A stretch of 63,583 bases of DNA, from NCBI RefSeq assembly GCF_000739875.1, contig NZ_BBJR01000049.1:1-63583 (forward strand). Reading direction: 5' to 3'. Position 1 is the stretch's first letter. Each line of letters opens with the position of its first letter. Made by a program: the position numbers and the translations under genes. This document shows, piece after piece, positions 1 through 63,583 of the stretch. The DNA is from Comamonas aquatica NBRC 14918. GTDB lineage: Bacteria; Pseudomonadota; Gammaproteobacteria; Burkholderiales; Burkholderiaceae_C. The notes below the pieces were generated by a model. That model made no database searches. It had not been told where the DNA came from and worked only from the letters and a program-made list of their open reading frames with translations.

Positions 1-28
1 CAAACCTTAGCCGGGGCGCAAAAAGAAA

Positions 29-48
29 ACCCGCCTCGCGGCGGGTTG
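29..48 (-). terminator. Hairpin-T terminator after the leftward early genes
   Basis: A stem CCCGCC / GGCGGG with a four-base loop is followed on the minus strand by TTTTCTTTTT. It lies just downstream of the last complete leftward prophage gene. It has the same form as the hairpin-T linkers seen before several rightward prophage genes. Confidence 0.6.
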
Positions 49-62
49 CATGTAATGCTGAT

Positions 63-629
63 TCAGCTGAGCAGCGATCCCTGGCGGATGCTGGTGGCCG
101 GCTCCTGGCTGGCCATCCGTGGGTGATCGGGGGGCGCGCCCTTCTTCTTCAGGGCCTTGATCTCGGCCTGCAGGGACTCAATCAGCCCGTTCTGCTCCTG
201 GCGCTGGCGCATCAGCCGCAGCTGCACCTCGTGGGTCAAAAAGCCCACGTCGTGCTGCATCTGCAAGTTGGCGGCCGTCTGCGCGTCCCCCTGCAGCCGC
301 TTGGCCAGCATGCGCACCTCCACGGGCGACAGGGTCAGCACCAGGTCCCCGATTTCCACGATCATCATCCCGTCGGGCAGATCCGTCACCGTGATGGCCC
401 GGGGCTCTGCAAACGGCATGATGGGCTCAAACACCCCATCGATCACGCGGCGCAGCGTGCCCTCGCGCTCGATCAGGTTGGTAATGTGCCCGTCCACGAT
501 GTGGTACGTCAGGCCCGACAGCTCAATGACGCGCTGGCGTGTGATCTGCTGCCCGTTGCGGTGCAGCTCCATGATCGTGGTCCAGACGCGGGAGCGGTTG
601 GTTTTTTCTTGGATGCCTTCGGTCATCAT
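63..629 (-). CDS. Phage protein of unknown function
   Basis: This protein of about 188 residues starts MMTEGIQEK. The ATG is chosen because it overlaps the upstream stop codon as TGATG, which suggests translational coupling. An upstream extension in the same frame is low-complexity and lies inside the neighbouring gene. The N-terminal half reads like a small winged-helix module (about residues 8-60, with ITRQRVIELSG). The C-terminal part is a charged, probably coiled helix rich in Gln, Arg and Glu. It is the last complete gene of the leftward early operon, after the replication and recombination genes. That position suits a late-gene regulator, but no known family was recognised and the role is open. 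Confidence 0.7.
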   Translation of the reverse strand: MMTEGIQEKTNRSRVWTTIMELHRNGQQITRQRVIELSGLTYHIVDGHITNLIEREGTLRRVIDGVFEPIMPFAEPRAITVTDLPDGMMIVEIGDLVLTLSPVEVRMLAKRLQGDAQTAANLQMQHDVGFLTHEVQLRLMRQRQEQNGLIESLQAEIKALKKKGAPPDHPRMASQEPATSIRQGSLLS

Positions 630-1261
630 CAATCCTTGTGCACTTCGTTGGTCCAGACAGGCAAGTTCTTGGGCCACTTGCCTGACTTCAAAATCATTTG
701 GCGGGTGGCCTCGGCCATCGCCCGCCCCAGCTCGACGTGGGCAGCACGGCCGCCGTCCACCAGGCTGTACTGGTCGAATGCCGTGTGGCAGCCATGCCGG
801 CCCATGTCGTCCACGCACAGAGGCATGGCGCGCCGGTCATCCAGCTTCAGGCCCTTGCCCTTGCCTTCGTTCTCATGGGCATGGTTGCTGCGCCCCTCGC
901 GGCCACACCACATGCACGGCAGGCTGGCCACCAGGCGGCGGTAACCTTCGTGGTGGATGGCGTGGTCTTTCTCAATGGCCGGGCATGCGGGTTCATCGCT
1001 GCTCACCAGCGCCTGGCGGGCGGCCATGGTCATGCCCTGGGTCTCGCGTGCGCTGGCCAGCTGGCGGGCAGCGCGGGCCGCGTGCCGGTCGTCCGACTGC
1101 TGCACAAAACGCTCGTCGCCGTCGATGATGTGGGCCTCAACCTCAGCGCCACCCTTGCACGCAAAACCCCGGCCCCTGGTCGAAAACCCGGTGCGCGCCA
1201 GCCCCTTGGTGCCGCGGCCCATGGGTTTCTTGCGAGTCAGCCCCTTGTATTCACTGGCCAC
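629..1261 (-). CDS. Zinc-knuckle HNH/DUF1364-like phage protein
   Basis: The start is taken as GTG at 1261, 7 nt after GGGGAG on the minus strand. The gene overlaps the RuvC-like gene upstream and ends in a TGATG overlap with the gene downstream. The product is about 210 residues. Its second half has a C-x2-C pair (CMWCG), a SNHAH stretch, a GKGKGLK stretch, and later LC and CH residues. This is the metal-binding pattern of DUF1364-type phage recombination-locus proteins and related HNH folds. Its place next to a RuvC-like resolvase supports a role in phage DNA recombination or repair. The family link is by motif only. Confidence 0.65.
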   Translation of the reverse strand: MASEYKGLTRKKPMGRGTKGLARTGFSTRGRGFACKGGAEVEAHIIDGDERFVQQSDDRHAARAARQLASARETQGMTMAARQALVSSDEPACPAIEKDHAIHHEGYRRLVASLPCMWCGREGRSNHAHENEGKGKGLKLDDRRAMPLCVDDMGRHGCHTAFDQYSLVDGGRAAHVELGRAMAEATRQMILKSGKWPKNLPVWTNEVHKD

Positions 1262-1835
1262 GGGCAGCTCCCCGGAATGGCCAGGCCACCATGGCCGCAT
1301 CGCGCTCATGCTGGTTGGAGCGGCGGCCCCACCCCGTGCGCACCTCAAACTGGTCGGCGTCCAGCTTGGCACCCTTCACCGCAGGGCTGATGCCATGGGC
1401 AGGGATACCCAGTTCTTCGCAGATGCTCACGATCTGCCGGCAGATTTGGTCCACGTGTCCCAGGCTGCGCCCCACCGCGGCCACCGCAGCCCTGGATTTT
1501 TGCCGCTGGGCATTCCAGGTGTGTGACTGCAGGCGCGAGTCCTCAAAAATCACCCGGGCAGGCTTGCGCTCCAGCAGCAGCTCGCGGATTGCGTGGGGCT
1601 CGATGGTCTCCAGGGCCTTCAGCTGGCCGCCCGAGTAGGTTGCCAGCCCGGTGCTCACCCCAGGGTCCATGCCGATGATCGCGCCCGGGGCCTGCGCCAC
1701 CGGTGGTGCTGCCTTGCGGCGGTTGGGCTTGGGCGCCGTGGTCTTTGGTGCTGGCGCGGCTGCGGCTTTGGGGCTGGCTTGGCGCACGCCCACCAAGCGT
1801 GTCCAGGCCGATCGATCCAGGGATTTAGAACTCAT
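1251..1835 (-). CDS. RuvC-like Holliday junction resolvase, phage
   Basis: The protein is about 194 residues, with a basic Ala/Pro-rich N-terminal tail (residues 1-50) before an RNase H-like core. The core opens IIGMDPGVSTG, with the first catalytic acid at Asp57. The second acid is Glu98 in VIFED, and the last acidic cluster is in NQHERDAA (Glu177/Asp179). This spacing is that of RuvC/RNase H-fold phage resolvases. It would cut branched DNA made during phage replication or recombination. It follows the replication genes by 11 bp and overlaps the zinc-knuckle gene. The start MSSKSLD is preferred because an upstream extension would run into the preceding gene. Confidence 0.75.
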   Translation of the reverse strand: MSSKSLDRSAWTRLVGVRQASPKAAAAPAPKTTAPKPNRRKAAPPVAQAPGAIIGMDPGVSTGLATYSGGQLKALETIEPHAIRELLLERKPARVIFEDSRLQSHTWNAQRQKSRAAVAAVGRSLGHVDQICRQIVSICEELGIPAHGISPAVKGAKLDADQFEVRTGWGRRSNQHERDAAMVAWPFRGAARGQ

Positions 1836-1846
1836 CTGCGCCCCCC

Positions 1847-2398
1847 TCACGACATGCTTTTTCGCAAGCCCATGGCCATCTCGGCAGAGCATCGGGCATA
1901 GCGACTGATCGACTTGTCGCCCCGCTCCACCCGGGCCAGGATGCGCCGGGCCCAGTCCTTGCCGTCATCACGGCGGGGCAAGTTGACCTGCACCGGCTGC
2001 ACCTGGGGCGCAGGCAATGCCGTCCAGCCCTGCTGCTGGGCATAGGTCTGTGCTGGCTGAGCAGCCTCGCACTCGCGCTCAAACATCGGCAGCGTGGGGG
2101 CAAACTCCGGGCTGGCGCGCTTGATCCGGTCCACGGCCAGCTCCACCACCTCATCGCTGTAGCGGGCCAAAGCCGAATCCCAGACCAGCATGGCCATGCG
2201 CACACCCTTGTCCTGCCGGTCATCCCCGAGCTGGCCCGTGTGGAACTTCGACAGGAAAGAGCTGCCATAGGCGCCATGCAGCAGCACAAACAGCTTGCGG
2301 GTCCGGGCGCTGGCCTCACGCGCCGGCTTGCCTGCGGGCTGGTCCGTCGACCCCACGTGTGCAAGCCCCTGCTCGGCATAAAAGGCGGCATGGCTCAT
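1847..2398 (-). CDS. Putative phage helicase loader (replication P-like)
   Basis: This 183-residue protein is encoded directly after the O-like initiator with an ATGA overlap (2395-2398), the position held by P/DnaC-type helicase loaders in lambdoid phages. The first half has a hydrophobic segment ending in SFLSKFHTG, then a helical region with WDSALARYSDEVV and SPEFAPTLPMFERECE. That type of segment occurs in P-like replication proteins. No Walker A motif is visible, so it is not a DnaC-type ATPase. The functional call rests mainly on gene order and general resemblance. Confidence 0.5.
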   Translation of the reverse strand: MSHAAFYAEQGLAHVGSTDQPAGKPAREASARTRKLFVLLHGAYGSSFLSKFHTGQLGDDRQDKGVRMAMLVWDSALARYSDEVVELAVDRIKRASPEFAPTLPMFERECEAAQPAQTYAQQQGWTALPAPQVQPVQVNLPRRDDGKDWARRILARVERGDKSISRYARCSAEMAMGLRKSMS

Positions 2399-3285
2399 AG
2401 CACCACCCCGTCGTAAATCGCAGCTGCAGCGCCGGCAAACTTGCCCGCCCCTTGTTGCGCGCTGCCGGCACTGCCCGAGGCTCTGCGCCGGTCCACGCGG
2501 CGGACCCAGTTGCGCCAGGTCGCCTCCCAGTCCACCTTGCGCGCATCAGCCCCCGCCTTGCTGTGCCAGTGGTCGGCAAAGCACTCGGCCTCGCTGCGCA
2601 CATCCTCGGCAGTCAGGTCCTGGCGCTCCTGCAGCGCCCAGTCGCCCCAGCGCTTGGGCAGCACCCACCCCAGCGGCAGCCGCGTGCCCTTGGCCTTGTC
2701 TGCGCTGGGTGGTGGCCTCTGGGGCTCGGGGTCAGGCGAAGCCGAAGGCGCAGCAACGTCTGGCGTGACACCAGCCGCATTTCGACCAACAGAATCTAGT
2801 TCTACCTCTGTCCTTTCTACTTTGGTATCTGTATCTATATCTGTATCTGTACGCGTGACATCCGTACCAGTCACGCGTGACGCATCCGTGTCGGGTACGG
2901 AATCACCCGTGACATCGTTGCTGGGCGCGGCTTTGGCGGCCTTTTCTCGTGCGCGCTGACGCTTCTTGCGCTCGGCGGCAGTGGTGTCGTTATCGCTGCG
3001 CATCTGCAGGCCATCCCACTTCACTGGCTGCAGCGTGGCCTGGTCCACCAGCCCCACCTCGGCCAGCCGGCGCGCCACCTCCTCCAGGGAGCGAACGTCC
3101 AGGCCCAGCTTGACCGCCACCTTGCGCATCAACAGGCCGGGGGCATCCCCCTTGTCCAGCAGCCCCTCACCCTTCAGGCACAGCAGCGCCACAAAGTGCC
3201 AGCGGTCTTCAAAGGCCAGCAGCTTCAGCTTGTCGTCATCGACCATGCGTGTGTACACGCGGAACCAAGGCAGTTGCTTGCTCAT
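2395..3285 (-). CDS. Phage replication initiator-like protein (O-like)
   Basis: The 296-residue protein starts MSKQLPWFRVYTRM. The N-terminal domain (about 1-110) is the winged-helix type seen in phage replication proteins, followed by a basic stretch (ERKKRQRAREK). The middle (about 125-200) is a Thr/Asp- and Pro-rich low-complexity linker. The C-terminal domain (about 203-270) starts LPLGWVLPKRWGDWA and has DWEATWRNWVRR, a C-terminal module common in phage O-like and DnaT-like proteins. The start overlaps the upstream stop as ATGA. The linker is encoded by short direct repeats that may form the phage origin, as lambda ori lies inside gene O. Confidence 0.7.
   Translation of the reverse strand: MSKQLPWFRVYTRMVDDDKLKLLAFEDRWHFVALLCLKGEGLLDKGDAPGLLMRKVAVKLGLDVRSLEEVARRLAEVGLVDQATLQPVKWDGLQMRSDNDTTAAERKKRQRAREKAAKAAPSNDVTGDSVPDTDASRVTGTDVTRTDTDIDTDTKVERTEVELDSVGRNAAGVTPDVAAPSASPDPEPQRPPPSADKAKGTRLPLGWVLPKRWGDWALQERQDLTAEDVRSEAECFADHWHSKAGADARKVDWEATWRNWVRRVDRRRASGSAGSAQQGAGKFAGAAAAIYDGVVL
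2762..2913. other. Candidate phage origin: iteron-like repeats inside the O-like gene
   Basis: Four octamers of the form SNCGTGAC lie at 2762-2769, 2852-2859, 2874-2881 and 2906-2913. Two of them are exactly CGCGTGAC. Next to them, 2825-2848 holds four tandem hexamers (GTATCT three times, ATATCT once). Iterons beside a less GC-rich tract within the initiator gene is the lambda ori design. The repeats also encode a Thr-Asp linker, so coding bias is the competing explanation. Confidence 0.35.
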
Positions 3286-3710
3286 CGGGCACCCCCTGTT
3301 GATTCGGGGCCCCCAAATGGGCCTATGAGCTTCATCAGCGCTTCCGTACGCTTGGCGTCATGGTTCACTTTCTCCAGCACCATCTGCCGATACGTCTTGC
3401 CATGCACCAGTGCATAGATGCAGTCGCGCAGCTCCGCGCTGGTGTCCGTGCCACGCAGCGCGCAGTGCTGCAGGAACAGCTCATGGGTGTGGGCGTCGAT
3501 CTTGGTCTTGGCCGGGGTGTCCAGCTTGCCCAGTGGTCCTGCAATGCCACGGGCAAACAAGGGCACGTCGCTGCCCTCCTCTTCCAGCTGGCCCTGGACG
3601 TGCTCGAAAAGCCGGTGCACCTGCTCTGGCGCCAAGCCTGCAATCGCAGCCACTACCTTCTTGAGGGCTGCAGATTCCGTGGGGGTCACAACGGTGTGAG
3701 GTGTTTGCAT
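3282..3710 (-). CDS. Conserved phage protein of unknown function
   Basis: This 142-residue, mostly helical protein starts MQTPHTVV, with AAGGAG upstream. It is the second gene of the leftward early operon and overlaps the O-like gene as ATGA. The C-terminal half contains KIDAHTHELFLQHC and LVHGKTYRQMVLEKVNHDAKR. No catalytic motif is visible. It occupies the lambda cII position, but I see no clear helix-turn-helix. Function unknown. Confidence 0.7.
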   Translation of the reverse strand: MQTPHTVVTPTESAALKKVVAAIAGLAPEQVHRLFEHVQGQLEEEGSDVPLFARGIAGPLGKLDTPAKTKIDAHTHELFLQHCALRGTDTSAELRDCIYALVHGKTYRQMVLEKVNHDAKRTEALMKLIGPFGGPESTGGAR

Positions 3711-3798
3711 AGCACCTACTCCTTAAATGGTGCCCGCCGCACCCTGGGCTACGATGGAAGCTCCTACACCGCCATCGAAGACCCAGAAGAGGACGAGC

Positions 3799-4089
3799 AT
3801 GAAAGATGTGGCTTGCATCAGCTACGCCGAATACGAGCAAATAGCCAAAGGCCTGGAAGAACAGTCAAAACTCCAACTGCAGCTACAAGCACAGTTGCAG
3901 GCACTCGGTGCGCTTTGCAGCGTCCTGGCAATGACACACCCGGACCCTTCAGCCCTCTGCGAGAAGTACATGGAAGCGATGGATCGTTTTGCGGACCTTG
4001 CAACCCCAGAGCTGGCTGCAGCGTTTCAGCCTGCGATGCAGGACCAACTGAGCGGCTTAATCCATATCCGGAACGTGAAAGCACGCTGA
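3799..4089 (+). CDS. Small phage protein of unknown function, antisense to the early operon
   Basis: The protein has 96 residues and starts MKDVACISYAEYEQ, with a good AGAGGA site ahead of the ATG. A Gln/Leu-rich helix (about residues 17-40, repeated QLQ) suggests a coiled coil. The rest is helical and contains an EKYMEAMDRFADLA stretch. It lies on the plus strand between the cro-like gene and the next leftward gene, so the early leftward transcript is antisense to it. It may be a lysogeny-expressed passenger gene. No family was recognised. Confidence 0.5.
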   Translation: MKDVACISYAEYEQIAKGLEEQSKLQLQLQAQLQALGALCSVLAMTHPDPSALCEKYMEAMDRFADLATPELAAAFQPAMQDQLSGLIHIRNVKAR

Positions 4090-4145
4090 ACACGACTTGC
4101 CCCTGCCTTATCTGCTCCAACACAGCAGAGACTTCGTTGCGGCTT

Positions 4146-4409
4146 TCACCCATGGCTCACCTCTTGGGTGCTGGGTTGATCGGAGGGCTGTGCAAGTTCT
4201 GGCCAGATCACATGCCAGTCGTCAGGAAAGAGATCGCGGCGCGTTACCGTCGTCAGCTTTTCGAGTCGAGCAGCGCAAGCCGACGGAATCGGACGACGCC
4301 CGCTGATCCACTGGGAAATTTCGGATGGTGACTTGTTGAGTGCCTGTGCAAGTGCCGTTGGCCCTCCTGCATCGGCACTTGCTCGCTTAGCTAATGCTGC
4401 GTGTTTCAT
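4146..4409 (-). CDS. Cro/YdaS-like transcriptional regulator
   Basis: This 87-residue protein has a helix-turn-helix at about residues 14-50: GGPTALAQALNKSPSEISQW, then RRPIPSACAARLEKLT. That is the YdaS/Cro type, with the adjacent TTRRDLFPDDW tail common in such regulators. It is divergent from the CI-type repressor. The 71 bp between the two starts holds three copies of the TTAGC-N3-GCTAA operator, so this is the lytic-side repressor of the switch. It is the first gene of the leftward early operon. Confidence 0.85.
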   Translation of the reverse strand: MKHAALAKRASADAGGPTALAQALNKSPSEISQWISGRRPIPSACAARLEKLTTVTRRDLFPDDWHVIWPELAQPSDQPSTQEVSHG

Positions 4410-4418
4410 GCAACAAAT

Positions 4419-4479
4419 TTAGCACAGCTAAAGATATGCATCAAGCCATGCTAAATCAAATGCTTATTAGCATCGCTAA
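4419..4479. promoter_or_regulatory. Three-site operator region between cro and cI (OR-like)
   Basis: Dyads are TTAGCACAGCTAA (4419-4431), CAAGCCATGCTAA (4442-4454, one degenerate arm) and TTAGCATCGCTAA (4467-4479). Centres are 23 and 25 bp apart, close to the spacing of lambda OR1-OR3. The third site ends one base before the likely cI start codon. The same dyad recurs at 6904-6941. Confidence 0.8.
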
Positions 4480-4480
4480 C

Positions 4481-5254
4481 ATGAAAGAATGGACAACAGA
4501 GGAAGAAGCCGCCAACCTGCGTCGGCTGCTGGCTTCCGTCAAAAACAAAGCACAGTTCGCCAAGGACTTTGGCGTGCCTGGTGGTGCGTCTATGCTTTCA
4601 CAGCACCAAAGCGGCCATCGCCCCATCAGCCTTGAGGCGGCCAAGGCCTATGCAAGAGGATTGGGAATAAGCATTGGGGAGATCGCCCCGCGCTTTGCCA
4701 AGCTGGTCTCCGATGTGTCTGAGTTGACACAGCCTGCGGCTGCTGGCCATGAAGAGCCAAGCGGAGAGCGGCTGGCGCGCGTCATTGGCAACCCATCCAT
4801 ACCTGCCTACCACGCCCCCGACGCGGTACTTGTGCCGGTTCTGGCCAACTCTGCCAGCATGGGCGGTGGCGAAGCTTTGCTTGAGTCCGATGTGATTGTG
4901 GGCGACCTGGCACTGTCACCGCACTGGATCAATCAGCACATCCGTCCACAGAACCCACGAGAGTTGCGCTTCATCCACGCCTACGGTGACAGCATGGCAC
5001 CAACCTTCACGGATGGCGATGTGTTGCTGGTGGATACAGGGATTGGCGCGCGTGACCCGACTAGCCGCGAAGGCGTATACGTGCTCCAGGCTGGTGACAA
5101 GAACTACGTCAAGCGTGTTACGCCGACCTTCGATGGGAAGTTGCAAGTCACCAGCGACAACCCCAGCTCAAAGACTGTCCAGGTCTTGAATGGAGATCAT
5201 CAGGTGCAAGTCCTCGGACGAGTGGTGTGGGCTTGGAATGGTAAGAGGCTATGA
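4481..5254 (+). CDS. CI-type prophage repressor with S24 LexA-like peptidase domain
   Basis: From ATG 4481 the protein is about 257 residues. The N-terminal DNA-binding domain (about 1-65) includes SVKNKAQFAKDFGVPGG and ISLEAAKAYARGLGI. The C-terminal S24 domain has the serine site in YGDSMAPTFTDGDVLLVD and the lysine in DKNYVKRVTP, the Ser/Lys dyad of self-cleaving repressors. RecA-dependent induction is therefore expected. Upstream in-frame ATGs at 4436, 4448 and 4460 fall within the operators. ATG 4481 has no Shine-Dalgarno, which would suit a leaderless message like lambda cI from PRM. It overlaps the next gene as ATGA. Confidence 0.88.
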   Translation: MKEWTTEEEAANLRRLLASVKNKAQFAKDFGVPGGASMLSQHQSGHRPISLEAAKAYARGLGISIGEIAPRFAKLVSDVSELTQPAAAGHEEPSGERLARVIGNPSIPAYHAPDAVLVPVLANSASMGGGEALLESDVIVGDLALSPHWINQHIRPQNPRELRFIHAYGDSMAPTFTDGDVLLVDTGIGARDPTSREGVYVLQAGDKNYVKRVTPTFDGKLQVTSDNPSSKTVQVLNGDHQVQVLGRVVWAWNGKRL

Positions 5255-5985
5255 GCAGGATGCCAACTGAACTAGAAGTATTAGAAGTTGTGGGCAAGTC
5301 TGAGCAAGGCATTCAAGAGCCCTTTAAATGCATAGCAAGTGACGGGCACCTGTACTTCACCAAGGGTCGGCAAACCGACCGCGCAAGTCTTTGCAATGAA
5401 TGGATCTGCGCGCATTTGGCGCAAGCTTTAGGCTTGCCATTGCCACCATTCAGCATCTTGAATGTGTCACAAGAGCTGGTGGATGAACTACCAGGGGGCT
5501 GGAAAAGCATCGGCGAAGGCCCAGCCTTTGGTTCGCGCCAGCATGCTGGGTGTACATGGCTGGACCTAGCTCAGGTTCAGCACATCCCCCAAACGCTCCA
5601 AGCAGAAATTTTTGCCTTCGACTGGTGGATTCAGAACATTGATCGAACCGATGGCAATCCCAACCTGTTGTGGGATACCAACCAAAGCGCTCTAGTGATG
5701 ATTGACCACAACCTTGCCTTTGATCGTTCGCTAGATCCTGTGCTTTTTATTGAAAATCATATATTTAGACAGAGCTGGCAGCATGCAGACCTCGTCACAA
5801 GAAACTTGTTACAAGACAGGTTTTGCAGCGTTATCGAGACTGCTTTCGACTATGCCTGCGAGAATATTCCTCAATCGTGGCACTGGAACAATCCAGAATG
5901 TGACATTCCTTCGAATGTTGACCTTAATGCCATCCGTACGACACTAGTACGCTGCCAGTCGCCTGATTTTTGGAGGTTCGCATGA
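5251..5985 (+). CDS. HipA-like kinase-fold protein
   Basis: This 244-residue protein resembles the stand-alone HipA_2 family, shorter than full HipA. The catalytic-loop region reads NIDRTDGNPNLLW, with the D-R-x3-N arrangement, followed by a metal-binding motif in MIDHNLAF. The N-terminal part has FTKGRQTDRASLCNEW, where a phosphate-binding Lys and Glu would sit. It is coupled to the repressor gene (ATGA, 5251-5254) and to the DUF3037 gene (ATGA, 5982-5985). The sequence is more AT-rich than flanking phage genes. HipA_2 and DUF3037 proteins are known neighbours. A toxin or exclusion role expressed from the prophage is inferred, not shown. Confidence 0.75.
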   Translation: MSRMPTELEVLEVVGKSEQGIQEPFKCIASDGHLYFTKGRQTDRASLCNEWICAHLAQALGLPLPPFSILNVSQELVDELPGGWKSIGEGPAFGSRQHAGCTWLDLAQVQHIPQTLQAEIFAFDWWIQNIDRTDGNPNLLWDTNQSALVMIDHNLAFDRSLDPVLFIENHIFRQSWQHADLVTRNLLQDRFCSVIETAFDYACENIPQSWHWNNPECDIPSNVDLNAIRTTLVRCQSPDFWRFA

Positions 5986-6812
5986 AGCCTCTTGCCTGTC
6001 GCTTTTCGATCATTCAATTTGTTCCGTACACCGAAACCGGCGAGTTCGCCAACATCGGTGTCGTGCTGACATGCCCACAGACTGGGTACTTCAATTTTCT
6101 GTTGCAGAACAGAAAGTCCAAGCGCGTCACAGATTTCTTCGATGCACTCGACCGTGGCTTTTATATGAGCGCGGTTCGCACAGTCGAGGAGCAGCTTATG
6201 CGCTTACGCGCAACGGCCTACCAAGTCAGCAGCACCAACAAGGCAGAGACGTTGCGGACTCTGTTTGCCACGCTCGTACAACCGCGTGAAGCGATTGTGC
6301 GTTTCAGCGAAACAAAGGTTCTGCTCACGAACGATCCTGCACAAACTTTGAAAGAGAAGTTTGACCACTATGTTGGTCACTCCTTCGCAACACCTGAGTA
6401 CGTCGAACAAACGATGAATGCAAGGCTGCGGGACTTGCTGCAAGGGCTCAATTTGGTAGCGCCATTCAAGCCAGCACGCGTGGGTAACGATGCCGTCAGT
6501 GCTAAGTTCGACTTTGTACAAACCGTCGACAGCAAGCATTTGAAGATCATCAAAGCACTCAACTTGAGTCAAGCCGATGCAAACGACATAGCCGCACATG
6601 GCGATGTGTGGCGAGGAAAATTTGCTCGCCTTATGAAGATGAATGAGTTGCCTGATGACATCCTCATCAATGTCACACTGGCCTCTCCAAGCAAGACAGC
6701 ACACTACGATCTAGGCCAAGAAATCGTGCAGGAGCTATCCAAGCAGATGACTGTGATTGAGGGCTCGGGCCAAGCAGCCATGCGCGAAATACAAAAATTT
6801 GCCGAACGCTGA
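5982..6812 (+). CDS. DUF3037 family protein
   Basis: The 276-residue protein starts MKPLACRFSIIQFVPY, with GGAGG six bases upstream of the ATG. The N-terminal half (about 1-120) matches DUF3037: SIIQFVPYTETGEFANIGVVL and the FFDALD region. The C-terminal half is less conserved and helical. It is the third gene of the repressor operon and ends 22 bp before a strong terminator. Pairing with a HipA-like kinase suggests it is its partner, for example antitoxin, substrate or adaptor. Biochemical function is unknown. Confidence 0.75.
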   Translation: MKPLACRFSIIQFVPYTETGEFANIGVVLTCPQTGYFNFLLQNRKSKRVTDFFDALDRGFYMSAVRTVEEQLMRLRATAYQVSSTNKAETLRTLFATLVQPREAIVRFSETKVLLTNDPAQTLKEKFDHYVGHSFATPEYVEQTMNARLRDLLQGLNLVAPFKPARVGNDAVSAKFDFVQTVDSKHLKIIKALNLSQADANDIAAHGDVWRGKFARLMKMNELPDDILINVTLASPSKTAHYDLGQEIVQELSKQMTVIEGSGQAAMREIQKFAER

Positions 6813-6834
6813 TAGAGAGATATCCCATCAATAC

Positions 6835-6862
6835 AACCCGCAGCATGCTGCGGGTTTTTTTT
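6835..6862 (+). terminator. Terminator of the cI-hipA-like-DUF3037 operon
   Basis: A perfect 18-base palindrome CCCGCAGCATGCTGCGGG, flanked by AA/TT, is followed by eight T residues. It insulates the repressor operon from the promoter region that follows. Confidence 0.9.
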
Positions 6863-6892
6863 CGTCTACGAAGAGCTCAGCCAGGAAGATCT

Positions 6893-6941
6893 TTAGCAAA
6901 AATTTAGCAAAGCTATTGCATCAATAATTTAGCAATGCTAC
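6893..6941. promoter_or_regulatory. Second operator region (OL/PL-like)
   Basis: TTAGCAAAGCTAT (6904-6916) and TTAGCAATGCTAC (6929-6941) match the cro-cI operators. Their centres are 25 bp apart, and a further half site TTAGCAAA begins at 6893. The tract is AT-rich and has no gene. The next gene downstream is rightward, so this is the expected PL controlling the microgenes through to the integrase. Confidence 0.7.
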
Positions 6942-6944
6942 ATT

Positions 6945-7370
6945 TCAACCCATCGCAGCACCAACCGCGAAACACCCAAGGCCCAGCGATCAGAGGCCGA
7001 AGCCGACAGGAAGCAAAGGCGGGGTTAGCTCCAGAAGGAGCGCAGCAGGAGGTGCACCAGCGCGATGGGTGCCAAGTGATCGAGCCCGGCGCTCTAGGTC
7101 TTTAAAAGATCCTCCGCCGATGTTGCTCCCCAGCCTGTTTGGGGTTCGTCCGGCTCCATAGCGTCACCCGGCACGGCGGGTGCTCCGCGCAGTGTCCCGC
7201 TGTATCCAGTCGCCAAAGTGCGTACACGGTCAAAGGGTGAGGCAAACAGGGTTGCCAAGATCAGCAAATCCCACCGCGCAAGCGGCGCTGCCCTCTGAGC
7301 GACATCAGAGGGGAAACCAGAGCCTTGTGACAGAGGGCTGCGGTTTGCTTTCCATGCAGATTGAGGCTGC
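6945..7370 (+). other. Long structured untranslated leader of the rightward operon
   Basis: No convincing gene lies here. On the plus strand several compact hairpins follow one another: GCTCC-agaa-GGAGC (7028-7041), GCACC/GGTGC (7054-7072), CCGC-gcaa-GCGG with a GNRA loop (7274-7285) and CCCTCTGA/TCAGAGGG (7291-7312). The position just after PL and before many terminator-like hairpins is where lambda has nutL and HK022 has putL. An RNA-based antitermination element is one reading. No boxA/boxB pair was clearly identified. Confidence 0.4.
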
Positions 7371-7380
7371 TACAAAATTC

Positions 7381-7401
7381 TGTTTCAGTTTGATACAAAA
7401 T
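7381..7401 (+). promoter_or_regulatory. Conserved box upstream of microprotein gene, copy 1
   Basis: A 21-base block beginning TGTTTCAGTTTGATAC and ending in AAAAT lies 44 bp before the ATG at 7446. An identical block lies 43 bp before the paralogous gene at 40945. It contains an imperfect dyad GTTTCA-gtt-TGATAC and could be an operator, a promoter, or both. Confidence 0.6.
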
Positions 7402-7445
7402 CCGCCGATAACAACCCAAGTACACAAAAAGCTAAGGAGACAACT

Positions 7446-7574
7446 ATGAAGCGATGCATCATCAAGGTCGCAGGTGCGTGTTACACGGCCTTGTTCCCTA
7501 GCACCTGTGCAGCACTGGAGGATGCATTGAAGCGATTCCCCGGCGCAACAGCAATCAGCGTGAAGGCGGCATAA
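7446..7574 (+). CDS. Phage microprotein, MKRCIIKV family, copy 1
   Basis: The 42-residue protein starts MKRCIIKVAG, with a strong AAGGAGA site. The pattern is a beta strand (CIIKVAG), a turn with LFPST, a helix (CAALEDALKRFP) and a final strand (TAISVKAA), that is, a minimal beta-alpha-beta unit. A close paralogue is encoded at 40945 outside the prophage, and a divergent one at 12316. Conservation of protein, Shine-Dalgarno and upstream box shows it is a real gene. Function unknown. Confidence 0.75.
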   Translation: MKRCIIKVAGACYTALFPSTCAALEDALKRFPGATAISVKAA

Positions 7575-7604
7575 GCACTCCTGCCGCACATTCCCCAGAA
7601 ACAG

Positions 7605-7627
7605 ACCCGCCCAGAGCGGGTTTTTTT
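7605..7627 (+). terminator. Terminator after microprotein gene
   Basis: ACCCGC / GCGGGT stem with a five-base loop and a run of seven T residues, 30 bp after the stop codon at 7574. Confidence 0.75.
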
Positions 7628-7920
7628 ACGCCCATTCGCGCACCACTTTAGGCCCCAGACCACCCGCGATAGGCGCGCGGCCCGACAGGGGTAAGTGTCG
7701 GGAATTCCAAGGTACAGCTGCCCACGCCGACAGCAAACGGTGTCAGATATTGATCTGACTAGGCCAAACCAGAATGGCAATTTATGAGACAGAAGAGCAT
7801 CGTGTGTGCAACAGCGCCACCTGCAGCGATATGCAGGGCGATTAGGCGGCCCTACTGACTGAGGCAAGACTCACGTTCCACGCGAGACATTCAGCAGCGG
7901 GACCACCCAATCGTTTTTAC

Positions 7921-7995
7921 AGCCGGGCCTGGGAGCCTCCTCCCTCCCTCTCTTCTATTCCCCAGGCGTGCCGAAAGGCACCGGCTATTTTTCTT
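7921..7995 (+). other. Three-way-junction RNA fold ending in a T-rich tract
   Basis: Nested complementary blocks are AGCCGG (7921-7926) with CCGGCT (7981-7986), GCCTGGG (7927-7933) with CCCAGGC (7961-7967), and TGCC-gaaa-GGCA (7969-7980, GNRA loop). The tract ATTTTTCTTT follows. The loop of the second helix is pyrimidine-rich. It lies in the 490-bp gene-free stretch 7575-8067, which also holds a small dyad GTCAGA/TCTGAC at 7742-7759. It may be a terminator or a regulatory RNA element. Confidence 0.45.
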
Positions 7996-8019
7996 TGCGG
8001 TCAGCAACTGCTGACTTTT

Positions 8020-8062
8020 GCCCGCCTCGCTTCACCGTGGGGCGGGCTTTTTCATTTGGAGA
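8020..8062 (+). terminator. Hairpin-T-SD linker before the 8068 gene
   Basis: GCCCGCC/GGGCGGGC stem (8020-8047) and five T residues run straight into the Shine-Dalgarno TTGGAGAA (8056-8062), with the ATG at 8068. Transcription would have to pass or start after this hairpin to express the gene. Confidence 0.6.
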
Positions 8063-8067
8063 ACGCA

Positions 8068-8271
8068 ATGAACTTCCGACGCCATCGCGGCCATGCCGGC
8101 GCCGCTGCATACGCACCTCGCACCTGGGCTGAGCAACGCGAAGAAATGGAGCTGATTCGTCAATGCGAGGAACAGCGCCTGGCGCGCCGCGCCGCCGCGG
8201 CCTCGCCCGAGCAGATCCGCCAAACCCTCAGCCAGCCCAGCAACGCAGTGGGCAGCGCTGACGCCTTCTGA
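8068..8271 (+). CDS. Small basic phage protein of unknown function
   Basis: The 67-residue protein starts MNFRRHRGHAGAAAY, placed six bases after GGAGAA. It is Arg/Ala-rich, with a charged helix (WAEQREEMELIRQCEEQRLARR) and the segment SPEQIRQTLSQP. The next gene begins 9 bp later. No family was recognised. Confidence 0.6.
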   Translation: MNFRRHRGHAGAAAYAPRTWAEQREEMELIRQCEEQRLARRAAAASPEQIRQTLSQPSNAVGSADAF

Positions 8272-8280
8272 GGGTCTGCC

Positions 8281-8403
8281 ATGGAAACCGCCCTCGCCCT
8301 CATGGCGGCCTTCTGCATTGCCATCGGGCTCAGCGCCCTGGCTGCAGCCGAGAGCTGGCCCGACCCCATCACCGAAAGCGAACCATGCACGACAAGTACA
8401 TGA
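8281..8403 (+). CDS. Single-pass membrane microprotein
   Basis: This 40-residue protein starts METALALMAAFCIAIGL. One hydrophobic segment covers about residues 3-23, followed by a short acidic tail containing WPDPITESE. Its TGA overlaps the next start as ATGA (8400-8403). A tail-anchored or signal-anchored phage membrane peptide is the plain reading. It is too short for a family call. Confidence 0.5.
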   Translation: METALALMAAFCIAIGLSALAAAESWPDPITESEPCTTST

Positions 8404-8861
8404 CCCTGTCTGAGCTGAACGAGCAGTTGCACTTCTGCTGGGTGGATGCCGAGAAGCTGGCCAGCATGGGCTTTCTGCCCGTGGTGCTGACCAAGGTGGA
8501 ACGGGATGCCCTGGACGAAGCCACCCACCGCAAGTGGCGCAACGCCAAGCTCTACCCCATCAGCAAGTTGCAGGACATCCGCGCTACCATCGGTGCCTCA
8601 ATGCGTGATGCCTGCTGCGAGATGCGCCTGCTGGGCCGCGAACTGGCCAATGCCGAGACCGAGCTGCCAAACGGGCGTTCGATCATCGTGGAGGTAGAGC
8701 CAGGTCAAACCACCGTGTCCCTGGACGATGGGGAGGTGAAGCTCACCATCACCGCGCCAGACCGCCCCCTGCACGCTGCGGTGCGCTACGCCATCCAGTG
8801 CGCCCTGGCCGAAGCCGCCACGGCCGAGCGCAGCAGCGCGCAGCCACATCAAAAACAATAG
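8400..8861 (+). CDS. Phage protein of unknown function
   Basis: The protein is about 153 residues. ATG 8400 is preferred because of the ATGA overlap with the microprotein before it. ATG 8385 in the same frame is the alternative. The N-terminal part (MTLSELNEQLHFCWVDAEKLASMGF) looks like a helix-turn-helix recognition region. The C-terminal part has beta-rich segments (IIVEVEPGQTTVSL, EVKLTITAP). The stop codon lies inside a dispersed ATAGC-type palindrome. No known family was recognised. Confidence 0.6.
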   Translation: MTLSELNEQLHFCWVDAEKLASMGFLPVVLTKVERDALDEATHRKWRNAKLYPISKLQDIRATIGASMRDACCEMRLLGRELANAETELPNGRSIIVEVEPGQTTVSLDDGEVKLTITAPDRPLHAAVRYAIQCALAEAATAERSSAQPHQKQ

Positions 8862-8899
8862 CTATAAGCGCTTACCCAACAGGCGCAAGCACCGAATTT
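8857..8899. repeat. Dispersed ATAGC...GCGC palindrome, prophage copy
   Basis: The block has ATAGC, AAGCGCTT, AGGCGC and a terminal CCGAATTT, the same layout as copies at 23773, 27861, 37550 and 52771. It supplies the stop codon of the preceding gene and abuts the next ATG at 8900. Confidence 0.55.
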
Positions 8900-9067
8900 A
8901 TGCAACAACAAGAAAAGACCATCCCCATGGCCAGCAGCACCGCGCCGGCCAAGCCCGGCTGCCAGGGTTGCGGCCAGTGCAAGTGCAGCGCCCCAGCCCC
9001 TGCATCCCAGCCCGTCACCTGGGAGCGCAAGAACCCCGACGACACCGAAGGCGGCGGAACCAATTAA
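8900..9067 (+). CDS. Cys-rich phage microprotein
   Basis: The protein is 55 residues from ATG 8900, or 46 from ATG 8927. A cluster CQGCGQCKC (about residues 19-27) could bind a metal ion. The remainder is Pro/Ala-rich with an acidic tail. No strong Shine-Dalgarno is visible before either start. It lies between an unknown phage gene and the DNA methyltransferase. Confidence 0.45.
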   Translation: MQQQEKTIPMASSTAPAKPGCQGCGQCKCSAPAPASQPVTWERKNPDDTEGGGTN

Positions 9068-9088
9068 CCACCACCTGAGAGCACCTCA

Positions 9089-10198
9089 ATGAGCTACCAC
9101 AAAAGACGACTGGCGCGGCTCGATGAGCAAGAACACAGCGCAGATGCGGATCAACTTGGCAAAAGATCAACCCCAGAAGTTGCAGCGGGTAACGTGGAGA
9201 TCTATGATCTCCCACAAATGAAAACTACTGTTCGTCCCGCCCCCGCTTTGTCTGTATACAAAACTGCCTCCCGCACTGCGCAGTGGCTTTCATCCAAGCC
9301 CAGAGACGGCTCTGCCGTTCTGTTCCATGGCAGCTGTGAGGGTCTACTGAGCGCATTGCCTGACGCATCCATTGATTTAGTTGTCACCTCACCGCCTTAT
9401 TGCATGGGGAAAGCTTACGAAAAGCGTGGAGACGGGATTGACGACTTTGTCGCCAATCACAAATTGATATTGCCGGAAGTTTGCCGAATTCTTAAACCTG
9501 GAGGCAGCCTGTGCTGGCAAGTGGGCCTTCATGTACAAGAAGGCGTATCAACCCCGCTGGACTATCTTGTTTACGACATTATGCGAAACATAGATGGCAT
9601 GAAATTGCGCAACCGCATTGCTTGGACTTTTGGCCATGGCCTTCATTGCCGCACGCGCTTCAGCGGTCGTCACGAAACTGTGCTCTGGTTTACTAAGGGA
9701 GATGACTACACATTCGATCTTGATGCTATCCGAATTCCTCAAAAATACCCTGGAAAGCAGCACACAAGTGGCCCCAAGAAGGGGCAGCCAAGTGGAAATC
9801 CGGCAGGGAAGAATCCAGGTGATGTCTGGGATATCCCTAACGTAAATTCAAATCATGTCGAGAAAACAGAGCATCCATGCCAATTTCCCGTTGGGTTGGT
9901 ACAACGACTGGTACGAGCTTTAACAAAGCCCGGAGACATAGTTCTGGATCCCTTCTGCGGCGTCGCATCTAGCGGCGTCGCCACAGTAGTTGAGGGACGA
10001 TCCTTTATTGGAGCAGAGCTCGATAACGCCTACATCCAGATTGGCAAAAATCGCCTGAAAGATGCACAGAATGGCAAAGCAAGATTCCGACCTGCTGATC
10101 GTGCGATACACCAACCAAGTCCAACTTCGATAGTTGGTCGGCGGCCCGAGAACTTCGCGTCTGCAGCATCCGACTTACGTTATCCGTTCGCCTTATAG
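9089..10198 (+). CDS. DNA methyltransferase, TSPPY beta-class
   Basis: The 369-residue protein has catalytic motif IV TSPPY at about residues 99-103. The S-adenosylmethionine motif (LDPFCGVASSG) comes later, at about 286, which is the beta-class order. TSPPY is typical of N4-cytosine enzymes but also occurs in some N6-adenine enzymes. Residues 1-70 are a charged extension, and the insert around 225-255 (GPKKGQPSGNPAGKNPGDVW) resembles the target-recognition loop of this group. It ends with a 6-bp tail-to-tail overlap with the DGQHR gene on the other strand. It may modify phage DNA against host restriction or protect it from the facing nuclease-like protein. Confidence 0.85.
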   Translation: MSYHKRRLARLDEQEHSADADQLGKRSTPEVAAGNVEIYDLPQMKTTVRPAPALSVYKTASRTAQWLSSKPRDGSAVLFHGSCEGLLSALPDASIDLVVTSPPYCMGKAYEKRGDGIDDFVANHKLILPEVCRILKPGGSLCWQVGLHVQEGVSTPLDYLVYDIMRNIDGMKLRNRIAWTFGHGLHCRTRFSGRHETVLWFTKGDDYTFDLDAIRIPQKYPGKQHTSGPKKGQPSGNPAGKNPGDVWDIPNVNSNHVEKTEHPCQFPVGLVQRLVRALTKPGDIVLDPFCGVASSGVATVVEGRSFIGAELDNAYIQIGKNRLKDAQNGKARFRPADRAIHQPSPTSIVGRRPENFASAASDLRYPFAL

Positions 10199-11986
10199 GC
10201 TGCTTCTTTTAACAACACGGGGCTTAGATTTCGGCTCCAATTCAGGAGACTGTATAGAGAGCGTTGCCATCAAATCAGTTGCAAGCCTCGCCCATGCGCT
10301 ACTTGAGTAATTCTTGAAAGGGAAATTATCTATATCTTCAAACAATTTTTTATAGTCAATACTGGCTGGAGTCATTTTATTTTTAACCAATCGATCCATA
10401 AGCAAAAGAAAGCCGCCAACTACGGTGGTTGAAAGAATGCCACCACTCGGCACAGACTTCCATTTATGCTTTAAATGTGAAGCAGCCCCTTGAAGTAGTC
10501 GCTTAAGTTGATCTACACTGTAATTTACAAACTCTTCTCTATCTATTTCATTACGCAAATCACGACTGCCCGTATTATCCCAAGTTTGGTAGAATGCACT
10601 TCTTGGTTTAGTGAGAGACTCAACTACATATGGACCAAGTGATGCCGATGCAATTTTATCTGGTGGATCAAACTGAGACATTGACATTTTCCCAGCAAGC
10701 GGGCCTTCTTTCGACAATCTAATTACAATAAGGCGTGCAATCGCAGTACTACTCTCTGGATTGATAATTGTTTCCAGATCTTGTCGCAATTGTGGGTTAA
10801 CAGGACTTTGGTTGTTGTTAATCCCAAGAAATATTTCTGCCTCAAACTTCGCGCGCATCTCAGCTGAATACGATGGCGGGAAAATAATTCCTGTTACCAG
10901 CAGATTTTGACGTACTCTCAGACGGTCGATAGCCGCCTCTGTCGCACCTGAACCTTCGTAATAAGACAAGATTCGATGTTGCCCATCTACAATACCTACG
11001 GTCCCGAGTTCTAGTGGTAGCTGCAATTGCACTAAAGTCTTGTTAGACAAGGCCTCTGGAGCAACCGGCAGCATCGATTTACTGTCCATAAGCTGTGCCG
11101 TAGACGGTAATGTCACCACGAGATTGTTTATAAAAACCTTACCATTGTCAGCCAAGTACTCGCGCATTGCCACAAGCTTTTCCGCTTTAACGAAACGTTG
11201 GTAAGACAAGTCGGGGTCCTCCCATCCGTCACGACGCAAGACATAAGATCGTGAAATCAATGCTTGTGGATCCGCATAAAACGAAACCACAGCGAATCCA
11301 GGCGGATAACTAGTGTGGGCTGCCGGCAGGGCAAAAGCAGGAAAGCTGTTTAATGAGACACTACTGCCTGATATTCGCGCTTGCCCTGTTTGATGAAGCG
11401 CAATTCCAAGATATTTTAATAACTCAAACTTTGCAGAGCGTTCGATAGTTTCGACTAGGGATGTAAAGTACTTGGCTTGTGCCCTAGTGAGTATCAAGAA
11501 TGGTTCAGTCGAACCCATATCAATATCTGCCATTTCAGAAAAATAGATATGGCGCACCTCTAAATCATGCTGACCATAAGAGGTACCAATCGCGTCTAAT
11601 AGCGATTTACTTCTTGAATTAAAAACGGTAAAAAAACTATCGAAATCAGCGGCAATTCTGCCATGAAAAACGATTTTGTTTGTGCAATGTTTAGTTGGGT
11701 GTGCTTCAGTAGTTTCCTCACAAAGGAGGACAACATTCTCCCAAACAAATATATGATCAATCTCGCCCGCTCTACCTCCAACCTGGAAATGCAAATTATC
11801 CGATTCGACGTGCTTAAAGCCAGCACCCTCGAAAATTCTTCGGAGAATAGATTTCGAGGATGAAAACCCTGTGGCAGAGGAATTATCTTTCGGAGCTAAC
11901 TTCCGACTCTTTGCTTGGATCGGTGCTTGCGTTTTCTTTATTGCTTTCAATGGCGGCTTTGCCACCGCTTTTTTTTGTGCTCGCAC
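10193..11986 (-). CDS. DGQHR-domain (DndB-like) protein with possible nuclease-like N-terminus
   Basis: This 597-residue protein starts at GTG 11986, with a Lys-rich tail (1-35). Around residues 70-95, GRAGEIDHIFV followed by VVLLCEETTE resembles the core strands of a PD-(D/E)XK nuclease. Residues about 280-420 hold the DGQHR motif (VDGQHRILSYYEG) and the FLGINNNQSPVNP segment, both typical of DGQHR/DndB proteins. Base composition is clearly more AT-rich than neighbouring genes, a sign of transfer. It converges on the methyltransferase. DndB proteins regulate DNA phosphorothioation, but other DGQHR proteins sit in unrelated defence loci. The specific role is inferred. Confidence 0.75.
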   Translation of the reverse strand: MRAQKKAVAKPPLKAIKKTQAPIQAKSRKLAPKDNSSATGFSSSKSILRRIFEGAGFKHVESDNLHFQVGGRAGEIDHIFVWENVVLLCEETTEAHPTKHCTNKIVFHGRIAADFDSFFTVFNSRSKSLLDAIGTSYGQHDLEVRHIYFSEMADIDMGSTEPFLILTRAQAKYFTSLVETIERSAKFELLKYLGIALHQTGQARISGSSVSLNSFPAFALPAAHTSYPPGFAVVSFYADPQALISRSYVLRRDGWEDPDLSYQRFVKAEKLVAMREYLADNGKVFINNLVVTLPSTAQLMDSKSMLPVAPEALSNKTLVQLQLPLELGTVGIVDGQHRILSYYEGSGATEAAIDRLRVRQNLLVTGIIFPPSYSAEMRAKFEAEIFLGINNNQSPVNPQLRQDLETIINPESSTAIARLIVIRLSKEGPLAGKMSMSQFDPPDKIASASLGPYVVESLTKPRSAFYQTWDNTGSRDLRNEIDREEFVNYSVDQLKRLLQGAASHLKHKWKSVPSGGILSTTVVGGFLLLMDRLVKNKMTPASIDYKKLFEDIDNFPFKNYSSSAWARLATDLMATLSIQSPELEPKSKPRVVKRSSL

Positions 11987-12275
11987 ACTAACCCTTTCAC
12001 ATCATTCGTATCGGATTGATCTCAACCAGAAGAGTGCTGTCTTTTGCAACAGCCCAGCTGAGCATTTTGACTCATTTTGAAACAAAAGACTCAATAGACC
12101 AAGCGCCCTCCGCAAACACCAAGATACAGATGGACTTCAACTGAATGAGCAACTATCTATACACCTAGTGAAGGAAGCGAGCGAACTACGCCTAGTTGGC
12201 TGCGCCGCAGTGCATGCCCGCACGACAACCCAGGCCCGCCCACCGCAGGCCTCCCCAATGGCTACATCCCAACAT
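11987..12275. other. AT-rich divergent intergenic region
   Basis: No gene was seen. The stretch must hold the promoter of the DGQHR gene (minus strand) and possibly one for the rightward microgenes. It is AT-rich to about 12170, like the DGQHR gene, then returns to phage-like GC content. No clear operator dyad was found. Confidence 0.5.
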
Positions 12276-12309
12276 CCCGCCACTGTGCGGGCTTCTCTCA
12301 TTCTGGAGA
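12276..12309 (+). terminator. Hairpin-T-SD linker before the 12316 gene
   Basis: CCCGC (12276-12280) pairs with GCGGG (12287-12291). A T-rich tract runs into CTGGAGA (12303-12309), with the ATG at 12316. It has the same order of parts as the linkers at 8020, 15172, 16059 and 16729. Confidence 0.55.
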
Positions 12310-12315
12310 CCCAGC

Positions 12316-12453
12316 ATGCGATTCATCGTCAAGTTCGGCAAACAGACCATCCCCCACGTGCATTTCCCAGACAACCGCACCGCGCGCGCCTGGGCCAATG
12401 CGTGTTTCCCAGACCGCCCCGCCGCCTGCAGCGTTGTGGGCGTCAAAGCCTGA
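12316..12453 (+). CDS. Phage microprotein, divergent member of the MKRCIIKV-like group
   Basis: The 45-residue protein starts MRFIVKFGKQ with GGAGA upstream. It shares the layout of the 7446 and 40945 products: a first strand (FIVKFG), an FP turn, a helix (TARAWANACFP) and a last strand ending GVKA. Sequence identity is low, so relatedness rests on pattern. It lies between two hairpin linkers. Function unknown. Confidence 0.6.
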   Translation: MRFIVKFGKQTIPHVHFPDNRTARAWANACFPDRPAACSVVGVKA

Positions 12454-12465
12454 TCACCACCACCG

Positions 12466-12488
12466 GCCCGCCCTGCGCGGGCTTTTTT
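12466..12488 (+). terminator. Terminator-like hairpin after the 12316 gene
   Basis: GCCCGC (12466-12471) and GCGGGC (12477-12482) with six T residues. The next Shine-Dalgarno is about 30 bp further on, before ATG 12526. Confidence 0.7.
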
Positions 12489-12525
12489 GTGCAACGAGTC
12501 AGCCGCACATCGAATTGAGGACCCC

Positions 12526-13017
12526 ATGAGCGAGACATCCACCCCACACCCAGCACACCTTGCCATCAACCTGCAGCGTGAATGCGTCCAGATGAAGGTG
12601 CGCCGCGAAACCCTGCGCGCCGAGGCCAGCGAACTGCGCAAGCAAGCCAAGACCGCCGTGTTGAAAGCAGACGCCTTCGCCATGCGCGCCAAAGCCAAGC
12701 CCTTGAGCGACGAGGCCCAGACCATCAAGGTCCAGATGGGCAAGACCAGCAAGGCGTTTTTGGAGCAGGCCCAGCATGCGCACGCCCTGCTGACCAAGCG
12801 CATGCCCGACGGCTGGTGCCAGTGGGGTGTCGTAAAAACCCGCGCCTACGCCACCTGCCTGGACATCGTGGCCACCCAGCTGCAGCGCGTGCACCCAGCC
12901 CCTGCCGTGGTTGCCCTGGCCCTGCAGCACGTCCTGTCGCACGAAAGCTGGACCGACCACACCATGGCCCAACTGGCCACCACCAAGGCCAACGCCAAGG
13001 AAATCCCACTGAACTGA
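12526..13017 (+). CDS. Phage protein of unknown function
   Basis: The 163-residue protein starts MSETSTPHPAHLAIN, with TTGAGGA upstream. Residues about 15-85 form a long charged helix (MKVRRETLRAEASELRKQAK and on) that could be a coiled coil. The C-terminal part is helical with conserved-looking WCQWGVVKTRAYATC. The next gene starts 8 bp downstream. No catalytic motif seen. Confidence 0.6.
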   Translation: MSETSTPHPAHLAINLQRECVQMKVRRETLRAEASELRKQAKTAVLKADAFAMRAKAKPLSDEAQTIKVQMGKTSKAFLEQAQHAHALLTKRMPDGWCQWGVVKTRAYATCLDIVATQLQRVHPAPAVVALALQHVLSHESWTDHTMAQLATTKANAKEIPLN

Positions 13018-13025
13018 CACAAGCC

Positions 13026-13367
13026 ATGCCACCCAAAGCCCACGACCCCTTCAACACCGCCAAGCCGCACACCAAGGGCGTGCGCCGCTCCCCCATCCAC
13101 ATCGAAGACCTGGAGGTGGCCGACGATCCCCCGCCACAAAAGCGCAGCCTGGGCCCAGGCCGCTACGACGAGCTGTTCGCGTCCATGAAGCCCGGACAGT
13201 GCATCAAGTGCGAGCCCGAGCACACCGGCGCGATCGGTAACGCACTGCGCCACTGGATCAAGCGCAAGCGCAAAAAGAACCTGGCCGTCAAAGCGGCCAG
13301 CCACTACCCGGGGTGCAAAGAAAACTTGGGGCGCGTTTGGCTGCTCAGCACCCAGGCCCCCAGCTGA
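13026..13367 (+). CDS. Small basic phage protein of unknown function
   Basis: This 113-residue protein starts MPPKAHDPFNTAK. The N-terminal 45 residues are disordered-looking and Pro/Lys-rich. The C-terminal part (GRYDELFASMKPGQCIKCEP and HWIKRKRKKNLAVKAASHY) is strongly basic and could contact nucleic acid. The pattern is like a small DNA-binding phage accessory protein, but no family was identified. Confidence 0.6.
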   Translation: MPPKAHDPFNTAKPHTKGVRRSPIHIEDLEVADDPPPQKRSLGPGRYDELFASMKPGQCIKCEPEHTGAIGNALRHWIKRKRKKNLAVKAASHYPGCKENLGRVWLLSTQAPS

Positions 13368-13370
13368 CCA

Positions 13371-13631
13371 TCAGGCACTAAGCGGCACGCGCGTGCCGTC
13401 CTTTGAGATCATGGCGTCCCCTTCAGCGGACAGCACCACCGGCACGCCCAGGAACTCTTGCTCCCAGTCGGGGTACTTCTTGAAGTTCATGGTGTCGTTG
13501 ACCAGCTTGCGCGCAGCCACCAGCGCTTCCAGCGTGACCTGGGTCAGCTCAAACCGCTGGGGGTATGCGTTGTCGTTCGCCTTCCAGTGCTCACGCAGGG
13601 CACTGACCATGGAGTCGTAGATGTTGGCCAT
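13371..13631 (-). CDS. Phage protein of unknown function, leftward
   Basis: The 86-residue protein starts MANIYDSMVSALREHW. It has a helical N-terminal half and a beta-rich end containing FLGVPVVLS and MISKDGTRVPL. It is oriented against the surrounding rightward genes and ends 4 bp from the stop of the gene before. No family was recognised. Confidence 0.55.
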   Translation of the reverse strand: MANIYDSMVSALREHWKANDNAYPQRFELTQVTLEALVAARKLVNDTMNFKKYPDWEQEFLGVPVVLSAEGDAMISKDGTRVPLSA

Positions 13632-13764
13632 GGGCGAAGTCTACGCTCAGCAACCCCACCAGATCAGATGAACCAGGGCTCTAGCACCCGTAAACTCATT
13701 TCGGTGCGGTTCGCAAAATTGCGGCCCCTGGAACTGAACAAACGAGCAAGGAGGGGGAGTGACA

Positions 13765-15132
13765 ATGACATTGGAGAAAGGGCCGACTGGCCGGATTAAA
13801 GGTCTTCGCAAACTGCTTGAGGGCATCACCAAAGAGGATGTCCTCCAAGCTATTGCAAGCTTTAACGTTGACGAAGCAGCGGATCATGGCTTTGCGGAGT
13901 CCACGGATTTCGACCTCGTGCATGACGGGCGCCGTTTCCCGCCCAAAGCCATATTCGGGTTGGCTGCAGCCAGAACAATCGGCAGACCGCTCACGTCGTC
14001 CGAGTTCTCTGGGGGTGATAGCTCTCCATGCTTTGCCGTTCTTCGTGCACTCGGCTTCACTGTTGAAAGAAAGCGAACCTCGGAGGTGATGCCATCTGCT
14101 GGCTCCTCACTGCTACGGCTACAGGCCTATAACCGCGAAGAGATTGCTCGGGTCTTTGAACCTGACGCGAAATTCACCCCAGGGGCGGGACGCTGGGGCA
14201 TGCCGGGCATCGTTGAGTCACCACGGGACAGTGGCAATTTCGTCTTCATGGTGACGCTGGGTAAGCCAGACGCTAGCAACCCATATCAAGACGCGCTTAC
14301 GCTGGATGGCCGACTCATCTGGGAATCGCAGACCCAACAGGGCTTTGATTCGCCAACGATTCGCAAGCTGCTGGTCCATGACCCTATCGTGAACAACGTT
14401 CACTTGTTCTTGCGCGCTCAAAAGGGTGACAAGTACACGTACTTTGGCCTGCTCAGCTACTTCTCCCACGATCCGAACAAGCAAAACCCTGTCCATTTCA
14501 TTTGGACTGTTCAGAACTGGGACATTGATCAGGACCAGTTGAAGCGCTTGGGCATCCCTGCCCTGCCACCACTGGACCCAGCGTTTTCACTGTCACCACC
14601 CATGCCTGTGACTGCGTCGCTCTCACGGACTGAACCGCCTGCGATCAAAGCGAAACCAAGCACAGGCCCTCGGTCTAAGAAGAAGTCATCGGGTGGAGAA
14701 GTGGATTGGGCTGCCCGCGACCTTAGAAATAGGCAACTGGGCCTGCAGGGCGAAAAGCTGGTTGTGCAGTACGAGATCAGCAGGCTGAAGGCTGCAGGAC
14801 GATCGGACCTGGCGAATAAAGTCCAACACGTGGCCCTCACAGACAGCGCTGCCGGCTACGACATTGCTTCGTTTCACTTAGATGGGAGACCAAAACGCAT
14901 CGAGGTGAAGGCCACTCAGGGACCAGCATCTACGCCCTTCTACATTTCGATGAATGAGGTCTTGGCTTCGCGGGATGACGTGAGCTGCTTCTCGATTTAC
15001 CGCGTTTTTGGTCTTAAACCAGATAACGAAGAAGTCCAGTTCTTTGAGCTCGAAGGCGACGTTGAAGACCACTGCGGCCTTGACCCGGTGAGCTTCAGGG
15101 CTACGCCTGGAGCCAACCAAACAGACCTTTGA
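13765..15132 (+). CDS. Restriction-like protein: ScoMcrA-N / DUF3427 / DUF3883 nuclease
   Basis: The protein is about 455 residues. AAGGAGG sits 10 bp before ATG 13765 and 4 bp before GTG 13759, so either start is possible. Residues about 12-100 resemble the ScoMcrA N-terminal head (ITKEDVLQAI, HDGRRFPPKAIFGLA). About 125-275 match a DUF3427-like beta-rich domain (TPGAGRWGMPGIV, DGRLIWESQTQQ). About 325-440 match DUF3883, a PD-(D/E)XK fold, with LGLQGEKLVVQYE, GYDIASF and IEVKAT giving the acidic and Glu-x-Lys positions. This domain order suggests a type IV, modification-sensing restriction enzyme, so a prophage-carried defence gene against modified phage DNA is likely. Confidence 0.75.
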   Translation: MTLEKGPTGRIKGLRKLLEGITKEDVLQAIASFNVDEAADHGFAESTDFDLVHDGRRFPPKAIFGLAAARTIGRPLTSSEFSGGDSSPCFAVLRALGFTVERKRTSEVMPSAGSSLLRLQAYNREEIARVFEPDAKFTPGAGRWGMPGIVESPRDSGNFVFMVTLGKPDASNPYQDALTLDGRLIWESQTQQGFDSPTIRKLLVHDPIVNNVHLFLRAQKGDKYTYFGLLSYFSHDPNKQNPVHFIWTVQNWDIDQDQLKRLGIPALPPLDPAFSLSPPMPVTASLSRTEPPAIKAKPSTGPRSKKKSSGGEVDWAARDLRNRQLGLQGEKLVVQYEISRLKAAGRSDLANKVQHVALTDSAAGYDIASFHLDGRPKRIEVKATQGPASTPFYISMNEVLASRDDVSCFSIYRVFGLKPDNEEVQFFELEGDVEDHCGLDPVSFRATPGANQTDL

Positions 15133-15171
15133 TCGATCAGCGCTAGCAAAGCATTAACACCATCCCCACCA

Positions 15172-15211
15172 GCCCGCCCGGTAGACGCCGCGCGGGCTTT
15201 CTTCTTTCGGA
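15172..15211 (+). terminator. Hairpin-T-SD linker before the PP-loop gene
   Basis: GCCCGC (15172-15177) pairs with GCGGGC (15192-15197). The tract TTTCTTCTTT runs directly into CGGAA, with ATG at 15218. Confidence 0.6.
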
Positions 15212-15217
15212 ATGCCA

Positions 15218-16039
15218 ATGAAACACATCGTCTGCTACTCAGGCGGGCACAGCTCTGCACTGGTTGCACTTGAAGTGGCTCACCGCTTTGGCACCAAGCA
15301 CCTGGTGCTGCTGAACCACGACATGCATTTCAGCGTGGAGCACGCGGACATCAAGCGCTTTAAGCGCGACGTGGCCGAGCACTTGGGGGTGCCGCTGACG
15401 TTCGCCAGCCGCCGCAACGCGACACAGGACCAGTTTGATGTGTGCGTCGAATCCGATGCTTTCAAGGTCAACAACGGCCAGGAGATATGCACAGCACGCT
15501 TGAAGACTGAGCCATTTATGGAGTGGCTGGCCTCCAATGCATCACAGGATGACAGCACCATTTACTACGGCTTCGATGCCACAGAGCCAAGTCGTATCCA
15601 GCGGCGCATAGGGATCATGGGCACGCTGGGCTGGAAGACCGACTACCCGCGAATCTGGGAAGAACGCAAATACGAGAACACCGAGGCCCTAGGCATACCG
15701 CGCCCATGCACTTACAGCGTTTTCAAGCACGGCAACTGCATCGGGTGCCTCAAGGCAGGCTGGCAACACTGGTACATCGTCTACTGCACCCGTCCCGACA
15801 TTTGGCTCAAGGCGATGTGGGCAGAGGATGAAATCGGCCATGCCATCCACTGGGACGGCGACAAGCCGGTCTACCTGGAGGACATGGAGCCGCGCTTTGC
15901 TGCCATGAAAGCGGCAGGCATCCCAGCAACCGAGCGCATACCGCATCAGCGGTTCTGGGCCCAGGCCAGGCGAATCATCCCGATCTCGGACATGCAAATA
16001 AGGATCAGCCTTCCTTGTGATTGCCACGAGCCTTCGTGA
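15218..16039 (+). CDS. PAPS reductase/PP-loop ATPase family phage protein
   Basis: From ATG 15218 the protein has 273 residues. ATG 15212 is less likely because the CGGA site lies directly before it. The PP-loop is CYSGGHSSALVALE (about residues 5-18). Downstream features include a Cys in GQEICTARLKTEPF and a cluster CIGCLKAGWQHWYIVYC around 171-187. It belongs to the adenine-nucleotide-hydrolase superfamily of PAPS reductase and DndC-like proteins. Compact versions are frequent in phages and their substrate is mostly unknown. The Cys residues could hold an Fe-S cluster or carry sulfur. A link to nucleic-acid thiolation is possible but unproven. Confidence 0.75.
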   Translation: MKHIVCYSGGHSSALVALEVAHRFGTKHLVLLNHDMHFSVEHADIKRFKRDVAEHLGVPLTFASRRNATQDQFDVCVESDAFKVNNGQEICTARLKTEPFMEWLASNASQDDSTIYYGFDATEPSRIQRRIGIMGTLGWKTDYPRIWEERKYENTEALGIPRPCTYSVFKHGNCIGCLKAGWQHWYIVYCTRPDIWLKAMWAEDEIGHAIHWDGDKPVYLEDMEPRFAAMKAAGIPATERIPHQRFWAQARRIIPISDMQIRISLPCDCHEPS

Positions 16040-16058
16040 TCCCCCACCCAACACCCCA

Positions 16059-16088
16059 GCCCGCTTCAGCGGGCTTTCCTTTTTGGAG
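16059..16088 (+). terminator. Hairpin-T-SD linker before the 16094 gene
   Basis: GCCCGC-ttca-GCGGGC (16059-16074) is followed by TTTCCTTTTT, which merges into TTGGAG; the ATG is at 16094. Confidence 0.65.
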
Positions 16089-16093
16089 CAACC

Positions 16094-16210
16094 ATGAGCA
16101 CACCACCCATCCAAGGCCAGCAGCCCACACCCATCAAGCGCTGCGGCAGCTGCGGCGCACCTGTCCACCAAGAGCCCGACGAGGGCGAAGGCCTGCCTTG
16201 CGGGCATTGA
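16094..16210 (+). CDS. Zinc-ribbon-like phage microprotein
   Basis: The 38-residue protein starts MSTPPIQGQQ with TTGGAG upstream. It contains CGSC (about 17-20) and a C-terminal LPCGH, giving three Cys and a His as a likely minimal metal-binding knuckle. It is 10 bp upstream of the next gene. No family can be assigned at this size. Confidence 0.5.
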   Translation: MSTPPIQGQQPTPIKRCGSCGAPVHQEPDEGEGLPCGH

Positions 16211-16220
16211 AGGAGAAAAC

Positions 16221-16646
16221 ATGAGCAATACCGATCAAAAGGAATGCTGGTCAATTGACGGCGAGGAATTCAACTACGGCAGCCTGGGCAATCTGCTGAA
16301 CGCACGGGGCGATGAAGTTCGCCCAGGACACAAGGTATGGCGCGGCACAGCCAAACGCCCAGCCATGGCCGACTTTGTGGATGCCGACAGCGTGATTGAA
16401 GACATTGCCGCGCAGGCCAACGACTTTGGAGGCGAATACGCGGATGGCTACCCGGAAGTGTCCCCAGAGCACAAGGCAAAACTGCAGGCCCTGCTGGAGC
16501 AGTGGCTTGCCGAATGCCCATCGCCACGCTTCTACCAAGTCACCAATGCCGTGCCTTATGTGCTGACTGATAGCGATTTCACCCAAGAGCAGCTGGCCGA
16601 AATCACAGCGCAAGAAGAAGACGACACCACCGGCAAACCAGCCTGA
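16221..16646 (+). CDS. Acidic phage protein of unknown function
   Basis: This 141-residue protein starts MSNTDQKECWSIDGEEFNYG after a strong AAGGAGA. It is acidic throughout. Segments include LLNARGDEVRPGHKVWRG and FYQVTNAVPYVLTDSDFTQEQL. No catalytic motif was recognised. It sits between two microgenes in the integrase-proximal block. Confidence 0.65.
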   Translation: MSNTDQKECWSIDGEEFNYGSLGNLLNARGDEVRPGHKVWRGTAKRPAMADFVDADSVIEDIAAQANDFGGEYADGYPEVSPEHKAKLQALLEQWLAECPSPRFYQVTNAVPYVLTDSDFTQEQLAEITAQEEDDTTGKPA

Positions 16647-16664
16647 GCACGGGAAAACCAAGCC

Positions 16665-16769
16665 ATGAGCCGCCGTAAACGCACCCGGCGCGACCGCCGC
16701 GCCCCCATCCCGGACTTTGATGAACCCCAGCCCCGCCAAGTCGGGGCTTTCTTTTTGGAGGCGCCATGA
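16665..16769 (+). CDS. Arg-rich microprotein whose gene spans the hairpin linker
   Basis: The 34-residue frame starts MSRRKRTRRDRRAPIPDF. It reads through the hairpin AGCCCCG/CGGGGCT and the following Shine-Dalgarno and ends with an ATGA overlap on the excisionase start (16766-16769). It has 8 Arg in the first 12 residues. If real, translation of the frame would unfold the hairpin and couple to the excisionase. No good Shine-Dalgarno precedes it, so confidence is modest. Confidence 0.35.
   Translation: MSRRKRTRRDRRAPIPDFDEPQPRQVGAFFLEAP
16729..16761 (+). terminator. Hairpin-T-SD linker before the excisionase gene
   Basis: AGCCCCG (16729-16735) pairs with CGGGGCT (16742-16748). TTTCTTTTT runs into GGAGG (16757-16761), with ATG at 16766. 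Confidence 0.6.
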
Positions 16770-17023
16770 AACACCACGACCCAGCAGCCAAGCATGCCGC
16801 CGCACCTGAAGTGCGCATCACGATAGAGCCTGAATGGGTTCTGGCCTCGAAGTACGAAGAACTCACGGGCACCACTCCCAACGCCGTCCACCAGCGCCGC
16901 AAAGAAGGTGTCTGGCTTGATGGAACGCACTGTGCAGTGATTGCACGGCGCCTTTATGTCAACGTGAAGGAAGCAGACAAATGGATAAGAAGCCAAGTCT
17001 CTCAACGCCAACGGGCATATTAA
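16766..17023 (+). CDS. Excisionase-like protein (Xis)
   Basis: The 85-residue protein starts MKHHDPAAKHAAAPE with GGAGG upstream. The core (about 22-75) reads EWVLASKYEELTGTTPNAVHQRRKEGVWLDG, followed by RRLYVNVKEADKW. That is a winged helix-turn-helix of the phage excisionase type. It overlaps the integrase by 43 bp, the usual xis-int arrangement. It would bend the attachment region DNA and bias recombination towards excision. Confidence 0.8.
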   Translation: MKHHDPAAKHAAAPEVRITIEPEWVLASKYEELTGTTPNAVHQRRKEGVWLDGTHCAVIARRLYVNVKEADKWIRSQVSQRQRAY

Positions 17024-18156
17024 TTCGCCAGATGGCATCAGGCCCACGCATTCAAGTGGCCTTTACCTGGGAGGGCAAGCAGTGCCGAGAGCTGCTTCCG
17101 CCCTGCCCGATCAACAAGGGTTCGTTGCAGTACGCCGCCAACCTGCGCGGCGAGATCCTGCGACGGATTGCAGATGGGAAATTCGTCTACAAAGAGTATT
17201 TCCCTGAGAGCACCAGAGCCAGGAAGCGCGCCATCAACTCCAGCCTGATGGAGGAGCTGCTTTACAAGCAGCTGCAGCTCTATCAAAAGCAGGTTGAGAA
17301 CGGGAAGATGTCACCCGCAACCTTCGCAGGGTACAAAAAGAGCCTCACCGGAGAACGTATGCAGCGCTGGCACGGCATGGAGCTGCACGAGGTGACACCA
17401 GTCCTGCTGCGAGACTGGATCAGCAGCATGGACTGCACCGCCAAGGCCATTCGCAACATGCTGACGCCGCTGCGCTCAGTGTTTGAAGATGCCCTCAATG
17501 ACGGGCTTGTCGTGAGCAACCCGTTTGACCAAATCGCCTTGGCCAAGCTGATTCGGCAAAACAGCAAGTCCAGCGACTACGTGATTGAGCCCTTCAGCCA
17601 AGCAGAGCGCGAAGCGATTTTGGCGGCCTGCCGGGACGATGAACGCCCCACCTTCCAGTTCTGGTTCAACACCGGTCTGCGCCCTGGTGAGCTGCAGGCG
17701 CTCGAGTGGCACCACATTGACTTGGCGAAAGCAACCGCCCGCATCGAGCTCAACCAGGTTGTAGGGGTAATCAAGAGCCCCAAAACAGCGGCCGGGGTTC
17801 GTGTCGTAGACCTCAATGCCGATGCAATCGCGGCCCTTGAAGCGCAAAAACCGATCAGCATGCAGCGCGGTCAGCGGGTTTTTCTCAATCCACGGACCCT
17901 GGCGCCCTGGTCTACAGACGCGCAAGTGCGAAAAACAGCCTGGCTGCCGATCATGGAGCGTTCGGGGATCAAGTACCGGAACCCGTACCAAATCCGGCAC
18001 ACCTACGCCTCAACCATGCTGACTGCAGGCGCCAATCCTTGGTACGTGGCCAGCCAGTTGGGGCACGAAGACGTAGAGATGGTCTTCCGCACCTATGGAA
18101 AGTTCATCCGGGAAGACTTCCAAAAACCCAAGCCAGCACCGCAACTCGCCAAGTGA
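16981..18156 (+). CDS. int: Phage tyrosine integrase
   Basis: This 391-residue protein has an arm-binding N-terminal domain (about 10-75, RIQVAFTWEGKQCRELLP and YKEYFPES), a core-binding SAM-like domain (about 90-185) and a catalytic domain. Catalytic residues are visible: Arg in NTGLRPGELQALEW, Lys in IKSPKTAAGVR, His-x-x-Arg region NPYQIRHTYAS, the later His in SQLGHEDVEM and the nucleophile Tyr in FRTYGKF. It lies 145 bp from the 3' end of the tmRNA gene, so this phage uses ssrA as its attachment site. Confidence 0.92.
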   Translation: MDKKPSLSTPTGILIRQMASGPRIQVAFTWEGKQCRELLPPCPINKGSLQYAANLRGEILRRIADGKFVYKEYFPESTRARKRAINSSLMEELLYKQLQLYQKQVENGKMSPATFAGYKKSLTGERMQRWHGMELHEVTPVLLRDWISSMDCTAKAIRNMLTPLRSVFEDALNDGLVVSNPFDQIALAKLIRQNSKSSDYVIEPFSQAEREAILAACRDDERPTFQFWFNTGLRPGELQALEWHHIDLAKATARIELNQVVGVIKSPKTAAGVRVVDLNADAIAALEAQKPISMQRGQRVFLNPRTLAPWSTDAQVRKTAWLPIMERSGIKYRNPYQIRHTYASTMLTAGANPWYVASQLGHEDVEMVFRTYGKFIREDFQKPKPAPQLAK

Positions 18157-18157
18157 T

Positions 18158-18222
18158 CGGTGCGAAACCGGTGCGATTTCCGTGCGAATCCCGGTGTGAA
18201 TCTGGTGTGAAATCGGTGTGAA
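18158..18222. repeat. Six helically phased repeats at the prophage end
   Basis: Repeats of (C/T)(G/C)GTG(C/T)GA(A/T) start at 18158, 18169, 18180, 18192, 18203 and 18214, that is, steps of 11, 11, 12, 11 and 11 bp. They fill the space between the integrase stop and the ssrA terminator. The phasing puts all sites on one face of the helix. They probably bind the integrase arm domain or the excisionase. Confidence 0.7.
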
Positions 18223-18259
18223 TTCAGCACCACGAAGCACAAGAAAACGGGCAAAAACA

Positions 18260-18293
18260 AAGGCCACACGGTGATTTCTCACTGTGTGGCCTT
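18260..18293 (-). terminator. ssrA: ssrA terminator, carried on the prophage side
   Basis: AAGGCCACAC pairs with GTGTGGCCTT. On the minus strand it is followed by TGTTTTTG. It lies about 10 bp beyond the tmRNA 3' end, so the inserted phage supplies the terminator of the host gene. Confidence 0.8.
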
Positions 18294-18301
18294 GTGGTGG
18301 A

Positions 18302-18680
18302 TGGTGGAGCTGGCGGGAATTGAACCCGCGTCCGCAAGCCTTCGTCAGGCAGATCTACATGTTTAGTGTTCTGATTTTTAATCTCGCCCTGTATGCCGCG
18401 CAGACACACGCTTCAAACAAGGCCAGCACCCTTGAATCTTGCCCAATACCAAGGTGCCCGGTACCAAGCCAGCTGATGTGAATTCCCTTGCAGCCGAGAG
18501 GTATTGCTACCCCTTTGCCCAGCCCATCAGCGTGCTGTTGCAAGGCTCACCGGATTTAAGCGGCGAGTGCGAAACGTTCGTCGTTTGCAGTTAGTTTTTT
18601 GAATGGAGATTTACGAGCATCACTCAAGCTCGACATGCACCACACTGATCCCGAACCCACGTCGAAACCAGGACAGCCCC
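18302..18680 (-). ncRNA. ssrA: tmRNA (transfer-messenger RNA)
   Basis: The 5' end GGGGCTGTCCTGG and 3' end CAGCTCCACCA form the acceptor stem. The T-arm GGTTCAATTCCCG is clear near the 3' end. The tag frame (18588-18556) encodes ANDERFALAA then TAA, with the resume alanine codon first. tmRNA rescues stalled ribosomes with SmpB and tags products for proteolysis. The 5' end is 12 bp from the gph stop, so the promoter lies in the end of gph; a TAGAAT -10-like box overlaps the gph stop codon. The 3' end is the insertion point of the prophage. Confidence 0.95.
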
Positions 18681-18692
18681 ATGAACGTTATT

Positions 18693-19367
18693 CTAATTCA
18701 ATCCTAGAAAGCGTGTTAGCTCCAAGGGCGAGTCAATCACAGCATCCGGTGCCCAGGCTGCAACGGAGTCCACACCACCCAGGTAACCATATGAGGCCGC
18801 TACAGCCTTCATCCCAGCGGCACGGGCCGCGACCATATCGCGTTCATCATCACCCACATAGATGCATCGACCAGGATCAACGCCCAAGCGTTGAGCAGCT
18901 TCCAGCAAAGGGGCAGGATGCGGCTTTGAATAGGCCGTGGTATCGCCACAGATCACCGCACCAGAACTTGCCAGAACTGAGATAGAACGCGCGATGGGCA
19001 AAGCAAAGCGCTCTGCTTTATTGGTCACAATCCCCCAGGGCAATGCATTCGCCGTCAAATCCTGTAGCAGAGATTCGACCCCAGAGAATAGTTGGGAATG
19101 ATGCCCCATACAGCGTTCGTAAGCCCTAAAGAACTCTTCCCTCAGCACATTGAAATCATCGGCTTCCGGCGTGATGCCCAAGGCAATCCGCAACATCCCG
19201 CGCGCACCGGTACCTACGAAAGGACGATAGTGCGAATGTTCCAAAGGATGCAGGCCACGATCAATGCGCAGCTGATTGGCTGCGAAGCCAAGATCGGGGG
19301 CACTATCGAGCAACGTACCGTCTAGATCAAACAGTACCGCATCGACTTGATGCAACTTCGGACTCAT
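18693..19367 (-). CDS. gph: Phosphoglycolate phosphatase
   Basis: This 224-residue HAD-family phosphatase removes phosphate from 2-phosphoglycolate produced by oxidative DNA repair or side reactions. HAD motif I is [17 protein letters not shown], motif II is in [11 protein letters not shown], the Lys is in [12 protein letters not shown] and motif III is [16 protein letters not shown]. The start [10 protein letters not shown] overlaps the ubiG stop as ATGA, so the two genes are coupled, as is common in betaproteobacteria. Its 3' end probably holds the ssrA promoter. Confidence 0.9.
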
Positions 19368-20077
19368 ACGTGGGAGCGGCGCGTGGCCAGCATGTAGTTC
19401 ACACTGCAATCCTCGTTAAGCCAGTAGCGCCCCGTCAACGGGTTGTGCTGCAGACCTCTGGAATGCGTCACAGCAAGCCCGGCCCGACGGCAGAAACCAG
19501 CCATTTCACTGGGCTTCAAGAATTTCTCAAATTCATGCGTGCCCTTGGGCAACATATTCAGTACATATTCCGCTGCCACAATCGCCAAGCCATAGGATTT
19601 GAGATTGCGATTGATGGTGGAGAAAAACACCCAGCCACCCGGCTTGACCAGTTGAGCGCAGGCCTGCACCACCGATGCAGGATCTGGCACATGCTCCAGC
19701 ATTTCCATACAGGTCACCACGTCGAAGCTGGCGGGACGCTCTGCCGCCAGAGCTTCAACGGGCACCTCACGGTACTGGATATTGGGAGTTCCCGTCTCCA
19801 AGGCATGGAGCTGCGCGACACGCAAGGACTTGGTCGCCAGATCAATCCCCGTCACATGGGCGCCTTTGCGCGCCATGGAATCCGCCAGAATACCGCCACC
19901 GCAGCCCACATCCAGCACCTGCTTGCCCTGGAGCGAGGCCAACTCGTCAATCCATCCCAAGCGTAATGGATTGATCATGTGCAGCGGCTTGAACTCGCTT
20001 TCCATGTCCCACCAGTGGTGGGCGAGGCTCGAGAATTTTTCCAGCTCAGCTGGATCCACATTGATCGAATCGGTCAT
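19364..20077 (-). CDS. ubiG: Ubiquinone biosynthesis O-methyltransferase
   Basis: The 237-residue class I methyltransferase has the SAM motif [13 protein letters not shown] (about 54-66), an acidic residue in GIDLATKSL, and [15 protein letters not shown]. UbiG O-methylates two hydroxyls of the ubiquinone head group. The N-terminal [23 protein letters not shown] segment is the UbiG signature that distinguishes it from other methyltransferases. It is the first gene of a two-gene unit with gph. Confidence 0.95.
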
Positions 20078-20111
20078 GGAAGTGATTGTGCTACGAGTTC
20101 AAGACAGAAAT

Positions 20112-20138
20112 AAAAAAGCCCCGTGACCGGGGCTTTTT
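20112..20138 (-). terminator. ompA terminator
   Basis: AAAAAGCCCCG/CGGGGCTTTTT with a four-base loop, 19 bp after the ompA stop codon. It is symmetric and could act on both strands. Confidence 0.9.
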
Positions 20139-20156
20139 GACGCAATCTGCGAAAGA

Positions 20157-20795
20157 TTACTTGCGGGTACCGACCACTTCGATTTCCACGCGACGGTTCT
20201 TGGCGCGGCCATCCTTGGTCTTGTTGTCGGCCACGGGCTGCTTTTCGCCCTTGCCTTCGGTGTACACGCGGCTCTTGTCGATGCCCTTGGACTCCAGGTA
20301 AGCCTTCACAGCTTGAGCACGGCGCTCGGACAGCTTCTGGTTGTAAGCATCGGAACCCACGGAGTCGGTGTGACCGACAGCCACGATCACTTCCAGGTTG
20401 ATGCCTTGCACCTTGGACACCAGATCGTCCAACTTAGCCTTGCCTTCGGGCTTCAGCACAGCCTTGTCGAAGTCAAAGAAAGCGTCAGCAGCAAAAGTCA
20501 CCTTCGAAGCCACAGCAGGAGCTGGAGCAGCAGCGGCAGCTGGAGCAGCAGCGGCTGGAGCAGGAGCGGCAGCCTTCACCAGAGCACCGTCGCAGCCTTC
20601 AGCGGCTGTAGCAGGTGTCCAGTTGGCATCGCGCCAGCACAGTTCGTTGGTGCCGTTCTTCCACACCAGTTCGCCGGTGCCGTTTTGCCAGTTGTCGATG
20701 GCCTTGCCGCCGTCGGCAGCCTTCACTTGAGCGCCAGCTGCAGTTGCCAGAGCGGCGGAAGCAAAAAGGATCGCTACTTTGTTCAGTTTCTTCAT
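20157..20795 (-). CDS. ompA: OmpA-family outer-membrane/peptidoglycan-binding protein
   Basis: The 212-residue protein has a Sec signal peptide (about 1-22, MKKLNKVAILFASAALATAAGA). A short region with two Trp/Cys-containing repeats (ELVWKNGTNELCW) follows, then an Ala/Pro linker (about 74-96) and a C-terminal OmpA-like domain. That domain has the peptidoglycan-binding pattern DFDKAVLKPEGKAKLDDL, GHTDSVGSDAYNQKLSERRA and KNRRVEIEV. It lacks an eight-stranded barrel, so it is a short periplasmic-facing form typical of Burkholderiales. Shine-Dalgarno AGGAGA precedes the ATG. It is divergent from gyrA. Confidence 0.9.
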   Translation of the reverse strand: MKKLNKVAILFASAALATAAGAQVKAADGGKAIDNWQNGTGELVWKNGTNELCWRDANWTPATAAEGCDGALVKAAAPAPAAAAPAAAAAPAPAVASKVTFAADAFFDFDKAVLKPEGKAKLDDLVSKVQGINLEVIVAVGHTDSVGSDAYNQKLSERRAQAVKAYLESKGIDKSRVYTEGKGEKQPVADNKTKDGRAKNRRVEIEVVGTRK

Positions 20796-21032
20796 GGTTC
20801 TCCTCTTGGGGATTAAGCCGCAGCCGAGCTGCGAAATTCATGCACGTCATCAGTGACTATCACCAAGAACGCTGGAAATCATTGTGCCATACGGAATATT
20901 CGATTGGCTCGCTAGCCCTGGTGCTTGAGGTAGGACAAAAGCCTAATGCCGGTGAGATGTTGCCCATCAGCAACAATACATTCCTTCTAAAATGGCCTAC
21001 TTCGTCGTCATTGCACAACCCTGCACCACTAC

Positions 21033-23714
21033 ATGACCCAGTTTGCCAAAGAAACCTTGCCTATCAGCCTAGAAGAGGAGATGCGCCGCAGCTACCTTGA
21101 TTACGCCATGAGCGTGATTGTGGGGCGCGCCCTCCCCGATGCGCGCGATGGCTTGAAGCCTGTGCATCGACGCGTGCTGTATGCAATGCACGAACTGAAC
21201 AACGATTGGAACCGCCCGTACAAGAAGTCGGCGCGTATCGTCGGGGACGTGATCGGTAAGTACCACCCGCACGGCGACAGTGCGGTGTACGACACTATCG
21301 TGCGCATGGCGCAGGATTTCTCGCTGCGCCACATGCTGGTCGACGGCCAGGGCAACTTCGGCTCGGTCGACGGCGACAGTGCGGCGGCGATGCGTTACAC
21401 GGAAATCCGCCTGTCCAAGATCGCCCACGAAATGCTGGGTGACATCGACAAGGAAACCGTCGACTTCGGCCCCAACTACGACGGCTCCGAAAGTGAGCCG
21501 CTGACGCTGCCCGCGCGCCTGCCCAATCTGCTGGTCAACGGCTCGGCCGGTATTGCCGTGGGCATGGCCACCAACATCCCGCCCCACAACCTGAATGAGG
21601 TGGTGGACGCCTGCCTGCACCTGCTGCGCAACCCCGACGCCAGCGTGGACGACCTGATGGAAATCGTGCCCGCGCCCGACTTCCCCACGGCCGGCGTCAT
21701 CTACGGCATCAACGGTGTCAAGGAAGGCTACCGCACGGGCCGTGGCCGCATCGTGATGCGCGCCAAGGTGCACTTCGAGGACATCGACCGCGGTCAGCGC
21801 CAGGCGATCATCGTCGACGAGCTGCCCTACCAGGTGAACAAAAAGACCCTGCAGGAGCGCATGGCCGAGCTGGTGCACGAAAAGCGCATCGAAGGCATCA
21901 GCCACATCCAGGACGAGTCGGACAAGTCCGGCATGCGCCTGGTGATCGAGCTCAAGCGCGGCGAAGTGCCCGAGGTGGTGCTGAACAACCTCTACAAGCA
22001 GACGCAGTTGCAGGACACCTTCGGCGTCAACATGGTCGCACTGGTTGACGGCCAGCCCAAGCTGTGCAACCTCAAGGACCTGATCCAGGTGTTCCTGCAG
22101 CACCGCCGCGAGGTGGTGACCCGCCGCACCGTGTTCGAGCTGCGCAAGGCGCGCGACCGCGGCCACGTGCTAGAAGGCCTGGCCGTGGCGCTGGCCAACA
22201 TCGATGACTTCATCGCCATCATCCGCAACGCCCCCACCCCCCCCGTGGCCAAGGCCGAGCTGATGACCCGCAGCTGGGACAGCAAGCTGGTGCGCGAGAT
22301 GCTGACCCGCACCCGCGAAGACGGCGGCGTGGTGAATGCCGACGACTACCGCCCGGAATCGCTGGAGCGCGAATTTGGCCTGGGCCAGGATGGCCTGTAC
22401 CGACTGTCAGACACGCAGGCCCAGGAAATCCTGCAGATGCGCCTGCAGCGCCTGACCGGCCTGGAGCAGGACAAGATCGTCGCCGAGTACCGCGAGATCA
22501 TGTCCACCATCGAAGACCTACTGGACATCCTGGCCAAGCCCGAGCGCGTGTCCGTCATCATCGGTGACGAGCTGACCACCCTGAAGGCCGAATTCGGCCA
22601 ATCCAAGCTGGGCGCACGCCGCTCCACCATCGAGTACAGCGCGCAGGATCTGTCCACCGAAGACCTGATCACGCCCACCGACATGGTGGTCACGCTCAGC
22701 CACACGGGCTACATCAAGAGCCAGCCGCTGTCCGAATACCGTGCGCAAAAGCGTGGCGGTCGCGGCAAGCAGGCCACAGCCACCAAGGAAGACGACTGGA
22801 TCGACCAGCTGTTCATCGCCAACACGCACGACTACCTGCTGTGCTTCTCCAACCGCGGCCGCATGTACTGGCTCAAGGTCTGGGAAGTGCCCTCGGGCTC
22901 GCGCAACTCGCGCGGTCGCCCCATCGTCAACATGTTCCCGCTGCAGGACGGCGAGAAGATCAACGTGGTGCTGCCGCTGACCGGCGACAACCGCAGCTTC
23001 CCTGAAGACCACTACGTCTTCATGGCGACCAGCATGGGCACCGTCAAGAAGACGGCGCTGACCGAGTTCAGCAACCCGCGCAAGGCCGGCATCATCGCCG
23101 TGGGCCTGGATGAAGGCGACTACCTGATCGGTGCGGCGCTGACCGACGGCAAGCACGACGTGATGCTGTTCAGCGACGGCGGCAAGGCCGTGCGCTTTGA
23201 CGAAAACGATGTGCGCCCCATGGGCCGCAATGCCCGCGGCGTGCGCGGCATGAACATCGACGACGGCCAGAGCGTGATCGCCATGCTGGTGGCCGAAGCC
23301 GACGACGGCTCGGGCAACGTCGAGCCCGGCGCGCAAAGCGTGCTGACCGCGACCGAAAACGGCTACGGCAAACGCACTCACATCAGCGAGTACACCCGCC
23401 ACGGCCGCGGCACCAAGGGCATGATCGCAATCCAGCAGTCCGAGCGCAACGGCAAGGTCGTGGCCGCCACCCTGGTTGGTGCCGAGGACGAGATCATGCT
23501 GATCACCGACAAGGGCGTGCTGGTGCGCACCCGGGTCGCCGAGATCCGCGAGATGGGTCGCGCCACGCAGGGCGTGACGCTGATGGCCCTGGACGAAGGC
23601 GCCAAGCTGATTGGCCTGCAGCGCATCGCCGAGAACGATGCCACCGGCACCGACGGCGATGGCGACGGAGAGACGGACAACGGCGAGGCACCGCAGGCGC
23701 CCGCCGAGTCCTGA
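21033..23714 (+). CDS. gyrA: DNA gyrase subunit A
   Basis: The 893-residue protein has the breakage-reunion domain with active-site Tyr122 ([10 protein letters not shown]). The quinolone region is HGDSAVYD, with Ser83 and Asp87 as in susceptible E. coli. The GyrA box QKRGGRG lies near residue 570, ahead of the six-bladed C-terminal beta-pinwheel. The tail from about 870 is acidic and Gly/Asp-rich. Gyrase introduces negative supercoils with GyrB. No strong Shine-Dalgarno is seen before the ATG. A terminator follows at 23721. Confidence 0.97.
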
Positions 23715-23720
23715 ACCACG

Positions 23721-23753
23721 ACACCCCACTGCGCAAGCTGTGGGGTGTTTTTT
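23721..23753 (+). terminator. gyrA terminator
   Basis: ACACCCCAC pairs with GTGGGGTGT, followed by six T residues. Confidence 0.9.
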
Positions 23754-23772
23754 CGCCTAAGATCGTTTTTTT

Positions 23773-23810
23773 GATAGCTGCCAGCGCTCCCCTTTCGGCC
23801 GTTGGCGCGT
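23773..23810. repeat. Dispersed ATAGC...GCGC palindrome, serC upstream copy
   Basis: GATAGCTGCCAGCGCT followed by GGCCGTTGGCGCG and GATTTG is a degenerate copy of the element seen at 8857, 27861, 37550 and 52771. It lies between the gyrA terminator and the serC start. Confidence 0.4.
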
Positions 23811-23826
23811 GATTTGATTGCCCACC

Positions 23827-24933
23827 ATGAAGCGCCCATTCAATTTCTCTGCCGGTCCCGCCGCCATCCCTGAAGAAGTCCTGCAGCAAGCTGCCGACGA
23901 GATGCTCAACTGGGGCGGCTCGGGCATGGGCGTGATGGAGATGAGCCACCGCGGCAAGGAATTCATCAGCATCTACGAGCGCGCCGAGGCCGACCTGCGC
24001 ACGCTGCTGGCCGTGCCCGCCCACTTCCACATCCTGTTCATGCAGGGCGGCGGCCTGGCCGAGAACGCCATCGTGCCGCTGAACCTGTCCAAGGGCGGCA
24101 CAGTGGACTTCGTGGTCACCGGCAGCTGGAGCCAGAAGTCCTTCAAGGAAGCCGGCAAGTACGCCCGCCAGCACCTGGCCGCCAGCGGCGAGGCCAGCGG
24201 CTTCACCAGCGTGCCCGACGCGGCCAGCTGGCAGCTGTCCCAAGACGCCGCCTACGTGCACCTGTGCAGCAACGAGACCATCCACGGCGTGGAGTTTCAG
24301 CAGCTGCCCGACCTGCAGGCCCTGGGCTGCGATGCACCGCTGGTGATCGATTTTTCGTCCAACGTCGCCTCGCGCCCGCTGGACTGGAGCCGCGTCGGCC
24401 TGGCCTTCGGCGGTGCGCAGAAGAACATCGGCCCCGCCGGACTGACCATCGTCATCGTGCGCGATGACCTGCTGGGCCAGGCGCTGGACATCTGCCCCTC
24501 GGCCTTCAACTACAAGACCGTGGCCGACAACCAGTCCATGTTCAACACGCCCCCGACCTGGGGCATCTACATGGCGGGCCTCACCTTCCAGTGGCTGCTG
24601 CGCCAGACCGAGGGCGACCTGCACGGCGTGGACGCCATGGAAGCGCGCAACCGCGCCAAGGCCGAACTGTTCTACCAGTACCTGGACAACTCGCAGCTGT
24701 ACCTGAACAAGGTGGATGCCGCCTACCGCTCGCGCATGAACATCCCCTTCTTCCTGCGCGACGAAAGCCGCAACGACGCCTTCCTGGCCGGCGCCAAGGC
24801 CGCCGGCCTGCTGCAGCTCAAGGGCCACAAGTCCGTGGGCGGCATGCGTGCCAGCCTGTACAACGCCATGCCGCTGGCGGGCGTGCAGGCCCTAGTGGCC
24901 TACATGCAGGAATTCGAGCGCACCAGCGCCTGA
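23827..24933 (+). CDS. serC: Phosphoserine aminotransferase
   Basis: From ATG 23827 ([18 protein letters not shown]) the protein has 368 residues, the family length. It is a class V PLP enzyme converting 3-phosphohydroxypyruvate and glutamate to phosphoserine, and also acts in pyridoxal-phosphate synthesis. The PLP-binding Lys is in [13 protein letters not shown] and the cofactor-contacting Asp in [11 protein letters not shown] is preferred over an upstream in-frame TTG. It opens the serC-pheA-tyrA-aroA::cmk series, a common linkage in proteobacteria. Confidence 0.96.
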
Positions 24934-24973
24934 GCCTGCCCCGGCGCCCCTCGCACGGGACATACATAAAAAT

Positions 24974-25051
24974 GAGCTGTCAGCGCTTGATGGTTCAAGG
25001 TTTCAGAGACTTTTCCACCTGAACCGCTTGAAACACGTGCGCAGACAGCTC
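24974..25051. repeat. Nested-palindrome intergenic element, serC-pheA copy
   Basis: GAGCTGTC (24974-24981) plus GCGC faces GCGC plus GACAGCTC (25044-25051). The interior holds further complementary blocks (GGTTCA/TGAACC, TTTCA/TGAAA). Elements of the same outline lie at 32922 and 57042. It would form a long stem in the serC-pheA message. Confidence 0.6.
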
Positions 25052-25068
25052 TGAATTTTGAGGATGCC

Positions 25069-26169
25069 ATGAGCACAGAACCGCAAGCCAGCCCCGAGCT
25101 GCTGAAGCTGCGCAACGAAATCGACAGCCTGGACCGCCAGCTGCTGAGCCTGGTGAACCAGCGCGCCCATGTGGCCGAGCAGGTCGGCGAGCTGAAGAAG
25201 CAGGAAGGCACGGCCTTCTTCCGCCCCGACCGCGTGGCCCAGGTCATCGAGAAGATCAAAAGCAACAACCCCGGCCCGCTCAAGGGTGCGCACGTGGCCG
25301 CCATCTGGCGCGAGATCATGTCCGCCTGCCTGGCGCTCGAATCGCCCCAGCGCGTGGCCGTGCTCGGCCCGGAAGGCACCTTCACCGAGGAAGCCGCCGT
25401 GCAGTACTTCGGCGGTGCCGCCGACTTCCTGTACTGCAACACCTTTGAGGAAGTCTTCCACGCCACGGCCGCCGGCAGCGCCCAGTACGGCGTGGTCGGC
25501 GTCGAGAACTCCACCGAGGGCGTGGTCAACCGCACGCTGGACATGTTCCGCAACACGCCCTGCCACATCGTGGGCGAGGTCAGCCTGCTGATCCGCCACC
25601 ACCTGCTGCGCAGCACGAATGCGCTGGAAGGCATCGAGGTCGTGGCCGCCCACCCCCAGGCCCTGGCGCAATGCCACGCCTGGCTGTCCAAGCACCTGCC
25701 GCACGCCGAGCGCCGCCCGGTCGAGAGCAACGCCGAGGGCGCGCGCCTGGCGGCCCTGCACCCCACCTGGGCCGGCATCAGCAGCGAGCGCGCCGCCCAG
25801 CAGTTCGGCCTGCACATCGTCAGCCACGCCATCCAGGACGATGCCTACAACCGCACGCGCTTTGCCATCATCTGCCTGCCGCACACCCTGGCCACACCGG
25901 CGCCCACGGGCAAGGACTGCACCAGCCTGGTCATCTCCGTGCCCAACCGCCCCGGTGCCGTGCACGACCTGCTAGTGCCGCTGAAGAAGCACGGCGTGTC
26001 CATGACGCGCTTTGAGTCGCGCCCGGCCCGCACCGGCCAGTGGGAGTATTACTTCTACATCGACCTGGAGGGCCACCCCGCCCAGCCCCACGTGGCCCAG
26101 GCCCTGCAAGAGCTGCAAGCGCTGTCCGCCTTCTACAAGGTACTGGGGACCTACCCCGTGCCGGCGTGA
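25069..26169 (+). CDS. pheA: Chorismate mutase / prephenate dehydratase
   Basis: This 366-residue bifunctional enzyme has an AroQ chorismate mutase domain (about 8-90, LLKLRNEIDSLDRQLLSLVN), a prephenate dehydratase domain (about 93-275) with the TRF motif in YNRTRFAIICL, and an ACT regulatory domain (about 285-366) with the ESRP motif in RFESRPARTG. It makes phenylpyruvate from chorismate, with feedback by phenylalanine expected through the ACT domain. It is followed by tyrA after 9 bp. Confidence 0.96.
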   Translation: MSTEPQASPELLKLRNEIDSLDRQLLSLVNQRAHVAEQVGELKKQEGTAFFRPDRVAQVIEKIKSNNPGPLKGAHVAAIWREIMSACLALESPQRVAVLGPEGTFTEEAAVQYFGGAADFLYCNTFEEVFHATAAGSAQYGVVGVENSTEGVVNRTLDMFRNTPCHIVGEVSLLIRHHLLRSTNALEGIEVVAAHPQALAQCHAWLSKHLPHAERRPVESNAEGARLAALHPTWAGISSERAAQQFGLHIVSHAIQDDAYNRTRFAIICLPHTLATPAPTGKDCTSLVISVPNRPGAVHDLLVPLKKHGVSMTRFESRPARTGQWEYYFYIDLEGHPAQPHVAQALQELQALSAFYKVLGTYPVPA

Positions 26170-26178
26170 GGAGGCTGC

Positions 26179-27066
26179 ATGTTTGAACAGTTAGGCCTGA
26201 TCGGCTGCGGCCTGATGGGCGGCTCCTTCGCCCTGGCGCTGAAGAAAGCCGGCCTGGTCCAGCGCGTGGTGGGCTACAGCAAGTCCCCCACCACCACGGC
26301 CCGCGCCCTGCAGATGGGCGTGATCGATGTCGAGGCGCCCTCCGCCCTGCTGGCCGCCGCCGGCGCCGACCTGGTGCTGCTGGCCGTACCCGTGGGGGCG
26401 ACCGAGGCCACGCTCAAGTCCATCAAGCACCTGGTCACGCCCGAGATGCTGATCATGGACGTCGGCTCCACCAAAGCCGACGTGGTGCAGGCCGCGCGCA
26501 ACGCGCTGGGCAGCCAGATTGCCAGCTTTGTGCCCGCCCACCCCAACACCGGCAAGGAAGTGGCCGGCGTGGAGCACGCCGACGCCGAGCTATACCGCGG
26601 CGCCAAGGTCATCCTGACCCCCACCGAGCGCACACTGACCAGCCACCTGCACAAGGCCGAAGCCCTGTGGCAGGCCCTGGGCTGCGACGTGCGCAGCATG
26701 TCGCCCGAGACGCACGACGCCGCCTTCGCCACCGTCAGCCACCTGCCCCACATGCTGGCCTTTGCAATGATGCACAGCGTCATCGGCCAGCCCCAGGCCG
26801 ATGCCTTCCTGAGCGTCGCCGGCCCCGGTTTTCGCGACTTCACGCGCATCGCCGCCGGCGATCCGGCCATGTGGCGCGACATCCTGCTGGCAAACAAGGA
26901 CGAGGTGCTGGCTCAGGCCCAGCATTTCCAGCGCGCCCTGCAGGCCTTCGAGCAGGCGCTGCACACGGGCGACGCCCAGGCCCTGGAGGCCATGATCACC
27001 CTGGCCAGCACCGCGCGGGCGCAATGCCGTTTCCTTCCGCCTGCTGCCACCACGCCCACGGCCTGA
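26179..27066 (+). CDS. tyrA: Prephenate dehydrogenase
   Basis: The 295-residue protein has an N-terminal NAD(P)-binding Rossmann fold with GLIGCGLMGGSFA (about 6-18) and a C-terminal helical domain. The active-site His is in SPETHDAAFATVSHLPHML, and FVPAHPNTGKE is the family's conserved loop. It oxidises and decarboxylates prephenate or arogenate on the way to tyrosine. It lies between pheA and aroA in one transcription unit (gaps of 9 and 17 bp). Confidence 0.95.
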   Translation: MFEQLGLIGCGLMGGSFALALKKAGLVQRVVGYSKSPTTTARALQMGVIDVEAPSALLAAAGADLVLLAVPVGATEATLKSIKHLVTPEMLIMDVGSTKADVVQAARNALGSQIASFVPAHPNTGKEVAGVEHADAELYRGAKVILTPTERTLTSHLHKAEALWQALGCDVRSMSPETHDAAFATVSHLPHMLAFAMMHSVIGQPQADAFLSVAGPGFRDFTRIAAGDPAMWRDILLANKDEVLAQAQHFQRALQAFEQALHTGDAQALEAMITLASTARAQCRFLPPAATTPTA

Positions 27067-27083
27067 ACCTTTGAATTTCACGC

Positions 27084-29117
27084 ATGTACCAGACCGCCTT
27101 TCTTGACCTGCCCCACCTGGCCACCGCCAGCGGCAGCGTGCAACTGCCCGGCTCCAAAAGCATTTCCAACCGCGTGCTGCTGCTGGCCGCCCTGAGTTCC
27201 GGCACCACCACCATCCACGACCTGCTGGACTCGGACGACACCCGCGTCATGCTGGCCGCGCTGCGCGAGCTGGGCTGCCAGGTCACGCCCGCCCAGGTCA
27301 CCCCGGGCCAGCCGGTGCAGATCACCGGCATCGACGGCGCCCTGCCCAACAATGCGCGCGCGCAGCTGTTCCTGGGCAATGCCGGCACCGCCATGCGCCC
27401 GCTGACGGCGGCCCTGGCCGTGCTGGGTGGCCACTTCGAGATGACCGGCGTGCCGCGCATGTACGAGCGCCCCATCGGCGATCTGGTCGACGCCCTGCGC
27501 CAGTTGGGCTGCCACATCGACTACCTGGGCAACCCCGGCTATCCGCCCCTGCGCATCGGCCAGCCCAACTTCAGCCAGCTGGGCGATGCCCCCATCGCCG
27601 TGCGTGGCGATGTCTCCAGCCAGTTCCTGACCGCGCTGCTGATGGCCCTGCCCCTGCTGGCCAGCGACAGCGACATCTGCATCGAGGTGGTGGGCGAACT
27701 GATCTCCAAGCCCTACATCCACATCACGCTGGAGCTGCTGGCGCGCTTTGGTATCACCGTGCGCAACGAGGGCTGGCAGCGCTTCGTGATTCCAGCCGGC
27801 AGCCGCTACCAGTCGCCCGGCGACATCCACGTCGAGGCCGACGCCTCCTCCGCCAGCTATTTCATAGCACTCGGCGCCATCGCCACGGGCGCTGGCGGCC
27901 AAAATGGCATCCAAGTGCTGGGCGTGGGCCAGGACTCCATCCAGGGCGACATCCGCTTTGTCGAAGCCGCCCAGGCCATGGGCGCCCAGGTGACCAGCGG
28001 CCCCAACTGGCTGCACATCACGCGCGGCGCCTGGCCCCTGAAGGCCATCGACCTGGACTGCAACCACATCCCCGACGCGGCCATGACCCTGGCCAGCATG
28101 GCCCTGTACGCCGACAGCACCACCACGCTGCGCAACATCGCCAGCTGGCGCGTGAAGGAGACCGACCGCATCGCCGCCATGGCCACCGAGCTGCGCAAGC
28201 TGGGCGCCACGGTGGAGGAAGGCGCGAACTTCCTCCGCATCACCCCCCCTGCCACGGCGGCCGACTGGCGTGCCGCCAGCATCCACACCTACGACGACCA
28301 CCGCGTGGCCATGTGCTTCTCGCTGGCGGCCTTCAACCCCGCCGGCCTGCCGGTGCGCATCGAAGACCCCAAGTGCGTGGCCAAGACCTTCCCGGACTAT
28401 TTCGAGGCCTTCTTCGGCGTGGCCCAGGCCTCGCGCCCCACCCCTGTGATCTGTATCGACGGCCCCACGGCCTCGGGCAAGGGCACCATCGCCGGCCTGG
28501 TGGCCGAACGCCTGGGCTTTGCGCTGCTGGACTCGGGCGCCCTCTACCGCATCACCGGCCTGGCCGCCTCGCGCGCCGGCATCGCGCTGACCGAAGACAA
28601 CGCCCCGGCGATCGCCGACCTGATCCGCCGCTCCCACATCGGCTTCACGCCCGATCAGCGCGTGCTGCTGGACGGCGAGGACATCTCACTGGCCATCCGC
28701 ACCGAGGACGCCAGCATGAACGCCTCGCGCGTGGCCGTCTTCCCCGCCGTGCGCGAGGCCCTGCTGCAGGTGCAGCGCGATTTCCGGCGGCTGCCCGGCC
28801 TGGTCGGCGATGGCCGCGACATGGGCACCGTGATCTTCCCTGACGCCCCGCTGAAGGTCTACCTGACGGCCACCGCCGAGTGCCGTGCCGAACGCCGCTA
28901 CAAGCAATTGATTTCCAAAGGGCTTTCTGCTAACATGGCAGACCTTTTGGCGGACCTTCAGGCCCGCGATGCCCGCGACATGAATCGCGCTGCAGCGCCC
29001 TTGAAACCCGCAGAAGACGCCCTTCACCTGGACAACTCCGAAGGCACGATTGAGCAAGCCGTGCAGCAGATCTTGACCTGGTGGGAGCAGCGCCAGCCTT
29101 TTGCGCCCCGCGCTTGA
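27084..29117 (+). CDS. aroA-cmk: EPSP synthase fused to cytidylate kinase
   Basis: This single 677-residue frame joins two enzymes. Residues 1 to about 445 are EPSP synthase, with [17 protein letters not shown], the [11 protein letters not shown] motif, KETDR and the DDHRVAM segment. Residues about 453-677 are CMP kinase, with P-loop [19 protein letters not shown] and the GRDMGT motif. The join is a short linker (VAQASRPT). No stop or restart lies between the domains. Similar bifunctional proteins are known in Comamonadaceae. At residues about 260-276 the sequence carries an ATAGC-type palindrome that makes AroA a few residues longer. Confidence 0.95.
27861..27909. repeat. ATAGC...GCGC palindrome inside the aroA coding region
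   Basis: ATAGCACTCGGCGCC followed by ACGGGCGCTGGCGGCC and AAAATGG matches the layout of the intergenic copies. It is read in frame as [18 protein letters not shown]. Confidence 0.4.
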
Positions 29118-29277
29118 GACTGGCACCCGGCCCGCACACCACATTCGCGCCGTTGACGCACTGGTGATGCGGTTTGCAACCCTTTAACCCCGCAGGTTTT
29201 GCCTGCACCTCCGCCTACAGCCTTAAAAACGCGCAGCAATGGTGCTGCCGGAAATCTGTAAGCGGGTAAGGATCTAC

Positions 29278-30960
29278 ATGTCTGAATCTTTTGCCGCCCT
29301 TTTCGAAGAATCGTTGCAACGCACTGAAATGCGTCCCGGCGAAGTCATTACCGCTGAAGTCGTGCGCGTTGAGCACAACTTCGTGGTGGTGAACGCTGGC
29401 CTGAAGTCGGAAGCCTATGTGCCAATCGACGAGTTCAAGAACGACCAGGGCGAAATCGAAGTCCAAGTGGGTGACTTCGTGTCCGTGGCCATCGGCTCGA
29501 TCGAAAACGGCTATGGTGACACCATCCTGTCGCGCGACACCGCCAAGCGTCTGGCCTCCTGGCTGTCGCTGGAAAAGGCGCTGGAATCCGGCGAATTCGT
29601 GACCGGCACCACCTCCGGCAAGGTCAAGGGCGGCCTGACCGTTCTGGTCAACGGCATCCGCGCATTCCTGCCCGGTTCGCTGATCGACACACGTCCCGTC
29701 AAGGATCTGACTCCTTACGAGAACAAGACCATGGAATTCAAGGTCATCAAGCTGGACCGCAAGCGCAACAACGTTGTGCTCTCGCGTCGCGCTGTGGTGG
29801 AAGCCTCCATGGGCGAAGAGCGCGCCAAGCTGATGGAAACTCTGAAGGAAGGCGCCATCGTGCAAGGCGTGGTCAAGAACATCACCGAATACGGTGCGTT
29901 CGTGGACCTGGGCGGCATCGACGGCCTGCTGCACATCACCGACATGGCATGGCGCCGCGTGCGTCACCCTTCCGAAGTGGTGACCGCTGGCCAGGAAATC
30001 ACTGCCAAGATCCTGAAGTTCGACACCGAGAAGAACCGCGTGTCCTTGGGTCTGAAGCAAATGGGCGACGACCCATGGATGGGTGTGGCTCGCCGCTATC
30101 CTTCCAACACCCGCCTGTTCGGCAAGGTCACGAACATTGCCGACTACGGCGCATTCGTGGAACTGGAACCCGGCATCGAAGGCCTGGTGCACGTTTCCGA
30201 AATGGACTGGACCAACAAGAACATCGCTCCTTCCAAGCTGGTTTCGCTGGGTGACGAAGTGGAAGTGATGGTTCTGGAAATCGACGAAGACAAGCGTCGC
30301 ATCTCCCTGGGCATGAAGCAATGCAAGGCCAACCCTTGGCAAGAATTTGCTCAGAACACCAAGCGCGGCGACCGCGTGAAGGGCCCCATCAAGTCCATCA
30401 CCGACTTCGGCGTGTTCGTGGGTCTGGCGGCCGGTATCGACGGCCTGGTGCACCTGTCTGACCTGTCTTGGAACGAAACCGGCGAAGCCGCCGTGCGTAA
30501 CTACAAGAAGGGCCAGGAAGTCGAAGCCATCGTGTTGGGCGTGGACGTCGAGCGCGAGCGCATCTCCCTGGGCATCAAGCAGCTGGACAGCGACCCCTTC
30601 ACCACGTTCGCTACCGTGAACGACAAGGGCCAGATCGTGACCGGCAAGGTCAAGACCGTGGACCAGCGTGGCGCTGAAATCGATCTGGGCGACGACATCG
30701 TGGGTTACCTGCGCGTGTCCGAACTGTCCCGCGATCGCGTGGAAGATGCCCGTTCCGTGCTGAAGGAAGGCGACGAAGTGACCGCCGTGGTGATCAACGT
30801 GGATCGCAAGACCCGCAACATCCAGCTGTCCATCAAGCAAAAGGACATGGCTGAGCAGCAAGAAGCCATGGCTTCCCTGTCGGCCCAGTCCTCCAAGGAA
30901 AATGCCGGCACCACCAGCCTGGGCGCCCTGCTGCGCGCCAAGCTGGACGCTGACAAGTAA
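29278..30960 (+). CDS. rpsA: 30S ribosomal protein S1
   Basis: From [14 protein letters not shown] (AAGGA upstream) the protein has 560 residues and six S1 RNA-binding repeats, at about 20-87, 105-170, 190-260, 277-347, 364-434 and 451-520. Repeats 3-5 show the full GAFVDL, GAFVEL and GVFVGL strand motif. S1 recruits mRNA to the 30S subunit. It follows cmk and precedes ihfB, the conserved cmk-rpsA-ihfB order. The upstream in-frame ATG at 29239 lies in the leader and is not favoured. Confidence 0.97.
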
Positions 30961-30993
30961 AGTCTGCACCTGATTCACAGGTAGCAAGACCCC

Positions 30994-31024
30994 GGCGGGC
31001 GCTGTCACGGCGCCCGCCGTCTTT
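30994..31024 (+). terminator. rpsA terminator
   Basis: GGCGGGCGC pairs with GCGCCCGCC, followed by GTCTTTT. It sits between rpsA and ihfB and may be partial, as these genes are often co-transcribed. Confidence 0.7.
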
Positions 31025-31052
31025 TCCAGGTACTGCTTGGGATAATTGCTTC

Positions 31053-31364
31053 ATGACCCGATCTGACTTAGTTGAAGAGCTGGCCGCACGTTTTGCCCAA
31101 CTCACACAGCGCGATGCCGAGCACGCCGTCAAAACCATCCAAGATGCCGTGAGCGATGCCCTGGTGCATGGCCAACGCATCGAGATCCGTGGCTTTGGCA
31201 GCTTCTCCGTGTCTCGCCGCCCTGCGCGCATTGGCCGCAATCCCCGCAGCGGTGAATCGGTCCACATCCCCGAAAAGCGGGTGCCGCATTTCAAACCCGG
31301 CAAGGCCTTGCGCGAAGCCGTGGACTTCCAGGGCACACCTGCCACCACCCCGACCGCAGACTGA
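31053..31364 (+). CDS. ihfB: Integration host factor beta subunit
   Basis: The 103-residue HU/IHF-family protein starts [14 protein letters not shown]. The DNA-intercalating arm contains [14 protein letters not shown], with the Pro that kinks DNA. Downstream of rpsA is the canonical place for ihfB, which favours IHF-beta over HU. It bends DNA with IHF-alpha, including at phage attachment sites such as the one in this window. Confidence 0.94.
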
Positions 31365-31445
31365 CGTCCTGCGCGCGACATCCCCACCAATTGCCCGCCT
31401 GCCGCCCTGTGCGCCTAAAATCCAGGGCAACAAGGAAGGGCTCGC

Positions 31446-31751
31446 ATGAAATACCTGCTGTGGCTGCTCAAGGCGGCCATTTTTTTCACCCTGTTCGCCT
31501 TCGCGCTCAACAACCAGCAAACCGCCACCGTGCACTTTTTCTTTGGCACGCAGTGGCAGGCACCGCTGGTACTGGTGGTGCTGGCGGCCTTTGTCGGCGG
31601 ATTGATCGCCGGCGTGTTGGTGATGGTGCCGCGTTGGTGGAAACAGCGCAGCACGGCCGCCAAGCTCAGCCAGACCGCGACCGAACCCGAAACGCAGGCC
31701 GCAGCGCCCGCCCCCGCCGAACCACTCCCCCCGACGATCCATGGAATTTGA
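31446..31751 (+). CDS. lapA: LapA domain inner-membrane protein
   Basis: This 101-residue protein has two membrane segments (about 3-22 and 38-62) and a Pro/Ala-rich cytoplasmic tail. FALNNQQTATVHFFFG between them is the LapA (YciS) signature. LapA acts with LapB in controlling LPS synthesis. Its end overlaps lapB by 11 bp. Confidence 0.88.
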   Translation: MKYLLWLLKAAIFFTLFAFALNNQQTATVHFFFGTQWQAPLVLVVLAAFVGGLIAGVLVMVPRWWKQRSTAAKLSQTATEPETQAAAPAPAEPLPPTIHGI

Positions 31752-32898
31752 CCTCAGCTGGATTCTGCTTGGCCTGCCCGTGGCTTTCGCCCTCGGCTGG
31801 CTGGCCTCGCGCATGGATTTGCGCCAGGTGCGCCAGGACAACCGCCAGGCGCCGAAGGCTTATTTCAAAGGCCTGAACTTCCTGCTCAACGAGCAGCAGG
31901 ACAAGGCCATCGACGCCTTCATCGAAGCCGTGCAGAACGACCCCGAGACCGCGGACCTGCACTTCGCCCTGGGCAATCTGTTCCGTCGCCGCGGTGAATA
32001 CCACCGCGCCGTGCGCGTGCACGAACACCTGCTGTCGCGCGCCGACCTGGGCAAGGACGACCGCGAACGCGCCCAGCACGGCCTGGCCCAGGACTTTCTG
32101 AAGGCGGGCCTGCTGGACCGCGCCGAAGAAGCGCTGCGCCGCCTGGAAGGCACGGCCTACGAGGCCGAAGCCCGCCTGGCCCTGCTGGCCATCTACGAAC
32201 GCTCGCGCGACTGGGTGCAGGCGGCCGAGATCGCGCGCCGCATGCAGGCCGCCAACCAGGGCGACTTCAGCGGCCGCCTGGCGCACTACCTGTGCGAACA
32301 GGCGACCGAGCAGGCCAGCCACGCCCAGCTGGACACCGCCAGCCAGCTGCTGCACGAGGCCGTGCGCACGGCCCCGCAGACCCCACGCCCACGCATCGAG
32401 TTGGCACGCATCCAGCACCGCCTGAGCCAGTCGCACGACGCCTGGAAGACGCTGGAGGAACTGGCCCAGACCACGCCCCAGGGCCTGCCGCTGGCCGTGC
32501 CGTTGATGCTGGAGGTGGCGGCCGCCACGGGCCAGCAGGCCGCGGCGGCGCAACTGCTGCGCGCGCGCTACGCCCAATCGCCCTCGCTGGATCTGCTGGA
32601 TGCCCTGGTGGCGCTGAACACCACGCCCACCGAAGGCCAGGGCGATCGCCGCGATTGGTACGTGCACCACCTGGGCCTGGAGCCCTCGCTGGTCGCAGCC
32701 ACCAAATGGCTGGCCGGTGAACCCCTGACGCACGAAGAGCACCACCCCGCCGTGCAAAAGGCGCTGGAGCACGCCAGCAAGCCCCTGAGCCGCTACCGCT
32801 GCGCCGCCTGCGGCTTCGAGGCACGCCAGCACTTCTGGCACTGCCCGGGCTGCCAGAGCTGGGACAGCTACCCCGCCCGCCGCGTCGAAGAGCTGTAA
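31741..32898 (+). CDS. lapB: LPS assembly protein LapB (YciM)
   Basis: The 385-residue protein has an N-terminal membrane anchor (about 5-22), about seven TPR-like repeats (40-340) and a C-terminal rubredoxin-like metal site: CAACG (about 353-357) and CPGCQ (about 368-372). LapB links FtsH to degradation of LpxC and so tunes LPS production. Residues KAYFKGLNFLLNEQQDKAIDAF form the first TPR. All four Cys are present. Confidence 0.93.
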   Translation: MEFDLSWILLGLPVAFALGWLASRMDLRQVRQDNRQAPKAYFKGLNFLLNEQQDKAIDAFIEAVQNDPETADLHFALGNLFRRRGEYHRAVRVHEHLLSRADLGKDDRERAQHGLAQDFLKAGLLDRAEEALRRLEGTAYEAEARLALLAIYERSRDWVQAAEIARRMQAANQGDFSGRLAHYLCEQATEQASHAQLDTASQLLHEAVRTAPQTPRPRIELARIQHRLSQSHDAWKTLEELAQTTPQGLPLAVPLMLEVAAATGQQAAAAQLLRARYAQSPSLDLLDALVALNTTPTEGQGDRRDWYVHHLGLEPSLVAATKWLAGEPLTHEEHHPAVQKALEHASKPLSRYRCAACGFEARQHFWHCPGCQSWDSYPARRVEEL

Positions 32899-32921
32899 GC
32901 CGTACCATCCTCCGGCAAGAA

Positions 32922-33013
32922 AAAGAGAGCTGTCCGCGCTGTTATCACGAGCATTTCAGATGCATAAGCATATGAAACCGTGAATTGACCAGTGCAGACA
33001 GCTCTCTTTTTTT
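32922..33013 (+). repeat. Nested-palindrome element acting as lapB terminator
   Basis: AAAGAGAGCTGTC faces GACAGCTCTCTTTTTTT. The interior holds a second hairpin, TTTCAGATGC with GCATATGAAA. It has the same outline as the elements at 24974 and 57042. The terminal T run makes it a likely terminator. Confidence 0.65.
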
Positions 33014-33051
33014 CAGCCTCCACACGCAGTGATTGTGCGTATGCTGCTGCC

Positions 33052-33555
33052 ATGGAACGCACCCCCACCCTGCTCATCGTCTACCACACGCACACCGGCG
33101 GCACCCGCCAGATGGCCGAAGCCGTGCGCCAGGGCGCGCAACAGGCACAGCCCGAAGTCGATGTGCGCCTGCTGCACGCCCGCGACGCCGGTCCGCAGGA
33201 TGTGCTGCAGGCCGACGGCTATGTCTTCGCCACCCCGGAGAACCTGGCGGCCATCAGTGGCCTGCTGAAGGATTTCTTCGACCGCAGCTATTACGCAGTC
33301 CTGGACCGCATTAATGGCCGTCCCTACGCCACCCTGGTCTGTGCGGGCAGCGACGGCAGCAACGCCGCCCGCCAGATCGCCCGCATTGCCACGGGCTGGC
33401 GCCTCAAGCCCGTGGCCGAGCCCCTGATCGTCTGCACCCACGCCCAGACACCCGAGGCGATTGCTACCCCCAAACAACTCAGTGCGGCCGCGCTGGAACC
33501 CTGCCAGGCCCTGGGCGCAGCCCTGGCCAGCGGCCTGTACCTGGGCATTTTCTAG
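33052..33555 (+). CDS. Flavodoxin/NAD(P)H:quinone oxidoreductase-like flavoprotein
   Basis: From MERTPTLLIVYHTHTGGTRQMAEAV the protein has 167 residues. The first strand and phosphate-binding loop (HTHTGGTRQ) and the segment YVFATPENLAAISGLLKDFFDRSYY are typical of flavodoxin-fold FMN reductases related to WrbA. A further FMN-contacting loop is VCAGSDGSNAARQ. It lies after the lapB terminator as an independent gene. The substrate cannot be given from sequence alone. Confidence 0.8.
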   Translation: MERTPTLLIVYHTHTGGTRQMAEAVRQGAQQAQPEVDVRLLHARDAGPQDVLQADGYVFATPENLAAISGLLKDFFDRSYYAVLDRINGRPYATLVCAGSDGSNAARQIARIATGWRLKPVAEPLIVCTHAQTPEAIATPKQLSAAALEPCQALGAALASGLYLGIF

Positions 33556-33653
33556 CCCATCTCCACCCCATCCCCAGGCCATCGACCGCACGATGGCCCA
33601 CAGCGCCAGCCACTGGGCGCCACGCCCGCCGCGCTGGTGCATAGTCACACCCC

Positions 33654-34561
33654 ATGCAATCGAACACCTTTTTTGCACCCCACCTGCGGCTGGTCGGCAT
33701 GGCCGTGTGTGGGGCGCTTCCTGGCCTGCGGGGCGCATCATCGCCCAATCCATGCCCCCTCTGGCGGGCGCCTGCCTGCGTTTCGCACTGGCTGCGCTGG
33801 TGCTGATTCCCTGGATGTACTGGGCCGGCGGCTTTGCCCAGCTGCGGCACTGGAGCCCCCAGCGCTGGCTGGGCATGCTGGCAGCCGGTGCCACCGGCGT
33901 CTTTGGCTACGCGGCGTTCTTCCTGTCGGGCCTGCAGCACCTGCCGGCTGGCAAGGCGGCCCTGGTGATCACCCTGAATCCAGTCATGACCTTGCTGATG
34001 GCCGCCTGGCTGTTCAAGGAACGCCTGAACCCCACGATTGCCATCGGCATGCTGCTGGCCGTGGTGGGCGCGGTGGTCGTGATCTCGCACGGGCAACCGC
34101 TGGGCATTCTGCAAGGCAGCATCGGCCTGGGTGAGCTGCTGATTCTGGGCTGCGTGGTGTGCTGGGTGCTGTACACCCTCATCGGCCGCTGGATGCTGAC
34201 CGGCGTGGACGCCCTGTCCACCACCGCCGTCACCAGCACCATCGGCGCCGCCATGCTGCTGGCGGCCAGCCTGATCGTCGAAGGCCCTGGCAGCCTGGGC
34301 CTGGTCTGGCACAGCGATGGCACCGCCTGGGGCGCCCTGCTGTTCCTGGCCTTTGGCGCCACCGCGCTGGCCTATGCCTGGTACTTCGACGGCGTCAAGG
34401 CCCTGGGTGCGGGCGCGGCCTCGGGCTACATCACCCTGGTGCCACTGTTCGGCGTACTGATCTCGGCACTGCTGCTGGGCGAAACCATCGATACACCCAT
34501 GCTGGTGGGCGGCGCCATGGCGATTGCCGGCACCGCGGTCATGACCTGGGGACGCCGCTAA
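33654..34561 (+). pseudogene. EamA/DMT-family transporter with a probable N-terminal frameshift
   Basis: From ATG 33654 the frame reads MQSNTFFAPHLRLVGMAV, as expected for the first helix of an EamA transporter. The family continuation VWGASWPAGRIIAQ is one base out of register, so a shift occurs near 33703-33712. From there the frame runs intact for about 285 residues with ten hydrophobic segments in two EamA repeats, ending AGTAVMTWGRR. One missing T, or two extra bases in the GTGTGTGG tract, would explain it. A shortened start at a GTG in the second frame is possible but would cut helix 1. Real mutation and sequencing error cannot be separated here. Confidence 0.7.
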
Positions 34562-34646
34562 CCGCTGAGGCCTTGCACAGCGCCAGCCCGGGCGCTGCGC
34601 ACGCACATCCAAGTCGTGCACACCAGACGCAAGGCAGCAAAAACGA

Positions 34647-34674
34647 AAGGGCTAGATCTTGCGATCTAGCCCTT
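34647..34674 (-). terminator. Terminator of tRNA-Pro copy 1
   Basis: AAGGGCTAGATC/GATCTAGCCCTT stem, directly past the tRNA 3' end on the minus strand; the T-rich side is TCGTTTTTG. Confidence 0.8.
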
Positions 34675-34680
34675 CAATTT

Positions 34681-34757
34681 TGGTCGGAGCGGCGGGATTC
34701 GAACTCGCGACCCTCTGCTCCCAAAGCAGATGCGCTACCAGACTGCGCTACGCTCCG
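34681..34757 (-). tRNA. tRNA-Pro (anticodon UGG), copy 1
   Basis: 77 nt, from 5' CGGAGCG to 3' CGCTCCGACCA. The anticodon loop is CTTTGGGAG, giving anticodon TGG. The T-arm is GTTCGAATC and the CCA is encoded. It is identical to the copy at 42571, and identity extends 6 bp upstream of the 5' end. Confidence 0.96.
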
Positions 34758-35048
34758 ACAAGCTAAAAGTATAACTGATTTTTTCGGCACCAAAAAAACT
34801 GCGCCGCACTTTGGCACCCCTCATCGATGGGCGCACCGCGATGCCTTGCGGCTTGGCTGCATGCTGGTCTGTACCTGCCCGTGATTAAGGAGCGGCTCCA
34901 CCGTCGCCCGGACATGCCCGCGCCTGCCGGGATCACCCAACCAAGGTGCCGCAGGCCTGTACTTCCGGCCCCACCCCATCGATTGCCCGCGCACCTGCCC
35001 AGTCACAGTGGTTAGGATGGCAGTTTTGCCTCTAGAAGGTCTGAGCCT

Positions 35049-35450
35049 GTGTCTGAAACTTACCTCGGGAGCTGCTTTTGCGCAAAGGTCCGCTACGCCT
35101 TGCACTCAGCCCCCCAAGCGGTCACCCACTGCCATTGCAGCCAGTGCCAGAAAAGCCATGGCGCAGCCTTTGCGACCTACGGCGCCGTTCCGCGCCACGA
35201 CTTGCACATCACCGCCGGTGACACCGACCTGCGCGCCTATGCGTCGTCGGCCACGGTGTGGCGCCAGTTCTGCGGGCATTGCGGGTCCCCGCTGTTCTGG
35301 TCCCGCACCCATGGCGACTGGAGTGACTGGATCTGCATCGCCCTGGGCACGCTGGACTCAGCGTTCACACCCCAGCGGCAAAAGCACGCGCACTTGGCCT
35401 CCAAGCCCACCTGGTCCAACTTTGGCGCAGCGTGTGCGCACGGGGAGTGA
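35049..35450 (+). CDS. GFA (glutathione-dependent formaldehyde-activating-like) family protein
   Basis: This 133-residue protein starts at GTG 35049 (read MSETYLGSCFC). The zinc-binding pattern is complete: CFC (about 9-11), CHCSQC (28-33) and CGHCG (75-79). It is the Mss4-like GFA/CENP-V fold. Members bind zinc, and few have proven enzymatic roles. It is first inside the segment bounded by two tRNA-Pro genes and 4 bp upstream of a secreted protein gene. Confidence 0.85.
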   Translation: MSETYLGSCFCAKVRYALHSAPQAVTHCHCSQCQKSHGAAFATYGAVPRHDLHITAGDTDLRAYASSATVWRQFCGHCGSPLFWSRTHGDWSDWICIALGTLDSAFTPQRQKHAHLASKPTWSNFGAACAHGE

Positions 35451-35454
35451 CGCC

Positions 35455-36159
35455 ATGACCGGTTTCCCAACACCATCCCGCCGCCAGCTCCTGCAGTGCA
35501 CCGCAATGTGGATGGCGGCGTGCAGCGGCTTCAGCGGCCAGGCCGTTAGGGCCCAAGACCTCGCCAGCCCTGTCGGTACCTACCAGCTCCAGGGGGTGAG
35601 AGAAATGGTTTCTGCCATCCAGCTGCGCGCCGATGGCTCCTACAAGTTTGTCCTCATCTATGGATCGGCGGACGAAACCGATATAGGAACCTGGGAAAAA
35701 CGGGGCCAGCAGATTGTGCTGAACTCCACAGCGCCCTCCACGGATCCGCAGTTCGAACTCGTCCGCTCCAGCCAGGCCAGCCACCCCGGTGCACGCGTCG
35801 TATTCCAGGAGGAAGGCACGCCCGTGGCGTCCTACATCACCAGCGTTCACTTTGAGTCGGACGGGCAGGCGTTCACGGCCGACCACCTCACCCAGGATTC
35901 CCTGGAGGCCGGGGACGTTGCGCTCCCGATCGACAGCATCCACCTGAGCCTGCACGGAGTGTTCAGGCATTACCCAGAGACCATCTTGGTCCCGGCTCAC
36001 CCCACCCACAACCACTTCACGGTGCGGGCCCGCCTCGGCAATTACGGCGCAGTGCGCTTTGACCAGGCGGCGCTTCAGCTGACGGGTCATGCGCTGACCT
36101 TGACGCTGCCCCACGCCACGCAAGAGTTCACCTACGTGCGACGACAGAAAGCCCCCTAG
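35455..36159 (+). CDS. Secreted protein of unknown function with Tat-like signal
   Basis: The 234-residue protein starts MTGFPTPSRRQLLQCTAMW. The twin arginine in SRRQLLQ followed by a hydrophobic stretch to AVRAQ suggests Tat export. The mature part is beta-rich, with SPVGTYQLQGVREMVSAIQLRADGSYKF and DIGTWEKRGQQIVL, like lipocalin-type or all-beta domains in periplasmic hypotheticals. It shares a likely operon with the GFA gene. Confidence 0.65.
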   Translation: MTGFPTPSRRQLLQCTAMWMAACSGFSGQAVRAQDLASPVGTYQLQGVREMVSAIQLRADGSYKFVLIYGSADETDIGTWEKRGQQIVLNSTAPSTDPQFELVRSSQASHPGARVVFQEEGTPVASYITSVHFESDGQAFTADHLTQDSLEAGDVALPIDSIHLSLHGVFRHYPETILVPAHPTHNHFTVRARLGNYGAVRFDQAALQLTGHALTLTLPHATQEFTYVRRQKAP

Positions 36160-36210
36160 ACAACCCGCAGATCCTGGCCAGGCCATGGTGGCCTAGCCAG
36201 GCGATGCCGT

Positions 36211-37341
36211 TCAGGCCACCTGTTTGGCGTTGCGGTCGGGCGCCACCACCACACAGTTGCGCCCCCGTCCCTTGGCGTCATACATGGCCAAATCGCTGCG
36301 CCGCATCAGGGAGGACAGGGTTTCATTGCCATCGGGCGCAATCGCGATGCCGATGCTGACGGTCGGCGCCACCACGTCATCGTCCAGCGGGCAGCGCACC
36401 TTGGCCACGGCCATGCGCAAGCGTTCCGCCGCCGCCATCGCCGCGTCCAGCGCTGTCTGCGGCATCAGCACGGCGAACTCCTCACCGCCCAGGCGCGCCA
36501 GACAATCGCTGGTGCGTACCATGTCCACAAACACGCTGGACACGGCCTTGAGCACCTCGTCACCGGCCAGATGGCCGTAGGTGTCGTTGATCTGCTTGAA
36601 ATGGTCAATATCCACCATCAGCAGCGCAACCGGCTGCTGGTAGCGTGCATGGCGCTCCAGCTCATTGCGCGCCGTGGTGATGAAGTGGTCACGGTTCTTC
36701 AAGCCGGTCAGCCCGTCGGTCTTGAGCTGCTGCTCCAGTTCGCGGATCAGTTCGCTGTTGCGCTCGCGCAGCACCAGGGTTTCCGTCGAACTGGCATGAA
36801 TTTTCAAACCGACCATGAGCATCAAGGCGATGTAGAAGATGCCCAGCAGCGCCAGGCCGGCGCTGAAGAGCGTGCCATCCAGCACAGGTGGCGCCACCAG
36901 GGCCACCGTCGGCGCCACCAGATCGGACATCAGCAGCCGGCGGTGCGGGTTGCTCATCACCACCGTCAAAGAGATCAGGCCCACATGCACCAGCATCACA
37001 AACATCAGGCTGGTCAGATTGCCGGGCACATAGGCCCACACCACGATGGACGACCACATGACCATGTGAACGCCGTGCGCCCAGGAGATGCGGCGCACCC
37101 ACACGGTCTCATCGAGTGGCTTCGCAGTACGGCGAAACTGCAGGTAGACACAGGTGTACACCGCAATCGCCACCAGCTCCAGCCCCGCCCACAGCACCGC
37201 CTGCCAGACCGGCACCCACAGCGTCAGCAACGCCGCGACCACCAGCGTCAACGGTGGCGCCAGGTAGCGATCGTGCAAATGGTTATCGATGTAAAGGCTG
37301 AGCTGGTGCCATCGCACACGGGCCTGCTGGGCGTCTTTCAT
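36211..37341 (-). CDS. Membrane-bound diguanylate cyclase (GGDEF)
   Basis: From MKDAQQARVRWHQLS (GGGAGAGCT upstream) the protein has 376 residues. Five to six membrane segments span about 28-195, then a short coiled segment (SELIRELEQQLK) joins a GGDEF domain. The active site is RLGGEEF, which is catalytically competent. The sequence LTGLKNRDHF marks the domain start, and the substrate-binding FKQINDTYGHLAGDE is intact. I see no RxxD inhibitory site directly before GGEEF (residues are DCLARLGGEEF). It would make cyclic di-GMP. An EAL protein gene lies 2 kb away. Confidence 0.9.
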   Translation of the reverse strand: MKDAQQARVRWHQLSLYIDNHLHDRYLAPPLTLVVAALLTLWVPVWQAVLWAGLELVAIAVYTCVYLQFRRTAKPLDETVWVRRISWAHGVHMVMWSSIVVWAYVPGNLTSLMFVMLVHVGLISLTVVMSNPHRRLLMSDLVAPTVALVAPPVLDGTLFSAGLALLGIFYIALMLMVGLKIHASSTETLVLRERNSELIRELEQQLKTDGLTGLKNRDHFITTARNELERHARYQQPVALLMVDIDHFKQINDTYGHLAGDEVLKAVSSVFVDMVRTSDCLARLGGEEFAVLMPQTALDAAMAAAERLRMAVAKVRCPLDDDVVAPTVSIGIAIAPDGNETLSSLMRRSDLAMYDAKGRGRNCVVVAPDRNAKQVA

Positions 37342-37983
37342 AGCTCTCCCGAAGGTGCCCGCACCACCGCCGGTGAGAGCTGTATACAAAAATCAACCCA
37401 CGATGCTAGCGCATCGACGCTTTCCAGCCTGCACCGCCAATCGCATGGCCAGGTGTACGTGGAACCTCTATCACACAGTCCCCGTCACCGCCCACCGGCT
37501 ACGCCTAGACCTGCGGTGTTGTCATGGCCCACCAGCGAATTTCTTTTTTGATAGCTGCTAGCGCAGACTAGATGAGCGCTAGATGCCAATTTCTCTCCAA
37601 TCTTTGGACCTCCTCCTGGAATCCCGTTGCAATTCCAGTGCAGCACTTTGGACTATCCGCCGGGCCTTGGTGCACCAGCACGCTAAATTGCTCCGCATAA
37701 ATTCCCGCCCTCCTTGGACGGCGTGCGCGACGCAGTGCTCGCCGAGCACACATAAGGCATCGTCTTGATGCCCGTCGCACACGCAGGGGCGCAGCATGCA
37801 GCACTGCGCCAGCAAGGACCGTGCCGGCACAGCGCCTCCCACGCATGGACTGGCGCTCGGCGTGGGGTGGAATGCGCCCTGCACCGACAGGCACAACGCA
37901 GGGGGGCTTGGAAGATGGGCCGAGGCTGAAGACCCGCTGCGGTATCCACCGTGCACTTCACCGCAGCCACTGGGAGCAACGTC
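37342..37983. other. Gene-poor interval with one dispersed palindrome
   Basis: No credible gene in 640 bp. The upstream part should hold the promoter of the diguanylate cyclase gene (minus strand). A well-formed ATAGC-type palindrome lies at 37550-37592. The rest shows only overlapping random-looking frames. Confidence 0.6.
37550..37592. repeat. Dispersed ATAGC...GCGC palindrome, best-formed copy
   Basis: GATAGCTGCTAGCGC followed by GAGCGCTAGATGCC and AATTT. The arms TAGCGC and GCGCTA are complementary. It is in gene-free DNA. Confidence 0.7.
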
Positions 37984-38259
37984 ATGCTCGACGACAACGC
38001 AGATTTCAAGACCATCAACCACGCCCACCCGCACATCGGGAAGCAGCTGCTGGCTTTATGGGGGCAGCCGGGGTTCCTGCCCTACATGCAATCGCTCACA
38101 CGTGATGACCGCCCGAGCGTGCGGCAGGGCTTTGCCGATAACGTGTTCCTGGCCTTGCACAGGCTGTCGGAACAACACCGGCGCGCCTACCCTGACTACC
38201 GGCTGGAGAGCAAATACGACCCCTGGGCGACCTCGGTCGGCACGTCCCACACCCACTGA
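37984..38259 (+). CDS. Conserved small protein of unknown function
   Basis: The protein is about 91 residues from MLDDNADFKTINHAHPHIGKQ. A helical segment (IGKQLLALWGQPGFLPYMQSL) and RQGFADNVFLALHRLSEQHR suggest a compact all-helical fold. Codon use is normal for the genome. An earlier in-frame ATG at 37951 is possible. No family is recognised. Confidence 0.6.
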   Translation: MLDDNADFKTINHAHPHIGKQLLALWGQPGFLPYMQSLTRDDRPSVRQGFADNVFLALHRLSEQHRRAYPDYRLESKYDPWATSVGTSHTH

Positions 38260-38270
38260 ACGCACCGCAC

Positions 38271-38726
38271 TCAGTGGCCCAGGCAAAAGCCTCCGGCACA
38301 AATGGAAATCATGGACGGCATCGGCGGCATTGGCCGGTCTTCTTCCAGCTGCGTGGTGGCGGGTGGTGGAGTGCTGGGCGATGTGACCGCACTCTCCAGA
38401 GGGTGCGCCCTCGGACGGACCTCGGCTGGCGGCTCGGCCGGATGCCCCTCGCTGGCGAGCAGGTCGTTGCCATCACCCGGCTCCATCGGCGCAGCCTGCA
38501 CTGGCACAGCCCGCGAAGCTGGCGCCACACGGCGCGGCGGCTGGCGCTGCGTCGGACGCACCCGCTCCTCCCAGGCCGAGTTTTTGCGCAGAACTGCGCC
38601 ATCGTAGACGCAGGGTTTGTCAGTGAAGATCGGACCCTCAGGTCCTGGACATCGCCACACCTGGGCAGATGCAGCGCCATGCCACGCCAGCAACGCACAG
38701 CAGGCCAAGCGCGATAACCAGCGCAT
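38271..38726 (-). CDS. Exported DUF4124-like protein
   Basis: The 151-residue protein starts MRWLSRLACCALLAWHGAASAQ, with strong GGAGGAATT upstream. The signal peptide ends near AQV. The mature N-terminus VWRCPGPEGPIFTDKPC has the DUF4124 pattern (aromatic, Cys, D/EGxxxFTDxPC). The rest is a Pro/Ala/Glu-rich low-complexity region. A periplasmic role is expected. Details unknown. Confidence 0.7.
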   Translation of the reverse strand: MRWLSRLACCALLAWHGAASAQVWRCPGPEGPIFTDKPCVYDGAVLRKNSAWEERVRPTQRQPPRRVAPASRAVPVQAAPMEPGDGNDLLASEGHPAEPPAEVRPRAHPLESAVTSPSTPPPATTQLEEDRPMPPMPSMISICAGGFCLGH

Positions 38727-38821
38727 ACCAATTCCTCCTGCGCAAATTGTAAGAAAAAACTTACAAAATGACGCAGCAAAAGATGGGGACGACCTTGACG
38801 CAAGGCATGCACAGCCTGCTG

Positions 38822-39301
38822 CTACCAGGGCGAACGCCCCGGCATGGATGCCTGACCGGGCCACAGCGTCAATGCCGCGCCCAGCCATAAAGGCGGAAAA
38901 CCCACGAGCACGGCCAAGACCATCGCCATACCGGAAGCCCCAACCGCCCAGCGAAGCAGCAACAGCACCACCAGCGGTACCATCCCCACCACCACCAGCC
39001 AGCGGATGACGTTCTGTCGCGCACGCCCACTCAATTTCTGGGCCAACCAGCGCACCAGCCCCCGGCCCAACACCGAAGCCAGAATAACCACCTGGGCCAC
39101 ACCAAACAGAAAGACGAGTGCGAAAAAGGCTGGTCCGTCGCCACCACCAGGGTTGGCCTCCAGGTCCTGCAACGCCAGGACCGCCAAGACGACCAGCAGC
39201 ACAGCGACCACGGCCAGCGCAGCGCCAAATTGACGCCGACCGGGAAGCAATGCCGGCAGCGAACACCCCAGCAGCAACAGCACAATGACAACCGCTGGCA
39301 T
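38822..39301 (-). CDS. Small multi-pass membrane protein of unknown function
   Basis: The protein is about 159 residues from MPAVVIVLLLLG. Four hydrophobic segments cover about 3-17, 25-43, 58-75 and 97-140, with basic loops. A start at 39328 (MLTKVVPESM) is possible and would overlap the EAL gene. It lies 5 bp downstream of the EAL frame, so the two may be co-transcribed. No family recognised. Confidence 0.55.
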   Translation of the reverse strand: MPAVVIVLLLLGCSLPALLPGRRQFGAALAVVAVLLVVLAVLALQDLEANPGGGDGPAFFALVFLFGVAQVVILASVLGRGLVRWLAQKLSGRARQNVIRWLVVVGMVPLVVLLLLRWAVGASGMAMVLAVLVGFPPLWLGAALTLWPGQASMPGRSPW

Positions 39302-39305
39302 GGAT

Positions 39306-40028
39306 TCAGGCACCACCTTGGTCAGCATGGCCTGACGTACCGTCGCGATCCGCAAGCCAGCGCATGAAATCCACGCCACTCATGGCCTTGGCAAAAAGCC
39401 AGCCCTGCGCTTCTTTGAAGCCCAAATTGGCCAACCACTGGCGCTGATCCTCCTCTTCCACCCCTTCGGCAATCAGCTCCAGACCCAGGGCATCCGCCAT
39501 CGCCGCAATCGCGCGAACAATCGCCTGGTCCGACGGTGTAGTCACCACATCGTGCACAAAGGCGCGGTCCACCTTGAGCCGGTTCAAGGGCAGCAGCTTG
39601 AGCATGGACAGCGAGGAATAGCCCGTCCCGAAGTCGTCGAGGGCAATCTGAATGCCCAGGTCAGCAATGCGGGTCAGGCGCTGCTCCACCTGTGGCACAC
39701 GCTGCAGGGCGGTCTCGGTGACTTCGATCTCCAGATCCTGCGGTTGGAGGCCTGCCTCCTTGAGTTCACGCGCCAGCACATCGATGAATGTGTCGTCCTG
39801 CAACTGCAAGGCCGACACGTTGATGGCCAGCCGCCCTTGCACCAGCCCCGCACGGCACCATTCGGCCCAAGTGGCCAGCGATTGGCGCAACACCCAGGTT
39901 CCCAGGGGGCGGATGATTCCACTCTCTTCGGCCACGGGGATGAAGCGGTCTGGCCCCACCTGCCCCAGCTGCACCGAAGTCCAGCGCAGCAGCGCTTCCA
40001 ACCAACGCTTCGTGGCTTGGCCAATCAC
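39306..40028 (-). pseudogene. EAL-domain phosphodiesterase lacking its N-terminal strand
   Basis: 240 residues. The motifs EALLRW, NVSALQLQDD, EVTETAL, DDFGTGYSS, LKVDRAFV, AEGVE and FKEAQGWLF are all present, so the metal and substrate sites are kept. What is missing is the segment normally before EALLRW (the first strand, YQP region) and any sensory domain. The frame opens only about 10 residues ahead of EALLRW. Sequence upstream (40029-40560) is AT-rich and has no matching fragment. It is likely a 5'-truncated remnant, though a translated stub is possible. Confidence 0.65.
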
Positions 40029-40560
40029 GTTTGTTTATCACTGATACGACGAAAAGCTTGTTGCAGACAGAGACCCAACCACACAGTCAACGCATGTCAC
40101 GAAAGCGCAAAGCCTCAAAGAGCAAACCATGCGCAACACGCTTCAACAAGGTAGAGCATAACTCATAGCTACAGCGACGTTTGAGACATCTACGCGAAGT
40201 GCTTGCGTCGCCACCACATCTAACGTAATACCACCCTTGGGATCAGTGGCACGCCAACGGCTTTTGCCACATCTATGTTCAACCTTTCAACAACGAATGC
40301 AGCACACCGTACCGGTATCCCACTCTGTCTCATTCCTCTGAAAATTTGTGATGTGCTCCCTGCTCACCATCAACCACCAAGGCATCCAATAGCAGCCCTG
40401 CCACCACAGCGTCATCACACACTGCCCTTGTGGGCATACGCACGACACCAGTAACACTTTGTCGTTGTCACGCGGTTTTCACACACGTAGTCAACCATTT
40501 GCGGACAGAAAACGTTGGATAGAAACGCAGCCCCACCCTAACGACTTGAAAGGAAAAGTC
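40029..40560. other. Gene-free, AT-richer stretch upstream of the truncated EAL gene
   Basis: No gene supported. Base composition is lower in GC than flanking DNA. It probably marks the break that removed the EAL N-terminus, and it holds the promoter of the microgene at 40561. Confidence 0.5.
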
Positions 40561-40704
40561 ATGACTTTCTTCCACTCCGTTATCGAGCTCCAGTCCGCGC
40601 AGTACGAGGTCGCTCCTCAACCAGCGCCGCGCGCGCCCGAAGAGGTGATCCATCTGCTCACCCAGGAAGCGCCTCTGGGTGAATACAGCGTTGATGCGAT
40701 TTGA
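40561..40704 (+). CDS. Small protein of unknown function
   Basis: The 47-residue protein starts MTFFHSVIELQSAQYEV, with AAAGGAAAA upstream. It has a hydrophobic start and an acidic C-terminus containing PEEVIHLLTQEAP. A clear terminator follows. An independent microgene is likely. Confidence 0.55.
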   Translation: MTFFHSVIELQSAQYEVAPQPAPRAPEEVIHLLTQEAPLGEYSVDAI

Positions 40705-40728
40705 TATCCATGCCGCCCACTGCCAACC

Positions 40729-40751
40729 GCCCGCTGAGGCGGTTTTTTATT
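40729..40751 (+). terminator. Terminator after the 40561 gene
   Basis: AACCGCC/GGCGGTT stem followed by TTTTTA. Confidence 0.8.
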
Positions 40752-40880
40752 GCCCGAACACCCCGGCCTCGCTTGTGACGGGTCACTTGGATTGCCTCAG
40801 GCCTTCATCGGCCGGGCCAGGCCCAGGGCACGAGCGCCTTGACTGGATGGGCACACGGACAGGGTGCTGTTACAAATATT

Positions 40881-40901
40881 TGTTTCAGTTTGATACAAAA
40901 T
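40881..40901 (+). promoter_or_regulatory. Conserved box upstream of microprotein gene, copy 2
   Basis: Identical over 21 bases to 7381-7401 and at nearly the same distance from the start codon. Just before it lies the perfect palindrome ACAAATATTTGT (40872-40883). Confidence 0.6.
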
Positions 40902-40944
40902 GGTCGACAAATGGTAAGTACCCGCCGAGATCAAGGAGACACCC

Positions 40945-41094
40945 ATGAAGCGATGCATCATCAAAGTGGCAGGGGCCTACTACACCGCCCTATTCCCCAG
41001 TACGTTTGCAGCGCTGGAAGATGCCATGAAGCGCTTCCCCAAAGCCGTTGCCATCAGCGTGCGTGCTGCCAAGTCCTGCGCAGACGCCCGATAA
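40945..41094 (+). CDS. Microprotein, MKRCIIKV family, copy 2
   Basis: The 49-residue protein starts MKRCIIKVAGAYYTALFPST. It is nearly identical to the prophage copy at 7446 over the first 32 residues and has a seven-residue extra tail (KSCADAR). AAGGAGA precedes the ATG. It is followed by a GCCCGC/GCGGGC hairpin like the prophage linkers, which suggests this locus is a phage remnant. Function unknown. Confidence 0.75.
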   Translation: MKRCIIKVAGAYYTALFPSTFAALEDAMKRFPKAVAISVRAAKSCADAR

Positions 41095-42530
41095 ACGATT
41101 CAACAGCTGCGGTTGCTACGGCACTTGTTGCTGGCCGCACCACGTGACCAAGCCCGCCTTGTGCGGGCTTTTTCATCCACGACAACGGCAACCCGGCTGC
41201 TGAATACCAGTCTTCGCATCCAGCGAAGCTTGGTATCGGATTGGCCGGCAATCCCAGCACCAGAACGCGTGGCCAGCTGCCCCCCAAGGCTGCCGACTCG
41301 TTGACACCGCATGCCTCGCTTCACGCCCTGCAAGCCCCCCCTGCTCGCCAACAACCGTGTGAGAAAGCCCGCGACTGGTTCATGGCCAAAGATGGCATCA
41401 TGGATGCACTGTCGCCACTAACTATGAAAAAAATAGCAATCTGCGTTTGCGAACAGATGAAATCTAATCAAATTCACCTTAAAAGCATTGCAAGATCAGC
41501 GTCTGATGCTCACAAAATTATCAAAATGCACAGAACAAACTCTGTGCTACTGATACAGCGATGATTGACCTCAGCAACAAGAATTCCACCAGTTATGCCC
41601 AGTGTGCTGAATGATCACAGACCGACGTAGCGGAACAGTCCTTTGAACAACAAGCACTGCGAGAAGCCTTAGAGTGCCAACGCCGCCAGGGTTGCATCAG
41701 GCGCAGCTCCTGCAGCCAGCCAACGATTTTTGCCGTCCATCAAAGCAGCACCGAACGCATTCCACAGCCCGCGAATGTCAGCCCAACAGGCGATGAAGCT
41801 GCCCAGGCACTCGCATCGTTGAACCAAAGCTGCACTCGGAACAACGCCATCACAAACATGACAGCCTTGGAGACAAGCAAGGTGGTCCGAAGCAACTGCG
41901 GTGGCCGCAGGACAGTAACTGCGCATGCTCAGGATTGGAGGTCCTCGGGTGCCGGAGGCTCTTGCTCAACCAGGCAATGCACAGGCCGCTGATGACTGAG
42001 ATGACGATAGGGTCATCGTCGACCACCGTGTCAAGCGCCAACCCCAAAGACGGACAGTGCTCAGGCAAATCAAGTACTCCAAAGGCAACAGGACAACGGA
42101 GCGACGCAGGTTCACACTGATGCTTGGGGACGCAAGCAGCGAATGGCTTTTCGCAATTGCAAGCATCACAGACAGAACACGGCTGCAAGACATCCGGTCT
42201 TAGCTCACCTTCCTAGGGCTATCGCCTTATGAGAGAAGCGCACAAACAGCCCTGCACACACCCAGAAAAGTGCGTGACCAAGCTCAGACTGGCTGGTATT
42301 CAAGGCCTTGACCATTTGCTGCAACTTGCGAAGCAAGCAGGCTTTCAAGCAGGATCACAAACACCACACGCAAGGGTGTATGCCACATGCCGAGGGTTTC
42401 TGGGGGGGGAGATACTGGCTCTGCACTGCATACACATGCCATGTGCAGACAAAAGACGCAGGATGTGGCGAGCCTGCAATTAGTTGCCATCTAAGGAATG
42501 CTCGTCACTGCTGCTGTGCACGCAGACAGA
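41095..42530. other. About 1.4 kb without a supported gene
   Basis: Short frames on both strands overlap each other and show no protein-like pattern or ribosome site. The only clear element is a hairpin GCCCGC (41152-41157)/GCGGGC (41163-41168) with five T residues. A 60-codon frame at 41382-41564 is the best of the weak candidates. The stretch looks like decayed accessory DNA. Confidence 0.6.
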
Positions 42531-42536
42531 CAAAAG

Positions 42537-42562
42537 GGGTTAGCCCGTATGAGCTAACCCCT
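42537..42562 (-). terminator. Terminator of tRNA-Pro copy 2
   Basis: GGGGTTAGC/GCTAACCCC hairpin just beyond the tRNA 3' end; the minus-strand run is TTTTGTC. Sequence differs from the terminator of copy 1. Confidence 0.7.
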
Positions 42563-42570
42563 TGATACAA

Positions 42571-42647
42571 TGGTCGGAGCGGCGGGATTCGAACTCGCGA
42601 CCCTCTGCTCCCAAAGCAGATGCGCTACCAGACTGCGCTACGCTCCG
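42571..42647 (-). tRNA. tRNA-Pro (anticodon UGG), copy 2
   Basis: Identical 77-nt gene to 34681-34757, with identity continuing to 42653. Anticodon TGG, CCA encoded. It lies 62 bp downstream of infA. Confidence 0.96.
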
Positions 42648-42709
42648 ACAAGCCTCAGATTATAAGCCCTATTTTTGATGACTTTGACAAAAAATCAGGC
42701 TTCGGCGAA

Positions 42710-42961
42710 TCAACGCGATGTGGTCGGCGCAGGCCCACGGTTGGGCAAGTGGCGGAAGGTGATGCGGCCCTTGGTCAGATCGTAGGGCGACATTTCCAGC
42801 GAAACCTTGTCGCCCGCAAGAATACGGATGTGGTGCTTGCGCATCTTGCCGCCGGTGTACGCAATCAACTGGTGACCGTTGTCCAGCGTCACGCGAAAAC
42901 GCGAGTCTGGCAACACTTCGGTCACAGAGCCTTGCATCTCAATCAATTCTTCTTTTGCCAT
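42710..42961 (-). CDS. infA: Translation initiation factor IF-1
   Basis: From [22 protein letters not shown] the protein has 83 residues, longer than the usual 72. The OB-fold is complete: [26 protein letters not shown] and [20 protein letters not shown]. The added tail is [10 protein letters not shown]. Burkholderiales carry a second infA outside the ribosomal operon with this type of extension. It blocks the A site with IF-3 during initiation. tRNA-Pro copy 2 lies directly downstream on the same strand. Confidence 0.93.
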
Positions 42962-43197
42962 GTTCAATCACTGTGTATCAATAGGAGTCTGTTTGCCGCG
43001 CCTTTGTTTCAAACCTGCGTTGACTGGGGCACCCAGTCAACACTGCTGAATGAAAGCTTGCGCACGGCGCAAACTGAACAGAGGGCCAACGGAACCAAAA
43101 GCAGCAGGTACGCCGCAAAAAATAGCGCCCAATTGTAGCTGCTGCGGCCTATTTCCACTGCAAACCCTGGTTCTTGTACTTCGGGTCGTACTGCGCG

Positions 43198-44388
43198 TCA
43201 GGCCGGCTGCGTGGTGGACACGCTGATGGCGGCACTCAAGGCCCGGATCAAATCGGTCTGGGTCACGATGCCAACCAGTTTGCGTTGCGCGCTCACCACC
43301 GGCAAATGGTGGCAGCCGCCTGCAGAGAACATGGGCACCAAGTCCACCAGCAGGCAATCCTCCTGCACCACGGGCGTGTCCGCATCCATCAGGTCTTCCA
43401 CGCGGGATTTGCTGGAGCTGCGCCCGGTCACCAGGTGCCGCAGTCGCTGCCCGATGCTCTCCGGTGCATCCAGGGTGGCTTGGCGCACGAAGTCGCTCAT
43501 GCTCACCATGCCCACCACCACCCCCTCCGGATTGACCACGGGCAGGGCCTTGACGTGCTCCTGGCGCATCAGCGCCCAGGCTTCCTTGTGCGAGACGCCA
43601 GGCTCCACCGCGAACACGGGGTGGGACATGATGTCCGCGCAGCGCAAATTGCCGAAGCTGCGATTGAAGGCGGCCCGCCCAGCCATGTGCAGCAAGCCTT
43701 CCAGATCCGCGCGGCTGATATCCAGGACCTGGTTGTAGTGCTGCAGCGCGGCATCCAGGTCCTCCGCCGCAAACAGGCCCTGCCCTTCGCTGGCAAAGCC
43801 AGGTCGCAAACTGTGCTGGGGATGCGGATAGCGCCGTCCCGTGATGGCGTTGTAGATGACCGCACACACCAGCAGCACCGCGACATTGAACAGGATGGGA
43901 AAGAGGACCAGGGTCACGCCATTGATGTGCTCCAGCACCACATAGGCCGCAAACCCCGCGCCCGGCGGATGCATGCAGCGCAAGGGCACCATCAGCATCA
44001 CCGACAGCCCCACAGCCACGGCACAGGCCACCGCAGTGTCGGGAATCAAGGCCTGGCATGCCGCCCCCACCAGTGCTGACAGCACTGTCCCCCCGACCAC
44101 CGGCCAAGGCTGGGCCAGCGGGCTGGCGGGCATGCCGAACAGCAGCACGGCACTCGCCCCCAGGGAGGAAACCATCCACATTGTGGCCGGCACATCGGCC
44201 CACCAGCGCGACAGGATGCCGGTGATCAAGATGCCCAGCGCCACCCCCACCGACATGCGCAAGGCTTCGGCATAGCCGATCCGCACCGAGGCCGGCAGAA
44301 AGTTGCGCAGCCACAAGCTCCAGCGGCTCAGCGGGGTGCGGCTGGCTTCCAGGGTGGTGGGGGGGGAGTTTTTCAGGGAATCAGGCAT
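43198..44388 (-). CDS. HPP-family membrane protein with CBS pair
   Basis: From MPDSLKNSPPTTLEAS the protein has 396 residues. The first half (about 25-190) is an HPP domain with five to six membrane segments and the motif CMHPPGAGFAA, which names the family. The second half (about 250-390) is a pair of CBS domains (MSHPVFAVEPG, LPVVNPEGVVVGMVS; then HLPVVSAQRKLVGIVTQTDL). Related HPP proteins such as NirT-type chloroplast carriers transport nitrite. The CBS pair suggests control by an adenosine ligand. Substrate unknown. It is divergent from psd. Confidence 0.85.
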   Translation of the reverse strand: MPDSLKNSPPTTLEASRTPLSRWSLWLRNFLPASVRIGYAEALRMSVGVALGILITGILSRWWADVPATMWMVSSLGASAVLLFGMPASPLAQPWPVVGGTVLSALVGAACQALIPDTAVACAVAVGLSVMLMVPLRCMHPPGAGFAAYVVLEHINGVTLVLFPILFNVAVLLVCAVIYNAITGRRYPHPQHSLRPGFASEGQGLFAAEDLDAALQHYNQVLDISRADLEGLLHMAGRAAFNRSFGNLRCADIMSHPVFAVEPGVSHKEAWALMRQEHVKALPVVNPEGVVVGMVSMSDFVRQATLDAPESIGQRLRHLVTGRSSSKSRVEDLMDADTPVVQEDCLLVDLVPMFSAGGCHHLPVVSAQRKLVGIVTQTDLIRALSAAISVSTTQPA

Positions 44389-44532
44389 GGCACATTGGCA
44401 CGGCCGGCAACAGCCGCCCACACAGAACGCCTCGCCATTGTGCCGGCAGCCGGCGGCACTTGGTGTCACCCCCCATCATTACCGCAGCACAGGCCGATAG
44501 AATCCCCCACTTTCCCCTCTTTATGGCTGCCT

Positions 44533-45381
44533 GTGTCTGATCGCCTCTCGGTTCTCCCCCAATACCTTCTGCCCAAACAGGCACTCACGCAATTGATGGG
44601 GCGCCTCGCCAACCTGCAAGGCGGGGCGACCACCACATCCGTGATCCGCTGGTTCATCAAGCGCTACAACGTCGACATGTCCGAGGCGCTGGATCCCAAC
44701 CCGGCCGCCTACCTCAGCTTCAATGCTTTCTTCACACGGGCGCTCAAGCCAGATGCCCGCCCCTTGGCGGCTGCAGACTGGATCTGCCCGGTGGATGGCG
44801 CCATCAGCCAACTGGGCCAGATTGCCGGTGACCAGATCTTTCAGGCCAAGGGTCACCACTATTCGACGCAGGCCCTGGTTGGCGGCGATGCACAGCTGGC
44901 AGCGCAATTCCAGGACGGCCACTTCGCCACCATCTACCTGAGTCCCAAGGACTACCACCGCATCCACATGCCGTGTGCCGGCCGGTTGCTGCGGATGATC
45001 CACGTCCCGGGCGATTTGTTTTCCGTGAACCCCACCACGGCGCGCGGTGTTCCGGGACTGTTTGCCCGCAACGAACGCGTGGTCTGCGTGTTTGACGGAG
45101 CCTTCGGCCCCTTCGTCATGGTGCTGGTGGGTGCCACCATCGTCGGCAGCATGGCCACCACCTGGCATGGCGTGGTCAACCCTCCGCGCCCAGGAAAGAT
45201 ACGTGAGTGGCGCTATGAGGACCAGGACATCCAACTGGCGCAGGGCGCGGAGATGGGCCGCTTCCTGCTGGGGTCCACGATTGTGCTGCTGACCCCGAAA
45301 AGCACCTTGGAGTTCAACCCTGCATGGCAGGCTGCGACCCCTGTGCGCCTGGGGCAGTCCATGGCCACACAGGCGACATAA
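44533..45381 (+). CDS. psd: Phosphatidylserine decarboxylase proenzyme
   Basis: From GTG 44533 (MSDRLSVLPQYLLPK) the protein is about 282 residues. The autocleavage motif LGST is near the C-terminus (FLLGSTIVLLTP), where Ser becomes the pyruvoyl group. Other conserved parts are the substrate loop IYLSPKDYHRIHMP and the catalytic Asp in CPVDGAIS. It converts phosphatidylserine to phosphatidylethanolamine at the inner membrane. An upstream ATG at 44395 would overlap the promoter of the divergent HPP gene and is not favoured. Confidence 0.93.
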   Translation: MSDRLSVLPQYLLPKQALTQLMGRLANLQGGATTTSVIRWFIKRYNVDMSEALDPNPAAYLSFNAFFTRALKPDARPLAAADWICPVDGAISQLGQIAGDQIFQAKGHHYSTQALVGGDAQLAAQFQDGHFATIYLSPKDYHRIHMPCAGRLLRMIHVPGDLFSVNPTTARGVPGLFARNERVVCVFDGAFGPFVMVLVGATIVGSMATTWHGVVNPPRPGKIREWRYEDQDIQLAQGAEMGRFLLGSTIVLLTPKSTLEFNPAWQAATPVRLGQSMATQAT

Positions 45382-45407
45382 AAAAAGCTCCCTGAGGGAG
45401 CTTTTTT
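45381..45407 (+). terminator. psd terminator
   Basis: AAAAAAGCTCCC/GGGAGCTTTTTT hairpin immediately after the psd stop. Its symmetry lets it also serve the leftward gene at 45419-45616. Confidence 0.92.
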
Positions 45408-45418
45408 ATGCCTGCCGT

Positions 45419-45616
45419 TTACAGATACCAGCTGAGGGTTTCAGGTCGGCGCGTCGTGGTGAACCACGTCGGCGTCAGGCTCAAGCGCTCGGGCTTCACG
45501 GGTTCTTCGTGCCCGATCAGGTAGACCATCATTTCACGGCGCCGCAGCACCACGTGACTCACGGTTTCCTCGCGCCCCGCCCGCAGCACGCGCGTTCCGG
45601 GCTTGAACACAGGCAT
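45419..45616 (-). CDS. Conserved small protein of unknown function
   Basis: The protein has 65 residues from MPVFKPGTRVLRAGREETV. It is beta-rich: VSHVVLRRREMMVYLIGHEEPV, then an Arg/Thr-rich end (WFTTTRRPETLSWYL). A longer in-frame start at 45688 adds a hydrophobic stretch that could be a signal peptide. The conserved look of the C-terminal half supports a real gene; the start is uncertain. Confidence 0.5.
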   Translation of the reverse strand: MPVFKPGTRVLRAGREETVSHVVLRRREMMVYLIGHEEPVKPERLSLTPTWFTTTRRPETLSWYL

Positions 45617-46111
45617 CTGAAAGGTGCAGGAGCGGGCTTCGGGTTGCGCATGGGCAGAACCTGCAGAACTGGGGCTTACTAGCAACATAGACCATGCCTT
45701 TAAAAATACGAACAAGTTTCTCTTCGGCAGCTGCCGAAGAAAGTTGAGCAATTTTTTCCAAGCTCACACGCTTTTGTACTTTTACCCCAGGAAAGCTCGG
45801 TGGCCTCGGCGCCCTGACACGCTGCACCCGTTCGCGCCAGCCAATCCATCATCCACCAATGCAGCACGCGGTGAAAACGGACCTGCTCACTTCCTGGAGG
45901 GGCGATCGTGAAAGCCTTCACCACAGGCAGGAGCCCTCCAAGCAACCCACCAATCTAACCGCCACCAAGACAGCCGCCCAACCTTTGATCCATCAGGCAC
46001 CGATTAGCCAGAATTTCATCCCTCCCCACTTCATCCAACCGCTGCAGTCTCTTAGCATGGGCATGCACTTTGTGCACATATTTCATCTCTAACTGTTGAG
46101 GGAGACACCCC
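45617..46111. other. Intergenic region with a 20-bp perfect palindrome
   Basis: No supported gene. TCTTCGGCAGCTGCCGAAGA at 45721-45740 is a perfect palindrome. The end of the region holds the comEA-like promoter and the Shine-Dalgarno GAGGGAG. Confidence 0.55.
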
Positions 46112-46477
46112 ATGCTTAAAAAGTTGCTCACCTTCTTTCTGGCAGCCTACACAGCACTGGCGTTTGCAGCCGTCGATGCCAACAAGGCCACATCGGCCGA
46201 GCTGACGGAGGTCAAGGGCATAGGCCCCGCCACAGCCACCCGCATCATCGACGCCCGCAAGCAAGGGCCGTTCAAGAACTGGGACGACCTGATCGCACGT
46301 GTCAAAGGGATAGCACCCACTTCGGCCGGCAAGCTTTCTGAAGGCGGGCTCACCGTCAACGGGCAGACCTTCAAGCCATCGGCCAATCAAAGCGCCACCA
46401 AAGCTAAAGCCACCACCCCGGATCCTGCCCCAGCAAAGCCCGCACAAACTACAGGCAAAAAACCAGAAAAGATGTGA
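46112..46477 (+). CDS. ComEA-like helix-hairpin-helix DNA-binding protein
   Basis: The 121-residue protein has a signal peptide (about 1-19, MLKKLLTFFLAAYTALAFA), a helix-hairpin-helix domain (about 22-80) with VDANKATSAELTEVKGIGPATATRIIDARKQGPF, and a disordered Ala/Lys/Pro tail. It matches short periplasmic ComEA proteins that bind incoming DNA during natural transformation. Many betaproteobacteria have several such proteins, so competence is not proven by this gene alone. Confidence 0.88.
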   Translation: MLKKLLTFFLAAYTALAFAAVDANKATSAELTEVKGIGPATATRIIDARKQGPFKNWDDLIARVKGIAPTSAGKLSEGGLTVNGQTFKPSANQSATKAKATTPDPAPAKPAQTTGKKPEKM

Positions 46478-46494
46478 ATTTCTCATTTATGCTT

Positions 46495-46524
46495 AAAAAA
46501 CGCCCGCCAATGGCGGGCTTTTTT
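46495..46524 (+). terminator. Terminator after comEA-like gene
   Basis: AAAAACGCCCGCC-aat-GGCGGGC followed by TTTTTTG. Confidence 0.9.
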
Positions 46525-46607
46525 GTTGCTGTACGCTATCAGGCATTGGCCTTTCAAGCTCAGATTTCCATAGCACCCGAGACCATCGAACCCCACAACA
46601 AGAATTC

Positions 46608-49541
46608 ATGCCCCTGATCTCGCTCATCCTTCTGCCCTTCATTGGAAGCCTGCTCGCCGCCGTGCTGCCTGCAAATGCGCGCAACACGGAGTCCACGCTG
46701 GCCGGCATCATTGCCTTGGCGTGCGCCATCCAGGCCGCCTTGTTCTTTCCGGAGATTGCAGATGGCGGCGTGATACGCCAGGAACTGACCTGGTTGCCTG
46801 CGCTGGGTTTGAATTTCGTGGTGCGCATGGACGGGTTTGCCTGGATCTTCAGCATGCTGGTCCTGGGGATTGGCTCGCTGGTGGTGCTGTATGCGCGCTA
46901 CTACATGTCGCCGGCGGACCCGGTGCCGCGCTTTTTCTCCTTCCTGCTGGCCTTCATGGGCGCCATGTCGGGCGTCGTGCTCTCGGGCAACATCATCCAG
47001 CTGGTCTTCTTCTGGGAGCTGACCAGCCTGTTTTCCTTCCTGCTGATCGGCTACTGGCACCACCGCCAGGATGCGCGCCGTGGCGCCCGCATGGCGCTGA
47101 CGGTCACCGGCACCGGCGGTCTGTGCATGTTTGCCGGCATGCTGATCCTGGGGCACATCGTCGGCAGCTATGACCTGGAGAACATCCTGGCCGCGGGCGC
47201 GCAGGTGCGCGCCCACGATCTGTACACGCCCATGCTGCTGCTGATCCTGCTGGGCACGCTGACCAAGAGCGCACAGTTCCCCTTCCATTTCTGGCTGCCG
47301 CATGCCATGGCCGCGCCCACGCCCGTATCGTCCTACCTGCATTCGGCCACGATGGTGAAGGCGGGTGTCTTTCTGATGGCGCGGCTGTGGCCCGTGCTGT
47401 CCGGCACTGACCAGTGGTTCTGGCTGGTGGGGGGCGCCGGTGTCACCACCTTGCTGATTGGCGGCTTCCTGGCCATGTTCCAGCGCGACCTCAAGGGGCT
47501 GCTGGCCTATTCCACCATCTCGCACCTGGGCCTGATCACCTTGCTGCTGGGCCTGAACAGCCCGCTGGCGGCCGTGGCGGCCGTGTTCCACATCATGAAC
47601 CACGCCACCTTCAAGGCGTCCCTGTTCATGGCGGCCGGCATCGTCGACCATGAAAGCGGCAGCCGGGACATGGACCGCCTGTCGGGCTTGCGCAAGATGA
47701 TGCCCGTGACTGCCACCCTGGCCTGCGTGGCCAGCGCGGCGATGGCCGGTGTGCCGCTGCTTAACGGCTTCCTGTCCAAGGAGATGTTCTTTGCGGAGAC
47801 CGTGTTCGTCGATGCGGACCACTGGGTCAGCATCGCCTTGCCGCTGGCCGCGACGATCGCCGGCATGTTCAGCGTGGCCTATTCCCTGTGCTTCACCGCC
47901 GATGTGTTCTTCGGCCCCAAGGCCCAGGACCTGCCGCGCAAACCGCACGAGCCGCCACACTGGATGCGCGTGCCCGTCGAGCTGCTGGTGCTGATCTGCC
48001 TGCTAGTGGGCATCTTCCCAGCCTGGATCGTCGGTGACTTCCTGAATGCCGCTGCGCTGCCCGTGGTCGGAGGCACCCTGCCGGCATTCAGCCTGGCGGT
48101 CTGGCACGGCATCAACACCCCGCTGGTGATGAGCATCGTGGCCCTGATCGGTGGCATCGCGCTGTACGCCAGCCTGCGCTGGCTGCGCCTGCAGGGTGCG
48201 CTCCAGTACGACGCACCGCTGCTGCAGCAACTCAATGGCAAGCGCATGTTCGAAAACGTCATCGCCCGCCTGACCCTGCTGGCGCGCAACACACGGCGCC
48301 TGCTCAGCACGCACCACCTGCAGTGGCAAATGCTGTGGCTGGTGCTGGTGGCCCTGGCCACCGGTGTGCTGCCGCTGTGGATCCGCGGCCTGGAGCTGGG
48401 CCACCGCGCCAACCTGCCACTGTCCCCAGCCTTTGTCGTGCTGTGGCTGATTGGCGGCCTGTGCGCCTTGGGCGCAGCCTGGAAGGCCAAGTACCACCGG
48501 ATGGCAGCACTGATCATGCTGGGCGGTGCGGGGCTGTGCACCTGCATCACCTTCCTGTGGTTCTCCGCACCTGACCTGGCACTGACACAGCTGGTGGTCG
48601 AAGTGGTCACCACGGTGCTGATCCTGCTGGGCCTGCGCTGGCTGCCCAAGCGCGACAAGAACCTGCGCATTCCCGCGCTGTCGACCGAACTGCGCGCCCG
48701 CGCACGCCGCCTCCGCGATCTGGTGATTGCGCTGGCGGCCGGCGGTGGCGTGGGCTGGCTGGCCTTCACCATGATGAGCCGTCCCTTCCCCGAGAGCACC
48801 TCGACCTTCTTCCTGGAACGCGCGCTCACCGAGGGCGGCGGCACCAACGTGGTGAACGTGATGCTGGTCGACTTCCGGGGCTTCGACACCTTCGGCGAGA
48901 TCGTGGTGCTGGGCATCGTGGCCCTGACGGTCTATGCCCTGCTGCGCCGCTTCCGTCCGGCCCGTGAAACCATGGACATTCCCGAGCAGCAGCGCTACCT
49001 GCCCGGTGACCTGCAGACCGACCTGATCAACCCGCGCCATGCGGGGGACACGGCCGTCGGCTACCTGATGGTGCCCGCGGTGCTGGTGCGCCTGCTGCTG
49101 CCGTTTGCCACCATGGTCTCGGTCTACCTGTTCATCCGGGGCCACAACGAGCCTGGCGGCGGTTTTGTCGCCGGCCTGGTGTTCTCGGTGGCCCTGCTGC
49201 TGCAGTACATCATCTCCGGCACACACTGGGTGGAGGCGCACATGCCGCTGTACCCACGCCGCTGGATCGGCTTCGGGCTGCTGTTCGCCATCCTGACCGG
49301 CCTGGGCTCCATCGCGGCAGGCTACCCCTTCATGACCAGCCACACCTTCCATTTCAGTTTGCCCTGGTTGGGTCAGATCCACCTGGCCAGCGCCACCTTC
49401 TTCGACATAGGAGTTTTCACCTTGGTTGTGGGTTCCACCCTGCTCATCTTGACGGCCATTGCCCACCAATCGGTACGCGGCCACCGCTACCACGACCGCA
49501 TGCAACAAGAAGCGCAAGCCGCGCAGGAAGGAGGCCGCTGA
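46608..49541 (+). CDS. mrpA: Mrp cation:proton antiporter subunit A fused to subunit B
   Basis: The 977-residue protein opens with a MrpA antiporter domain of the NuoL type (about 1-500). It includes the Glu in FFWELTSLFSFLLIGYWHH and the Lys/His-bearing TKSAQFPFHFWLPHAMAAPTPV. A MrpA C-terminal/NuoJ-like region (about 560-790) follows, then MrpB (about 820-960; VSVYLFIRGHNEPGGGFVAGL). The fused A-B form defines group 2 Mrp operons (as in rhizobial PhaAB). The complex exchanges cytoplasmic Na+ or K+ for H+. The next gene starts on the stop codon (TGATG). Confidence 0.94.
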   Translation: MPLISLILLPFIGSLLAAVLPANARNTESTLAGIIALACAIQAALFFPEIADGGVIRQELTWLPALGLNFVVRMDGFAWIFSMLVLGIGSLVVLYARYYMSPADPVPRFFSFLLAFMGAMSGVVLSGNIIQLVFFWELTSLFSFLLIGYWHHRQDARRGARMALTVTGTGGLCMFAGMLILGHIVGSYDLENILAAGAQVRAHDLYTPMLLLILLGTLTKSAQFPFHFWLPHAMAAPTPVSSYLHSATMVKAGVFLMARLWPVLSGTDQWFWLVGGAGVTTLLIGGFLAMFQRDLKGLLAYSTISHLGLITLLLGLNSPLAAVAAVFHIMNHATFKASLFMAAGIVDHESGSRDMDRLSGLRKMMPVTATLACVASAAMAGVPLLNGFLSKEMFFAETVFVDADHWVSIALPLAATIAGMFSVAYSLCFTADVFFGPKAQDLPRKPHEPPHWMRVPVELLVLICLLVGIFPAWIVGDFLNAAALPVVGGTLPAFSLAVWHGINTPLVMSIVALIGGIALYASLRWLRLQGALQYDAPLLQQLNGKRMFENVIARLTLLARNTRRLLSTHHLQWQMLWLVLVALATGVLPLWIRGLELGHRANLPLSPAFVVLWLIGGLCALGAAWKAKYHRMAALIMLGGAGLCTCITFLWFSAPDLALTQLVVEVVTTVLILLGLRWLPKRDKNLRIPALSTELRARARRLRDLVIALAAGGGVGWLAFTMMSRPFPESTSTFFLERALTEGGGTNVVNVMLVDFRGFDTFGEIVVLGIVALTVYALLRRFRPARETMDIPEQQRYLPGDLQTDLINPRHAGDTAVGYLMVPAVLVRLLLPFATMVSVYLFIRGHNEPGGGFVAGLVFSVALLLQYIISGTHWVEAHMPLYPRRWIGFGLLFAILTGLGSIAAGYPFMTSHTFHFSLPWLGQIHLASATFFDIGVFTLVVGSTLLILTAIAHQSVRGHRYHDRMQQEAQAAQEGGR

Positions 49542-49906
49542 TGGAAACCGTCTTGGCCATTGCCATCGGCGTGCTCGCCGGCTCGGGCGTGTGGCTGCTG
49601 CTGCGGCCCCGTACCTTCCAGGTCATCGTGGGCCTGTCCCTGCTGTCCTACGCCGTCAACCTGTTCATCTTCAGCATGGGCCGCCAAGGGCTGGCGATCG
49701 ACAAGGAGCCCGTGCTGCGCCCCGGCCTGCCTGAAACCCTGGCCCACTACGCCGACCCCATGCCCCAGGCCCTGGTGCTCACGGCCATCGTGATCGGCTT
49801 TGCCATGACCGCGCTGTTCCTGGTGGTGCTACTGGCCTCGCGCGGCATGACCGGCACCGATCATGTGGATGGCGTCCGCTCGCGCGATGTGCAGGAGATG
49901 CCATGA
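49541..49906 (+). CDS. mrpC: Mrp antiporter subunit C
   Basis: This 121-residue NuoK-like protein has three membrane segments (about 3-20, 28-47, 75-97). METVLAIAIGVLAGSGVWLLL and YAVNLFIFSMGR are typical of MrpC. It overlaps mrpA by one base and mrpD by ATGA. Confidence 0.93.
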   Translation: METVLAIAIGVLAGSGVWLLLRPRTFQVIVGLSLLSYAVNLFIFSMGRQGLAIDKEPVLRPGLPETLAHYADPMPQALVLTAIVIGFAMTALFLVVLLASRGMTGTDHVDGVRSRDVQEMP

Positions 49907-51618
49907 GTACGGTTCTGGAATGGATGGCATCGCTGATGCCGCACCTCATGCTGGCCCCCATCATGCTGCCGATGTTGGTGGCTGCGCTCATGCTGCTCCT
50001 GAAGGAAGAGCATCAGAGCATCAAGGTAGTGCTCAACATCGGCGCCACGGCCCTGGGCCTGCTGGTGGCCATCGCCCTGCTGGTGTGGGCCGACCAGGCC
50101 GGCTCCAGCACCACCCTGGGGGTCTACCTGCCGGGCAACTGGCAGGCCCCGTTTGGCATCGTCCTGGCACTGGACCGTCTGACCGCCCTGATGCTGGTGC
50201 TGACCAGCAGTATTGCCCTGGCATCCAGCGTGTTTGCCGCCGCCCGCTGGCACAAGGCCGGCGTGCACTTCCACCCGCTGTTCCAGCTGCAGCTGATGGG
50301 CCTGTCGGGCGCCTTCCTGACGGCCGACCTGTTCAACCTGTTCGTGTTCTTCGAGATCATGCTGGCCGCCTCGTACGGCCTGCTGCTGCATGGTTCGGGG
50401 CGCCTGCGCGTGCAGGCCGGCCTGCACTACATCGCCATCAATCTGGCGGCGTCCTCGCTGTTCCTGATCGGCGTGTCGATGCTGTATGGCATCACCGGCA
50501 CGCTGAACATGGCCGATCTGGCCCAGGCCATCCCGAATGTCTCCAGTGCCGACCGCGGACTGCTGCACACCGCCGCCGGCATCCTGGCCACGGCCTTCCT
50601 GATCAAGGCCGCGCTGTGGCCGCTGAACTTCTGGCTGGTGCCGGCCTACAGCGCCGCCACCGCCCCGGTCGGCGCACTGTTCGCACTGATGACCAAGGTG
50701 GGCATCTACACCATCCTGCGCCTGTGGACGCTGATGTTCTCCAGCGAGGCCGGTGAATCGGCCGCGTTTGGCTCGATGTGGCTGATTGCCGGTGGCATGC
50801 TCACCATGGCGTTTGGCGGCATTGGCACCCTGGCGGCCACGCGGCTCACGCACCTCGCTGGCTATGCCGCCATCCTGTCCTCGGGCACGCTGCTGGCGGC
50901 CATCGGCTTTGGCCAGAACATGCTGACCGCCGGACTGCTGTACTACCTGCCCAGCTCCACGCTGGCCGTGGCCATCCTGTTCATGCTGGCCGACATCATG
51001 GACCGCTGGCGCAACGATGGCTCGCTGACCGACTTCGAAGACGAGGAAGCCCCCTTCCTGAGCGCCGAGCTGGTGCCAACCCAGGGCCTGAACCTGGACG
51101 AAAACGAGCGGGTGCTGATCGGCCGCGCCATCCCGGCTTCGGCCGCCTTCCTGGGCCTGGCCTTCATCATGTGCACCCTGGTGGTCGCCGGCCTGCCCCC
51201 GCTGTCAGGCTTCATCGGCAAGTTCGCCATGCTGACCAACCTGATCAACCCCATGGGCCTGGGTCAGTCCGCTGGCTACCAGGCAGGCCAATGGGGCTGG
51301 GTGCTGCTGACGCTGATGATCAGCACTGGGCTGTTCGCCCTGATCGCGCTGACGCGTGCCGGCATCCGCCACTTCTGGGCCACCCATGAACGCGGCACGC
51401 CCGAGCTGCGCGTGGCCGAAGGCCTGCCGATCGCCGCACTGATGGCCTTGTGCATCGTGCTGACCGTCAAGGCCAACCATGTGATGCACTACACCCAGAA
51501 CGCCGCGAATGCCCTGCATGCGCCAGGCACCTACATCCAGGCCGTGATGGCCACCAAGCCGATTCCCAATCCCGGCCAGATCGTGCCCAACACCAGCCTG
51601 CGGGAGTCACAGCCATGA
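49903..51618 (+). CDS. mrpD: Mrp antiporter subunit D
   Basis: The 571-residue NuoM/N-like protein has about 14 membrane segments. Key motifs are FNLFVFFEIMLAASYGLLLHG (with the conserved Glu) and KAALWPLNFWLVPAYSAAT (Lys in the discontinuous helix). A cytoplasmic insertion at about 365-395 (DRWRNDGSLTDFEDEE) is acidic. It forms the second antiporter-like module of the complex. It overlaps mrpE by ATGA. Confidence 0.94.
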   Translation: MSTVLEWMASLMPHLMLAPIMLPMLVAALMLLLKEEHQSIKVVLNIGATALGLLVAIALLVWADQAGSSTTLGVYLPGNWQAPFGIVLALDRLTALMLVLTSSIALASSVFAAARWHKAGVHFHPLFQLQLMGLSGAFLTADLFNLFVFFEIMLAASYGLLLHGSGRLRVQAGLHYIAINLAASSLFLIGVSMLYGITGTLNMADLAQAIPNVSSADRGLLHTAAGILATAFLIKAALWPLNFWLVPAYSAATAPVGALFALMTKVGIYTILRLWTLMFSSEAGESAAFGSMWLIAGGMLTMAFGGIGTLAATRLTHLAGYAAILSSGTLLAAIGFGQNMLTAGLLYYLPSSTLAVAILFMLADIMDRWRNDGSLTDFEDEEAPFLSAELVPTQGLNLDENERVLIGRAIPASAAFLGLAFIMCTLVVAGLPPLSGFIGKFAMLTNLINPMGLGQSAGYQAGQWGWVLLTLMISTGLFALIALTRAGIRHFWATHERGTPELRVAEGLPIAALMALCIVLTVKANHVMHYTQNAANALHAPGTYIQAVMATKPIPNPGQIVPNTSLRESQP

Positions 51619-52106
51619 TGAAGCTCCTGTTTCCTGCACCCCTGCTGTCGGTGGCCCTGTTCCTGCTGTGGCTGCTGCTGAACCACTCGGTCAGCGCCGG
51701 CCACCTGGTGCTCGGCGCCATCCTGGGCCTGCTGATCCCCGTGGTGACACGCGGCCTGCGCCCCCTGCCGGTGCGGGTGCGCAGCCCCTGGGCCATCCTC
51801 AAGCTGGCCGCCAATGCCGTGGTGGACACCTCGATCTCCAACTTCAACGTGGTGCGCTTTCTGGCCTTTCCCTCGATGCGCAAGCACCCGGCCGCCTTTG
51901 TGCACATTCCGCTGGAGTTGCGCGACCCGAATGGCCTGGCGGTGCTGGCCATGATCACCTGCATGACACCGGGCACCTCCTGGGCCGAGATCTCGCGCGA
52001 CCGCTCGGTGATGCTGTTGCACGTGCTGGAGGTCGGTGATCCGCAAGAGATCATCGACCACGTCAAGACCAAGTACGAGCGCCCGTTGATGGAGATTTTC
52101 GAATGA
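51615..52106 (+). CDS. mrpE: Mrp antiporter subunit E
   Basis: The 163-residue protein starts MMKLLFPAPLLSVALFLLW. Two hydrophobic segments lie near the N-terminus, then a cytoplasmic domain with TCMTPGTSWAEIS, the MrpE hallmark. ATG 51615 overlaps the mrpD stop as ATGA; the second ATG (51618) is an alternative. Confidence 0.92.
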   Translation: MMKLLFPAPLLSVALFLLWLLLNHSVSAGHLVLGAILGLLIPVVTRGLRPLPVRVRSPWAILKLAANAVVDTSISNFNVVRFLAFPSMRKHPAAFVHIPLELRDPNGLAVLAMITCMTPGTSWAEISRDRSVMLLHVLEVGDPQEIIDHVKTKYERPLMEIFE

Positions 52107-52381
52107 GCCAATGGTTGGTATGGGTTCTGTCCCTGGCCCTGTTCCTGCTGGTGCTGGCCATGGCCTGCACGCTGGCGCGCCTGCTCAAGGGCCCGTCGGC
52201 ACAAGACCGCGTGCTGGCACTGGACTGCATGTACCTCAACGGCATGCTGGCCATGCTGGTGCTGGGGATTCTGTACAGCTCGTCCATGTACTTCGAGGCG
52301 GCGCTGCTGATCGCCCTGTTCGGCTGCGTCAGCTCGACCGCCATGGCCAAGTTCCTGCTGCGCGGGGAGGTGATTGAATGA
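52103..52381 (+). CDS. mrpF: Mrp antiporter subunit F
   Basis: This 92-residue protein has three membrane segments. LARLLKGPSAQDRVLALDCMYLNGM is the conserved MrpF loop with its Arg and Asp. ATGA overlaps on both sides show tight coupling. Confidence 0.92.
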   Translation: MSQWLVWVLSLALFLLVLAMACTLARLLKGPSAQDRVLALDCMYLNGMLAMLVLGILYSSSMYFEAALLIALFGCVSSTAMAKFLLRGEVIE

Positions 52382-52773
52382 ACGAAGTCCCGCTGCCCCT
52401 GTGGGCCGAGATGCTGATCGCCGCCCTGGTGCTGGGCGGTGCCACGATTGCCCTGCTGGGCTCGCTGGGCCTGCTGCGCCTGAAAAGCTACTTCGAGCGG
52501 GTCCACGCCCCCTCCATCATTGCCACCATGGGCTGCTGGCTCATCATGTGGGCCACCTTCGTCTTCTTCACCGCTACGGGCCAGGGCCTGGCCTTGCACG
52601 CCCTGCTGATTGCGGTGTTCATCGCCGTGACTGTGCCCATCACCACCATCTTCCTGATGCGTGCCGCCCTGTTCCGTGCCCGCCGCGCCGGCCGCGACGT
52701 GCCGCCCAGCGTCAGCCGCATCGTGCCCAACGAGCCCCAGCAGGCAGAGACCGAAGAAGCCCCAAAAAACTGA
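52378..52773 (+). CDS. mrpG: Mrp antiporter subunit G
   Basis: The 131-residue protein has three membrane segments and the MrpG motif LLRLKSYFERVHAPS. The C-terminal 35 residues are charged and Pro-rich. Its stop codon is the first base triplet of an ATAGC-type palindrome (52771). It is the last gene of the operon. Confidence 0.92.
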   Translation: MNEVPLPLWAEMLIAALVLGGATIALLGSLGLLRLKSYFERVHAPSIIATMGCWLIMWATFVFFTATGQGLALHALLIAVFIAVTVPITTIFLMRAALFRARRAGRDVPPSVSRIVPNEPQQAETEEAPKN

Positions 52774-52813
52774 GCATACAGCGCTTGACCAGCAAGGGCT
52801 GTATGCCGATTTC
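52771..52813. repeat. Dispersed palindrome between mrpG and crcB
   Basis: TGAGCATACAGCGCTTG followed by AAGGGCTGTATGCC and GATTTC; arms CATACAGC and GCTGTATG are complementary. It matches the family layout and supplies the mrpG stop. Confidence 0.65.
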
Positions 52814-52828
52814 ACACCTCAACACGCC

Positions 52829-53200
52829 ATGCTCCATGTGATTGCCATCTGCACCGGCGCCTGCCTGGGGGCCTTGCTGCGCTGGCGCCTGGGCCTGTGG
52901 CTCAGTGCCCCCGGCGGCCTGCCCTGGGGCACCTTGCTGGCGAATGCCATCGGGGGCTACGGCATCGGGCTGGCCGTCGGCTGGCTGGACGCCCTGCCCC
53001 AGCTGGATCCGGTCTGGCGCCTGGCCATCGTCACCGGTTTCCTGGGCGCGCTCACCACCTTCTCCAGCTTCTCGGCCGAGGTCGTGGGCATGCTCCAGGC
53101 CCAGCGCTGGGGCCTGGCCCTGGCCTGGACCGTGTCGCACCTGACCGCCTCACTGGCGCTGACCATCGCCGGCCTGGCCACGGTGCAGGCCCTGCGCTGA
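52829..53200 (+). CDS. crcB: Fluoride exporter CrcB/Fluc
   Basis: The protein has 123 residues from MLHVIAICTGACLGALLRWRLG. It has four membrane segments. The GALLRW and LLANAIGGYGIG motifs and GFLGALTTFSSFSAE, with the central sodium-site Thr and Phe box, are typical. It works as a dual-topology dimer that lets F- out of the cell. No fluoride riboswitch was recognised upstream, since the gap to mrpG is only 55 bp and contains the repeat. Confidence 0.93.
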   Translation: MLHVIAICTGACLGALLRWRLGLWLSAPGGLPWGTLLANAIGGYGIGLAVGWLDALPQLDPVWRLAIVTGFLGALTTFSSFSAEVVGMLQAQRWGLALAWTVSHLTASLALTIAGLATVQALR

Positions 53201-53413
53201 CGCAGGACCACCCTGCCCGTCCCATCCGCCCAAGGCGTGGGCCCTGCTGCGCCCGTGTCCAGGCGACCGGCTGGGCAACAGCAACACGGACAGATCCTCC
53301 AAACCGGGTGCTGCCACTGTAAATCCACAAAGCCAGCATTCATCTTGGTCTCTGGAGGGTATGCAATCTGCGAAGATCAGGCCTTGTTCCCGTGACAGTG
53401 CAATTGGAGATTT

Positions 53414-54298
53414 ATGGACGCGATGACTTCCCTGCATGAGCGCTCGCTGGCCGAAGAGCTGGCACCGCTGGATGCGCCCGCCGCCGTGCGCGACAGCGTG
53501 GTGGCCGACCCCATGTTGCCCGACGCCTACCGCCTGGCCTTTGCCGACCCCGAGTTCATGGCGCGCCGCGAGGCACGTGGCATCCGCTTCCAGCTGGAAC
53601 TGCTCAAACCCGACCTGGGCCACCAGGCCCACGGCATTGAACACACGGTCGTCGTCTACGGCAGCGCCCGCTTTGTGGATGCGGCCACGGCGCAAGAACG
53701 CCTGGCCCTGGCACAGGCCAGCGGCGATGCCGCCCAGATCCGCACCGCCGAGCGCGACGTGCGCAATGCCCAGCGCTACGAAAGCGCACGTGCCTTCGCC
53801 CACCTGGTGGCCGAACACAGCCAGCGTCAGCCCAAGGAACAACGCATCTACATCTGCACCGGCGGGGGCCCGGGCATCATGGAAGCCGCCAACCGCGGCG
53901 CGTACGAAGCCGGCGCCGCCAACGTGGGGCTGAACATCCTGCTGCCGCACGAGCAGCAGGGCAACCGCTACATCACGCCGGAGCTGTGCTTCAAGTTCCA
54001 CTACTTCGCGCTGCGCAAGATGCATTTCATGATGCGTGCCAAGGCGCTGGTGGCCTTCCCCGGCGGCTTCGGCACCATGGACGAGCTGTTCGAGGTGCTG
54101 ACCCTGGTGCAGACCACCAAGGTCAAGCCCGTGCCCATCATCCTGTTTGACCGCGCGTTCTGGCAGAAACTGTTCAACTTCGACCTGCTGATCGAGGAAG
54201 GCATGATCTCCCCGCAGGACGTCGACCTGTTCCACTTCGTGGACACGCCCGAAGCGGCCTGGGCCATCATCAAGGACTTCTACAGCCTGCCGGACTGA
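53414..54298 (+). CDS. LOG-family nucleotide phosphoribohydrolase-like protein
   Basis: The 294-residue protein has a Rossmann-like fold with the LOG signatures GGGPGIMEAANRGAYEAG (about 154-171) and FPGGFGTMDELFEV (about 215-228). The conserved Arg/Lys and Glu of the active site are in place. LOG proteins hydrolyse nucleotide 5'-monophosphates (cytokinin precursors in plants, AMP-like in bacteria). The N-terminal 70 residues extend the short plant-type form, as in TIGR00730 group II proteins. Physiological substrate unknown. Confidence 0.87.
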   Translation: MDAMTSLHERSLAEELAPLDAPAAVRDSVVADPMLPDAYRLAFADPEFMARREARGIRFQLELLKPDLGHQAHGIEHTVVVYGSARFVDAATAQERLALAQASGDAAQIRTAERDVRNAQRYESARAFAHLVAEHSQRQPKEQRIYICTGGGPGIMEAANRGAYEAGAANVGLNILLPHEQQGNRYITPELCFKFHYFALRKMHFMMRAKALVAFPGGFGTMDELFEVLTLVQTTKVKPVPIILFDRAFWQKLFNFDLLIEEGMISPQDVDLFHFVDTPEAAWAIIKDFYSLPD

Positions 54299-54344
54299 GT
54301 CCGCGCCGCCTACCTGGCGCTGGGCAGTCGCCCCTTACACCAGC

Positions 54345-54373
54345 AAAAAGCGACCCTGTAGGGTCGCTTTTTT
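54345..54373. terminator. Shared bidirectional terminator
   Basis: AAAAAGCGACCC/GGGTCGCTTTTTT hairpin between the rightward LOG gene and the leftward MFS gene. Confidence 0.92.
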
Positions 54374-54390
54374 GATGCCGGCGTCCCGTG

Positions 54391-55611
54391 TCAGTCGCAG
54401 TGGCGCTCGGGCTGCGGCGGCAGGTGCTCGGGCTTCAGGTCGTGCTGCCCCATCAGCCAGGGCAGGCGCGCGGCGCTGCCCACAATGGCCCCCACGGCCC
54501 AGAACAGGGCCGACACCCCGACCACAGTGCCAATCGAGCCAAACAGCACCGGCATCACCACGCTGGAGCCATTGATGGCCATCATGCGCAGGCCCAAGGC
54601 CTCGCCCTGGCGGTGCGCCGGGGTGATCTGGTGGATCATGCTCATCACCATGGGCTGTACCGAACCCAGCACCAGGCCCAGCACAACGGAGCAGCCCATC
54701 ATGGACCAGGCCCCCGGCATGAAGGGGTAGGCAATGAAGAGCACGCAGGCACAGACCATGGCGCCCAGCACCACCTTCCATTCACTCAGGTGCTCGGACA
54801 GCAGCGGGATCAGCACGCGGATGGCAGCCGCCGCAATCGCAAACGCGCCCAGGATGGTGCCGATCACCGAGGCCGACAGGCCGCGCTCGTGCCCCAGGAT
54901 GGGCACGACAAAGGTGTGCACGTCCCAGCACGACGACAGGGCCCAGTTCATCAGCAGCAGGCGGCGAAAGCCATGGTGCTGCAGCATGTCCCAGGCCGTG
55001 CCGGAACGCGGCGAGCTGGGAGTTGGCTCGCTGGCGTGCTCCGCCACCGTGCGCACCCACAGCCAGGCACTCAGCGGCAGCAGCGCCATCAGCAGGAAGG
55101 CCGCGCGAAAGCCGGTGGTACTGGCCGCCTCGCCGCCCGCATAGTCGATCAGCAGGCCGGCCATGAACGGCCCCAGGAAGTTGGAGACCGCCGGGCCAAT
55201 CGCCAGCCAGCTGAAGACCTTGCGCAGCGTGACCTTGTCGTGCGCCTCGCGCCCCACATGGCGCTGCAGGGCGATGATGGCGGCACCCGAGGCCCCGCCG
55301 CTGAGCAGTGCCGCCAGGCACAGCACCGGGTACATGGGGAAGATCACCGCCAGCCCGGCGCCCAGGCTGGCCGCCACCACGCTGATGGCCAGCGGGCGCT
55401 TGAGCCCATGGCGGTCCGCATAGCGGCCGGCGGGCAGCGACAAAAATACCTGGGTCAGCGCAAACAGCGCCAGCAGCACGCCGACCGCCGCCGGGCTGTA
55501 GCCCTCGCGCAGGGCCAGCAGCGGGGTCGCCATGCGCATGCCCGTCATGCAGGCATGGATGGAGATTTGCGCCAGGATCAGGCGCAGCAAGGATCCATTC
55601 ACAAGATTCAT
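54391..55611 (-). CDS. MFS transporter
   Basis: The 406-residue protein starts MNLVNGSLLRLILAQIS and has 12 predicted membrane segments. The conserved loop 2-3 motif is GRYADRHGLKRPL, followed by a second-half copy with the segment GSVQPMVMSMIHQ. The start overlaps the rmuC stop as ATGA. No substrate-specific signature is visible; it resembles uncharacterised drug- or metabolite-type carriers. Confidence 0.85.
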   Translation of the reverse strand: MNLVNGSLLRLILAQISIHACMTGMRMATPLLALREGYSPAAVGVLLALFALTQVFLSLPAGRYADRHGLKRPLAISVVAASLGAGLAVIFPMYPVLCLAALLSGGASGAAIIALQRHVGREAHDKVTLRKVFSWLAIGPAVSNFLGPFMAGLLIDYAGGEAASTTGFRAAFLLMALLPLSAWLWVRTVAEHASEPTPSSPRSGTAWDMLQHHGFRRLLLMNWALSSCWDVHTFVVPILGHERGLSASVIGTILGAFAIAAAAIRVLIPLLSEHLSEWKVVLGAMVCACVLFIAYPFMPGAWSMMGCSVVLGLVLGSVQPMVMSMIHQITPAHRQGEALGLRMMAINGSSVVMPVLFGSIGTVVGVSALFWAVGAIVGSAARLPWLMGQHDLKPEHLPPQPERHCD

Positions 55612-57026
55612 TCGTCCTCAGAATCCGCCACGCCCCCCAGGGATGGTGACGGTGCACGGCCTTGCGGCAGTGCGGCAGGCGATGCGGCCGCCAGTGCTGC
55701 CGCATCGGGCAACTCCTGCACGTCGCGCAGCTTGCGCTGGATGGCGCGGGTGCGCACGTCGACCTGCTCGAACTTCTTGGCCGCCGCATCGATGGATTTG
55801 CGCGTCGCCTCGACCACCTCGCCAAACTTGGCGAACTCGGTCTTGACCTGGCCCAGCACCCCCCAGACTTCGGAGGAACGCTGCTCGATCGCCAGCGTCT
55901 TGAAGCCCATCTGCAGGCTGTTGAGCATGGCGGCCAGATTGGCCGGCCCGGTGATGACCACGCGGCACTCATTTTGCACCGCTTCCAGCAGGCCGGGGCG
56001 GCGCATCACCTCGGCAAACAGGCCTTCGGTGGGCAGGTACATGATCGCGAAATCCGTGGTGTGCGGCGGCGCCACGTACTTGGCGGCAATCTTGCGCGCT
56101 TCGCCGCGGATGGAGCTTTCCAGTGCCTGGCCCGCCGCGGCCATGCCGGCCTTGTCGGCCTCGTCCATGGCGTTCTGCAGACGCTGGTAGTGCTCCACCG
56201 GGTACTTGGCGTCGATGGGCAGCCACACCGGCTGCGCACCGTCGCGCCCGGGCAGGCGGATGGCGAATTCCACCAGCTCGTTGCTGTCCGGCACGGTCTT
56301 GACGTTCTTGGCGTACTGGTCGGGCGTCAGCACGTTGTCGATGATGGCGCCCAGCTGTACCTCGCCCCAGGTGCCACGCGTCTTCACATTCGTCATCACG
56401 CGCTTGAGGTCGCCCACGCTACTGGCCAGGGACTGCATCTCGCCCAGGCCCTTGTGCACCTGCTCCAGCCGGTCGCTGACCAGCTTGAAGGATTCGCCCA
56501 GGCGCTGCTCCAGCGTAGCGTGCAGCTTCTCGTCCACGGTGCGCCGCATTTCCTCCAGCTTGGCCGCGTTGTCGGCCTGGATGGTCGCCAGCCGCTCGTT
56601 GAGCGTGCCGCGCAGTTGCTCGGCCGACTGGTGGCTGTCCTGGTTCAGGCGCTGCAACTGCTGGCCCAGGGCCTGCTGCAGCTGCGTGAAGTGCTGCTGC
56701 AGCTCCTGCCGGCTGTGGCGCGCCTCCTGCAACTGGCGCTGCATGTGGGCGTCCACCAACTGGCGCAGGCTGTCGGCTGCCGTGGTCTGGTTCTGGCCCA
56801 GGCTGTGCACCAGGCCCTGCACCTGCTGGCCCAGGCCGGTCAGTGCGCCCTCGCTTTTGGCCACGGCCATCTGCGCCAGCTGCTGGGCACGCTCCAGGTG
56901 TTCCAGGCGCTCCAGCAGGTCCAGGTCGGCCGGCTGGGGCCGCGGTTGGAACCAGTGCAGCAATTGCAGCAGCACCACCGCCAGCAGCAGCGCCAGCAAC
57001 ACCCAGGGCATCCAGTCCACGTGCAT
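55608..57026 (-). CDS. rmuC: DNA recombination protein RmuC
   Basis: From MHVDWMPWVLLALLLAVVLLQ the protein has 472 residues. It has one N-terminal membrane segment, a long coiled coil (about 40-190, Gln/Leu-rich) and a C-terminal RmuC nuclease-like domain with GTWGEVQLGAIIDNVL, PIDAKYPVEHYQRL and MYLPTEGLF. RmuC limits inversions and aids DNA maintenance. The downstream MFS gene is coupled by ATGA. Confidence 0.92.
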   Translation of the reverse strand: MHVDWMPWVLLALLLAVVLLQLLHWFQPRPQPADLDLLERLEHLERAQQLAQMAVAKSEGALTGLGQQVQGLVHSLGQNQTTAADSLRQLVDAHMQRQLQEARHSRQELQQHFTQLQQALGQQLQRLNQDSHQSAEQLRGTLNERLATIQADNAAKLEEMRRTVDEKLHATLEQRLGESFKLVSDRLEQVHKGLGEMQSLASSVGDLKRVMTNVKTRGTWGEVQLGAIIDNVLTPDQYAKNVKTVPDSNELVEFAIRLPGRDGAQPVWLPIDAKYPVEHYQRLQNAMDEADKAGMAAAGQALESSIRGEARKIAAKYVAPPHTTDFAIMYLPTEGLFAEVMRRPGLLEAVQNECRVVITGPANLAAMLNSLQMGFKTLAIEQRSSEVWGVLGQVKTEFAKFGEVVEATRKSIDAAAKKFEQVDVRTRAIQRKLRDVQELPDAAALAAASPAALPQGRAPSPSLGGVADSEDE

Positions 57027-57041
57027 TCCTTTATAAAAACA

Positions 57042-57119
57042 GAGCTGGCAGCGCAAGCGAACACTTGCATTCAGGCACTTTCATACCTGAAAAGCAGGAT
57101 GGACGCGCGCCACCAGCTC
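57042..57119. repeat. Nested-palindrome element between rmuC and the dehydrogenase
   Basis: GAGCTGG plus GCGC faces GCGC plus CCAGCTC. An internal hairpin TTCAGG/CCTGAA lies at the centre. It has the same outline as 24974 and 32922. Confidence 0.6.
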
Positions 57120-57127
57120 CTATTTTT

Positions 57128-58132
57128 TCACACTGCCCAGCGCACAGCACGCGCGGCGGCATCCGGCGTATTCACCGGGGTCAACGGCGCCTGGCCGCCC
57201 AGCACGGCCACCAGGTTGTCGGCCGCCAACCGACCCATGGCGCGGCGCGTGGCCACGGTGGCGCTGGCGATGTGCGGGGTCAGCACCACATTCGGCACCG
57301 TCAGCAGCGCGGGGTGGACCGAGGGCTCGCCCTCGAACACGTCCAGGCCGGCGGCAGCAATCTGGCCGGCCTTCAGGGCCTGGGCCAGGGCAGCGTCGTC
57401 CACAATCCCACCGCGCGCGATGTTGATCAGCGTGGCCGTGGGCTGCATCTGCGCCAGTTCGGCCGCACCGATGGTGTGGTGGTTTTCGGCCGTGTACGGC
57501 AGCACCAGCACCACGTGATCGGCCGTGCGCAGCAGTTCGTCCTTGCTCACATACCGCGCCTTGCATTCGGCCTCCAGCGCGGGCGACAGGCGCGAGCGGT
57601 TGTGATAGACCACGTTCATGCCAAAGCCGTGCGCGCCGCGCTTGGCAATGCCCTGGCCGATGCGCCCCATGCCGATGATGCCCAGCGTGCTGCCGTGCAC
57701 CTCGGCCCCGGCGAACATGTCGTAGCTCCATTTGGTCCACCGGCCGGCGCGCAGGTAGTGCTCGCTCTCCGTCACGCGCCGGGCGGTGGCCATCAGCAGG
57801 GCAAAGCCGAAGTCGGCCGTGGTCTCGGTCAGCACATCGGGTGCGTTCGTGCCTTGCACCCCGGCCTGGGCCATGGCGGCCACGTCGAAGTTGTTGAAGC
57901 CCACGGCCATGTTGGCCACCACCTTGAGCTGCGGGCAGGCGGCCAGCAGGGCCGCATCGATGCGCTCGGAGCCGGTGGTCAGCACGCCGTCCTGGCCCTG
58001 CAGCTGGGCAGCCAGCTGCGCGGGCGACCAAACGGTGTCCGCCGCGTTGGTCGTGACGTCAAAGTGCTGCTGCAAAAAGGCCACGACCTGGGGGTCGATG
58101 GCGCGGGCGATGAAGATTTTGCGACGCGACAT
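57128..58132 (-). CDS. 2-hydroxyacid dehydrogenase (glyoxylate/hydroxypyruvate reductase type)
   Basis: This 334-residue D-2-hydroxyacid dehydrogenase has the NAD(P) site GIIGMGRIGQGIAKR (about 154-168). Catalytic residues are Arg in NIARGGIVDD, Glu in DVFEGEPSVHP and His in PHIASAT. The segment VANMAVGFNNFDV is typical of GhrB/GyaR-type reductases. It reduces glyoxylate or hydroxypyruvate. The gene ends 3 bp from nhaD and could be co-transcribed with it. Confidence 0.88.
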   Translation of the reverse strand: MSRRKIFIARAIDPQVVAFLQQHFDVTTNAADTVWSPAQLAAQLQGQDGVLTTGSERIDAALLAACPQLKVVANMAVGFNNFDVAAMAQAGVQGTNAPDVLTETTADFGFALLMATARRVTESEHYLRAGRWTKWSYDMFAGAEVHGSTLGIIGMGRIGQGIAKRGAHGFGMNVVYHNRSRLSPALEAECKARYVSKDELLRTADHVVLVLPYTAENHHTIGAAELAQMQPTATLINIARGGIVDDAALAQALKAGQIAAAGLDVFEGEPSVHPALLTVPNVVLTPHIASATVATRRAMGRLAADNLVAVLGGQAPLTPVNTPDAAARAVRWAV

Positions 58133-58135
58133 GGC

Positions 58136-59545
58136 TTAGAGGAACCAGATGTAAGTCATCACCACAAACAGTGGGATCAGGATGGCCGTGGACCACAGCA
58201 TGTAGCCGAAGAAGCTCGGCATGCGCACGCCGCGGTCTTCGGCAATCGCCTTGACCATGAGGTTGGGCGCATTGCCGATGTAGGAGTTGGCCCCCATGAA
58301 CACGGCCCCCGCCGAGATGGCCACCAGCGTCGGCGCCAGGGCCGTCATCAGCGCAGCCGGATCGCCGCCCGCGGTGTTGAAGAACACCAGGTAGGTCGGC
58401 GCGTTGTCCAGGAAGGACGACAGCGCCCCCGTGGCCCAGAAGTACATGGCGGTGTTGGGCGTGCCGTCGGGGTTGGTCACCGCACGCACGATGGCACCGA
58501 ACGGACCGTCCACACCCGCCTTGAGCATGGCGATGACGGGGATGATGGTCAGGAAGATGCCGGCGAACAGCTTGGCCACCTCCTGCATGGGGCCCCAGCC
58601 GAACTGGTTGTCGTCATGCACCTGCTTGGGCGTCAGCGCCAGCGACAGCAGTGCCACCCCGATCAGGCCGATATCGCGCACCAAGCCGGGCAGGCCGACT
58701 TCGGTGCCCAGGATGTCGAAGGCCACCGCGCTTTTCCACATGCCGCTCAGCAGCACCAGGCCGACCACCGCGCCCAGCAGGGCAAAGTTCAGCTTGCCGT
58801 CAAAGCCCAGGGGCTCGCGCGTCGCCTGCGCAGGCTGCGCCACGGCGCCGTCGCCACGTGCCATCCAGCAGTCCAGCACAAAGAACACCGCCAGCAGCAC
58901 GCCGATCAGGAACAGGGCCTGGGGCCAGATATGCAGCAGGGTCCAGCTGAAGTCCACGCCCTTCAGAAAGCCCAGGAACAGCGGCGGATCGCCCAGGGGC
59001 GTCAGTGAGCCGCCCGCATTCGAGACAATGAAGATGAAGAACACCACGATGTGCACCACCTTGCTGCGGTGGGCATTGGCGCGGATCAGCGGGCGAATTA
59101 GCAGCATGGAGGCGCCCGTCGTGCCCATGAAACTGGCCAGCACCGCGCCCAGCGCCAGGATGGCCGTGTTCAGCAGCGGCGTGCCCGTCAGGCTGCCGCG
59201 GATGTAGATGCCACCGGCCACCACGTACAGCGCCGTCAGCAGGATGACGAAGGGCAGGTACTCCGCCAGCAGCGCATGCACAAAGCTGACCGCCGCCGCG
59301 CCCGCCCCGTGCATGAGCACCAGGGGCACCAGGAACGCCAGGGCCCACGCGGTGGTGATCTTGCCGAAATGGTGGTGCCAGATGCTGGGCAGCAGCAAGG
59401 GCATCAGGGCAATCGACAGCAGCAGGCCGGCAAAGGGCACGGCCCACCACAGGGCCAGGCTGGCGCCGTCCAGTTCGGCCGCCTGGGCCAGGGCGGGCAA
59501 GGCCGCCATACAGCCTGCCACGAGGGCAGCGCGCGCATATTTCAT
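58136..59545 (-). CDS. nhaD: Sodium:proton antiporter NhaD
   Basis: From [22 protein letters not shown] the protein has 469 residues. A signal-like first segment is followed by about 12 membrane helices of the ion-transporter superfamily. Conserved parts are [20 protein letters not shown] and [18 protein letters not shown], which carry the polar residues of the NhaD site. It exchanges Na+ or Li+ for H+. The start overlaps pncB as ATGA. Together with the Mrp operon this gives two Na+/H+ systems in the window. Confidence 0.9.
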
Positions 59546-60756
59546 TCTTTGGTCTCCTCGGGAATCTCGAACACCTGGCGCAGATAGGCCAGGTATTTCT
59601 TGTCTTCGCACATGCTCTTGCCCGGCGTGTCGGACAGCTTGGCCACCGGCTGGCCGTTGCAGCGCGTCATCTTGATGACCACCTGCAGCGGCGCGTAGCC
59701 CAGGTCGTTGGTCAGGTTGGTGCCGATGCCGAAGGCCAGCTGGCAGCGGCCATGGAAGCGCTGGTACAGCTCGATGGTGCGCGGCACGGTCAGCGCATCG
59801 CTGAAGATCAGCGTCTTGTTCAGCGGATCGACGCGGTGGTTGCGGTAGTGCTGCAGCAAGCGTTCGCCCCAGGCGAACGGGTCGCCGCTGTCGTGGCGCG
59901 CGCCGTCGAACAGCTTGCAGAAATACAGGTCAAAGTCGCGCAGGAAGGCACTCATGCCATACACGTCGGACAGGGCGATGCCCAGATCGCCCCGGTACTC
60001 CTTGGCCCAGGACTCGAAGCCGAAGACCTGGCTGTCCCGCAGGCGCGGGCCCAGGGCCTGGCAGGCCTGCAAGAACTCGTGCGCCATGGTGCCCAGCGGG
60101 GTGATGCCCAGGCGCATGGCATACAGCACGTTGCTGGTGCCCGCAAACTGCCCGGGACCATGGCCCGGGGCCGGACGCTGGTTGCCTGTGCCCAGCTTGC
60201 CGCACAGCACGCGCAGCACCTCTTCGTGCCAGGCGCGGCTGAAGCGCCGGCGCGTGCCGTAGTCGGCAATCTTCAAGCCCTCCAGGCCGTCACCCCGCAG
60301 CAGGCGGATCTTTTCATCGAGGCGGCGGCGCCCCTCCAGAAAGTCGGGCACGGGCTGGGTGTTGCGGAAGTACACCTCGTTGACGATGGCCAGCACCGGG
60401 ATCTCGAACGGAATCACGTGCAGCCACGGGCCGCGGATGGCGATGTCGATCTCGCCATTGCTTTGCGGGGTGATGGTGATGTACTTCTCGTTCAGCTTGA
60501 ACAGGCTGAGGAAGTCGACAAAGTCGCTCTTGATGAAGCGCAGCGAGCGCAGGTAGGCCAGCTCGGCATCCTGGAAGCGTAGCTGGCACAGGGCCCGGAT
60601 TTCGTCCCGGATTTCCTGCACATAGGGCACCAGCTGCACCCCGGGGTTGCGGCACTTGAACTTGTACTCCACCTGAGCCCCGGGAAACTGGTGCAGCACC
60701 GCCTGCATCATGGTGAACTTATACAGGTCGGTATCAAGCAGACTGGTAATGATCAT
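59542..60756 (-). CDS. pncB: Nicotinate phosphoribosyltransferase
   Basis: From [21 protein letters not shown] the protein has 404 residues, the usual length. Signature segments are [30 protein letters not shown], the active-site His region TMAHEFLQ and [12 protein letters not shown]. It makes nicotinate mononucleotide from nicotinate and PRPP in the NAD salvage pathway. Longer in-frame starts lack sequence character and are not favoured. Confidence 0.94.
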
Positions 60757-60894
60757 GGCGTGCGGCGCAAGGGCGAAAGCCACAGTGTAGGCCAATCCCT
60801 GGCCTGGCTGCGGCAGAACATCTGCACCAAAACCCACGTTTGCGCTTGATGCACAGGCGCAGACTGCTATCGAATTCAAGGATGCTGGCAACGC

Positions 60895-61347
60895 TTAGGC
60901 GGCCAACGGCTCCAGGGCGGCGCGCAAGACGGCAGGCAAGGCGCAAGGCCGCCGCGAGGCCTTGTCCACATACACATGCACGAAATGCCCCACGGCCGCG
61001 GCCATCTCCTCCCCCTGGGCGAACAGACCGATTTCATAGCGCACGCTGCTGTTGCCCAGCTGGCTGACACGCAGCCCGGCTTGCACAGTCTGCGGAAAAG
61101 CCAGCGGGGCAAAGTAGTTGCACTGGGTCTCAATCACCAAGCCGATTGTGCTGCCGTGGTGGATGTCCAGCGCCCCCTGCTCGATGAGGTAGGCGTTCAC
61201 GGCGGTATCGAACCAGCTGTAATACACCACGTTGTTGACATGGCCGTACACGTCGTTGTCCGACCACCGGGTGGGGATGTCGCGAAAGACCCGGAACGCC
61301 GTGCGGGGCAAGGGCGCGGGCCGAGGGAGTTGGGGCTTGCTGGTCAT
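60895..61347 (-). CDS. Acyl-CoA thioesterase, 4HBT hotdog fold
   Basis: The 150-residue protein starts MTSKPQLPRPAPLPRTAF. The hotdog-fold active-site motif is WSDNDVYGHVNNVVYYSWFDTAV, where Asp and the VNN helix match the YbgC/FadM type of 4-hydroxybenzoyl-CoA thioesterases. It hydrolyses acyl-CoA of unknown chain. It is divergent from the phasin gene. Confidence 0.88.
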   Translation of the reverse strand: MTSKPQLPRPAPLPRTAFRVFRDIPTRWSDNDVYGHVNNVVYYSWFDTAVNAYLIEQGALDIHHGSTIGLVIETQCNYFAPLAFPQTVQAGLRVSQLGNSSVRYEIGLFAQGEEMAAAVGHFVHVYVDKASRRPCALPAVLRAALEPLAA

Positions 61348-61460
61348 AGACCGTGATTGTGCAAACGCCCGGCCCCGGCAGCCGCCCTGGAGGTGACAGA
61401 CTCGGGTAAACACCCAGAAAAACAGCCAGTTACAGGAAAGGTGGCCGTTCATACATTTTT

Positions 61461-61535
61461 TTGCTGCATTGCACAAAAAAGTGCTTGCACCAATGTGAAG
61501 CTTGCTTAAAAATACATCCATGCTGCGCTGCAACA
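61461..61535. promoter_or_regulatory. Two TGC-rich boxes ahead of the phasin gene
   Basis: TTGCTGCATTGCACA (61461-61475) and ATGCTGCGCTGCAACA (61520-61535) share CTGC-N3-GCA. This resembles CTGC-N3/4-GCAG, described for PhaR, the polyhydroxyalkanoate-responsive repressor of phasins. A TTAAAAAT -10-like tract lies between them. Confidence 0.5.
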
Positions 61536-61594
61536 TAGAGTTTGAAGCTTCAGGTGCAGCTGCACTCCCCCTTTTCATCAGTAAGGAGATCACC

Positions 61595-62149
61595 ATGGCA
61601 CTCACACCTGAGCAACTCATCGCTACCCACAAGGCCAACCTGGAAACCCTGTTCGGCCTGACCACCAAAGCCTTCGAAGGCGTGGAAAAGATTGTGGAAC
61701 TGAACGTGGCCGCTTCGCGCGCCGCCCTGACCGAAGCCGCCAACCACACCCAGGCCCTGCTGAACGTCAAGGACGCACAAGAGCTGCTGGCGCTGCAAAG
61801 CAGCCTGTTCCAGCCTCTGGCCGAAAAGACCGCGGCCTACAACCGCCACCTGTACAACATCGCCACCAGCACCAGCACCGAACTGAGCAAGACGCTGGAA
61901 GCCAAGGCTGGCGAGTTCCAGCAAGGCTTCAACAACCTGGTGGAATCGACCGCCAAGAACGCCCCTGCCGGTTCCGAAACCGCCGTGGCCGTGATGAAGA
62001 GCGCCGTGTCTGCCGCCAACAACGCCTTCGAAAGCGTGCAAAAAGCGGTCAAGCAAGCCTCCGATCTGGCCGAAGCCAACCTGAAGGCCGTGTCCGCCAC
62101 CGCCGCTTCGGCCACGCAGGCCGCCGCGACCAGCAGCCGTAAAAGCTGA
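61595..62149 (+). CDS. phaP: Phasin (polyhydroxyalkanoate granule-associated protein)
   Basis: From [22 protein letters not shown] the protein has 184 residues after a strong TAAGGAG. It is all-helical and amphipathic, with [22 protein letters not shown], the phasin_2 signature. The tail is Ala/Thr/Ser-rich. It coats polyhydroxybutyrate granules. The gene is preceded by PhaR-like boxes and followed by a predicted sRNA region. Confidence 0.92.
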
Positions 62150-62173
62150 TTTGCAAAGACTTTGATCCATCAT

Positions 62174-62201
62174 CTAGACAAAGTCTAGGGTTTACCCTAG
62201 A
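62174..62201. promoter_or_regulatory. Two overlapping dyads upstream of the putative sRNA
   Basis: CTAGAC-aaa-GTCTAG (62174-62188) overlaps TCTAGGGT-tt-ACCCTAGA (62184-62201). An AATATATACA stretch (62201-62210) follows and may be a -10 region. A tightly regulated promoter is likely. Confidence 0.55.
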
Positions 62202-62210
62202 ATATATACA

Positions 62211-62309
62211 TTGACCTGTTCTTCAGGTCCCCAGTTGTCTCCTTGGATCCTCTCGAAACCCCCGTTTCTTGGATCCCTTCAAGCCCGGTTTTTGACCGGG
62301 CTTTTTTTT
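62211..62309 (+). ncRNA. Putative small RNA of about 95 nt
   Basis: Three stem-loops follow the promoter-like tract: GACCTG/CAGGTC (62213-62229), GGATCC...GGATCC with inner GAAAC/GTTTC (62245-62276), and a terminator AAGCCCGGT/ACCGGGCTT with eight T residues (62281-62309). A single-stranded TGTCTCCTT between the first two could pair with Shine-Dalgarno regions. No coding frame fits. It could be an independent sRNA or the processed 3' end of the phasin message. Confidence 0.45.
62281..62309 (+). terminator. Terminator after phasin / putative sRNA
   Basis: Nine-base-pair stem AAGCCCGGT/ACCGGGCTT with a five-base loop and T8. Confidence 0.93.
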
Positions 62310-62388
62310 ACCCCTGCATTTGCGCATCGCGACCGATGTCCCTCCACGCACCTTGGGTGCTGGTATTTCGCTGTCACCGCTCTCATAA

Positions 62389-62404
62389 TTGACGTTTACG
62401 TCAA
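62389..62404. promoter_or_regulatory. LiuR-like operator
   Basis: TTGACGT-tt-ACGTCAA is a perfect dyad 20 bp before the next start codon. It resembles the sites of LiuR, a MerR-family regulator of branched-chain amino-acid and fatty-acid breakdown genes in proteobacteria. Confidence 0.55.
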
Positions 62405-62423
62405 CGAAATATAAGGAGCACAC

Positions 62424-63182
62424 ATGGACATCCAAGGCAAGGTCTTCATCGTCACGGGGGGCGCGTCCGGCTTGGGCGAAGGCACAGCACGCATGCTGGC
62501 CACCCATGGCGCCAAGGTGGTGGTGGCCGATATGCAGGCCGACAAGGGCCAGGCCGTCGCGGCAGAGATCAACGGCCGCTTCGTGCGCTGCGACGTCAGC
62601 AGCGAGGCCGATGGCCTGGCGGTGGTACAGCAAGCGACCGCACTGGGCAAGCTGATGGGTCTGGTGAACTGTGCAGGGATTGCTCCCGCCGAAAAGACTG
62701 TGGGCAAGCACGGCGCTCACAGCCTGGCGCTGTACCAGAAGGTGATCACGGTGAATCTGGTGGGTAGCTTCAACATGATCCGCCTGGCTGCAGAGGCCAT
62801 GAGCCAGAATGAACCCGAAGCCACGGGCGAGCGCGGCGTGCTGATCTCGACCGCCAGCGTGGCCGCCTATGACGGACAGATCGGCCAAGCGGCGTACGCG
62901 GCTTCCAAAGGCGGTGTGGTCGGCATGACCCTGCCGATTGCACGCGATCTGGCACGCAGCGGCATCCGCAACATGACGATTGCCCCGGGCATTTTTGGCA
63001 CCCCCATGCTGTTCGGCATGCCCCAGGAAGTCCAGGATGCCCTGGCTGCAGGCGTCCCCTTCCCCAGCCGCCTAGGCACCCCGCAAGACTACGCCAAGTT
63101 GGTGAAACACATCATTGAAAACGACATGCTCAATGGCGAAGTGATTCGCCTGGACGGCGCGATTCGCCTGGCTCCACGCTAA
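62424..63182 (+). CDS. SDR-family 3-hydroxyacyl-CoA dehydrogenase (type 2-like)
   Basis: The 252-residue protein starts [20 protein letters not shown], with TAAGGAG upstream. The cofactor loop is [10 protein letters not shown] and the catalytic set is Ser in [11 protein letters not shown] and Tyr/Lys in [16 protein letters not shown] is the conserved NAG-type motif. The pattern matches the HSD17B10-like 3-hydroxyacyl-CoA dehydrogenases used in isoleucine and fatty-acid breakdown, which fits the LiuR-like operator. Confidence 0.88.
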
Positions 63183-63261
63183 TCGGCGCAAAGCGACAAC
63201 CCCAAAGCCTCTTGAATGAGGTTTGGGTTGCACAAAAATCGGCATCTCAGCTACAAAGCAA

Positions 63262-63293
63262 AAAGCCGCATTTATCGAAATAAATGCGGCTTT
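63262..63293 (-). terminator. Terminator after the tRNA pair
   Basis: AAAGCCGCATTTAT-cgaa-ATAAATGCGGCTTT, followed on the minus strand by TTGC. It lies 11 bp past the tRNA-Asp 3' end. Confidence 0.8.
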
Positions 63294-63303
63294 GGTATTT
63301 ATA

Positions 63304-63380
63304 TGGCGGAGTGGACGGGACTCGAACCCGCGACCCCCGGCGTGACAGGCCGGTATTCTAACCAACTGAACTACCACTCC
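63304..63380 (-). tRNA. tRNA-Asp (anticodon GUC)
   Basis: 77 nt, 5' GGAGTGG to 3' CCACTCCGCCA. The anticodon loop CCTGTCACG gives GTC. T-arm GGTTCGAGTCC, CCA encoded. Confidence 0.97.
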
Positions 63381-63430
63381 TGGCAGGAAGCTTTGCGACT
63401 GCTTTTTAGCAACATCAAGTGCTTCAAACT

Positions 63431-63506
63431 TGGCGACCCTACGGGGATTCGAACCCCGGTACTCACCGTGAAAGGGTGATGTCCTAGGCCTCTAGACGAT
63501 AGGGTC
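63431..63506 (-). tRNA. tRNA-Glu (anticodon UUC)
   Basis: 76 nt, 5' GACCCTA to 3' TAGGGTCGCCA. The anticodon loop CCTTTCACG gives TTC. It is 50 bp upstream of tRNA-Asp on the same strand and probably co-transcribed. Confidence 0.97.
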
Positions 63507-63525
63507 AAAACCTGGAATCGTTACC

Positions 63526-63566
63526 GATTAAAAAAGCGCCTTTAGTAAAAAGGCGCTTTTTTAATC
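63526..63566. terminator. Bidirectional terminator at the window edge
   Basis: GATTAAAAAAGCGCC faces GGCGCTTTTTTAATC. It separates the tRNA pair from whatever lies beyond the window. Confidence 0.85.
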
Positions 63567-63583
63567 AAGCGACTGACTGCAAC

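Follow-up and report, generated by a model that had tools for sequence, protein, structure and literature searches.

A prophage of Comamonas aquatica NBRC 14918, probably inserted at the ssrA gene, likely bears a HipAD toxin-antitoxin module directed against phages. The module would be a passenger of the prophage's immunity region, in which the order is OR - cI - passenger bay - terminator - OL. The window, i.e., the whole stretch of DNA analyzed, comprises 63,583 nt (contig NZ_BBJR01000049.1). Judged by its profile matches the gene pair behind the prophage repressor is HipAD (PDC-M66 in PADLOC, DS-6 in DefensePredictor), a kinase toxin with a DUF3037 antitoxin, and it is probably an abortive-infection defence linked to lysogeny. 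Both the type of slot and the kind of system were already known; what goes beyond routine annotation is the definition of the bay by operators, the numbers for the two homes of the pair, and a possible nuclease-like domain in the antitoxin.

Organization of the repressor operon

The genes for CI, HipA, and HipD form one apparent operon on the plus strand, with the S24 repressor first and a single terminator. The CI-type repressor occupies the open reading frame 4394-5254 (Peptidase_S24, E 1.6e-14) and likely extends from 4481 to 5254 (257 aa), a start at 4481 being probable because the operator-like sites at 4419-4479 end at 4479. Its residues Ser200 and Lys240 (numbered from 4394), which we take to be catalytic, are invariant in an alignment of 55 repressors. 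The HipA_2 kinase toxin HipA follows at 5251-5985 (244 aa, alternative start at 5260; Pfam HipA_2, E 2.6e-81; PADLOC PDC-M66A, E 2e-20), and then the DUF3037 antitoxin HipD at 5982-6812 (276 aa; Pfam DUF3037, E 4.5e-25; PADLOC PDC-M66B, E 4.1e-22 over residues 7-256). The intrinsic terminator at 6835-6862 is composed of a strong terminator-like hairpin (6835-6856) and a T run. Divergent from the repressor, at 4146-4409 on the minus strand, lies the gene of a Cro/YdaS-like regulator (Pfam YdaS_toxin, E 3.9e-13; P22_Cro, E 6.8e-4, below its cut-off; PHROG transcriptional repressor). The Pfam matches, the layout, and the hairpin bear out the first-pass annotation, which had described a repressor, a kinase, and a DUF3037 protein as one operon with a shared terminator. 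The layout suggests that the three genes are co-transcribed; a promoter scan of 4100-7100, in which the sole promoter-like site was on the minus strand, says little because the cI promoter was likewise not found.

An ATGA had been claimed for both joints, and the letters are indeed present at 5251-5254 (CI/HipA) and at 5982-5985 (HipA/HipD), but the claim stands firmly for the second joint only. The start of HipA is ambiguous, as many close homologues begin no more than one residue from Met4 of the window protein (nt 5260), and the CI/HipA joint is therefore either a 4-nt overlap or a 5-nt gap. Where viral-set loci have an adjacent S24 ORF (55 loci, the set being drawn from the best 80 of 134 viral loci), such a repressor/kinase overlap was found in five, namely in the window, in two near copies (L087 and L110), and in two loci where the start is unsure (L108 and L126), so that the first ATGA is both uncertain in the window and unusual among the other loci. 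The 4-nt overlap between kinase and HipD is near-universal and more than chance, occurring in 155 of 159 pairs (from the best 80 of 200 genome loci, the best 80 of 134 viral loci, the phage records, and the window) when a -4 start is taken by script wherever one exists. HipD is preceded by the ribosome-binding site GGAGG, 5 nt upstream of its ATG, with a duplex energy in the window of -10.0 kcal/mol as compared to -5.2 for HipA and -2.4 for random positions. Among the best-loci set the means are -6.7 for HipD (n = 155) and -5.0 for HipA (n = 159), the HipA starts having been guessed by length.

The two passengers had also been described as more AT-rich than neighboring phage genes. With a GC content of 49.1% (HipA_2) and 50.9% (DUF3037) this is true with respect to CI (56.2%), the integrase (57.9%), and a replication gene (65.1%), but not to the methyltransferase (51.1%) and the DndB-like gene (43.4%) of the prophage, which are about as AT-rich or more.

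A probable prophage in ssrA

A replication-type gene (2395-3285; PHROG primosomal/replication initiation) lies to the left of the operon, and the tyrosine integrase of the prophage is found at 16981-18156 on the plus strand (Pfam Phage_integrase, E 2.3e-16), immediately preceding the 3' end of ssrA, the gene for tmRNA (18302-18680, minus strand). The putative att core is a 30-bp exact repeat at this tmRNA end (18301-18330); its second copy in this genome is on contig C21, in surroundings where no tmRNA was found. Judging from this arrangement, the right-hand portion of a prophage inserted in ssrA is probably what the window contains, and the left end of that prophage is probably on C21. The same prophage carries further candidate defence genes, which encode a type II-like methyltransferase (9089-10198), a DndB/DpdB-like protein (10193-11986, minus strand; a weak candidate), a NOV_C protein (13759-15132; PDC-S36 match, E 1.7e-47), and an SspD-like protein (15212-16039; E 4.5e-8). 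Elsewhere in the window two identical tRNA-Pro(TGG) genes (34681-34757 and 42571-42647), about 7.8 kb apart and sharing 83 identical bp in all, are possible edges of a small integrated element.

A passenger bay between operator-like sites

The operon is bracketed by two clusters of operator-like sites. The OR-like cluster (4419-4479) contains exact copies of TTAGCANNGCTAA at 4419-4431 and 4467-4479 with a weaker copy (two mismatches) at 4442-4454, while the OL-like cluster (6892-6941) contains copies with one mismatch each at 6904-6916 and 6929-6941, 25 nt apart, and a partial copy at about 6892. Allowing at most one mismatch there are seven matches in the window on both strands, at 4419, 4467, 6904, and 6929 only, where 0.42 are expected; none of 100 shuffles attained seven, a figure which is optimistic because the motif was picked after inspecting both regions. 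With two mismatches the excess is weak (13 vs. 7.7). Independent evidence comes from 50 viral-contig loci with a related CI. In all four close relatives (L167, L168, L169, and L179; CI matched over residues 1-286 with 78-80% identity) the start of cI carries two exact copies with the same 48-nt spacing that is seen in the window, and there are distal sites with one mismatch, one in L167 and two, 25 nt apart, in each of the others. In L181 and L182, where CI has 51-52% identity and the match begins at residue 34 or 30, a single exact site precedes cI and another lies far downstream. The upstream pair of sites was found in none of the other 44 CI-related loci, including a few with 38-44% identity whose alignment reaches into the N-terminal part; a single match with one mismatch is present in one of these 44 more distant loci (L191).

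Neither HipA nor HipD turned up in the 50 CI-related loci, where flanks of up to 5 kb were covered; the same holds for another 17 CI relatives, taken from 399 genomes of the family with flanks of about 1.5 kb. Among the CI relatives that have the sites, the distance from cI to the distal sites changes with the passenger. The bay of L168 contains almost nothing, that of L179 a GNAT gene, and that of L181 a weak HNH match and a P63C gene. In L167 an AT-rich gene for 510 aa (6003-7535) stands alone in the same repressor bay; it has no Pfam match and a weak HEPN-type PADLOC match (E 1.5e-4), and is another candidate defence gene. Just past the OL-like sites of the window there is a match to the Burkholderiales-2 RNA of Rfam (7116-7188, minus strand; 81.7 bits, gathering score 67.9).

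In phage lambda the layout is OR - cI - rexAB - OL. Because repressor-type operator-like sites bracket the operon, with both genes downstream of cI and inside the predicted OR-OL interval, HipAD appears to occupy the bay that holds rexAB in lambda, and the rexAB-like placement proposed on first inspection is upheld. The interval between cI and n of lambdoid phages is described as a hotspot of mosaic diversity (PMC8585504).

Comparison with HipAD and other known systems

The window shows several features of HipAD, namely a HipA_2 kinase gene, an adjacent DUF3037 partner second in the operon, and intact kinase catalytic residues. The predicted fold of HipA matches CtkA, HipA, and HipT and is thus that of a HipA kinase (L002 and L004 were left out of the structure alignment set). 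In the best-loci set K38 is conserved in 161 of 161 non-gap sequences, D131 in 164 of 164, N136 in 163 of 164, and D152 in 164 of 164; these we take to be the catalytic residues, with roles assigned from knowledge of HipA. A separate class is present in the bacterial family of the window, where in 14 of 14 loci (L250-L263) a distant HipA_2 kinase precedes a DUF3037 protein that consists of the head only (118-138 aa), and His or Gln stands at the kinase position aligned with D152. Because D152 is replaced in this class, not every HipA_2/DUF3037 pair need work alike, and the role of the head-only class may be other than defence.

Among the papers listed in searches of a paper library for DUF3037, HipAD, and PDC-M66, only PMC12548924 and PMC13092281 deal with the pair. 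The former reports that HipA and DUF3037 of the retron Sda1 locus defend against Bas51 as a stand-alone defence, that deletion of HipA abolishes this defence, and that deletion of DUF3037 is toxic (PMC12548924). In the latter, DS-6 was renamed HipAD, a kinase catalytic mutant of DS-6A was reported to lose defence, and AF3 predicted a complex of DS-6 A and B (PMC13092281). These results, obtained by others on homologues, make the first-pass statement that no mechanism had been described outdated. The toxin/antitoxin or superinfection-exclusion role then proposed is plausible. The pair of the retron Sda1 locus belongs to the same two families as that of the window, but has retron genes as its neighbors instead of a phage repressor.

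The GenBank record of Escherichia phage PhiR5_1 lists cI, a HipA toxin, and a HipD antitoxin in this order on one strand. As in the window, HipA_2 is followed by DUF3037 with a 4-nt overlap directly downstream of cI in a prophage, and the alignments span most of both window proteins (HipA residues 10-210, 35% identity over 212 alignment columns; HipD residues 6-237, 34% over 240). The host and the repressor are different, however, and the PhiR5_1 annotation places HipA 122 nt downstream of cI and not, as in the window, at the cI stop codon. We counted the identity of about 35% to this coliphage homologue against the reading of the window pair as a HipAD defence, together with D177 and A192 of the window HipD, which sit where most family members have Pro.

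Defence genes at the site of the repressor are already known from BstA (PMC8585504), CarolAnn 43/44 (PMC6426606), and RexABpp (PMC12894663). Like the window pair, lambda rexAB, BstA, genes 43/44 of Gordonia phage CarolAnn, and RexABpp of Pseudomonas putida lie downstream of a prophage repressor or are expressed together with it; unlike the window pair, they act by other mechanisms, and no shared family was seen. No Rex match was present in the scan results for Pfam, PADLOC, PHROGs, and NCBIfam, libraries which may lack Rex models. The window pair is also distinct from HipBA and HipBST, since its HipA_2 kinase is without the N-terminal part of HipA (the top-row fold match begins at about HipA residue 125 or later), its partner is DUF3037 and not HipB or HipS, and the gene preceding the kinase encodes the S24 repressor and not a small HipB-type HTH antitoxin.

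Recurrence and two homes of the pair

The distribution of the pair was addressed with the best 80 of 200 genome-contig loci, the best 80 of 134 viral-contig loci, three phage records (the only ones among 50,697 with a match), and the window, counts over 164 loci being made after L001, L165, and L166 had been left out as duplicates. HipD follows HipA in 159 of the 164, and in the remaining five the contig ends about 0.8 kb or less from HipA. In the viral set (84 loci; the best 80 of 134 viral-contig loci, the three phage records, and the window) a same-strand S24 ORF lies at most 600 nt upstream in 55 loci, including PhiR5_1 with its cI-HipA-HipD, as compared to one of the 80 genome loci (best 80 of 200), from Xanthomonas vasicola. 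Recurrence beside repressors, the lack of which was one part of what the first-pass proposal had named as refuting it, was therefore found. After dereplication at 95% an adjacent S24 repressor is present in 38 of 54 viral-set loci (from the best 80 of 134); given how the 55 were selected, checking them against the S24 Pfam model can only be confirmatory. Since 29 of the 84 viral-set loci (from the best 80 of 134) are without an S24 ORF within 600 nt, the linkage is usual and not obligatory; seven of the 29 have a same-strand S24 ORF 0.7-1.3 kb upstream, and among 27 upstream ORFs scanned from such loci five match phage regulator families and five DinI. The S24 profile was built up on the collected loci with the window CI as its seed and would miss other types of repressor. 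Viral and chromosomal contigs do not make a pure control, because the genes of a prophage are in any case closer to a repressor than those of the chromosome are; by our estimate a phage offers only a few repressor-adjacent slots among dozens of genes. On a kinase tree built by a quick method (132 of 136 rows after 95% dereplication, four under 200 aa being dropped) 13 changes of the repressor label are required, and well-supported branches force at least 10 of them; on this tree gain and loss of the repressor neighbor are indistinguishable and several long branches are unsure.

On chromosomes HipAD often follows type I restriction genes. For 65 of the 80 genome loci (L005-L084, best 80 of 200) an upstream ORF of at least about 150 aa was scanned, and 19 of these match Methylase_S (hsdS), four HSDR_N, and three Mrr_cat, the ORF being picked mechanically as the longest same-strand ORF ending nearby and hence in some cases spurious. 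A preprint on defences embedded in immune systems is cited in PMC13092281, and we therefore claim no novelty for this association.

Proposed function and alternatives

In a lysogen a CI-controlled transcript would give rise to the repressor, the kinase toxin, and the antitoxin, and HipD, with translation starting at a strong ribosome-binding site that is coupled to the 3' end of the gene for HipA, would keep the HipA kinase inactive. Upon infection by an unrelated phage some signal would release the kinase, which would phosphorylate an essential target and stop growth or phage production, and this abortive infection would shield both the lysogen population and the resident prophage. The prophage would need a way not to trip HipAD when it grows lytically itself. 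Induction may shut off the cI transcript, and the self-immunity element reported for BstA indicates that phages solve this problem in other ways (PMC8585504).

HipD itself is composed of two parts according to its structure model and fold comparison (L002, L003, L030, and L071 left out of the alignment set), a DUF3037 head (residues ~1-135) and a second domain (~138-276). Even proteins of about 120-140 aa that have the head only retain the E-F-x-N-x-G of the DUF3037 motif. The predicted fold of the second domain resembles restriction endonucleases without their catalytic acids, a resemblance which is suggestive only. DUF1829, annotated in DS-6B (PMC13092281), was not found in the window HipD by hmmscan at E up to 0.01. 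A bolder version of the model, which we think unlikely although worth stating, is that HipD is a sensor and antitoxin in one: the head would hold the kinase, and the second domain, a retired restriction-endonuclease fold (PD-(D/E)XK with its acids replaced and the lysine kept), would sense foreign or damaged DNA and free the kinase. Phages would then have repeatedly placed this sensor in the repressor bay, armed exactly while the prophage is silent and off on induction.

Prophage addiction, in which HipA outlasts HipD so that prophage-free cells are stopped or killed, would make phage defence secondary or absent and the site in the cI operon a mere means of ensuring expression in the lysogen. 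Toxin-antitoxin logic, the reported toxicity of antitoxin deletion in a homologue (PMC12548924), the conserved kinase/HipD joint, and the strong HipD ribosome-binding site all agree with it; we nevertheless hold it to be improbable, as homologues are reported to defend against phages (PMC12548924, PMC13092281) and many chromosomal copies follow type I restriction genes (the 19 of 65 upstream ORFs above, best 80 of 200 loci), where loss of a prophage is irrelevant. Alternatively, the pair could modulate the decision between lysis and lysogeny, tuning the CI switch or delaying induction as reported for RexA, with HipD perhaps binding DNA via its second domain. Its position between OR-like and OL-like sites, the report that lambda RexA binds DNA and biases the switch (PMC11077077), and an AF3 model of DS-6B with DNA (ipTM 0.67; PMC13092281) are in keeping with this. 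We consider such a role very unlikely, since in 79 of 80 chromosomal loci with the pair (best 80 of 200) no repressor was picked up by the S24 profile and since the neighboring repressors are diverse (mean column identity 17% in the 55-member alignment), a diversity which also makes specific operator binding by HipD unlikely. That the pair is decayed or inert cargo, as the departure of some HipD residues from the family consensus might suggest, is highly improbable given that both frames are intact and that the kinase residues, the DUF3037 motif, the strong HipD ribosome-binding site, and the ATGA joint are all kept.

Implications

With HipAD as the preferred reading, the range of this system now reaches beyond coliphages to a Comamonas prophage, and its two homes have been put in numbers, one being the repressor operons of prophages and the other the chromosome, where the pair often stands behind genes for type I restriction. 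The second domain of HipD offers a concrete and testable proposal for how infection may be sensed. Because the edges of the bay are readable from repressor operators on both sides, scanning the interval from cI to the distal operator could reveal further defence genes.
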